Assembly: GCA_944358545.1 (NCBI GenBank)
Contig: CALVRJ010000014.1
Span: forward strand, 1 to 32,986
Direction of reading: 5' to 3'
Source: an uncultured Bacilli bacterium
GTDB lineage: Bacteria; Bacillota_I; Bacilli_A; RF39; UBA660
DNA: 32,986 nucleotides
This document shows positions 1 through 32,986 of the stretch, piece after piece; within the stretch, counting starts at the first letter, position 1; each line of letters starts with the position of its first letter. A model generated the notes under the pieces. It was not told the DNA's origin and did not search any database. It worked only from the letters and a program-made list of their open reading frames with translations. The position numbers and the translations under genes are program-made.

Positions 1-102
1 TGAACCTTCCTTGACGTATTCGGCCTCAAGCAGTTCGATTCCCGCGTTTAAGCGCTCGATCACGGGCTCTGCAAGCGATCTGACCGTGTCGGCAATTTTC
101 AT
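1..102 (-). CDS. rimP: RimP N-terminal fragment from a GC-rich genome (probable chimera)
   Basis: Read on the minus strand from the ATG at 102-100, this gives 34 codons beginning MKIADTVRSLAEPVIE and running off the window edge at residues EYVKEGS. That is the usual start of ribosome maturation factor RimP in Firmicutes. A GGAGGTGG ribosome site lies about 7 bases upstream (110-117). Base and codon use (GCC, CTT, GTC, GAG, AAC) are far more GC-rich than everything from 190 onward. The main genome has its own rimP beginning at 190 in the opposite direction, so two rimP starts face away from each other across one leader hairpin. I infer that this fragment comes from a different organism and was joined during assembly. 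The RimP identity is fairly secure; the chimera explanation is inference. Confidence 0.8.
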   Translation of the reverse strand, partial: MKIADTVRSLAEPVIERLNAGIELLEAEYVKEGS

Positions 103-141
103 ATTCCATCCACCTCCGACGCAAAATATGCCTGTAAAACG

Positions 142-165
142 AAAGAGTGGGAAATCCCACTCTTT
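142..165. repeat. Palindromic rimP leader hairpin at the junction
   Basis: Two perfect 11-base arms, AAAGAGTGGGA (142-152) and TCCCACTCTTT (155-165), flank a 2-base centre. A hairpin of this kind is common just ahead of rimP operons in Firmicutes. Because it is self-complementary it serves as leader for the plus-strand rimP at 190 and, read backwards, for the GC-rich minus-strand rimP. Base composition changes across it, which makes it the likely crossover point of a misassembly. Confidence 0.8.
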
Positions 166-189
166 AATGTAATATTGGGAGGTGCATTT

Positions 190-444
190 GTGGAAGAGAA
201 AATTCGTAGTTTATTAGAAGGTCCAATAAATGAGGCCGGATATATTTTAGATGAGGTTTTTTATGGTAAGGATGGTAGTTCAAACGTACTTAGACTTATT
301 ATCGATAAAAGTGAGGGATTTATAAATATTGGTGACTGTGTTAAGGTTAACGAGGTTGTAAATCCAATTTTGGATAAGGAAGATCCGATAGAAGAGAGTT
401 ATGTACTTGACGTTTGTTCGAAAGAGAAGGGAAGTGATATATAA
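190..444 (+). CDS. rimP: Ribosome maturation factor RimP, short form
   Basis: RimP assists late assembly of the 30S ribosomal subunit. The start is placed at GTG 190, six bases after GGGAGGT (177-183); the in-frame TTG at 175 lies upstream of that site. The product is 84 residues (VEEKIRSLLEGPINEAGY..., ending ESYVLDVCSKEKGSDI). Usual RimP is about 150 residues with an alpha/beta N-terminal domain and an SH3-like C-terminal domain. Only the N-terminal domain is present, and the sequence stops where the domain boundary (normally around YxLEVSSPGLDRPL) would lie. The stop overlaps the nusA ATG by one base, so the short form is embedded in the operon and is not obviously a broken copy. Position ahead of nusA supports the call. 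Confidence 0.8.
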   Translation: MEEKIRSLLEGPINEAGYILDEVFYGKDGSSNVLRLIIDKSEGFINIGDCVKVNEVVNPILDKEDPIEESYVLDVCSKEKGSDI

Positions 445-1595
445 TGGAAGCTGCAGAGTTTAAAAGAGCAGTTATGGCTTTATCTAAGGAAAAAGGAATA
501 GATGAAGATACAATATACGATGCGATGGAATTAGCGCTTACTAGTGCATACAAGAAAAATTATCATTCATTATCTAATGTTAGGGTGGATATCAATCGAG
601 ATACTGGTGATATTAAAATTTACTCTTATAGAACAGTTGTTTTCAGTAAAGATTATGAAAAAGAAGATGGTGTTACTGAAAAAGAAATTATATTAGATGA
701 GGATGGTAATGAAATTGAGGTTCCTAAAGAATTTGTATATGATGAGCGAATTCATATAACTTTAGATGAGGCAAGAAAAATTGTGCCGGATATTAAAATA
801 GGGGAGACAATCGAAAAGGAAGTTACTCCTAAAGATTTTGGTAGAGTAGCTGCAGCAACAGCTAAGCAGGTTGTTATTCAAAAGATAAGAGAGGCTGAAA
901 GAACACTTATTAACGAAGAGTTTGCCGATAAGCAAGATGAAATGATTACTGGTCTTGTTGCTATGGAAGATGTTAGAAATTATTATATCGATTTAGGAAG
1001 AACGCAAGGAATTTTACCAAAGTCAGAAATTATTCCTGGAGAAACTATTAAGATGGGTTCTAGTATAAAGGTTTATATAACTAAGGTTGAAAATAATTCT
1101 AAGGGTCCACTTATCTTACTTTCAAGAAAACATTATGGTTTTGTTAAAAGACTTTTCGAACTTGAAATTCCAGAAATTAATGAAGGGATAATTTTAATTT
1201 ACAGCGTGGCTAGAGAGGCTGGCGTTAGAACGAAAATAGCTGTTTATTCAGAAAATCCAAATGTCGATCCGGTAGGTGCTTGTATTGGACAAAATGGTAG
1301 TAGAATAAATAGAATTATCGACGAGCTTAACGGTGAAAAGATAGATGTTATTCCTTATGAGGAAGATGCGGCTAAGTTTATTGAAAATGCGCTTAGTCCA
1401 GCTAAGGATTTACATATTTTTGTAACTGATGAGAAGAAGAAGGAAGCTTTAGCTATCGTAAACAAGGATAATTTATCATTAGCTATTGGAAAGAAAGGAT
1501 TAAATGTCCGTTTAGCTTCAAGACTTACACATTTTAAAATCGATGTGGAGACAATTGAACAAGCTAGAGAACGTGGCATTAGTATAGTTGAATAA
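444..1595 (+). CDS. nusA: Transcription termination/antitermination factor NusA
   Basis: NusA binds RNA polymerase and nascent RNA and modulates pausing, termination and antitermination. The 383-residue product matches the Firmicutes form, which lacks the C-terminal acidic repeats of enterobacteria. The order is N-terminal polymerase-binding domain, S1 domain, KH1 with GQNGSRINRI near residue 280, and KH2 with AIGKKGLNVRLASRL near residue 350. The start overlaps the rimP stop by one base and the stop overlaps the next start by one base (TAATG), so rimP, nusA and rnpM are probably translationally coupled. The operon promoter would lie upstream of position 142 and is lost at the chimeric junction. 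No anomalies seen. Confidence 0.97.
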   Translation: MEAAEFKRAVMALSKEKGIDEDTIYDAMELALTSAYKKNYHSLSNVRVDINRDTGDIKIYSYRTVVFSKDYEKEDGVTEKEIILDEDGNEIEVPKEFVYDERIHITLDEARKIVPDIKIGETIEKEVTPKDFGRVAAATAKQVVIQKIREAERTLINEEFADKQDEMITGLVAMEDVRNYYIDLGRTQGILPKSEIIPGETIKMGSSIKVYITKVENNSKGPLILLSRKHYGFVKRLFELEIPEINEGIILIYSVAREAGVRTKIAVYSENPNVDPVGACIGQNGSRINRIIDELNGEKIDVIPYEEDAAKFIENALSPAKDLHIFVTDEKKKEALAIVNKDNLSLAIGKKGLNVRLASRLTHFKIDVETIEQARERGISIVE

Positions 1596-1852
1596 TGAAA
1601 ATGCGCAAAATTCCAATGAGGACTTGTGTGGTAACTAAAGAAAAGCTTCCAAAAAATGATTTGATTAGAATTGTTAGAACAGAAGATGGAGTAATTTACG
1701 ATTTGACTGGAAAAGTCAATGGCCGGGGAGCTTATTTAAAGAAAGATAAGGAAGTGTTTGCTAAAGCTCGTAAAAGTAAAGTTTTGGAAAAATATTTAGA
1801 AGTTTCAATTCCTGATACTTTTTATGATGAACTTGAAAAGATATTAGATTAG
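1595..1852 (+). CDS. rnpM: YlxR-family RNA-binding protein (RnpM)
   Basis: The 85-residue product begins MKMRKIPMRTCVVTKEK and contains the GRGAYL motif, the two signatures of the YlxR (DUF448) family. YlxR, renamed RnpM in Bacillus subtilis, binds RNase P RNA and modulates tRNA processing; it is nearly always next to nusA. The start overlaps the nusA stop; a second in-frame ATG six bases later (MRKIP...) is an alternative. In the usual Bacilli order ylxQ (an L7Ae-like protein) follows, but here infB follows directly with 19 bases between. Confidence 0.93.
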   Translation: MKMRKIPMRTCVVTKEKLPKNDLIRIVRTEDGVIYDLTGKVNGRGAYLKKDKEVFAKARKSKVLEKYLEVSIPDTFYDELEKILD

Positions 1853-1871
1853 AGAAAAGAGGTGCGTAAAG

Positions 1872-3947
1872 ATGATGAGTGCAAGAGAATATGCAGAGGA
1901 TATTCAGAGAGATATCCAGGAAGTTTTGGATAAGTGCCGCGAACTTGAAATAGAGGTTAAAGATGAAAATGAAATGCTCGACGAGGAGGCAATTATTCTT
2001 TTAGATAATGCGTTTGATGATGCTTTAGATGAAATTACGATTGAAGAGGAAGTAGAAGCAAGAAATCACGAGAGAGAAAATAAGAAACCGAAAAAGGTTC
2101 AAAAATCTAAAGATAGTAACACTAGTAAAACTTTAGCACAAAAGAAAAAAGCAATGTATAAGAGTAAGGAAAAATTACAGAGTAACGCGCCAGTTAACAA
2201 TGACAAGGTTGTATTATTTAGAGAAGGTATGACTGTTGCGGAACTTGCTGAAGCAATTGGAGTTAAAGGTGCGGAGCTTGTAAAGAAATTATTTTCACTT
2301 GGTCTTATGGTTAATATAAATAGTCCGATTAGTTTTGAGAACGCCGAGGTTTTGGTACTTGATTATGACAAAGAATTAAAGAGAGAAGAAACGGCTAACG
2401 TAGCTAATTTTGAAGAGTTTGAGGTTGTCGATAAAGAGGAGGATTTGGTTAAAAGACCTCCAGTTGTAACGATTATGGGACATGTCGATCATGGAAAAAC
2501 AACCCTTCTTGATACGATTAGAAAGACTTCAGTTGCGGCAGGAGAAGCTGGTGGAATTACACAAGCTATTTCAGCTTATCAAGTTTCTTATAACGATAAT
2601 TTGATTACGTTTATCGATACTCCAGGACATGCAGCATTTACGGAAATGCGAGCTAGAGGAGCAAGTATTACAGATATAGTCATAATTATTGTAGCTGCTG
2701 ATGATGGGGTTATGCCTCAAACAAAAGAAGCTATCGATCATGCAAAGGCGGCTAAAGTTCCAATTATTGTAGCAATTAATAAGATAGATAAGCCAGAGGC
2801 TAATCCGGAAAAGGTTATGTCTGATTTAGCTGAATATGGGTTAATGCCAGAAGAATGGGGCGGAGATACATTAGTTACAAAGATTTCAGCAGTTACGGGT
2901 GAAGGTGTTCCTGATTTACTCGAGAATATTTTACTTGTTGCAGAGCTTAATAATTATAGAGCTAATCCTAATCGTTATGCGATGGGAACGGTTGTCGAGT
3001 CACAACTTAATAGTCATCTTGGACCGATTGTAACTTTACTTGTTCAAAATGGTACTTTAAGACTTGGTGATCCAGTAGTTGTTGGAACCGCTTTTGGAAA
3101 GATAAGAAAGATTGTTAATGATAAAGGCGAAGAAATTACCGAGGCTTTGCCTTCGCAACCTGTTTCAATTACAGGGTTAAATGATGTACCTTCAGCTGGT
3201 GATAGATTTATGGCTTTCGAATCAGAAAAGGAAGCTAAGAATATCGCAACTAAGAGGAAAAATCATGAAAGACTTATGAAGAATAGGGCTAAGGCTAGTG
3301 TAACTTTAGATGATTTATTTAGTAAGATTGGTGAAGGTTTGAAAGAAATCAATGTTATTATAAAAGCTGATGTGAATGGTAGTGCAGAAGCGGTGCGCAA
3401 TAGTTTGGAAAAAATTGATGTCGAGGGCGTGAGAATTAATGTAATTCGCAGTAGTGTAGGAGCAATTACGGAGAGTGATATTGTTTTAGCACAAGCATCT
3501 AATGCGATTATTATTGGATTTAATGTAAGACCACAAAATGCGATTAAAGATAAGGCTAAGGAAGCAGGCGTTGAGATTAGGCTTTACGATATTATTTATA
3601 AAGTTGTCGAAGAGATGGAAGCGGCAATGAAAGGATTGCTTGACCCAGAATACGAAGAACATATTTTAGGTACGGCACAAATCAAACAAATATTTAAGTT
3701 TTCAAAAGTTGGAAATATTGCCGGTTCAGCAGTTATCGATGGGGTTATAAAAAGAGATAGTAAGGCTAGAGTTATTCGCGATGGGGTAGTTATTTACGAT
3801 GGTAAAATCGGTTCACTTCAAAGAGAAAAAGATAGTGTTCGCGAGGTTAAAAAAGGATTTGAATGTGGTATTACAATCGAAGGATTTAACGATATTAAAA
3901 TTGGCGATGAGATTGAATCTTATGAAATGGTTGAGATAAAAAGATAA
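1872..3947 (+). CDS. infB: Translation initiation factor IF-2
   Basis: IF-2 is the GTPase that brings fMet-tRNA to the 30S subunit and promotes subunit joining. The product is 691 residues. A short lysine/glutamate-rich N-terminal region is followed by an IF2-N domain ([18 protein letters not shown], about residue 118). The G domain has GHVDHGKTT (G1), DTPGHAAF (G3) and NKID (G4), followed by domains II, III and IV. The start ATG at 1872 is preceded by AAGAGGTG; ATG 1875 is also possible. The N-terminal region is short compared with about 300 residues in many species. The stop overlaps the next start by one base. Confidence 0.97.
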
Positions 3948-4222
3948 TGTTTAAAAGTTATAAACTTAATAAATATCAAGATTCGATGATTGGAATAGCT
4001 TATGATTATGGAAAGCCAAAAGATGGAAGCGTAATAATTAGATTTTATATTGTATTAATGGAAAATGACAGATATAAGTTCATTTATTTGGACAAAGAAA
4101 AAGGTCATACTGTAGCAGCGATAATGTTATTTATAAAGGAATATAAAGCTTCACCAATAAATGAATATGTAGAGTCTAATGTATGTAAAAATAGAAAAGT
4201 AAAAAAGCTAGTTAAAGACTAG
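3947..4222 (+). CDS. Unknown 91-residue protein between infB and rbfA
   Basis: Not recognised. The gene overlaps the infB stop (TAATG) and ends just before the rbfA promoter, so it is the last gene of the rimP-infB operon. The product is basic and soluble, with no signal peptide or membrane segment ([20 protein letters not shown]..., ending NRKVKKLVKD). In Bacillus this place is held by ylxP, another small protein of about 90 residues. I could not match this sequence to YlxP by eye, so it may be a diverged YlxP or an unrelated replacement. The tight coupling suggests a role linked to translation, which is inference only. Confidence 0.75.
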   Translation: MFKSYKLNKYQDSMIGIAYDYGKPKDGSVIIRFYIVLMENDRYKFIYLDKEKGHTVAAIMLFIKEYKASPINEYVESNVCKNRKVKKLVKD

Positions 4223-4228
4223 TTTTTT
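4204..4228 (+). terminator. Weak intrinsic terminator after the infB operon
   Basis: CTAGT (4208-4212) and ACTAG (4218-4222) form a 5-bp stem with loop TAAAG, extendable through A:T pairs, followed by six T (4223-4228). It overlaps the stop codon. The stem is short, so read-through is likely. Confidence 0.5.
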
Positions 4229-4255
4229 GATGGCCTTTTAAAAAAATATATCATG

Positions 4256-4264
4256 TGTTATAAT
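4256..4264 (+). promoter_or_regulatory. Extended -10 promoter for rbfA
   Basis: TGT followed by TATAAT (4259-4264) is a perfect extended -10 element 27 bases upstream of the rbfA start. No good -35 box is seen at the proper distance, as is common for extended -10 promoters. Confidence 0.6.
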
Positions 4265-4291
4265 GGTGGAGAGATTAAGAGGTGATTAAAG

Positions 4292-4636
4292 GTGAAGCAA
4301 ATAAAGCTTGAGAGAATAAATAATAGTTTAGTAGAACAGATCAGTTACATAATTGCTCATGATGTAAAAAATCCCGGAATTAATTTTGTGACGATTACAG
4401 GGGCGAAGGTTACGAGTGATCTTAGTATGGCAAAAATATATTTTACGGTTTTAGATCAGAGTAAAATAAAAGAAACTTTAGAAGCTTTAAAGGATGCGAG
4501 TGGTTATATAAGACACGAGCTTAGAGAAAAAATAGATATTAGACAGATTCCAGAGCTAGAATTTGTGTATGATGAATCTATTGAATATGGAAATAAGATT
4601 GAAAAGATAATAGATAAATTACATGAGGATGAGTAA
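4292..4636 (+). CDS. rbfA: Ribosome-binding factor A
   Basis: RbfA is a small KH-fold protein that helps mature 16S rRNA in the 30S subunit. The 114-residue product has the family pattern: RINNSLVEQISYIIAHDVKNP near the N-terminus, the VTITGAKVTSDLSMAKIYFTVL strand region (quoted in part as VTSDLSMAKIYFTVL), and IRHELREKIDIRQIPELEF near the C-terminus. Start GTG 4292 follows AAGAGGTGA with about six bases of spacing. It has its own promoter and terminator, so it can be expressed apart from the infB operon upstream. Length is normal for the family. Confidence 0.95.
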   Translation: MKQIKLERINNSLVEQISYIIAHDVKNPGINFVTITGAKVTSDLSMAKIYFTVLDQSKIKETLEALKDASGYIRHELREKIDIRQIPELEFVYDESIEYGNKIEKIIDKLHEDE

Positions 4637-4650
4637 ATCCTCATTTTTGT
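4623..4650 (+). terminator. Intrinsic terminator of rbfA
   Basis: ATGAGGAT (4623-4630) and ATCCTCAT (4637-4644) form a perfect 8-bp stem with a 6-base loop, followed by a T-rich tract. The stem includes the last codons and the stop of rbfA. Confidence 0.85.
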
Positions 4651-4679
4651 TTGATATTTTGTGTTTTTCATGATACTAT
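4651..4679 (+). promoter_or_regulatory. Promoter of the YfhO-type gene
   Basis: TTGATA (4651-4656) and TACTAT (4674-4679) with 17 bases between; TGA precedes the -10 box, giving an extended -10 element. Confidence 0.65.
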
Positions 4680-4703
4680 TTAATTGAAAGTAGAGTGGGA
4701 AGT

Positions 4704-7106
4704 ATGAAACTTATAGGAAAATATAAGAGATATTTTTTGGCATTTTTAATTCCATTACTTATTTTTTTATTTGTTTTTTTTATTCAAAGTGATTTTGGGA
4801 AAAAATCTATTTTAAATGGGGATATGCAATCTCAGTATTTATCTTTATTTGAGTATTTACGAGATGTTTTACATGGTGAGGCTAGTTTTCCATATAGTTT
4901 TTCTAAAGGTCTTGGGGGAGGTATGTATGGAACATATTTTTATTATTTAGCTAGTCCGCTTAATTTTTTGGTTTATTTTTTTGAAAATGTTCCTTTGTTT
5001 TTAACCTTTTTAGTTTTATTTAAGCTTTCTTTATGCGGTTTTACGATGTATATTTTTTTAAGTCATAAGTTTAAAGATAATAATACGAGTTTAATTTTTG
5101 CTTTGGCTTATGCTTTTATGACTTATAATGTAAATTATTATACTAATGTAATGTGGCTTGATGGGGTTATACTCGCACCACTCCTTTTACTTGGTATAGA
5201 TAGGATAATAGAGAAAAAAGGTAATTTATTATATATTATAATTTTAGCTTTAGTGATTTACTTAAATTATTATATCGGCTATATTTTAGTTTTATTTTCA
5301 GTTATTTATTTTTTGTATTCGTTTTTTAATAAGTATAAAAAGAGATGGAGAGAAGCATATAAGCAGATTATTAATTTTGGTATTGTGACAGTTTTAACGG
5401 GACTCTCAATGACTTTTATTTTACTTCCATCAGCGATAGAAATGCTTGAGGCTAGTAGGGTTAATTCAATTTCCGATATAAAGCTTATTAATTTTAATTT
5501 TTTGGATTTGATTTCGGCGGCTTATATAGGGTTTGGCGATGTAAGGTATCCTTTAAATTACAATGGATTTTGTGCTTATGCAGGAATTGCTTTAATACCT
5601 TTAATTGTTTGCTATTTTGCAAGTCCAAAGTTTTCTAAATATGAAAAAAAACTGACAATGATAGTTTATGTTTTATTCTTTTTGCCTGTTTTTTTACCGA
5701 TTTTAAATATGGGATGGCATATGTTTTCGGTTCCTAATGGATTTAATTATAGATATAGTTTTTTGGTGACGCTTTTTAGTTTGATAATTGCGTACCGAGC
5801 TTTTAATAATTTAAAATATTCTAAGGCACTGGTATATTATTTGGCACTTTTTGTAATATTTTCTATTTCTATAGGTTACTCAGTAATTAGAAATTCTGAA
5901 TATTATTATGTTTTAGATGTTTATAAGATTATCGTGACGCTTTTATTTACAATAATTAATATTATTTTAATTTATAAGAATAAAAAGGTTTTAATTTTGA
6001 TTTTGCTTTGTATAGATTTGATGGTTAATTTACTATGGATTTGGTCAGCTGGATTTTCAATGTCTTACAAGGGCTATAATTTAGCAAAGGAGGATATACA
6101 CAAGTTTGCTTTAAAGTGCGGGGATTACCGGTGTGAGTCGGTTTCTGAATATACTAATTCAAATGATTCGTTTTTCGGAGAATATAAAGGTGAATCGATG
6201 TTTTTATCGACAATTAATAAAGATTTGACTTCTTTTTTAGCTATTTCTTCAGATATAAGTGTTTATAGAAATTATTATACTTATCATCCTGATGTGATAC
6301 TCGATATGCTTTTGGGAGTTAAATTAATTAAGGCAGAGATGCCGATTGAAGGTTATGAGATTATTTCTAAAGATGATTATAATCTTTACTGGCTTAATAA
6401 TCCTAATGCTTTAAGTTTGGGTTATACGGTTTCTTCAAAGGTTAAAAATTTTAAATCAGAGAAAAAAGGATTTTTCTTTTTAGAAGATGTTTTGGACTAT
6501 TTAGATGATGAGAAACGTGATTATATAAAAGAACTTCCAATTTTAAAGGTTTCAGATACGGAATATAAACTTAATAAAGAGGGGAAATATCCTTATTTGT
6601 ATTTATATACGGGAAATGATGAGAATTTAAGTGCGAAAATAAATGGCAAGGAGGCTAAAAATGTTTTATTTAGTGGTAAACATTATGCGGCTATTTATGA
6701 TAATTATGGGAAAGAGATGAATTTTACTTTTAACAAAAAAGTTTCTGATTTTAAGGTTTATACAGTAAATTTAGATCGTATTGAAAGTTTTAGAAAGAAC
6801 CGGGAAGAGATGATTTTAGATAAGAATTCTGGGAATTATATTAGGGGACATATTACTTCTTCTTATGATGCGGTTTTGATGACAAGTATTCCTTATGATG
6901 AAGGCTTTGATGTTTATATAAACGGTAAACGGGTTAATAGTTATAAGGTTTTAAATAGTTTTTTAGCTTTTGATATTCCAAAAGGATATAGCAAGATAGA
7001 GATTAAATATCATGTTTACGGTTTTAAGTTAGGTTTAATAATTAGTTTTATTAGTTTGATATTATTAATTGTTTATGAGGTTAGGAAAAGAAAATTTATA
7101 ATATAG
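4704..7106 (+). CDS. YfhO-family polytopic membrane protein
   Basis: About 800 residues with many hydrophobic segments in the first 460 residues, a large extracytoplasmic soluble region, and one more membrane helix at the C-terminus followed by a basic tail (YEVRKRKFII). The N-terminal region with NGDMQSQYLSLFEYLRDVLHG and SKGLGGGMYGTYFYYLASP is typical of the YfhO family, membrane proteins of GT-C glycosyltransferase type implicated in modifying lipoteichoic acid or cell-surface polymers. The exact substrate here cannot be read from sequence. Start ATG 4704 is preferred over the in-frame GTG at 4695; no strong ribosome site is visible. It has its own promoter and its stop overlaps the next gene. 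Confidence 0.85.
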   Translation: MKLIGKYKRYFLAFLIPLLIFLFVFFIQSDFGKKSILNGDMQSQYLSLFEYLRDVLHGEASFPYSFSKGLGGGMYGTYFYYLASPLNFLVYFFENVPLFLTFLVLFKLSLCGFTMYIFLSHKFKDNNTSLIFALAYAFMTYNVNYYTNVMWLDGVILAPLLLLGIDRIIEKKGNLLYIIILALVIYLNYYIGYILVLFSVIYFLYSFFNKYKKRWREAYKQIINFGIVTVLTGLSMTFILLPSAIEMLEASRVNSISDIKLINFNFLDLISAAYIGFGDVRYPLNYNGFCAYAGIALIPLIVCYFASPKFSKYEKKLTMIVYVLFFLPVFLPILNMGWHMFSVPNGFNYRYSFLVTLFSLIIAYRAFNNLKYSKALVYYLALFVIFSISIGYSVIRNSEYYYVLDVYKIIVTLLFTIINIILIYKNKKVLILILLCIDLMVNLLWIWSAGFSMSYKGYNLAKEDIHKFALKCGDYRCESVSEYTNSNDSFFGEYKGESMFLSTINKDLTSFLAISSDISVYRNYYTYHPDVILDMLLGVKLIKAEMPIEGYEIISKDDYNLYWLNNPNALSLGYTVSSKVKNFKSEKKGFFFLEDVLDYLDDEKRDYIKELPILKVSDTEYKLNKEGKYPYLYLYTGNDENLSAKINGKEAKNVLFSGKHYAAIYDNYGKEMNFTFNKKVSDFKVYTVNLDRIESFRKNREEMILDKNSGNYIRGHITSSYDAVLMTSIPYDEGFDVYINGKRVNSYKVLNSFLAFDIPKGYSKIEIKYHVYGFKLGLIISFISLILLIVYEVRKRKFII

Positions 7107-7525
7107 TGATAGTGGAGGATACTGATGTTGTAAAAGCAATTTCACTACTTGATGAAGCGATTGATAAGAAGGCATTGGAAAAAAAATTAAAACTTGATTT
7201 TAATAATGCGGATATTTATGCTTATTTTGAAGATAAGGATGAGCTTAATAAGCTTACGAAAAAATATAGTAATGATTTTGGAATTGAATTTGATTTAGCA
7301 AAGAAAGCTTTAAGGTGCTTAAAAAATATCGATAAGAAAAACCACAATTTTATAAAAGTAATGATCGGTAAGGTTAATGAAAAAGAATTATTTGAAAATA
7401 TGAATTTAGGTTGTTATTCACCTGGTGATTTAAGTGAAGTGTTAAATGTACTTACAGAGTTTAGTTTTGCTTCCAATGATGATGTTTTCAAGATTGGTCC
7501 GAAAAGGGCGAAAAAGTTAAAATAG
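7106..7525 (+). CDS. Unknown 139-residue soluble protein
   Basis: Not recognised. The reading frame overlaps the YfhO stop by one base. The possible starts are GTG 7106 or GTG 7112, and no ribosome site clearly decides between them; a GGAGG at 7114-7118 lies inside the frame. The product is charged and alpha-helical in character (EAIDKKALEKKLKLDF, FDLAKKALRCLKNIDKK) with no membrane segment, and the C-terminus is lysine-rich (KIGPKRAKKLK). The overlap suggests translation coupled to the membrane protein upstream. A hairpin with arms CTATG and CATAG followed by a T-rich stretch just after the stop may end the transcript. Confidence 0.7.
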   Translation: MIVEDTDVVKAISLLDEAIDKKALEKKLKLDFNNADIYAYFEDKDELNKLTKKYSNDFGIEFDLAKKALRCLKNIDKKNHNFIKVMIGKVNEKELFENMNLGCYSPGDLSEVLNVLTEFSFASNDDVFKIGPKRAKKLK

Positions 7526-7577
7526 CTATGTTAGTGCATAGTTATTTTTGTGAAAAGTGTATACTTTAAATATTTCG

Positions 7578-7610
7578 GTGTAAATTTAAAATGAAACTTT
7601 AAATTTACAC
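7578..7610. repeat. 13-bp perfect inverted repeat upstream of the ATPase gene
   Basis: GTGTAAATTTAAA (7578-7590) and its exact reverse complement (7598-7610) flank a 7-base loop, ATGAAAC. The right arm covers the probable -35 region of the next promoter. It could be an operator for a dimeric regulator or a hairpin; no T tract follows, so a terminator is unlikely. Confidence 0.6.
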
Positions 7611-7626
7611 AAATGTGTGATATGAT
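7598..7626 (+). promoter_or_regulatory. Promoter of the DUF4143 ATPase gene
   Basis: TTTAAA (7598-7603), 17 bases, then TATGAT (7621-7626) with a TGA extension before the -10 box. The start of transcription would fall near 7633, which argues against the first in-frame ATG (7633) as the translation start. Confidence 0.5.
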
Positions 7627-7653
7627 TTAATTATGAGAGGACCGGTGATAATA

Positions 7654-8907
7654 ATGGAAAAATATATTAAAAGAAATATAGAAAGTGTAGTTATGAGATT
7701 ATCGAAAGGTTTTCCAGTTGTAATGGTTACTGGACCAAGACAGGTTGGTAAAACAACAATGCTTAGACATATTAATAAAAATATTAATTATGTTTCTTTA
7801 GATAATTTAAATGCCCGTGATTTGGCTATTTCTGATCCAGAACTTTTTTTAGAAACTTATAAGACACCTCTTGTAATTGATGAATTTCAGTATGCACCGA
7901 ATTTGCTTTCATATATTAAAATACGAGTTGATGAAGCTAGGTTTGATAGAGTTTTTAATTCTGGCGATGATGTAAATGTAATGTATTATTTGACGGGTTC
8001 ACAGAGTTTTCTTTCAATGAAAAATGTATCGGAGTCTTTAGCTGGTAGGGTAGGAATTATAGAAATGTATGGTCTTTCAACTAATGAGTTAAATATGCAA
8101 AGTGATGAGATTTTTATACCGGAAATTTCTGAACTCCAAAAGAAAAAGATTAGTAATAAGCCTGATAGTAATAAGATTTTTGAGAGAATATTTAAAGGAA
8201 GTTATCCCGAACTTTATATTAATGAAAATGTAACGCTTAATGAATATTATGAAAGTTACGTAAAAACATATATTGAAAGGGATATAAGAGATTTAATAAA
8301 TATTAGCGACGAAATTAAATTTATGAAATTTATGACGAGTATTGCTGCTAGAACTGGGGAAGAACTTAATATAACTACGGTAGCAAATGATGCGGAAATA
8401 AGTGTACCGACAGCTCAGTCTTGGCTTTCTATTTTAGTAAATACGGGTCTTGTGATTTTGCTTGAACCTTTTCCTAATAATGTGATAAAGAGGACTATAA
8501 AAAGGCCGAAGATTTATTTCATGGATACAGGTTTAGCTTGTTATTTAGCAAAATATCCGAGTGCGGAGATTTTAGAGGCAAGTGCGTATGCGGGACATAT
8601 TTTTGAAACTTATGTGGTAAGTGAAATTGTTAAGACTTTTGCAAATAATGGAAAAGATTTTAAAAGATACTTATTTTATTATAGAGATGATAAAAAAAGA
8701 GAGATTGATTTAATTATAGATTATAACAATAAATTATATCCAATAGAAATAAAAAAAGGAAAAAAGCCAAATGGCGAATGCACCAAAAACTTTGAAGTTT
8801 TAGGTAATTTGAATATGGAAATAGGAAAGGGTATAGTTTTGTGTATGTGCGATGAGATTTTTCCAATAGATAGAGATAATTACTATGTCCCAGTAAATTA
8901 TATATAG
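7654..8907 (+). CDS. AAA-family ATPase with DUF4143 C-terminal domain
   Basis: About 417 residues. The N-terminal AAA_14 domain has a Walker A motif GPRQVGKTT, a Walker B-like VIDEFQYAP and a sensor-type YLTGSQSF. The C-terminal DUF4143 region carries FYYRDDKKREIDLII followed by YPIEIKKG, a D...ExK pattern resembling PD-(D/E)XK nucleases. These proteins are widespread in gut and archaeal genomes and their function is unknown; they are often mobile or accessory genes. Start ATG 7654 follows GGTGAT with short spacing, and GTG 7645 after AGAGG is an alternative. The gene stands alone, with an inverted repeat at its promoter and the infC promoter just after it. I see no toxin or partner gene beside it. 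Confidence 0.88.
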   Translation: MEKYIKRNIESVVMRLSKGFPVVMVTGPRQVGKTTMLRHINKNINYVSLDNLNARDLAISDPELFLETYKTPLVIDEFQYAPNLLSYIKIRVDEARFDRVFNSGDDVNVMYYLTGSQSFLSMKNVSESLAGRVGIIEMYGLSTNELNMQSDEIFIPEISELQKKKISNKPDSNKIFERIFKGSYPELYINENVTLNEYYESYVKTYIERDIRDLINISDEIKFMKFMTSIAARTGEELNITTVANDAEISVPTAQSWLSILVNTGLVILLEPFPNNVIKRTIKRPKIYFMDTGLACYLAKYPSAEILEASAYAGHIFETYVVSEIVKTFANNGKDFKRYLFYYRDDKKREIDLIIDYNNKLYPIEIKKGKKPNGECTKNFEVLGNLNMEIGKGIVLCMCDEIFPIDRDNYYVPVNYI

Positions 8908-8936
8908 GAATACGTGTATTTTTGGTATGAAATAAC

Positions 8937-8965
8937 TTGACAAACATATGATTAATATGTATAAT
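8937..8965 (+). promoter_or_regulatory. Consensus promoter of infC-rpmI-rplT
   Basis: TTGACA (8937-8942) and TATAAT (8960-8965) with exactly 17 bases between: a perfect housekeeping promoter, as expected for a ribosomal protein operon. Confidence 0.85.
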
Positions 8966-8971
8966 TGTATC

Positions 8972-9121
8972 TGTAAATTTGAAAAAGGAAAGAAGAAGTG
9001 TCCACTTCTCACCCGATTGCCAAGTTAAGGTGATGGGTTTAAAAGCCGATAAATTAGTTTTTTGATTTGGTTTTTATAGTGGATACATTCTTGTATTCAC
9101 TTTTTTATGGAGGTGTCTTGT
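8972..9121 (+). ncRNA. infC/L20-type leader RNA
   Basis: About 150 bases separate the promoter from the infC start. The stretch contains a hairpin with arms AGAAGTG and CACTTCT near 8993-9008, a TCACC/GGTGA pairing possibility shortly after, then a T-rich stretch and a terminator hairpin directly before the infC ribosome site. This arrangement matches the L20 leaders of Bacilli, in which ribosomal protein L20 binding favours premature termination and so regulates the operon that encodes it. I assign it by position, the AGAAGTG hairpin and the attenuator; a covariance-model search would confirm it. Confidence 0.7.
9078..9106 (+). terminator. Attenuator terminator in the infC leader
   Basis: AGTGGATAC (9078-9086) and GTATTCACT (9093-9101) form a 9-bp stem with one G:U pair and a 6-base loop, followed by a T tract to 9106. 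The infC ribosome site starts three bases later, so the hairpin controls entry into the operon. Confidence 0.8.
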
Positions 9122-9649
9122 ATCGCAAGAGAAAGAGATTTATTTATCAATGAACAAATACGCGCTAAAGAGGTTATGGTAATTGGTCCAAATGGTGAAC
9201 AACTTGGAGTAAAACCGATTAAGGATGCTTTGACGCTTGCTAATTATGCTGGTTTCGATTTAGTTTTAATGAATCCGGGTGGAAAGCCACCAGTTTGTAA
9301 AATAATGGATTATAATCGTTATAAGTACGAGAATAAGAAGAAACAAAAGGAGAATTTAAAGAAACAAAGAGAAGCCAATTTAGAGATGAAGGAGTATAAA
9401 TTATCGGTAACAATCGATGTTCATGATTTTAATACCAAATTAAATAACGCAAGTAAGTATTTGAAGAAGGGTCACAAAGTTAGGGTTAGTATTAGATTTA
9501 AGGGTAGAGAAATATCTCATGCCAACTTAGGTAAGGATGTTTTAATGCGCTTCGCTGATGCGACTAAGGAGTTTGCGACTATCGAGACGATGCCAAAATT
9601 AGAAGGCCGTATCATGTTTTTGATACTTGCACCAATTAAAGAAAAATAG
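9122..9649 (+). CDS. infC: Translation initiation factor IF-3, probable AUC start
   Basis: IF-3 prevents premature subunit joining and checks the start codon. The product has the usual two-domain layout: N-terminal FINEQIRAKEVMVIGPNGEQLG, given here in part as NEQIRAKEVMVIGPNGEQLG, PPVCKIMDYNRYKYE before the linker helix, and C-terminal VRVSIRFKGREISHANLG. GGAGGTG at 9109-9115 is followed after six bases by ATC at 9122, which fits the site far better than the in-frame ATG at 9107 that lies partly inside the ribosome site and directly after the attenuator. infC genes in many bacteria start with AUU, AUC or AUA so that IF-3 represses its own translation. Start at ATC gives 175 residues, the usual length. 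Confidence 0.93.
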   Translation: MARERDLFINEQIRAKEVMVIGPNGEQLGVKPIKDALTLANYAGFDLVLMNPGGKPPVCKIMDYNRYKYENKKKQKENLKKQREANLEMKEYKLSVTIDVHDFNTKLNNASKYLKKGHKVRVSIRFKGREISHANLGKDVLMRFADATKEFATIETMPKLEGRIMFLILAPIKEK

Positions 9650-9659
9650 GAGGAAATTT

Positions 9660-9863
9660 ATGGCGACTAAAATTAAAGCAAAAACTCATAAGGGTTTATC
9701 TAAGGTTGTAAAGGTTAGAAAAAGTGGTTCTGTTAAGTTTCAACCGGCTATGAAAAACCACAAATTAACACATAAGAGTAATGCTTCTAGAAGAAGAAGA
9801 CATCAAGATTCTGAACTTGGAACTTCAGATGTTAAGAGATTAAAGAGTTTATTAAATAAATAA
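9660..9863 (+). CDS. rpmI: 50S ribosomal protein L35
   Basis: Small basic ribosomal protein of the large subunit, 67 residues (MATKIKAKTHKGLSKVVKVR..., with SNASRRRRHQDSELGTS near the middle). ATG 9660 is chosen because TAGGAGGAAATTT lies directly before it and the usual family start MxTKIKTKTHKG aligns there. It sits between infC and rplT as in most bacteria, with 10 bases after the infC stop. Confidence 0.97.
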   Translation: MATKIKAKTHKGLSKVVKVRKSGSVKFQPAMKNHKLTHKSNASRRRRHQDSELGTSDVKRLKSLLNK

Positions 9864-9880
9864 TTGGAGGAGGATTTTAA

Positions 9881-10420
9881 ATGAGAGTTAAGAATGGAAC
9901 TATTCATCGTGCTCATCGTAAAAAAGCACTAAAACAAGCTAAAGGTTACTTTGGTAGTAAACATAGATTATATAAAACAGCTAAAGAACAAGTTATGCAT
10001 TCAGATAGATATGCATATAGAGATAGAAGAACTAAGAAAAGAGATTTTAGAAAGTTATGGATTACAAGAATTAATGCAGCTTGTAGATTAAATGATATTA
10101 GTTATTCTAAATTCATCAATGGTTTAGATAAAGCTGGTATCGAAATAAATAGAAAGATGCTTGCTGAGATTGCAGTTGACGATCCAAAAGCATTTACAAA
10201 TATCGTAGAGGCTGCTAAAGCTGCTTTAGAAGGCAAGGCTGCACCTAAAAAAGAAGTTAAAGAAACAAAAGAAGTAAAAGAAACTAAGACAGAAGCAAAA
10301 AAAGAAGATAAAGATTTATCTAAATTAACTGTTGCAGAACTTAGAGAAATTGCTAAAGAAAAGAATGTTCAAGGATATTCAAGTATGAAAAAAGCTGAAC
10401 TAATCGACGCTTTAAAATAG
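9881..10420 (+). CDS. rplT: 50S ribosomal protein L20 with C-terminal SAP/Rho-N-like extension
   Basis: Residues 1 to about 117 are a normal L20 ([20 protein letters not shown]..., [36 protein letters not shown]), which binds 23S rRNA early in assembly and, in Bacilli, the infC leader RNA. L20 is normally 115-120 residues. This one is 179 residues: a lysine/glutamate-rich linker (about 118-144, with repeated KEVKETK) leads to [20 protein letters not shown] and [12 protein letters not shown], a helix-extended-loop-helix pattern typical of SAP or Rho-N domains that bind nucleic acid. The start follows GGAGGAGG. The extension is in frame without any sign of error. Confidence 0.95.
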
Positions 10421-10436
10421 GAATATCCTTTTTTTC
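10414..10436 (+). terminator. Weak hairpin and T tract after rplT
   Basis: AGGA (10419-10422) and TCCT (10426-10429) flank ATA and are followed by seven T. The stem is very short, so this may be only a partial terminator, with the next gene partly co-transcribed. Confidence 0.4.
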
Positions 10437-10451
10437 TGGGGAGGTAAAATT

Positions 10452-10961
10452 ATGAGAAATTTATATATCGATTTTGATGGAGTTGTTTGTAATTCAATCG
10501 AAGTTACTTACAAGATGATGGAAGAAGAAGACATTGATAGAAGTAATTTTGACGAGTGTGAGGCCTATTATAGGAGACTTGATTGGAATGAAGTTTTAAG
10601 TAGGGTTCATATTATTAATGATGCGATTGAATGTATAAGAAAAATTGTCGATTCACATAAATTCGATGTAGCAATACTTACTCATGTTAATTCAATCAAT
10701 GAAATTGTGGCGAAGGTTAATTTTATTTCCGAATATTTTCCAGATTTAACATTGATTTCTGTGCCTAAAGAGATTTCGAAGACAAAAATGGTTTGTACGA
10801 AAGGCGCAATATTGATAGATGATTTTCCACAAAATTTAATCGAGTGGAAAAACGAGGGAGGATATGGTGTTAGATTTGATTTAGATATGGATGGTAAAGG
10901 TTTTCCTGTTATCGATAGGTTAGATCAAATACTGACTAATCCAGAAATACTTAATCACTAA
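10452..10961 (+). CDS. HAD-superfamily hydrolase, 5'-nucleotidase-like
   Basis: 169 residues. The N-terminal YIDFDGVVCNS carries the DxD catalytic pair of haloacid dehalogenase phosphatases (D8 and D10 in MRNLYIDFDGV). ILTH supplies the motif II threonine near residue 76, SKTKMV a likely motif III lysine, and LIDDF the motif IV acidic pair. The short cap and overall size resemble 5'(3')-deoxyribonucleotidases and related small HAD proteins, but the substrate is not readable. Start ATG 10452 follows GGGGAGG. It lies 31 bases after rplT and ends in a strong terminator. Confidence 0.8.
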   Translation: MRNLYIDFDGVVCNSIEVTYKMMEEEDIDRSNFDECEAYYRRLDWNEVLSRVHIINDAIECIRKIVDSHKFDVAILTHVNSINEIVAKVNFISEYFPDLTLISVPKEISKTKMVCTKGAILIDDFPQNLIEWKNEGGYGVRFDLDMDGKGFPVIDRLDQILTNPEILNH

Positions 10962-10977
10962 TTTTAGTGGTTTTTTT
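10956..10977 (+). terminator. Intrinsic terminator of the HAD gene
   Basis: CACTA (10956-10960) and TAGTG (10965-10969), extendable by one pair, followed by seven T (10971-10977). The left arm overlaps the end of the gene. Confidence 0.8.
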
Positions 10978-11038
10978 ATTTTAAAATCATTAATGTATTG
11001 TTTACACGAATTAAAAATTATATTAACCCCCTAAAAGC

Positions 11039-11068
11039 TTGATTTTTCTGGGGGGGCGGGTGTACAAT
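11039..11068 (+). promoter_or_regulatory. Probable promoter of the DGR surface gene with a G7 run in the spacer
   Basis: TTGATT (11039-11044) and TACAAT (11063-11068) with 18 bases between. The spacer contains seven consecutive G (11050-11056), then C and three G, which is striking in an AT-rich region. Five consecutive C at 11027-11031 lie just upstream. A change in the length of the G run would alter the -35/-10 distance. The assignment is by consensus only. Confidence 0.5.
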
Positions 11069-11079
11069 GGAATTGTACA
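11061..11079. repeat. Palindrome over the -10 box of the DGR surface gene
   Basis: TGTACAAT (11061-11068), GGA, ATTGTACA (11072-11079): perfect 8-base arms with a 3-base centre. The left arm contains the probable -10 box, so it could be an operator or a hairpin at the 5' end of the messenger. Confidence 0.6.
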
Positions 11080-11100
11080 TTATATAGTAGGAGTGATAAT

Positions 11101-14034
11101 ATGCATAGAGAATATAAAAAAAGAAAAATAATAATATTTTCTCTAATCGGAATTCTTTTTTTAATGGCTGTAGGTTATTCAGCATTCCAAACAAAATTAA
11201 ATATATCAAGTACCAGTAATATAACAAGTGTTTGGGACGTTGAAATAACAAATGTTCAAACCAAAGAAATAAATGGTCTCGCTGAAAATGTATATGATCC
11301 TACATTTAGTAAACTAGAAGCAAATATGGAGGCTAACTTCTATGAACCAGGAGATTATATAACCTATATAGTAACTGTATCTAATTTAGGAACCTTAGAT
11401 GCAACATTAGATTCTATTAAACTTAATATGCCATCCCAAGATGTAATTAACTTTAAAGTAGAAGGAGCTACATCAAAAGAATCATTAAAAGTAGGCGAAC
11501 ATAAAGATATCGAAGTAACCATGGAATATACAGGAAATAATCCTGATAATATAAGTAGTGTCGAAATGGATGTTAATTTAGATTATGTTCAAGATGGAAA
11601 CAGTACAAACTTCTCCGATGCCAATAGTCCAGTAGTAGATAATTTAAGAATAAACGATATCATATTAACTCCAGATGAAGAAAGTGTAAAAGCAGAAATA
11701 GAAGCTGAAAATGCGATAAAATATTATTTCTCTATTGATAATAATGAATGGTATGAAAGTACAAGTAATATCTATAATATTTATCATTTAAAACCAAATA
11801 CAACATATACCATGTATGTAAAGGCAGAAGGAAGTAATGGTGATGTAGTATATTCAAGTAAACCATTTACAACCTTAGATAATACCCCACCAGAAATAAA
11901 TATAACTGTAGGAGATAATGTCAAAGGAGAAAATGGATGGTATAAAGGTTTATCATTAAATACCGAAGTAACCGATAATGATAAAGTCAAAGAAGTATTA
12001 TACTGTGTAGGAAAAGATTGTACGCCAAGTAAAGTTTTAACTTTAGAAAATAATAAAACAACCATAACTTTAGATAGTAAAAAAGAAGAACAAGAATTAT
12101 GTATTAAAGCTACCGATATGAAAGGCAATGTAAGTAATAAATGTAGTGGTGAATACAAAGTAGATGGAACAGAACCAACAATCTCTAATATGAATATAAA
12201 TACCTTAGATGATACAATGACAATTGAGCTTACTGCCACAGATAATGAAAGTGGACTTTATAAATATTACTTCAGTAAAGATGGCGGAAAGACCTATATC
12301 GAAAGTGATAATCCAAACTATACATTTACATCACTTGATGAAGGAGATTATTTAGTAACAGCCTATGTCAAAGATACAGCAGGAAATACATCCGAGATAC
12401 AGGCAAAATCCACAGCCATAAGATATACATCATATTGTAAGAAGAATGGAATAGATAATTTTGGTGATTGTCTAATTGCAACGGAAGCTCAAAATCCAAA
12501 TATCGATGAAGCTAAAACATTCATTGAATCAAAGGGTACTCCAGACTTTACCAAAACAAGCCCAAGCGTAGTTTATGATGAAAAACATGCAACAACAACC
12601 TCAACATGGTCAACTACATCTACATTAGCTTATATAGGAACAGGATATACATTTAATCCAAATACCGGAATATATGCAATAACAGGAGGAAGTCTTAGAA
12701 ATCCAAATGAGATAGATTTAAATGACGGAAATACTTATTATACAAATAATAGAACTGACTGGGTATCTACTGGTTCGGTAATAAATAGAATATCTAATGT
12801 GAGTTCAAAAACAGATAGTAATACTGGAACTGTAACTTCTACTTTAACGGAATATAAATATTCACAAACACCAAAAAGTTATGATACAAGTACAGTTGGA
12901 ATGTATGCGGATAATGACGATGATGGAAAAACATATTATTATCGTGGTTCAGTAGCTGGTAATTATGTTAAATTTGCTGGATATTACTGGAGAGTAATTA
13001 GAGTAAATGGCGATGGAACAGTTCGAATGATATATGATGGAACAACTCCTCATGATAATGGAGAATCAAGTAGTAATAGACAAGTTGGAACGCAAGCATT
13101 TAATAGTTATATTAACGATAATACATATGTTGGATATATGTATGCAGACCCAAGTAATTTTGTCGAAACAAATAGTGGAAGTGCGTCATTTACATATAAT
13201 TCAGGTTTATCTGCAACATCAAAATATTATTTTGGAACAAGTTATACACTTGATAAAAATGGAAGAGGATATAAGGTTTCAGGCGATTTAATTCAAGGAA
13301 CAATTGCTTCTGATAAAGTTGGATATTATACATGCTTTAGTACAAATAAAGATGCGACATGTCAAAGGCTTTTCTATACATTAAAGTATAATTCTTCTAC
13401 TTCAATGAATGTAAGTGGAGTAGGATATGGAACTACAAGCAAGGAACAATCCCAAAGTAATGATGTAAATAGTACAATGAAAAATTATTTAGATAACTGG
13501 TATAAGAACAATTTGAATAGTTACACAGATAAAATTTCTAAAGATACAATATTCTGTAATAACAGGAATATTTCAAATAAAACAAGTGGGACATATAATA
13601 ATGCTGGATATGGAATGAATCCGACAATATATGGATATGAAAGATATGTTAACTGGGCATCACAAGGTAAACTTGGACCAGATTTAAGTTGTCCAGCAAA
13701 TGATAGTTTTAGTGTAAGCTCATCAAAAGGTAATGGTAAACTTACTTATCCAGTTGGATTAATAACATTAGATGAAGCTAATATGGCTGGAGGTATTAAT
13801 GGTTCTGCAAATACACTTTACTATTTGTATAGTGGTCAGAATTATTGGACAATGTCGCCGTCCGACTTCAGCGATTGGTTCGATGCGGGTGAGGCCCGTG
13901 TCGCTTCGTCGGGTGAGCTTGGCCTCGTCTGGACTAGTAGTGGGTACGGCGTCCGCCCAGTTGTCAATCTAGATTCTGATAATCTGACATTCACTGGAAA
14001 TGGAACAGTGAGCGATCCATATATCATAAGTTAA
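11101..14034 (+). CDS. DGR variable surface protein (C-type-lectin-like C-terminus)
   Basis: 977 residues. Residues 9-31 form a hydrophobic signal anchor (KRKIIIFSLIGILFLMAVGY) after a basic start, of the kind seen in TasA/CalY-like exported proteins. An N-terminal beta domain is followed by two or three Ig/FN3-like modules (NTPPEINITVGDN near residue 261, DGTEPTISNMNI near 355). A long Ser/Thr/Asn/Tyr-rich region then leads to a conserved block with VKFAGYYWRVIRVNGDGTVR near residue 625. The C-terminal part has YWTMSPSDF, WFDAGEARVASSGE and GYGVRPVV, typical of the C-type-lectin fold diversified by DGRs. Residues 918-954 are the variable repeat. No C-terminal LPXTG or second anchor exists, so the lectin end should face outward. 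Start ATG 11101 follows AGGAGTGAT. Its ligand cannot be read from sequence. Confidence 0.93.
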   Translation: MHREYKKRKIIIFSLIGILFLMAVGYSAFQTKLNISSTSNITSVWDVEITNVQTKEINGLAENVYDPTFSKLEANMEANFYEPGDYITYIVTVSNLGTLDATLDSIKLNMPSQDVINFKVEGATSKESLKVGEHKDIEVTMEYTGNNPDNISSVEMDVNLDYVQDGNSTNFSDANSPVVDNLRINDIILTPDEESVKAEIEAENAIKYYFSIDNNEWYESTSNIYNIYHLKPNTTYTMYVKAEGSNGDVVYSSKPFTTLDNTPPEINITVGDNVKGENGWYKGLSLNTEVTDNDKVKEVLYCVGKDCTPSKVLTLENNKTTITLDSKKEEQELCIKATDMKGNVSNKCSGEYKVDGTEPTISNMNINTLDDTMTIELTATDNESGLYKYYFSKDGGKTYIESDNPNYTFTSLDEGDYLVTAYVKDTAGNTSEIQAKSTAIRYTSYCKKNGIDNFGDCLIATEAQNPNIDEAKTFIESKGTPDFTKTSPSVVYDEKHATTTSTWSTTSTLAYIGTGYTFNPNTGIYAITGGSLRNPNEIDLNDGNTYYTNNRTDWVSTGSVINRISNVSSKTDSNTGTVTSTLTEYKYSQTPKSYDTSTVGMYADNDDDGKTYYYRGSVAGNYVKFAGYYWRVIRVNGDGTVRMIYDGTTPHDNGESSSNRQVGTQAFNSYINDNTYVGYMYADPSNFVETNSGSASFTYNSGLSATSKYYFGTSYTLDKNGRGYKVSGDLIQGTIASDKVGYYTCFSTNKDATCQRLFYTLKYNSSTSMNVSGVGYGTTSKEQSQSNDVNSTMKNYLDNWYKNNLNSYTDKISKDTIFCNNRNISNKTSGTYNNAGYGMNPTIYGYERYVNWASQGKLGPDLSCPANDSFSVSSSKGNGKLTYPVGLITLDEANMAGGINGSANTLYYLYSGQNYWTMSPSDFSDWFDAGEARVASSGELGLVWTSSGYGVRPVVNLDSDNLTFTGNGTVSDPYIIS
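13853..13962 (+). other. DGR variable repeat (VR)
   Basis: Aligns without gaps to TR1 at +290. Bases 13853-13960 match 14143-14250 except at 13 sites: 13864, 13871, 13873, 13882, 13888, 13889, 13903, 13922, 13924, 13925, 13928, 13940 and 13960. TR1 has A at all 13; VR has G at ten, T at two (13925, 13928) and C at one (13924). None of the non-A template bases differ. Eleven residues change: 922, 924, 925, 928, 930, 935, 941, 942, 943, 947 and 954, mostly Asn in the template. The 3' end TGGGTACGGCGTCCGCCCA is shared with both templates and would include the initiation-of-mutagenic-homing site. Homology stops at 13962. Confidence 0.96.
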
Positions 14035-14056
14035 TTTGATGTGAGAAGTAAAATAT

Positions 14057-14086
14057 CTGTCAAAAATGACTCATCATTTTTGACAG
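14057..14086. repeat. 13-bp hairpin after the DGR surface gene
   Basis: CTGTCAAAAATGA (14057-14069) and its exact reverse complement (14074-14086) flank the tetraloop CTCA. It lies 23 bases after the stop codon and about 95 bases after VR. A T-rich stretch follows only after some 10 bases. It may be a terminator or the DNA hairpin found downstream of VR in several DGRs that aids retrohoming. Confidence 0.75.
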
Positions 14087-14104
14087 CCTAGTTTGTTTTT
14101 TGAA

Positions 14105-14475
14105 AATATAGGGACTAATCTCAAAAGTGTACGCCGATTCTTTGTCGCCGTCCAACTTCAACAATTGGTTCAATGCGAATGAGGCCCGTGTCACTTCGTC
14201 GGGTGAGCTTGACAACGACTGGACTAGTAATGGGTACGGCGTCCGCCCAATTTCCTACTACGGTTAGTGATAAATTTACTAACGAACCGAGATGTTATGA
14301 GGCTACGGCTAATAACGAGAGGAAGTAATTGTTTAACAATAATCGTTCTAGATTGGAAACAAGGTTAGTTCCTTGGCTATGCCTAAAAAGATGATATAGA
14401 CAGTTTGTGACTATTTAAGATATTTATAAGTCTAAAGCTATATCGGTGGGATAAGGAACTTTTCCCTTTTCGCCA
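14105..14475 (+). ncRNA. DGR template RNA unit 1 (contains TR1)
   Basis: First of two non-coding units of 371 bases, offset by 400 bases from the second. A 38-base 5' part (14105-14142) precedes TR1. The 225-base 3' part (14251-14475) differs from the other copy at only five sites (14402, 14420, 14427, 14430, 14457), all transitions. Visible hairpins are TAGTGA/TTACTA (14265-14281), GTTAT/ATAAC (14294-14316), ATTGT/ACAAT (14328-14340), CAAGG/CCTTG (14360-14375) and GATATAG/CTATATC (14393-14444), plus a GGAA/TTCC hairpin near the end. In the Bordetella phage DGR, RNA beyond TR is needed for reverse transcription; this part probably has that role. No open frame here looks like a real gene. Confidence 0.75.
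14143..14250 (+). other. DGR template repeat 1 (TR1)
   Basis: 108 bases, the source of the local VR. Read in the frame of the surface protein it has AAC or AAT codons at nearly all positions that vary in VR, the classic arrangement in which adenine mutagenesis gives many residues and no stop codons. Twenty-four of the 108 bases are A; 13 of them are changed in VR. The frame continues past the repeat as ISYYG and then a stop, which suggests TR was once copied from the end of a similar gene. Confidence 0.96.
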
Positions 14476-14504
14476 TGTAATAGTTAATAATTTATTTAAT
14501 ATGC

Positions 14505-14875
14505 AATATAGGGACTAATCTCAAAAGTGTACGCCGATTTTTTGTCGCCGTCCAACTTCAACAATTGGTTCAATGCGAAAGAGGCCAACGTCACTTCGTC
14601 TGGCGAGCTAGACCACAACAACACTTGGAATGGGTACGGCGTCCGCCCAATTTCCTACTACGGTTAGTGATAAATTTACTAACGAACCGAGATGTTATGA
14701 GGCTACGGCTAATAACGAGAGGAAGTAATTGTTTAACAATAATCGTTCTAGATTGGAAACAAGGTTAGTTCCTTGGCTATGCCTAAAAAGATGATATAGA
14801 CGGTTTGTGACTATTTAAGGTATTTACAAATCTAAAGCTATATCGGTGGGATAAGGGACTTTTCCCTTTTCGCCA
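14505..14875 (+). ncRNA. DGR template RNA unit 2 (contains TR2)
   Basis: Second copy of the template unit, separated from the first by about 29 unrelated AT-rich bases. The 5' part (14505-14542) is nearly identical to unit 1, with one change (T at 14540 for C at 14140). The 3' part (14651-14875) keeps all the hairpins listed for unit 1, and its end reads GGGACTTTTCCC, where the A-to-G change still allows pairing. The MutS-like gene starts 21 bases after the unit. Divergence is concentrated inside the template core, which fits duplication followed by change of the template alone. Confidence 0.75.
14543..14650 (+). other. DGR template repeat 2 (TR2)
   Basis: 108 bases aligned to TR1 at +400. 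The first 45 bases and the last 19 match TR1, but the centre differs, including at non-A positions (for example GAGGCCAACG for GAGGCCCGTG, and GACCACAACAACACTTGGAA for GACAACGACTGGACTAGTAA). Twenty-nine bases are A. In frame it reads SPSNFNNWFNAKEANV, then SSGELDHNNTWNGYGVRP, with Asn codons at the same kinds of position. The local VR has non-A mismatches to TR2, so TR2 is not its parent and probably serves another gene outside the window. Confidence 0.9.
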
Positions 14876-14896
14876 CGCATTATAATGGAGGATAAT

Positions 14897-15289
14897 ATGA
14901 AGTTAATAGATATTTATAACGATTATAAAAGTAAATATCCAGATGTAGTAATTTTTATTAAAAGTGGTAAATTTTATTTAACTTTTGATAATGATGCACT
15001 TATAAGTGGTTTGATTTGTGGTTATAAGAGGGTTAATAATAAATTAGGTTTCCCTGAACAGTCTTTAGATAAAGTTATAAATTTGTTTAAAGAAAAAAAT
15101 ATAAATATAATTATCGATGATAAGCAGTATTTTAACTCTTGTAATGATTATTATTTATGGTTAAAACGAGCGAATGATGATTTAATGGTAGGTAATATGG
15201 CAAATACTTTATTACAAGTAATTAAAGAAAAAATTACAAGTGATTTTAATAATTATGAGAAAATAAGAAACTTTTTGAATGAATTATAA
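14897..15289 (+). CDS. MutS-domain-I-like DGR accessory protein (MSL)
   Basis: 130 residues. The N-terminal half, KLIDIYNDYKSKYPDVVIFI followed by KSGKFYLTFDNDA, resembles the mismatch-recognition domain I of MutS (a tyrosine-proline-aspartate stretch, then GxFYxxF). No other MutS domain or ATPase is present. MutS-like small proteins are a known class of DGR accessory gene. Start ATG 14897 follows GGAGG with five bases of spacing; the in-frame ATG at 14885 lies upstream of that site. The gene follows template unit 2 and overlaps the avd start by 11 bases, so it is part of the retroelement operon. Its role in template choice or cDNA transfer is unknown. Confidence 0.8.
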   Translation: MKLIDIYNDYKSKYPDVVIFIKSGKFYLTFDNDALISGLICGYKRVNNKLGFPEQSLDKVINLFKEKNINIIIDDKQYFNSCNDYYLWLKRANDDLMVGNMANTLLQVIKEKITSDFNNYEKIRNFLNEL

Positions 15290-15644
15290 TTTTAAGATTT
15301 TAAACAGTACTTACAGGACGATAAATTATATTAATAAATTACTTGTAAATTATCCTAAAAAGGAAGTTATTTTAAAGAATAATATTGAAAGAACGTGTTA
15401 TGAAGCAGTGGAATTTATTTTTGCTTATAATATTAATAATACCGATAGGATTAGGGAAAAAAATTTAAAGGATTTAGTTATAAAATTATCGATGCTTGAT
15501 TTTTATATGAGAGTTTCATTTGACAAGAGGTTAATAAGTAGTCATCAATATGAGGTTACCGGAAGATTTATAACTGAAATAAGAAAAATGGTTTATGGAC
15601 TTTTAAGAAGAAGGAATGAGGTAAATGAGGAAGTTAAAAAGTAA
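15279..15644 (+). CDS. avd: Avd-like DGR accessory protein
   Basis: 121 residues, strongly helical and basic, with the pattern of the four-helix-bundle Avd/S23-like family: an N-terminal helix (TYRTINYINKLLVNYPKKE), a second helix with ERTCYEAVEFIFAYN, a third with LKDLVIKLSMLDFYMRVSFD, and a last with GRFITEIRKMVYGLLRRR. Avd forms a pentameric basic barrel that binds template RNA and the reverse transcriptase and is required for mutagenic cDNA synthesis. The start overlaps the MutS-like gene, and the end overlaps the next start by 20 bases. Size and position between TR and RT are as expected. Confidence 0.88.
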   Translation: MNYNFKILNSTYRTINYINKLLVNYPKKEVILKNNIERTCYEAVEFIFAYNINNTDRIREKNLKDLVIKLSMLDFYMRVSFDKRLISSHQYEVTGRFITEIRKMVYGLLRRRNEVNEEVKK

Positions 15645-16251
15645 GAGATTAATAATTTTAGGAGTTATTATAATAGTTATTATTTTACTGATTTTAGTTA
15701 TATTTTTAAATATAAAGTCAGATAAAAAAGTTGTTATAAAAAAAGATGAAGCAACAAAACTTTATGATAATATTAAAACTGGAAGTTGTACGGATATTCC
15801 TAACGATAATAATGGCGTTTTGCTTAATTTAGTTTTTGCAGATTTGAAAAATAAAGATAGCCTCAGTGATGATATAAATTTGGATGATTTTTTAAATTCT
15901 TTGGAGAGTGTTAGTGGAAATAAAAAGATGGATTATACTATAAATGATTTTATTTATGAAGGATATAGTTATACTTTAGATGGTAATAAAATAAGTAGAA
16001 AAAAAGCTAGTTGTCCAAAGGTTAGTTATACTTCAAAACTTTATGGTTATACGTATAATAATGATAATTTAGAGCTTTATATAAAAATGGGTTATATTGA
16101 TAATGGTAAGGTTTATGATTTGAGTAATAAAGAGATTGGAGAGTATGATAAGAAAACCATTAATAAAATTTTAGATGATGGGACTTTGCAAATTTATAGT
16201 TATCAAATAGATAACAATAAATATTATTTTAAAAAAATAATAGAGGGATAA
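15625..16251 (+). CDS. Unknown membrane-anchored protein inside the DGR operon
   Basis: 208 residues, not recognised. A basic start (MRKLKSKR) is followed by a strong hydrophobic helix at about residues 9-30 (LIILGVIIIVIILLILVIFL), then a soluble region of about 175 residues rich in Lys, Asp, Asn and Tyr with two cysteines (TGSCTDIP near 54 and KKASCPKVSY near 128) that could form a disulfide. The topology is therefore one N-terminal anchor with the bulk outside. The start follows GAGGTAA within avd, and the stop is one base before the RT start, so it is translated as part of the avd-RT unit. It might help surface display of the variable protein; that is speculation. Confidence 0.8.
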   Translation: MRKLKSKRLIILGVIIIVIILLILVIFLNIKSDKKVVIKKDEATKLYDNIKTGSCTDIPNDNNGVLLNLVFADLKNKDSLSDDINLDDFLNSLESVSGNKKMDYTINDFIYEGYSYTLDGNKISRKKASCPKVSYTSKLYGYTYNNDNLELYIKMGYIDNGKVYDLSNKEIGEYDKKTINKILDDGTLQIYSYQIDNNKYYFKKIIEG

Positions 16252-16252
16252 A

Positions 16253-17353
16253 ATGAATTATAATAAGATTGTTTCGTTTCTGAATTTAAAGTTTATTTAT
16301 AGAAAAATTATGGTTAGTACTTGTCATAAAGAGAAGCTAGTTCGTTTTGAACTAGCTTTTACTAGTAATATGGTAAAAATATATGATGATTTGAAAAATA
16401 AAGAGTATACACATGGTGATTATAATGTTTTTTTAATTAAAGAACCTAAATATAGGGTTATTATGAGTGAAAATATGTATGATAAAATAGTCAATCATTT
16501 AGTTAGTTATTTTATTTTAATTCCTTGTTTAGAAAAGAAGCTTATTGATACAAATGTAGCAACAAGAAAAAGAAAAGGAACCAAATGCGGAATATTTTAT
16601 TTGAAAAAGTATTTAAATAAAATAAAAATTAATCATGATAATGTTTATGTTTTAAAATGTGATATTAGTAAATATTTTTATAATATTAATCATGAGATTT
16701 TATTTTCAATGCTTAAAGAAGATATTAAAGATGAAAATGTTTTTTTACTAATAAAGGAGATTATTCAGAGTACAGATAGACAAAATGTAAATGAAAAAAT
16801 AGATAGTCAAGTAAAGAAAGAGATAGATAAAATTTTAAGTTCAAATGTTACTAATAAAGATGATTTGATTTTAGAGCTTCGAAGAATACCTCATTATAAT
16901 TTAGGAAAAGGTCTTCCAATTGGTAATGAAACCAGTCAGATTTTAGCTATTTATTATCTAAATAAGATGGATCATTATATAAAAGAGAAGTTAAAGGTTA
17001 AATATTATATAAGGTATATGGACGATTTTATACTTATCCATCATGATAAAAAATTTTTAAAGAAATGTCTTAAGGAGATAAATAAAATGGTATGTGATTT
17101 AGATTTGAGTTTGAATAAAAAAACACAGATTTATGATATGAAAAAAGGTTTTTGTTTTTTGGGCTACAAGTTTGTTTTTAAGGGTAAAAAACTTATAATT
17201 TTAGTTAATAGTAAAACAAAGAAGAGAATAAAGCGAAAATTACGTAAACTTTGTAAAAAAGATAAGTTAAAGTATGAGCTTTCAAAAAAAAGTTATAAAG
17301 GTTATTTTATAGTGGCAAATAGTAAAGAGTTTAGGTATAGACTTAAGATTTAG
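16253..17353 (+). CDS. DGR reverse transcriptase
   Basis: 366 residues. RT motifs in order: LIKEPKYRVI (residues 61-70), RKRKGT near 105, KCDISKYFYNINH with the first catalytic Asp at 137, LPIGNETSQ at 221-229, YIRYMDDFILI with the YMDD box at 255-258, and GFCFLGYKF near 299. The GxxxSQ form of motif 4 (where other retroelement RTs carry QG) is the hallmark of DGR enzymes. No maturase or endonuclease domain is present, which excludes a group II intron RT. A lysine-rich insert of about 45 residues precedes motif 4, and the C-terminal thumb is very basic. Catalytic residues are intact. It would copy the TR RNA with adenine-directed errors together with Avd. Confidence 0.95.
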   Translation: MNYNKIVSFLNLKFIYRKIMVSTCHKEKLVRFELAFTSNMVKIYDDLKNKEYTHGDYNVFLIKEPKYRVIMSENMYDKIVNHLVSYFILIPCLEKKLIDTNVATRKRKGTKCGIFYLKKYLNKIKINHDNVYVLKCDISKYFYNINHEILFSMLKEDIKDENVFLLIKEIIQSTDRQNVNEKIDSQVKKEIDKILSSNVTNKDDLILELRRIPHYNLGKGLPIGNETSQILAIYYLNKMDHYIKEKLKVKYYIRYMDDFILIHHDKKFLKKCLKEINKMVCDLDLSLNKKTQIYDMKKGFCFLGYKFVFKGKKLIILVNSKTKKRIKRKLRKLCKKDKLKYELSKKSYKGYFIVANSKEFRYRLKI

Positions 17354-17387
17354 AATATGCTAAGATGGAAAATATTTAAAAAAAGTG

Positions 17388-17417
17388 TATACAAAAAGAC
17401 CTTTAAAATGTTATAAT
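17388..17417 (+). promoter_or_regulatory. Promoter of mraY
   Basis: TATACA (17388-17393), 18 bases, TATAAT (17412-17417), with TGT directly before the -10 box giving an extended -10 element. Confidence 0.65.
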
Positions 17418-17441
17418 TATAAGGACTCAGGAGATGATTAA

Positions 17442-18428
17442 ATGTTAGTACTTGCTAAAGCAGTTATGGCAATAATGCTAGGTTTTTCATTATCCGTAGT
17501 GTTTGGTTATTTTGTTGTAAAATGGTTTCGAAAGAAAAACATCAATCAACAAGTTAGTGCGACACTAGGTAAGAGACATCAAGTAAAGAATGGGACACCA
17601 ACTTCTGGAGGTATTATTTTTATTTTACCGACAGTTTTGATTATGGTGGCTTTAGTAATAACTGGAAAGATCGAATTTTCAACGAACTTATTTATCGTTA
17701 TGTTTGTCTTTATCGCTTATGCGATTTTAGGTTATATGGATGATAGACTTAAGAGAAAAAATAACGATGGTATGTCGATTTTTTGGAAATTATTTTTTCA
17801 AATAGTTATAGCTTTAGTGTTCTTCTATATCTTTATGAGTAGTGGTAATGATCCGATTGTCGATATTCATACTTTAGGTATTAAGATTAATTTAGGCTGG
17901 CTTTACGGAATGTTCTTACTTTTAGTATTAGTAGCTAGTAGTAATGCGGTTAATATTACAGATGGTTTAGATGGGCTTGCTGGAGGTTTATCGGCTATCG
18001 CTTTCTTTGCTTTTGGACTGATTACTTGGGGTGCAAACTGGGCTTTAGGTAATGAGGATGTGGCTATTTTCTGTTTTGTTTTAGTTGGATCACTTGCAGG
18101 ATTTTTGGTTTATAACTGTCATCCGGCTAAAATATTTATGGGAGATACGGGTTCGCTTTCACTTGGAGCCGCACTTGCGTCGGTGGCAATTATTACAAAT
18201 CACGAGGTTACTTTGATTATCGTAGCTGGAGTCTTTGTAATTGAAACGTTATCAGTTATTATTCAGTGGATTGCTTTAAGTAAATTCCACACTAAAGTAT
18301 TTTTAATGGCTCCGCTTCATCATCATTTTGAAAAACTTGGATGGAGCGAAGTGGATGTCGTTAGGTTATTCTGGTCAGTAGGGTTATTACTTAGTATGGC
18401 AGCTATTGGCTTTGGAGTATGGATTTAG
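17442..18428 (+). CDS. mraY: Phospho-N-acetylmuramoyl-pentapeptide transferase
   Basis: MraY transfers phospho-MurNAc-pentapeptide from UDP to undecaprenyl phosphate, making lipid I for peptidoglycan on the inner face of the membrane. The 328-residue product has about ten membrane helices and the family motifs: GTPTSGG near residue 50, GYMDDRLK with the first Asp pair near 98, SNAVNITDGLDGLAGG near 176, FMGDTGSL near 230, and the MAPLHHHFEKLGW signature near 286. Start ATG 17442 follows CAGGAGATGA. The gene stands alone here rather than in the dcw cluster. It shows the cell makes peptidoglycan, so it is not a wall-less Mollicute. Confidence 0.97.
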   Translation: MLVLAKAVMAIMLGFSLSVVFGYFVVKWFRKKNINQQVSATLGKRHQVKNGTPTSGGIIFILPTVLIMVALVITGKIEFSTNLFIVMFVFIAYAILGYMDDRLKRKNNDGMSIFWKLFFQIVIALVFFYIFMSSGNDPIVDIHTLGIKINLGWLYGMFLLLVLVASSNAVNITDGLDGLAGGLSAIAFFAFGLITWGANWALGNEDVAIFCFVLVGSLAGFLVYNCHPAKIFMGDTGSLSLGAALASVAIITNHEVTLIIVAGVFVIETLSVIIQWIALSKFHTKVFLMAPLHHHFEKLGWSEVDVVRLFWSVGLLLSMAAIGFGVWI

Positions 18429-18457
18429 TTTACAAATTCAGAAAAATAGGTTATATT
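18429..18457 (+). promoter_or_regulatory. Promoter of tig
   Basis: TTTACA (18429-18434) and TATATT (18452-18457) with 17 bases between. Confidence 0.6.
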
Positions 18458-18476
18458 ATACATTGGAGGAGATTTT

Positions 18477-19730
18477 ATGGCAAAAAATATAAAAGAAATT
18501 GAAATTAAAGTTGAAGGCAAAGAATGGAAAGAGGCATTAGATAAAGCGTTTAAAGAAGCTAATAAGAAAGCAAAAATCGACGGTTTTAGACCAGGTCACG
18601 CACCTAAAGAAGTATTTATTAAAAAGTATGGTGAACAAGCTTTATATATGGATGCAGCTGAAGCTGTAGTCGATGGAGCTTATGAAAAAATGCTTAAAGA
18701 AAACGAAAAAGATTTAGAGGATTTAGTTGCAAGACCAGATGTTCAAGTTAAAGATATTAATGGCGAAGGTGTTACGTTTAATTTTATTTTAACAATGAGG
18801 CCAGAAGTAAAACTTGGCGATTATAAGAAAATAAATGTAAAACGTGAGAAAGCAAAAGTTACAGCTGAAGAAATAGAAGATACTATCGAAAATATTCGTC
18901 ACAGATATGCAGAAGATGTACTTAAAGATGGCGAAATTAAAGATGGAGATGTAGCTGTTATCGATTTCGACGGTTTTGTTGATGGTGTAGCTTTCGAAGG
19001 TGGCAAAGGTGAAAATTATTCACTTAAAATCGGTAGCGGAACTTTTATTCCAGGATTTGAGGAACAATTAATCGGTCTTAAATCTGGAGATGAAAAGGAT
19101 GTCGAAGTTACTTTTCCAGAAGATTATCACGCAGAAGAGCTTAAAGGAAAAAAAGCAACATTTAAAGTTAAAGTTCACGAAGTTAAAGAGGTTAAGGTTC
19201 CAGAACTTGATAAGGATTTCTTTGAAGATTTAGGGATGGAAGGCGTAGATACTAAAGAAAAATTGGAAGCTAAGATTTCTGAGAGTATTTTAACTAATAA
19301 AGAGTCTGAACTTGAAAATAAATATATCGATGAATTATTAGAAGCAGCTGCTAAAGATACTGAAGTTGATATTCCAGAGGTAATGATCGATGATGAGCTT
19401 GAAAGAATGATTAGTCAATATGATAGTCATTTAAGAAGTCAAGGTATTAATTTAGAACAGTTCTATAAGTTTACAAATTCTGACGAGGAAGCTTTAAAAT
19501 CACAAATGAGACCTGAGGCTGCAAGAAGAGTTAAGCATAGATTAATGCTTGAAGAGATTGCTAAACAAGAGAAAATCGAAATTTCAGATGAAGAAGCTAA
19601 TAAAGAAGCTGAAAGACTTGCTGAAAATTATCAAATTAAAAAAGAAGAATTTTTACAAATGTTTGGCGGTTTAGATTTAGTTAAATATGATTTAAAGATG
19701 CGTAAAGCAATCGATGTTTTAAAAGGTTAG
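18477..19730 (+). CDS. tig: Trigger factor
   Basis: Trigger factor is the ribosome-bound chaperone at the polypeptide exit tunnel. The 417-residue product has the three domains in order: an N-terminal ribosome-binding domain containing the signature GFRPGHAPKEVF near residue 36, an FKBP-type prolyl isomerase domain (GDVAVIDFDGFVDGVAFEGG near residue 156, FIPGFEEQLIGLKSGDEKDV near 190), and a helical C-terminal domain. Start ATG 18477 follows TTGGAGGAG. Length is a little under the usual 430. It has its own promoter and a good terminator, so it is a single-gene unit. Confidence 0.96.
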   Translation: MAKNIKEIEIKVEGKEWKEALDKAFKEANKKAKIDGFRPGHAPKEVFIKKYGEQALYMDAAEAVVDGAYEKMLKENEKDLEDLVARPDVQVKDINGEGVTFNFILTMRPEVKLGDYKKINVKREKAKVTAEEIEDTIENIRHRYAEDVLKDGEIKDGDVAVIDFDGFVDGVAFEGGKGENYSLKIGSGTFIPGFEEQLIGLKSGDEKDVEVTFPEDYHAEELKGKKATFKVKVHEVKEVKVPELDKDFFEDLGMEGVDTKEKLEAKISESILTNKESELENKYIDELLEAAAKDTEVDIPEVMIDDELERMISQYDSHLRSQGINLEQFYKFTNSDEEALKSQMRPEAARRVKHRLMLEEIAKQEKIEISDEEANKEAERLAENYQIKKEEFLQMFGGLDLVKYDLKMRKAIDVLKG

Positions 19731-19751
19731 GATATTATTCCTAGCTTTTTT
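19726..19751 (+). terminator. Intrinsic terminator of tig
   Basis: GTTAGG (19726-19731) and CCTAGC (19740-19745) form a 6-bp stem with one wobble pair, followed by six T (19746-19751). Confidence 0.8.
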
Positions 19752-19753
19752 AC

Positions 19754-19782
19754 TTGTCAAACCTTAAAAAAAATATTATGAT
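19754..19782 (+). promoter_or_regulatory. Promoter of the serine hydrolase gene
   Basis: TTGTCA (19754-19759) and TATGAT (19777-19782) with 17 bases between. Confidence 0.65.
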
Positions 19783-19799
19783 GATAGTAGGTGTTTAAA

Positions 19800-20789
19800 A
19801 TGGCAAAGAAGAAAAGAAAGCTAAAGAAAAGCATAAAGATTTTTTTACTATTAATAATAGTTTTAATTATTTTAGGTGGTTACTTTTTATTTAGTGGTTC
19901 AGGTTTAAATTTAAATAAATATTATAATGAACTTGCTGCTGATTTTAAAAAGAATAGTGATGAATATAAGAAATGTTTGAGTAGTAATGATTTTACAGAA
20001 GCTAATTTTAGTGAAAAACTTACGAATATTCGTGATGAAATGATTAATATGTTTGGAAATGATGCGAATTTTGCCTATGAAGATTTAGATAATGGTTATA
20101 AGTTTGGTAAGGGTGAGAATGTTTCTTCTTATGCGGCTAGTGTTTCAAAGTTACCGGCAGTATTTTATGCGTATCATTTAGCCGATGATGGGGAACTTGA
20201 TTTAAATAAAGAGCTTACTTATACGCTAAATTATAAGGCTGGGGGTAGTGGGGTTATTCAAAATGATCCAGTTGGTTCTAAGTATAAGATAAGTGATTTA
20301 CTATATAAAGCGATTAGATATAGTGATAATATTGCTTATTTTATGATTTTAGATGAGATTGGTGGTACTTCTGCCGTGCGTGATTATTGGAAAAATTTAG
20401 GTTATACAATTACTTATACAGATAGGTTTGGTAATCTAAGCCCTAATTTAGGAAATGGTTATATTAAGGAAGTTTATAAATATTATTTGAGTGGCAAAGA
20501 TAATGCGAAAAGTTTGGTCGATGTAATGAAGATTTCAGATAATTTAGATTTTGTCAAAGTAGATGATACGGAGGTCGCACATAAATATGGTGAATATACA
20601 GAGGGCGGAGGATATTATAACGATGTTTCTTTAGTATTCACAAAGCATCCGTTTGCTTTGTCAATTACAAGTACAAAAGGTCTTAGTGAAAAGACTAAGC
20701 AATTTTTCTTAAAGGTTCATAGTTTAGCTCAAGATTTTAATAATTTATATTACGAAGAAAAGGTTAATTATTGTTTAGATAAGGATTAA
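19800..20789 (+). CDS. Membrane-anchored beta-lactamase-fold serine hydrolase
   Basis: About 329 residues from ATG 19800, preceded by TAGGTG. A lysine-rich start and a hydrophobic helix (about residues 13-31) anchor it with the catalytic domain outside. Motifs of the class A beta-lactamase/penicillin-binding fold are present: SVSK at 114-117 (SxxK nucleophile), YSDN with SDN at 175-177, and HKYG at 261-264 in the position of KTG. It could act on peptidoglycan or other acyl substrates, or have modest beta-lactamase activity; the 60-residue segment between anchor and domain and the KYG variant do not point to a standard resistance enzyme. Single-gene unit with its own promoter and terminator. 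Confidence 0.85.
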   Translation: MAKKKRKLKKSIKIFLLLIIVLIILGGYFLFSGSGLNLNKYYNELAADFKKNSDEYKKCLSSNDFTEANFSEKLTNIRDEMINMFGNDANFAYEDLDNGYKFGKGENVSSYAASVSKLPAVFYAYHLADDGELDLNKELTYTLNYKAGGSGVIQNDPVGSKYKISDLLYKAIRYSDNIAYFMILDEIGGTSAVRDYWKNLGYTITYTDRFGNLSPNLGNGYIKEVYKYYLSGKDNAKSLVDVMKISDNLDFVKVDDTEVAHKYGEYTEGGGYYNDVSLVFTKHPFALSITSTKGLSEKTKQFFLKVHSLAQDFNNLYYEEKVNYCLDKD

Positions 20790-20836
20790 AAGAAGAAAGT
20801 TTTGACGATTGTTATAAAGATTATAGGATGAAAAAT

Positions 20837-20858
20837 AAGGACTATTGTTCTTTTTTTT
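20837..20858 (+). terminator. Intrinsic terminator after the serine hydrolase gene
   Basis: AAGGAC (20837-20842) and GTTCTT (20847-20852) with loop TATT and one G:U pair, running into eight T (20851-20858). Confidence 0.7.
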
Positions 20859-20888
20859 GTTTTAAAACATAAAATAGTGTGTGTAAAT

Positions 20889-20917
20889 TTGACATTTTAT
20901 AAGTGGACGAGTATAAT
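20889..20917 (+). promoter_or_regulatory. Perfect consensus promoter of the three-gene unknown operon
   Basis: TTGACA (20889-20894) and TATAAT (20912-20917) with exactly 17 bases between. Together with the infC promoter this is the best match to the housekeeping consensus in the window, so strong expression is expected. Confidence 0.85.
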
Positions 20918-20949
20918 TAGACATGCGCTTTAAAAAGGAGGAGAATATT

Positions 20950-21636
20950 ATGAATAGAAATTCAGTAGTAAATGCAGCGTTAAATATTTTAAACCTTGAA
21001 GTAAGAAGAGATGGAAATGAAATGGTTTTATACGACACAAAGAGGAATGAATATTTAGGTGTTATCGATAAACCGCTTTGGGATAAAAGGACAGATGATG
21101 GAAATTTTTCAATTAAAATGATTAATGATGAAAATTTTCATCTTAAATATTGTGTTAGTTTAGTTAATAGTCAAAGAGCTGTGAATATGGCGATTGCTAG
21201 TGATAAAAGTAAAGAGTTTGAAATGGCTATATATGACAAGAGCGATGAATTATTTGGAAGTCTTTATGTGTCTGATAAAAAATTAGATGGTCAGGTTACA
21301 ATTCATGATATAAATGCTTATAATTTTAAAGCTTTAGTTGATAAAGAAATAACTGATGATAAGGTTATGGTCAGAGTTGATGGTGTTTCTTTTAATAAAG
21401 AATTTAGTTTGGAAAAAAATAGATTTTTTAACGATGATTTAACTAGAGATATATTAGAATACGTAAATTTAATTGATTTATTTGCGGAAAACGAAAATCT
21501 GTTTAAAGGATTTGATAAAATTCTCGATGAGTTTGAACTAAAACTTCCAGGAATTAAGAATTTTATTATTAATAATTATGATTTAAGTAAAATGATGTAT
21601 AATGGTACTAGTAGTAAGGTTTTAGAATTAAAGTAG
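20950..21636 (+). CDS. Unknown 228-residue protein, operon gene 1
   Basis: Not recognised. Start ATG 20950 follows AAGGAGGAG. The product is soluble, acidic and without signal or membrane segments. It appears rich in beta strands through the middle (EMVLYDTKRNEYLGVI, FEMAIYDKSDELFGSLYVSD) with a helical C-terminal third (FDKILDEFELKLPGIKNFII). First of three adjacent genes of almost equal length (228, 228, 229 residues) that share this overall plan, although sequence identity is not obvious by eye. The operon lies between a strong promoter and a strong terminator. Confidence 0.75.
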   Translation: MNRNSVVNAALNILNLEVRRDGNEMVLYDTKRNEYLGVIDKPLWDKRTDDGNFSIKMINDENFHLKYCVSLVNSQRAVNMAIASDKSKEFEMAIYDKSDELFGSLYVSDKKLDGQVTIHDINAYNFKALVDKEITDDKVMVRVDGVSFNKEFSLEKNRFFNDDLTRDILEYVNLIDLFAENENLFKGFDKILDEFELKLPGIKNFIINNYDLSKMMYNGTSSKVLELK

Positions 21637-21653
21637 AAGAAAGGTGTTAGTAG

Positions 21654-22340
21654 ATGAAAATGCAATCCTTACTGGGTGATGTTAATAATCTAATTTTAGA
21701 TTGTGATTTATTTGATGGAAAAAAATTTAAACTTGAAAGAAATGAAAGCCAGTTATTAGCTATAAGTGATAATTTTAAAGTAGGTACTAGTTTATTTGAT
21801 AATACTTTAAGTATCTTTTTAACCGATTTTAAAGGAAAGGTAGATTTTAAATTAAGTGATGATGCTTTTGATTTAAATTTTACGATTTTTTCTAATTATT
21901 CTAGTGACTTTATGCAAACGACAAGAGTTTTTTATGATGATAATTTGAATATGGAAAGACAATTTTTATATAGTGAAGAAATTGGGGATAACATTTTTGG
22001 AAGAGTAGAATTGGGCCTTGTCAATTCCAAAGGCAGAATGATTGTGAATACTTCTGATAAAGGTTATAATGATGATTTTACTTTTGCGGCTGATTTAATA
22101 AGAAATGTTAAAAGCGGTTTTCGCAGATCAAAAGTTATTCAATGTAAAATTGACCGAGCTTTAAGTTTTTCTAAAAAAATGGTTCCGAATATTGAGGAGT
22201 TTTTGGAAGATAATTTTCCGATATTAATTGAGGATGGAATGGATGGTTACGATTTTTATCAGTGTTGCGGGAATACTGTAGTTAATGATATTTGTAGGTT
22301 TATAGAAGATCAGAAAGCTAAAAAAATGAGAATTAGGTGA
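21654..22340 (+). CDS. Unknown 228-residue protein, operon gene 2
   Basis: Not recognised. It starts 18 bases after gene 1 behind AAAGGTG. The product is acidic and soluble. Short beta-like segments (KKFKLERNESQLLAISDNFK, VDFKLSDDAFDLNFTIF) precede a helical end with VPNIEEFLEDNFPILIEDGM, comparable in place to the end of genes 1 and 3. A cysteine-rich patch (YQCCGNTVVNDIC) lies near the C-terminus. Stop is TGA, with the next start four bases later, so genes 2 and 3 are tightly coupled. Confidence 0.75.
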   Translation: MKMQSLLGDVNNLILDCDLFDGKKFKLERNESQLLAISDNFKVGTSLFDNTLSIFLTDFKGKVDFKLSDDAFDLNFTIFSNYSSDFMQTTRVFYDDNLNMERQFLYSEEIGDNIFGRVELGLVNSKGRMIVNTSDKGYNDDFTFAADLIRNVKSGFRRSKVIQCKIDRALSFSKKMVPNIEEFLEDNFPILIEDGMDGYDFYQCCGNTVVNDICRFIEDQKAKKMRIR

Positions 22341-22344
22341 TTAA

Positions 22345-23034
22345 ATGAACAAATATATTTTAAAAGTTTTAGATATTTTTGGACTTGATAAAAGAATAAT
22401 TGAGAATGGTTTTTTACAAAATAAAAAGGGAAAATTTGAAATTGAAAATCAAAAAAATAAATTTAATTTGAATGTTTTTTTAGATGATGAATTTTCTTCT
22501 GTTAATCTTGAATTTAATGATGATGAACTTTATAGGTTAACAATGCAAAACAGACTTATTTTAAGCAGAGAAAGAGAAATCGAATATACTTTTACTATCG
22601 ACAAGGATAATTTAATCGAAGTTTATATTACTAGGCATTTGTCTAGTATGCGATTTGAGTCATATCATTTGAAATATAACCCTAATAAGCCAAGTAGTAA
22701 AGATACAGTTTTACTGTTTGATAGAGGGGATAATATGGGTCTTGCCGATAGTTTAAATATTGCTTATAATCCGGATAATGATAATTATATTGCTGTTCAA
22801 CAAAAGAGAAGAGGCGATTATAAGCAAAAATTCGATAAAAAGGTAACGATGATTTTTGAACAGGAAGGAGAAGATATGACTAGAGGAATTTTTAAATCTC
22901 CTACAATTCAAAATACGTTACAAGAATGTTTAGTTAGCACGAAGAATTTAAATGATAATTTATGGGATTTTTGTGAAGAAGAATTTCCAATGGTTAGAGA
23001 ATATAATATTACTTCAAAGGTTTTAAAAAAGTAA
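22345..23034 (+). CDS. Unknown 229-residue protein, operon gene 3
   Basis: Not recognised. ATG 22345 follows TAGGTGATTAA. The product is soluble and rich in charged and aromatic residues, with a beta-like central part (FNLNVFLDDEFSSVNLEFND, EYTFTIDKDNLIEVYITRHL) and a helical end containing LWDFCEEEFPMVREYN, which resembles the EEFLEDNFP stretch of gene 2. Distant paralogy within the operon is plausible. The last codon and stop lie at the left edge of the terminator stem. Confidence 0.75.
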   Translation: MNKYILKVLDIFGLDKRIIENGFLQNKKGKFEIENQKNKFNLNVFLDDEFSSVNLEFNDDELYRLTMQNRLILSREREIEYTFTIDKDNLIEVYITRHLSSMRFESYHLKYNPNKPSSKDTVLLFDRGDNMGLADSLNIAYNPDNDNYIAVQQKRRGDYKQKFDKKVTMIFEQEGEDMTRGIFKSPTIQNTLQECLVSTKNLNDNLWDFCEEEFPMVREYNITSKVLKK

Positions 23035-23055
23035 ATCGGTTTTTACCGATTTTTT
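23033..23055 (+). terminator. Strong intrinsic terminator of the three-gene operon
   Basis: AAATCGGT (23033-23040) and ACCGATTT (23045-23052) form a perfect 8-bp stem with loop TTTT, followed by T to 23055. Confidence 0.9.
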
Positions 23056-23057
23056 GT

Positions 23058-23084
23058 TTGATAAAAGGGTGCGTGTGTTATAAT
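23058..23084 (+). promoter_or_regulatory. Promoter of priA
   Basis: TATAAT (23079-23084) with a TGT extension; TTGATA (23058-23063) lies upstream at a short 15-base spacing, so the extended -10 is probably the main element. Confidence 0.55.
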
Positions 23085-23100
23085 GTTTAAAGGTGAAAGT

Positions 23101-25248
23101 ATGTACGCAGATGTTTTAGTTGAAGTTAAGACAAATAATTTAGAAAAAATGTTTACTTACAAGATTCCAAACGAAATGAAATTGTGTCAAGGAATGCGAG
23201 TGTTAGTTCCTTTTGGTAAAAGAAATATCGAAGGATTTGTCATGAAAATTTATGATCATGGAGATTTTGAATATGAGGTTCGAGATATTGCCGAGGTTAT
23301 AGATGAGAGACCGGTTATTAATGCCGAGATGATGGAGCTTGGTAAGTATATTAGTTTAAAAACTTTATGTCCGCTTATTTTAGCTTATCAAACTATGCTT
23401 CCAAGAGCACTTAAAGCGAAGGTTAAGAGTAAGGTTAATAAAAAATATGCGACATACGTAGTTGTAAATAGTGATGAAGAACCGACAAGAGATAAACAGA
23501 AAGAGGTTTTCAATTATGTTAAAAAGTGTGGGAAGGTTTTAAAAGCTGAGGCTTTAAAAATAAATTCTTCAGTGAAAACGCTTATCGATAAAGGTTATTT
23601 GAAAGAGATAAAGGAAGAGGTTTATAGATTTTCAGAAGATGAGGCGGTGAGGCCAAATGATTTTGAACTTACTAAAGAACAAACAGAAGTTTTAAAGGAA
23701 ATAGATTTAAATAGTTTTAAACCTTATTTGTTACATGGTATTACAGGTAGTGGGAAAACCATTGTTTATATAAAGCTTATTTTAGATGTTTTGAAGAGAG
23801 GTAAAGAGGCAATTGTTTTAGTTCCGGAGATTAGTTTGACTCCACAGACAGCTGATGTTTTTAGAGGTTATTTCGGTGATAAGGTGGCTATTTTACACAG
23901 TGGTTTATCTGAAGGAGAAAAATATGATGAGTGGCGAAAGATTGAAAGAGGAGAAGTTTCGATTGCGATAGGGGCACGTAGTGCAATTTTCGCTCCATTT
24001 ACTAATTTAGGAATAATTATTGTCGATGAGGAGCATTCTTCTTCTTATAAGCAAGATAATAATCCAAAGTATAATGCGATAGATATTGCAATAAAAAGAG
24101 GTAAAACTTATAATATACCGGTTATTTTGGGTAGTGCAACGCCAAGCGTCGAAAGTTATACAAGAGCAAAAATGGGAATTTATAAGTTACTTTCAATGAA
24201 GAAGAGAGTTAATAATAGTGAGCCTAAGGTATATTTGGTCGATATGAAGGACGAGTTTAAAAAAGGAAATAGACTATTTTCAGATATTTTGGTTAAGAAG
24301 GTAAATGAAAGACTTAATAATGATGAACAAATTATTGTTTTATTAAATAGACGTGGTTTTTCAACGGTTGTTAGTTGCAAGGAGTGTGGATTTACACATA
24401 AATGTCCGAATTGTGATATACCACTTACTTATCATAAATCTAGAGGCGTTATGCGATGTCATTATTGTGATTATACGGTACCAAAGTTAAATGTTTGTCC
24501 GATTTGTAAAAGTAAAAATATAAATAGTACAGGTATGGGTACGGAAAGGTTAGAGGAAGAGTTTCAAAAAAAATTTCCAAAAGCCCGGACAATTAGAATG
24601 GATACGGATACAACGAGGAATAAAGGTGCGCATCGAAAGATTGTTGATGAATTTAGAGATGGTAATTACAATGTTTTGGTAGGTACACAGATGATTGCAA
24701 AAGGTCTTGATTTTCCAAAAGTAACTTTGGTTTTAGTTTTTAGTGCTGATGCTTCTTTAAATATTCCGGATTTTCGAAGTGCGGAAAGGACTTTTGAACT
24801 TTTAAATCAGGTTGTTGGACGAGCTGGAAGGGCAGATAAATTAGGTGAGGCTATTTTACAAGGGTTCAATATGAATCATTATAGTATTATAGCGGCAAGC
24901 AATAATGATTATGAGTCATTTTATAAAGAAGAGATGAGGATTAGAAAGATGCTAAAGTATCCACCTTACTATAATTTAGCGAAGGTGCAAATTAGTTCGA
25001 AGTTTTATGATAATTTAAGGGAAGAAGCTTCAAAGATAGCTGTTTATTTAAAGAATAATTTGAAAGATTGCGTCGTACTAGGTCCAGGAGCAGCGATGAT
25101 TCCAAAGGTTAATAATATATATTATATGAATATTATTATTAAATTTAAGAAGACTAAGGAGGTTACGGAGCCACTTAAGTTTATTTTAAAGAAATATGTA
25201 AATGGTAAAGTAGCTGTATCGGTTGATTTAAATCCGATAAAACTATAG
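23101..25248 (+). CDS. priA: Primosomal replication protein N' (PriA helicase)
   Basis: PriA restarts stalled replication forks by binding forked DNA and loading the replicative helicase. The 715-residue product has an N-terminal DNA-binding domain (MYADVLVEVKTNNLEKMFTY), Walker A GITGSGKT, a DEEH box (VDEEHSSSYKQDNNPKYN), and helicase motifs including GSATPSVESY. A zinc region with four Cys pairs (CKEC, CPNC, CHYC, CPIC) is followed by MIAKGLDFPKVTLV and the QVVGRAGRA motif. Start ATG 23101 is preferred over the in-frame ATG at 23083, which overlaps the -10 box; AAAGGTGAAAGT supplies the ribosome site. Length and motifs are complete. Confidence 0.96.
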   Translation: MYADVLVEVKTNNLEKMFTYKIPNEMKLCQGMRVLVPFGKRNIEGFVMKIYDHGDFEYEVRDIAEVIDERPVINAEMMELGKYISLKTLCPLILAYQTMLPRALKAKVKSKVNKKYATYVVVNSDEEPTRDKQKEVFNYVKKCGKVLKAEALKINSSVKTLIDKGYLKEIKEEVYRFSEDEAVRPNDFELTKEQTEVLKEIDLNSFKPYLLHGITGSGKTIVYIKLILDVLKRGKEAIVLVPEISLTPQTADVFRGYFGDKVAILHSGLSEGEKYDEWRKIERGEVSIAIGARSAIFAPFTNLGIIIVDEEHSSSYKQDNNPKYNAIDIAIKRGKTYNIPVILGSATPSVESYTRAKMGIYKLLSMKKRVNNSEPKVYLVDMKDEFKKGNRLFSDILVKKVNERLNNDEQIIVLLNRRGFSTVVSCKECGFTHKCPNCDIPLTYHKSRGVMRCHYCDYTVPKLNVCPICKSKNINSTGMGTERLEEEFQKKFPKARTIRMDTDTTRNKGAHRKIVDEFRDGNYNVLVGTQMIAKGLDFPKVTLVLVFSADASLNIPDFRSAERTFELLNQVVGRAGRADKLGEAILQGFNMNHYSIIAASNNDYESFYKEEMRIRKMLKYPPYYNLAKVQISSKFYDNLREEASKIAVYLKNNLKDCVVLGPGAAMIPKVNNIYYMNIIIKFKKTKEVTEPLKFILKKYVNGKVAVSVDLNPIKL

Positions 25249-25294
25249 TTATTTATAATGTTTTGTGATAAAATTAAGAATAGGGTGATGGTAA

Positions 25295-26254
25295 GTGAAT
25301 TTCGAAGATATAAAGTTAGAAAAAGATCCAACAATTATTTTTATGGGAACTCCAGAGTTTAGTGCGACGGTTTTACAAGGCCTTATGGAGCATTATAAAA
25401 TAAGAGCTATTGTAACGCAACCAGATAGAAAGGTTGGAAGAGATGAAAAAGTAATATTTTCACCGGTTAAACAAATTGCATTTGACAATGATATTTTGTG
25501 TTTACAACCAGAAAAAATTAGAGATATTTTACAAGATATAAATGTTTTAGAACCGGATTTGATTATAACTTGTGCATATGGACAAATTTTACCACTTGAA
25601 ATGTTACAGATTCCAACACTTGGTTGTATTAATGTTCATGCGTCATTACTTCCAAGGCTTAGAGGTGGGGCACCTATTCATCATGCAATTATAGATGGAT
25701 ATAGTAAGACAGGAATTACGATTATGTATATGGATAAAGGCATGGATACAGGAGATATTATAAGTCAAAGAGAAATTCCAATTACTGATGATGATACGGC
25801 TGAGACTTTACATGATAAGTTAGCTGTTTTGGGTAAAGATTTACTTATTGAGACACTTCCAAGTATTTTAAATAAGACTAATAAGCGTGTAGCTCAAGAT
25901 GAATCTTTAGCTACTTATGGTTTTAATATTACAAGAGAAGATGAACATATCGATTTTAATACGGTGAATAGACAAGTTATTAATAGAGTGCGGGGTCTTA
26001 ATTCTTGGCCTGGAGCTTATTGCCGACTTGACGATAAGATTTTAAAGGTCTGGAAGTGCCGTGAGGGCAGTGGATTTTATGATTTAGGTACCCCTGGTGA
26101 AATTACGAAAATTTATGATGATGGTTTTGGAGTTAAAACGAGTAATGGTGAGGTTGTTTTAACTGAGGTACAACTTGAAGGAAAGAAAAAAATGGCGGCT
26201 AAGGATTTTATAAATGGTTATCATGAGAATTTGGTAGGAAAAATATTAAGGTAG
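25295..26254 (+). CDS. fmt: Methionyl-tRNA formyltransferase
   Basis: Fmt formylates Met-tRNA(fMet) using 10-formyl-THF for translation initiation. The 319-residue product shows IFMGTPEFSATVLQGL near residue 15, the catalytic-site motif INVHASLLPRLRGGAPIHHA near 112, and a C-terminal tRNA-binding domain (NRVRGLNSWPGAYCRL). Start GTG 25295 follows GGGTGATGG; a weak extended -10 (TGATAAAAT, 25266-25274) lies just upstream. The family usually begins nearer to the IxFMGTPEF strand, so this N-terminus carries some 13 extra residues. It follows priA as in many Firmicutes, although def is absent here. Confidence 0.96.
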   Translation: MNFEDIKLEKDPTIIFMGTPEFSATVLQGLMEHYKIRAIVTQPDRKVGRDEKVIFSPVKQIAFDNDILCLQPEKIRDILQDINVLEPDLIITCAYGQILPLEMLQIPTLGCINVHASLLPRLRGGAPIHHAIIDGYSKTGITIMYMDKGMDTGDIISQREIPITDDDTAETLHDKLAVLGKDLLIETLPSILNKTNKRVAQDESLATYGFNITREDEHIDFNTVNRQVINRVRGLNSWPGAYCRLDDKILKVWKCREGSGFYDLGTPGEITKIYDDGFGVKTSNGEVVLTEVQLEGKKKMAAKDFINGYHENLVGKILR

Positions 26255-26255
26255 A

Positions 26256-26948
26256 ATGTTTAAAAGAATAGATGAAAATAAGTGGGTTCAAAAGTATAAA
26301 GAACTTAAAGAAAATCCAAAAACGCGAGATTTATTGAAAATTGGATTTTGGATAATATTTTTGATTGTAGCCGTTATATTGGTTAGAAGTATGACACCAA
26401 CGACTGAAGTTCAAAAAGTAGATAAAAAAGAGGTTAAAGATATTTCTAATTATGGATTTACTTATAAAGATAACACAAAAACAATTTTTGGTGTTGTCTA
26501 TGAAGATAAGATGATTTATTATTATGATAATAATAAGTATTATAAAAATAATGATGGTGTTTATTTAGTTAATGGCAGTGTGCTAGAAAAACAAGATATT
26601 AATGAAAGTTGGTTTAATATTACACCAAAATTTATAAATAATTTAACGGAAAGATTATCACCTAACACAGATAACGACATCAAAACGTATTTAGTTCCAC
26701 TTTCTAATTTTATAAATATTTTTGAAGTTGATACGGAAGTTGATTTGACTCAGGCCATGAATTATAATGTAACGATTCAGGTTCATGAGACAAATAATCT
26801 GATGGATAAAGTTACTCTTGATTTAAGTAATTATTATATGTTTAGAGGTTATCCAGATACTGGGGTGATAACTATAGATTATTACAATATCAATAAGTTA
26901 AATGATTTTTCTTTGGAATATGAAGATTTGTTAGGAGGAGAAGTATGA
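26256..26948 (+). CDS. Unknown single-pass membrane protein after fmt
   Basis: 230 residues, not recognised. A charged cytoplasmic N-terminus of about 28 residues (DENKWVQKYKELKENPKTRD) precedes one membrane helix (about 29-45, IGFWIIFLIVAVILV), then an extracytoplasmic domain of about 185 residues rich in Tyr, Asn and Asp. It starts one base after the fmt stop and overlaps the next gene by four bases, so it belongs to the fmt transcript. No lipobox or known domain was seen. Confidence 0.78.
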   Translation: MFKRIDENKWVQKYKELKENPKTRDLLKIGFWIIFLIVAVILVRSMTPTTEVQKVDKKEVKDISNYGFTYKDNTKTIFGVVYEDKMIYYYDNNKYYKNNDGVYLVNGSVLEKQDINESWFNITPKFINNLTERLSPNTDNDIKTYLVPLSNFINIFEVDTEVDLTQAMNYNVTIQVHETNNLMDKVTLDLSNYYMFRGYPDTGVITIDYYNINKLNDFSLEYEDLLGGEV

Positions 26949-27253
26949 GTATACCATTTATAATATTTTTATTAGGACTTATTTTAGTTATTGTTTTTTT
27001 CAAAAACTTTTATTCAGCTGTTTATTTTGTAGTTATTGTCGATATTTTCCTTAGAATTGTAACATATTTAAAGGTTAATATTTTGAGGGATGACGCATTT
27101 GGATTTTTTAATTTTATTCCAGCTGATGTTCCTTCTATTTTGAATAGCCTTAATTTAGGGGCATTTGAAGGGATATTTATGGCTCTTTATATAATTGTTT
27201 ATATCGTGTTTGAGGGTTTAATTATTTCAACTTTCTTTCACCGAAAGTTTTAA
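26945..27253 (+). CDS. Unknown small polytopic membrane protein
   Basis: 102 residues with three probable membrane helices (about 4-22, 24-45 and 76-97), separated by a loop containing LRDDAFGFFNFIPADVPSIL. It overlaps the previous gene by four bases (ATGA) and is probably its partner in the membrane. GGAGGAGAAGT before the ATG is a good ribosome site. Not recognised. A terminator follows. Confidence 0.75.
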   Translation: MSIPFIIFLLGLILVIVFFKNFYSAVYFVVIVDIFLRIVTYLKVNILRDDAFGFFNFIPADVPSILNSLNLGAFEGIFMALYIIVYIVFEGLIISTFFHRKF

Positions 27254-27275
27254 GTTTCCGAAAGGAAATTTTTTT
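27252..27275 (+). terminator. Intrinsic terminator of the fmt operon
   Basis: TTTCC (27255-27259), GAAA tetraloop, GGAAA (27264-27268), extendable outward, followed by seven T. Confidence 0.8.
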
Positions 27276-27322
27276 ATATACTAGGAATTTGCTTTGTAAA
27301 AGGAAAAGTTTGCAAAAAGTTA

Positions 27323-27351
27323 TTTACAAATATAACTATTCGTGATATATT
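27323..27351 (+). promoter_or_regulatory. Promoter of tnpB
   Basis: TTTACA (27323-27328) and TATATT (27346-27351) with 17 bases between and a TGA extension before the -10 box. Confidence 0.55.
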
Positions 27352-27379
27352 TATGGCAACAATGATAGGCGGTGATGGT

Positions 27380-28524
27380 ATGCAAATACTAAAAGGCTAT
27401 GTATTTAGACTTTATCCAAATGAAAAACAAACAGAGCTAATTAATAAAACTATTGGATGTTCAAGGTTTATTTATAATTACTTTTTAGATGATAAAATTA
27501 AAGAATATAAAGAAACTAAAAAAAGTAAATCAGCTTATGACCAAATAAAGTTAATACCATCACTTTCTAAAGAATATCCATTTTTAAAAGAAGTAGATAG
27601 TTGCAGTTTAAGAAATAGTTTATTTGATTTAGATAATGCTTATAAGAGATTTTATAATGGAAGTGGTTATCCTAGATTTAAAGCTAAAGGTGTTCATGAT
27701 AGTTATAAGACTAATAATATAAAAAGTAGTTATAAAGGTAATAATTATAATTCTATAAAGCTAGATTTAAAAAACAAAATAATTATTTTACCAAAATTAA
27801 AGGAAGTAAAGATAAGAGGATATAGAAATAAAGAAGTAGTGCCTGGTGAAGTAAAAAGTGCCGTAATTAAAAAAGAAGCTGGTAAGTATTATGTAAGTGT
27901 CTTAATCGAAGAAGAATTAATAAAACCAGCATTCAATCCTCAAAGTATAGTAGGTATTGACTTAGGTATAAAAGATTTAATCGTAACTAGTTATAATGAA
28001 AAAATAGAAAATAAGATAAAACTTAATACTAAAAGAATGATAGGACTACAAAGAGGTCTAGCTAGATGTAAAAAAGGTAGTAAAAACAGATATAAACTAA
28101 AACTCAAAATACAAAGATTATTTATGAAAATAAGAAATGCGAGAAAGCATATGTTACATGATATTACAAATAAATTAATAAAAGAAAATGACATTATAGT
28201 AACTGAGAATTTAGATGTAAAGGGTATGCAGAAAAATCACTATGTGGCAAAAGGCTTAAATGAAAACCCAATATCCGAGATAATAAGAGTACTTAAATAT
28301 AAAGCTAATTTGAATAATAAAAAACTAATCCAAATAGATACTATCCAAGTAGTCAAATATGTAGTAGTTGTAATTATCAAAATAAAGATGTAAAAGATTT
28401 AAGTATAAGGAAATGGGAATGCCCAGTATGTCACACTATACATGAACGTGATTATAATGCAGCTGTTAATATAATGTTCGAAGGGGTTAAAATATATATG
28501 AAAGGTTTAGAACAAACTATCTAA
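27380..28524 (+). pseudogene. tnpB: IS200/IS605-type TnpB, frameshifted near the C-terminus
   Basis: TnpB is an RNA-guided nuclease of IS200/IS605 elements and an ancestor of Cas12. MQILKGYVFRLYPNEKQTEL is the usual start. The RuvC-type region has VGIDLGIKDLIV (first catalytic Asp near residue 195) and IIVTENLDVKGM (Glu). At about 28340 the frame shifts: the first frame ends at a stop at 28391-28393, but the next frame continues as [15 protein letters not shown], then [17 protein letters not shown], ending at 28524. This restores the zinc-finger cysteines and the last RuvC Asp. One missing base explains it, either a true mutation or a sequencing error. No TnpA gene is present. ATG 27380 is chosen over 27353 because of the GGTGATGGT before it and the family start. 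Confidence 0.88.
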
Positions 28525-28640
28525 CAAATAAAATTTGGCACAATAAGTAATATAAGTAGGGTGGCGACCATCCGATATTGGTCTATGGAGAAATCTTAGG
28601 TTTCTGTGAAGTAGAAAGAGCTTACCGTGAGGTAAGCTAG
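28525..28640 (+). ncRNA. Probable TnpB omega-RNA (right end of the element)
   Basis: The GC-richer 116 bases after tnpB contain GGGTGGCGACCATCCGATAT and TTAGGTTTCTGTGAAGTAGA and end in a perfect 8-bp hairpin, AGCTTACC (28619-28626), GTGA loop, GGTAAGCT (28631-28638). TnpB elements carry their guide RNA at the 3' end of tnpB and into the right end, which is what this looks like. The start inside tnpB and the exact end are not determined. Confidence 0.6.
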
Positions 28641-28663
28641 TACCAAATTTATTTGGTATTTTG
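28641..28663 (+). terminator. Hairpin after the omega-RNA
   Basis: TACCAAAT (28641-28648) and ATTTGGTA (28651-28658) with a 2-base centre, then TTTTG. It could end the transcript or mark the right end of the element. Confidence 0.45.
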
Positions 28664-28668
28664 TTCTT

Positions 28669-28697
28669 AAAAAAGCGAAAGATTTTTATTTCTTTCG
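28669..28697 (-). terminator. Intrinsic terminator of the sortase operon
   Basis: On the minus strand, CGAAAGA and TCTTTCG (28691-28697 and 28676-28682) form a 7-bp stem, followed by C and a run of T (complement of 28669-28674). It lies just after the membrane-protein stop. Confidence 0.7.
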
Positions 28698-28699
28698 TT

Positions 28700-29458
28700 T
28701 TATATATCTAAGGTTTCAATGTCGTCATCGGAATTTTCGTCTTTATTTTCAGATGAGCTATTTTCATTAGTGTTTAAAACTTCGATATTGTTTGATTCAT
28801 TTTCTGGGATAATATTTGGTTTTTCAACTTTTTTTATAGAATTATCGCTTATTTGTTTTTCTTGGTATTCTTCGATGATTTTTTCATCACTTTTTTTTAT
28901 TAGCTTTGAAATGATAAATTTACTTATTAAGATTATTGTCCATATAGTAAAGAGGATGGTTGTACTTTCAATTAAGACAAGGACGTTTTGGTTAGTGTAT
29001 ACTTCTTCAGTACTATAAATATTGATGTTGTTAGAGATTATTTGTTCGAGGGTGTAGACCATCATAATCATAATAACGATGAAGAAGATAGAATTTATAA
29101 CTTTGGTTAAATTTTTAATATTTTTGCGATTTATACTGATTAAGAAGATAATGTTTGTTATAATTATTAAAATAACGTAGGTTGCGAGATTTGGAAAGAA
29201 TATTTGCATGAATATTTGGTTAATTAGGTTATCAAATATTTTGCTTAAGTATGAATTATACCGAATAATAATAAATGAAATAATAAATATCCAGCCAATT
29301 ATGTATAAGGTTTTGCCAATTTTTTTATTTTTCTTGATGTTAATTATCATAGCTAAGGTAAAGATAATACCTAAGATGATAAATAAGATAGAACTTGGAG
29401 ATCCTTCAAAGATGTTTAATAAGGTATCAAAAAATGTACCAGTTTCCAGTTTAATCAT
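28700..29458 (-). CDS. Polytopic membrane protein with acidic tail, next to sortase
   Basis: 252 residues, not recognised as a named family. About five membrane helices occupy residues 20-185 (ILFIILGIIFTLAMIINI, IIGWIFIISFIIIRY, YVILIIITNIIFLISI, FFIVIMIMMVYTLEQII, ILFTIWTIILISKFII). A hydrophilic tail of some 65 residues follows, rich in Glu, Asn and Ser and ending SDDDIETLDI. The start overlaps the sortase stop by one base, so the two are co-translated. A partner or substrate-handling role for the sortase is inference from the gene order. Confidence 0.75.
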   Translation of the reverse strand: MIKLETGTFFDTLLNIFEGSPSSILFIILGIIFTLAMIINIKKNKKIGKTLYIIGWIFIISFIIIRYNSYLSKIFDNLINQIFMQIFFPNLATYVILIIITNIIFLISINRKNIKNLTKVINSIFFIVIMIMMVYTLEQIISNNINIYSTEEVYTNQNVLVLIESTTILFTIWTIILISKFIISKLIKKSDEKIIEEYQEKQISDNSIKKVEKPNIIPENESNNIEVLNTNENSSSENKDENSDDDIETLDI

Positions 29459-30120
29459 TATATCCCTTCTTTACTTATTAATTCTCCAATGTAGACAGTT
29501 TGGAGTGTATCGCTGTCTTTAGTACAGGTTATTAAAGTAATACATGTTTTATTCGTATCACGGTAAATAGCTACTTGACCATTTTTAGGTACAGTATATA
29601 TTTTTACTATTTGATAGGTGTATTTGTTATTATTATAATAGACACTTACTAAATCATTATCCGCAAGTTGCCAGAGATTTTTAAAATAGCTTATAGATGC
29701 GGTTCCAGAGTGAGCGGCAAGGATAAGGTTTCCTTTATCTTTATCTGGCCAATCTGATGGACTAATTACTTGAATTCCTTTATTAACGTTATTATTTGGG
29801 TGGCCGATGTAATAAAATCCTTGTCTTAAATTTATTTTCTCAATTTCGAGATAGGCTGTATAATTGTCAGTGTTTTGTGGTGTGGGTGCGGGAGTTGGTT
29901 CCGGTTCACTTGGAGCCGGAGTTGGTTCTGACTTAGTTTCTTCGTCTTCTTTATTGACTTCTTCAGGCATTTGGTTTCCATATAACTTTAAATTTACCGT
30001 TTCAAAGGTTAAGTTTATTTTGGAAATTACATAGTTATAAGATAGGAGAGCAATGCCTATTAGGCCGATTATGAACATTACGATAATCAAGATACGGTTT
30101 ATAGTCATCTTTTTTTTCAT
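29458..30120 (-). CDS. Sortase-family protein, catalytic Arg apparently replaced
   Basis: 220 residues. A basic start and membrane helix (about 8-27) anchor it, and a Glu/Pro-rich linker (about 52-82, TPAPSEPEPTPAPT) leads to the sortase barrel. The catalytic His is in LAAHSG (H137) and the Cys in LITC (C199). Sortases join surface proteins to the cell wall or to each other through a Cys-His-Arg site. The Arg normally follows the Cys by about 8-13 residues; here the segment is KDSDTLQTVYIGEL with Gln near 207 and no Arg. Size and layout fit class D or E enzymes. The start follows AAGGAGACTGG. No LPXTG protein is seen in this window. Confidence 0.88.
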   Translation of the reverse strand: MKKKMTINRILIIVMFIIGLIGIALLSYNYVISKINLTFETVNLKLYGNQMPEEVNKEDEETKSEPTPAPSEPEPTPAPTPQNTDNYTAYLEIEKINLRQGFYYIGHPNNNVNKGIQVISPSDWPDKDKGNLILAAHSGTASISYFKNLWQLADNDLVSVYYNNNKYTYQIVKIYTVPKNGQVAIYRDTNKTCITLITCTKDSDTLQTVYIGELISKEGI

Positions 30121-30146
30121 TTTCCAGTCTCCTTATCATCTACTTA

Positions 30147-30176
30147 ATTTTATCATTCAAATAATGTTTAAGTCAA
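30147..30176 (-). promoter_or_regulatory. Promoter of the sortase operon
   Basis: On the minus strand TTGACT (30176-30171), 18 bases, TAAAAT (30152-30147), with a TGA extension before the -10 box. Confidence 0.65.
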
Positions 30177-30249
30177 TTAGATTATTTTTTTCTTTTTTAA
30201 TTACACATAAATTTCATAAAGGTATTGTAAAATTTAATTGGTGATTTAA

Positions 30250-31917
30250 ATGAAGAGAGAGATAATACGAAAAATTTTATATTTTATTTTAATTTTAGCG
30301 ATTTTAGTTGTGGCAATATATTTTGGGATTAGAGTATTTGATTTGAAGAGAAGTTCTGATTTAAAAGATGTAACTTTTCTTGAAAATCATATTAAGATTG
30401 TAGACAGTAGTATTGGTTCTTCAGTAAAAGAGGTTTTAAAAGATCAGGATATGGATATTTATGATATGAATTATCAGAATGTCATAAGTGAAAAGATAAA
30501 TGATTTACTTTTAGATGATTATACACCTGATAAGCCACTTATTGTTTATAATCCGTATGGAACAAATAATAATTCAGTTAATGTTTATTTCGAGACAGAA
30601 GAGCCTGCTTCTGTAAGTTATACGATTAAAGTAAAAGGTTTTGATGATTTTACAAGAAATTTGAAAAACGATGGTGATGATAACTATACTTTGAATCACA
30701 GTTATCAAATAATGGGCTTTATTTTGGGACATGAGAACGAGCTTGAGCTTAAAGTGACAAATGAAGACGGAGATAGTAAGACTTATAATTTTAAATTTGA
30801 TATGCGTGATTTGAAAAACAATGCAAAAACAAAGCTTGATTCAGATACAAAAACTGACGATGAGCTTACAGATGGACTTTATACGATTTTAGGTAATGAT
30901 TCAGAAAGTCAAGATTATGTATTTATATATGATAATGATGGAGTAATCAGAGGTGAAATTCCAATTATCGGTTATAGGGCACATAGAATTTTATTTAGAG
31001 ATGATAAGATGTATTTTAGTGTTGGTCAACAGACAATGGCTGAAGTTAATAATCTTGGAAAGATTACACATCTATATGATTTAGGCAGATATCAATTACA
31101 TCACGATTATGTGTTTGATGATGATGGTAATATTGTGATTTTAGCTGGCGATACAAAAGCTGATACTTGTGAAGATATGATAATTAGACTTAACCTTAGT
31201 AGTGGCGATGTCGATAGAGTTCTCGATTTAGGAGATTTGTTTGGCGATATGAAGAAAAAAGCTAAACTTCCTGAAGGTGGAAATAGTGGAGATGATGGCG
31301 ACGGACTTGATTGGATTCATCTTAATACTATTCAATATTTAGGTAATGATGATGTAATTGTGAGTTCAAGAGAACTTAGTACAATAATTAAGCTTGACGA
31401 TATTTTTGATAATCCAAAGATAGATTATTTAATTGGAGCAGATGAAGTTTGGAAAGGTACTAAGGAAGAAAAATATTTACTTGATAAAAAAAGTGACTTT
31501 ACTATTCAAGGTGGACAACATTCAGTTACTTATCAAAAAATAAACAATGATAGTTATTATTTATATTTATTTGATAATAATATTGGTGTTAGTACTACAA
31601 GAAGTGATATCAAATGGAAAAATGCCGGTCTTACAAATACAAAAGGTAAGGGTGGAGATGCTTCTCATTATTATAAATATTTAGTTAATGATAAGGATAG
31701 AACTTTTGAACTTGTTAGTGAATTTGATGTTCCTTATTCAGGTTATGTTAGTAGTGTTCAAGAACGCGGCGATAATATAATTGTTGATAGTGGTATGGCA
31801 TGTAAATTCGGTGAATATACTGAAGATGGAGAATTAATAAAACAATTTGACATCGATTGTGAAAAGTTTATATATAGAGTTTATAAATACGATTTTCCTA
31901 ATTTGTTTGTAGATTAA
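30250..31917 (+). CDS. Arylsulfotransferase (ASST)-family protein, membrane-anchored
   Basis: 555 residues. One N-terminal membrane helix (about 9-26) is followed by a beta-rich domain to about residue 190, then a propeller-like region with the ASST pattern: YRAHRILFRDDKMYFSVG, YQLHHDYVFDDDGNIVILAG, DWIHLNTIQYLGNDDVIVSS followed by RELSTIIKLD, GGQHSVTY and YLFDNNIG. ASST enzymes transfer sulfate between phenolic compounds through a sulfohistidine. The several conserved His residues support the fold, but Gram-positive members are poorly characterised and the activity is not proven. Start ATG 30250 follows TTGGTGATTTAA. It is divergent from the sortase operon. Confidence 0.82.
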   Translation: MKREIIRKILYFILILAILVVAIYFGIRVFDLKRSSDLKDVTFLENHIKIVDSSIGSSVKEVLKDQDMDIYDMNYQNVISEKINDLLLDDYTPDKPLIVYNPYGTNNNSVNVYFETEEPASVSYTIKVKGFDDFTRNLKNDGDDNYTLNHSYQIMGFILGHENELELKVTNEDGDSKTYNFKFDMRDLKNNAKTKLDSDTKTDDELTDGLYTILGNDSESQDYVFIYDNDGVIRGEIPIIGYRAHRILFRDDKMYFSVGQQTMAEVNNLGKITHLYDLGRYQLHHDYVFDDDGNIVILAGDTKADTCEDMIIRLNLSSGDVDRVLDLGDLFGDMKKKAKLPEGGNSGDDGDGLDWIHLNTIQYLGNDDVIVSSRELSTIIKLDDIFDNPKIDYLIGADEVWKGTKEEKYLLDKKSDFTIQGGQHSVTYQKINNDSYYLYLFDNNIGVSTTRSDIKWKNAGLTNTKGKGGDASHYYKYLVNDKDRTFELVSEFDVPYSGYVSSVQERGDNIIVDSGMACKFGEYTEDGELIKQFDIDCEKFIYRVYKYDFPNLFVD

Positions 31918-31931
31918 TTGTTTGTTATAAT
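31903..31931 (+). promoter_or_regulatory. Promoter of the zinc-ribbon gene
   Basis: TTGTTT (31903-31908), 17 bases, TATAAT (31926-31931) with a TGT extension. It overlaps the end of the ASST gene. Confidence 0.65.
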
Positions 31932-31957
31932 TTATTTATAGGAATGGAGGAATTGAA

Positions 31958-32227
31958 ATGAAATGTCCAGTGTGTAAAGATGTGACACTACTTATGAGTG
32001 AAAAACAAGGTATTGAAATTGATTATTGTCCTGAATGCCGAGGTATTTGGCTTGATAGAGGAGAGCTTGAAAAGCTTACTCGAAAAGAAGAGTCAGTTAT
32101 TAAAAAAATTGAAGATGATGATTATAATTATTATAAGAATCATAAGGAATATGAAAGTAAACCAAGAAGACGTAAAAAAGAATCTTTTTTAGGAGAATTT
32201 TTTGAAATGTTTGGTGGCGATGATTAA
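31958..32227 (+). CDS. Small TFIIB-type zinc-ribbon protein
   Basis: 89 residues. CPVC near the N-terminus and CPECRGIWLDRGELEKL form the four-cysteine zinc ribbon of the zf-TFIIB family (CPxC...CPxCxGxWLDxGEL). A lysine/arginine-rich segment (PRRRKKES) and a Phe/Glu-rich end (GEFFEMFGGDD) follow. Members occur as stand-alone small proteins in many bacteria and have no established function. Start ATG 31958 follows TGGAGGAATTG. Single-gene unit with its own promoter and terminator. Confidence 0.88.
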   Translation: MKCPVCKDVTLLMSEKQGIEIDYCPECRGIWLDRGELEKLTRKEESVIKKIEDDDYNYYKNHKEYESKPRRRKKESFLGEFFEMFGGDD

Positions 32228-32254
32228 ACAAGTTATTTATTGGCTTGTTTTTTT
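32225..32254 (+). terminator. Intrinsic terminator of the zinc-ribbon gene
   Basis: AAACAAG (32225-32231) and CTTGTTT (32243-32249) form a 7-bp stem that starts in the stop codon, followed by T to 32254. Confidence 0.8.
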
Positions 32255-32354
32255 TCGGGCTTTTAAGAAAAAATTTCAAAATAAAAAAGGAAATCAGCAA
32301 TAAATATCGTATATATCTATTAGAGGGGCATTTTATTACGGAAAGGAGGATTGT

Positions 32355-32986
32355 ATTATAGTTACAATTAAAAAGTTCTATCCTCTCATTACCGATAAGT
32401 TATTTAAAGCAGTCTTCTGCACGCCTGGTAATGAACACTTACTTAAAGAATTTACGGAAAGACTTCTTAAAAGAAAATTTAAAAGCTTTAAAATATTATC
32501 CCCTGAACTTACAAAAAATAATATTTATGAAAAAGGTAAATATTTAGATATTCTAATTAAAGCCGATAATCTATTTATCAATATTGAAATAAATAGTCAT
32601 AATTATGAAGGACTTGATGAACGAAACTTTAGTTATATCGCTCTTGTTTATGCAAGTCATTTAAAAGTAGGTGAAGAATATAATAATGATTTAGACTTTG
32701 TTCAAATTAATTTAACTGTAGGTTTAGGTACAAAGAAACCAGAGATAAGTGTAAGCAGAGTTATCAATAAAGATACATTAAAACTAAAAGTTAGGAACTT
32801 AGATATTTATGATGTAAACCTAGATAAAATAAATGATAGGTGTTATAATGAAGATGATGAATATAACTATTTGAAAATGATAACAGCCTCAAGAGAAGAA
32901 TTAGAATTTCTAGCAGAGAAAGGTGATGATTTCATGAAGAAAGTTCAAAAACAAGTCGAGAAATTAAACGATGAAAATTATTTTGC
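32355..32986 (+). CDS. Rpn/PD-(D/E)XK nuclease-transposase family protein, no standard start, cut by window end
   Basis: The frame from 32355 encodes VTIKKFYPLITDKLFKAVFC after two Ile codons and stays open to the window end (about 210 residues seen). The pattern resembles the Rpn/PDDEXK transposase family: the LxDKxFKxxF start, the core strand GKYLDILIKADNLFINIEIN with the D...ExN/Q catalytic arrangement, and NFSYIALVYASHL. A helical stretch with FLAEKGDDFMKKVQKQVEKL precedes the window end. AAAGGAGG (32342-32349) is an excellent ribosome site, but only ATT (32355) or ATA (32358) lie in frame at a proper distance; no ATG, GTG or TTG does. Either the start is non-canonical or the original start codon has mutated. 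Confidence 0.75.
   Translation, partial: MIVTIKKFYPLITDKLFKAVFCTPGNEHLLKEFTERLLKRKFKSFKILSPELTKNNIYEKGKYLDILIKADNLFINIEINSHNYEGLDERNFSYIALVYASHLKVGEEYNNDLDFVQINLTVGLGTKKPEISVSRVINKDTLKLKVRNLDIYDVNLDKINDRCYNEDDEYNYLKMITASREELEFLAEKGDDFMKKVQKQVEKLNDENYF

Follow-up and report, generated by a model that had tools for sequence, protein, structure and literature searches.

Diversity-generating retroelements (DGRs) are usually described as systems in which a single template serves a single rewritten site. The DGR of Bordetella phage BPP-1 (mtd/avd/TR/brt) shares with the locus described here a homologous reverse transcriptase (RT) and Avd, an adenine-specific change from template repeat (TR) to variable repeat (VR), a GC-rich IMH at the 3' end of the VR, a structured RNA 3' of the TR and, as a candidate element here, a hairpin downstream of the VR; unlike BPP-1, our locus has a cellular surface-protein target, two template units, a TR placed before avd, and an MSL (MutS-like) gene. 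The TvpA DGR of Treponema denticola (PMC4891356) is, like ours, chromosomal, directed to a surface protein and provided with remote paralogous targets, but its TR variants have been described between strains and its accessory is HRDC, whereas our single cassette holds two templates and has MSL as its accessory. More than one template per RT is also known from Stenotrophomonas sp. SKA14, whose DGR has two TRs and six VRs; tandem arrays of RNA units, truncated copies sharing one 3' RNA and chimeric VRs, however, are not described for such DGRs in the available text of PMC6642488. In cyanobacterial DGRs many VR genes per genome are served in trans (PMC7517822, PMC8867640; compare our G031), although these systems belong to another host phylum and have other target proteins, and their RT lineage was compared with ours via one Anabaena RT only. 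The preliminary description of our locus held that phage proteins make up most of the DGR targets described so far; this disagrees with the abstract of PMC6199706, according to which surveys show bacterial or archaeal DGRs to be the majority of those identified.

The window analyzed is a stretch of 32,986 nucleotides from an uncultured Bacilli gut bacterium, and all the features given below lie on its forward strand. The complete DGR claimed previously is indeed present, with RT, Avd, a TR/VR pair and intact open reading frames (including the YMDD of the RT), and the coordinates of its parts follow the proposed order, i.e., the variable protein (VP) with its VR, the template repeats, the MutS-like gene, Avd, a membrane gene and the RT. 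The target is the host's own surface protein and, as had been noted, it lies in the chromosome amid housekeeping genes, with nusA, infB, infC and rplT on one side and a glycosyltransferase-4/MraY-like gene, tig and priA on the other. A phage origin of the DGR was rejected, the nearest viral and phage RTs being only distant (at most 37% identity). On the basis of these and the following sequence comparisons, we are highly confident that this is a chromosomal, probably still functional DGR, by which the C-terminal region of an anchored surface protein, presumably the part that faces the ligand, would be diversified. The DGR itself is of a known kind; it is the use of several templates, with chimeric products, that looks new.

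The VR (13853..13962) and TR1 (14143..14252) differ at 13 of 110 aligned nucleotides, and the claim that every difference falls on a TR1 adenine was confirmed (13/13; 10 A>G, 2 A>T and 1 A>C; hypergeometric P = 9.4e-11). Variation at non-adenine template sites, which had been named as a finding that would speak against a DGR, is absent between TR1 and VR, and there is no mismatch at any A of the VR. The present VR evidently arose from TR1, its donor, via adenine-directed change. Its GC content is 64%, against 30% for the surrounding VP gene, and its 3' end is the IMH-like GGGTACGGCGTCCGCCCA, a GC-rich stretch common to VR and TR beyond which the two sequences diverge. According to the BPP-1 model, the structured 3' RNA of the TR transcript would bind RT and Avd, the TR RNA would be copied into cDNA with its adenines misread, and the cDNA would replace the VR from the GC-rich IMH onward.

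The RT (16253..17353; YMDD) carries the [IL]GxxxSQ motif of DGR RTs in the form LPIGNETSQ. An RT phylogeny, suggested earlier as a check, placed it in one clade with the BPP-1 Brt and the DGR RTs of Anabaena and of phages (98/92 support), with group II and retron RTs separate. The comparison with BPP-1 Brt gives E 1e-31, and the best solved relative is 8ub7 (E 4e-26, versus 3e-10 for a group II RT), a 328-aa reverse transcriptase of the length of Brt. Two other identities were rejected: a group II intron RT (103 bits, below the maturase cut-off of 300, and a different clade, with QGxxxSP as the group II motif) and a retron RT (38.5 bits, below the cut-off of 235, and placed outside the retrons by the tree). 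As for the gene previously called Avd-like (15279..15644), its identity as Avd is supported by PHROG (Avd of DGR, 2e-20), by Pfam (bAvd, 1e-12) and by its homology to the BPP-1 Avd (Bbp7, E 1e-6).

The VP (11101..14034; 977 aa) consists of an N-terminal membrane anchor, Ig/PKD/fn3-like repeats and a C-terminal DUF6273-related domain holding the VR; seven of 17 homologues of the variable domain match Pfam DUF6273 (best E 3.7e-11), and five VP paralogues occur in the same genome. The eleven changed residues reported previously were found again (11 of the 36 encoded), whereas the label "C-type-lectin-like" was not confirmed by fold, the AlphaFold model being poor (pLDDT 59), Foldseek giving no fold match, and hhalign to Mtd and a search of PDB sequences giving no support either way; a C-type-lectin fold is putative for this domain. 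The single-pass membrane protein (15625..16251) has homologues directly 3' of remote VPs in the host genome and in the sister genome, and it is probably a partner of the VP rather than a core part of the DGR.

The MutS-like gene, MSL (14885..15289, the true start being probably 14897), is a stand-alone MutS domain I, i.e., the isolated mismatch-recognition domain, according to Pfam (MutS_I, E 3.3e-7; score 31.0, above the cut-off of 20.6), AlphaFold (pLDDT 94) and Foldseek (MutS domain I, best E 7e-5). A full MutS mismatch-repair protein was rejected for this gene (134 aa, domain I only, without the ATPase domain V); the one MutS_V match of the host genome lies in a separate 852-aa open reading frame encoding the full MutS. 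An MSL accessory (Pfam PF01624) is named in PMC10053308, which cites an earlier survey, and in both cases a MutS domain I gene is linked to DGRs; neither the fusions of RT and MSL nor the degradation of the FxE motif seen here is mentioned in the available text of that source. MSL is not essential, since the close relatives L022, L024 and L115 lack it and yet have diversified VRs. Its binding partner might be either the RT complex or the cDNA/VR duplex with its mismatches. We give an even chance to the idea that MSL serves the RT/Avd complex as a structural adaptor and takes no part in the handling of mismatches: its FxE mismatch motif reads FYL (Phe retained, Glu lost), most MSL members lack the Glu that contacts the mismatch, the Onthousia group has lost the Phe as well, and MSL is joined to the RT C-terminus in eight relatives; on the other hand, its fold is clearly that of the mismatch-recognition domain, and the host's full MutS could reverse DGR edits.

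The template repeats noted previously are present, and they can be described more precisely as two copies of a unit of ~375 nt comprising a TR and a structured RNA. Unit 1 (14105..14482) embeds the 5' arm of a predicted closing helix (GGGACTAATCT, 14111..14121), TR1, the structured 3' RNA and the 3' arm of the helix (AGGTTAGTTCC, 14362..14372); in unit 2 (14505..14882) the arms lie at 14511..14521 and 14762..14772, and TR2, a different template, at 14543..14652. The 11-bp closing helix is 100% paired in 11 units, with compensatory changes, and its 5' arm was found before each template copy, including the truncated ones; the RNA 3' of the TR has 15 covarying pairs. The model of the template RNA recovers members from other genera that lay outside its training set, with E values as low as 1e-18; no known Rfam family was matched. 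The structured 3' RNA and closing helix are conserved, and the cassette holds two complete, non-identical template-RNA units. These units are 98% identical in the flanks and 87% in the TR core; TR1 and TR2 differ at 14 sites, without adenine bias. The TR cores have evidently diverged faster than the flanks (14/110 versus 6/251 differing sites, P 2e-4). The VR of a remote paralogue, on contig C57 of the host genome, has TR2 as its best match, with changes at 12/27 adenines versus 5/76 other bases (P 3e-5). It seems best explained by TR2 or a TR2 ancestor, the five non-adenine differences in the core indicating that the present TR2 is not the exact donor. A TR1/TR2 chimera was rejected for this VR, since the mosaic analysis retains TR2 alone and residual non-adenine differences remain. 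TR2 might serve the remote paralogue and/or permit a change of the scaffold of the site besides its variable residues.

Pairs of TR and VR were found in 63 of 113 searched loci or sub-loci, some of which are the same locus counted twice; the pooled adenine figure (932/969) does not serve as evidence here, since pairs with an adenine bias are those that the finder selects. Related species harbor one to four template units, or truncated tandem copies, and another species has ~10 remote VRs. The VR donor is unit 1 in the window, unit 3 in L115 and L192, copy 4 in L023 and truncated copy 1 in L022; judged by these best-matching copies, the donor's array position differs between relatives (1, 3 or 4). 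Copy 1 of the L023 array is only suggestive of an overwritten template, having 18 adenine but also seven other mismatches, and the present TR of G047 fails to explain its VRs (L142, L143). It is quite conceivable that the extra units are by-products of tandem duplication or recombination around one working template, and that chimeric VRs come from gene conversion of VPs or templates. Indeed, the flanks of the two units in the window are near-identical, gene conversion does take place between VPs (two loci of G018 share a stretch of 1071 bp, VR included, at 100% identity), and templates recombine too, as two templates of L192 have an identical 3' half and a differing 5' half. Against this stand the excess divergence of the TR cores, the donors at position 1, 3 or 4 depending on the species, and the two VRs of G016, each a mosaic of the two G016 templates but with their order reversed from one VR to the other; the mismatches are 11 at adenines and none elsewhere in the one VR, and 10 at adenines and two elsewhere in the other.

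We tentatively propose, as a possibility, a combinatorial DGR, in which the different templates of a tandem array, a number of them shortened and with a single priming RNA in common, would compete for one 3' arm by means of 5' arms that are nearly identical, and the RT would copy any of these templates or jump between them. A shuffled scaffold (including codon-length differences) plus random residues at adenines would be gained by the target in cis and, in trans, by many paralogues, with MSL shielding the mismatched duplex from MutS. If this were true, one bacterial system would join segment shuffling and hypermutation; with array templates kept and recombined into the target, a surface protein would receive shuffling plus targeted hypermutation, and this would extend to the dispersed genes of a whole family, in gut lineages that are common. 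Three features bear on template choice, target recognition and the handling of mismatch repair: the closing helix, the hairpin with its fixed loop (described below) and the RT-MSL fusions.

The candidate target hairpin/cruciform (14057..14086) has a 13-bp perfect stem and the tetraloop CTCA, and starts 94 nt past the VR end. In 13 DGR-linked loci a hairpin lies 80-109 nt past the VR with the same loop type, CTC(A/T/C), and its stem varies freely in sequence (TGTCAAAAATGA, TTCCCAAAACGA, CGTGTGGTAATGA) with complete pairing; in BPP-1, the distance is 4-34 nt and the loop is GRNA (PMC3240598), compared with ~100 nt here. We consider it unlikely that this hairpin is a mere transcription terminator of the VP with no role as a DGR target element. 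It does sit just past the VP stop codon, ahead of the templates; however, it is not followed by a U tract, the loop stays fixed although the stem sequence is wholly changed, and in L192 a second hairpin, which resembles a terminator and has a T run, comes after it. Moreover, it was looked for and not found at the remote VRs and VPs, being restricted to DGR-linked targets. A different hairpin (GTTGTTTCGTAAGAAACAAC, with variant forms), located at the stop codon of the VP, occurs in 7/7 relatives compared and is missing in the window, for which reason it was left aside.

That the DGR is a relic, with a VR diversified formerly and a cassette now not working, is improbable: broken RT copies (frames with stops) are common in the genus, the RT tail of the sister species borders, at the edge of a contig, on a transposase-like sequence, and G017 has lost the separate TR, its VR being fused to the 3' RNA, but the genes of the window and the YMDD are intact, and long inactivity would have left some non-adenine changes between TR1 and VR, of which there are none in 110 nt. 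In the sister species, the DNA downstream of the DGR is 84.5% identical and the VP 91% identical; its VR is a different one, whose departures from TR1 are almost confined to the adenines of TR1.

The comparison of TR1 (14143-14252) with the variable repeat VR (13853-13962) of the variable protein gene (VP, 11101-14034) revealed 13 mismatches over 110 nt, which affect 13 of the 24 TR1 adenines and 0 of the 86 other bases (P = 9.4e-11). The preliminary description had aligned the two repeats exactly, with all 13 differences at TR1 adenines, and was also right about the ORF positions and the 11 changed residues among the 36 encoded by VR; variation at non-adenine sites, which it regarded as evidence against a diversity-generating retroelement (DGR), is nil over these 110 nt. 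At the level of sequence, the comparison shows an adenine-directed change from donor to target. The VR forms an island of 64% GC within a gene of 30% GC.

The RT (16253-17353) has as its best PDB match 8ub7 (E 4e-26), with group II RTs far lower; we take this structure to be the BPP-1 enzyme, since its 328-residue length agrees. The RT is 26% identical to Brt of the Bordetella phage BPP-1 (E 1e-31) and, in a tree of DGR, group II and retron RTs, clusters with the DGR enzymes (98/92 support), so that the grouping with group II or retron RTs that would have spoken against the initial reading was not seen. The Avd (15279-15644) matches the DGR Avd family and Bbp7 of BPP-1. The MutS-like gene (MSL, 14885-15289) encodes an isolated MutS domain I: its Pfam MutS_I score is over the cut-off, its AlphaFold model has a pLDDT of 94 with MutS structures as Foldseek matches, and its mismatch motif reads FYL instead of FYE, the Phe being kept and the Glu lost. 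Of 49 related loci, about 30 have MSL as a separate gene and eight have it as the C-terminal part of the RT, and MSL is therefore best read as a DGR component; the loci L022, L024 and L115 are without it and their VRs are nevertheless diversified. The host has one full-length MutS. Homologues of the membrane gene lying between Avd and RT (15625-16251) were found directly 3' of remote VPs with no adjacent DGR, and we read this gene as a probable partner of VP and not a core part of the DGR.

The proposed chromosomal position between housekeeping genes was borne out, as the cassette is flanked by nusA, infB, infC and rplT on one side and by a glycosyltransferase-4/MraY-like gene, tig and priA on the other. 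No phage structural genes were seen among the ORFs scanned, and the closest RTs from a viral contig and from a phage both show 37% identity. The window is one entire contig of an assembly of 1.38 Mb in 66 contigs, and its relatives are uncultured Bacilli/'Tenericutes' gut genomes, Candidatus Onthousia among them. Of the 44 genomes of the genus, 32 carry the RT; in the family, where a stricter cut-off was applied, 84 of 291 do. Several RT copies of the genus carry in-frame stops or frameshifts, with templates and diversified targets still there (e.g., genomes G028 and G031; locus L288); it is possible that another RT supplies these in trans. In a sister-species locus (L069:1-550), a transposase-like reading frame adjoins the RT tail at the contig edge, which suggests an interrupted DGR.

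The units of about 375 nt that hold TR1 and TR2 (14105-14482 and 14505-14882) have an identical type of structured 3' RNA. Between the TR cores there are 14 differences in 110 positions, with no adenine bias, versus 6 in 251 in the flanks (P = 2e-4); judging from these repeats, the cassette is made of two template units and not of one template and a relic. Among related loci, L024, L025 and L026 have a single unit each, L120 one truncated and one full copy, L022 and L115 a truncated copy followed by two full units, L023 three truncated copies followed by a full one, and L192, from another genus, four full units. The donor of VR is unit 1 in the window, unit 3 in L115 and L192, copy 4 in L023 and the truncated copy 1 in L022, showing that arrays hold more than one apparent donor. 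The first copy of the L023 array (L023:3169-3281) is adenine-poor (14 versus about 30), as though mutated cDNA had replaced the sequence of a non-coding template. In L192:481-1726 the tandem units 1 and 2 share an identical 3' half and differ in their 5' halves; therefore, the templates themselves look recombined. In genome G017 (L117:3213-3300; RT open) the VP frame continues straight into the template 3' RNA, ending GVRPISYYS*, so that VR and TR appear merged.

A conserved RNA structure emerges from the consensus fold of 11 aligned full units, which has 15 covarying pairs. GGG[AG][CT]TAATCT (with minor variants), directly 5' of TR, pairs with AGGTTAGTTCC in the 3' RNA to form a closing helix of 11 bp, paired in 121 of 121 cells with compensatory C-G/U-A changes, whose covariation score exceeds those of all 500 shuffles and of slid versions. 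The 5' arm lies upstream of all template copies, including the truncated ones, and upstream of no VR. Base pairing of its own 5' arm could thus recruit a truncated template to the shared 3' RNA, which would account for donors having no 3' RNA of their own. Searches with a covariance model built on the 3' RNA recovered members from other genera that had not gone into the model. On the target side, 13 DGR-linked loci carry a hairpin 3' of the VP stop, 80-109 nt beyond VR, with loops CTCT, CTCA or CTCC and a fully paired stem of freely changing sequence; in a second lineage, with RT-MSL fusions among its members, the loops read ACCC, ACCT or CCCT and the distance is for the most part similar. The hairpin is absent at remote VRs. 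In the BPP-1 target hairpin the stem sequence is free and the loop sequence matters (PMC3240598); the hairpin described here resembles it in the free stem, whereas distance and loop differ.

In one species (G016) the VRs are chimeric. The 5' part of the DGR-adjacent VR follows template 2 and the 3' part template 1; against this mosaic it has 11 mismatches at adenines and 0 elsewhere (5 elsewhere against the best single template). A remote VR combines the two templates in the opposite order, down to a one-codon length difference, and shows 10 mismatches at adenines and 2 elsewhere (8 elsewhere against the best single template). Gene conversion after retrohoming could have produced both, as it demonstrably acts in these genomes (G018). 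Descent from lost templates is a less simple explanation, since one genome has two chimeras in opposite orders. Apart from these chimeric VRs, in a G018 locus (L290, on contig C2) a remote VP has 1071 identical bases, VR included, in common with the DGR-linked VP; after these come a copy of template 1 with hardly any mutations and a second VP tail, a product of either gene conversion or insertion.

Besides the local VP, the genome of the window holds five clear paralogues, which makes six copies in all. The remote paralogue on contig C57 has a GC-rich VR whose best fit is TR2, ahead of TR1 and the local VR, with 12 of 27 adenines and 5 of 76 other bases changed (P = 3e-5); because of these five residual differences, its donor was likely the ancestor of TR2 or a lost template. 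In the sister species, VP shares 91% identity with that of the window and has its own VR, changed differently. Genome G031 has about ten dispersed VR genes (L273-L283, on many contigs) with one frame sequence in common and most of their variation at columns where the template of G028, another species of the genus, has adenine; no template was found within the G031 genome, and by its sequence pattern the set is a large, apparently trans-diversified repertoire in one small genome.

By analogy with BPP-1 (PMC12875486, PMC3240598), priming would occur within the 3' RNA, adenines would be misread and the cDNA would anneal at the GC-rich 3' end of VR (IMH). We further suggest that the closing helix may make the template choice, that MSL might bind the mismatched duplex or the RT complex, and that VP may have a binding function. 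DGRs, remote targets, MSL and two-TR cassettes have already been described (PMC4891356, PMC6642488, PMC7517822, PMC8867640, PMC10053308); in the searchable literature we found no description of arrays of tandem units in which some members are truncated, of chimeric VRs, of the closing helix or of the RT-MSL fusion.

Elsewhere, the window carries a gene of the IS605 OrfB/TnpB family (27353-28393; Pfam OrfB_IS605, 6e-23) and, within 29458-31917, a sortase gene adjoining an arylsulfotransferase (ASST) gene.
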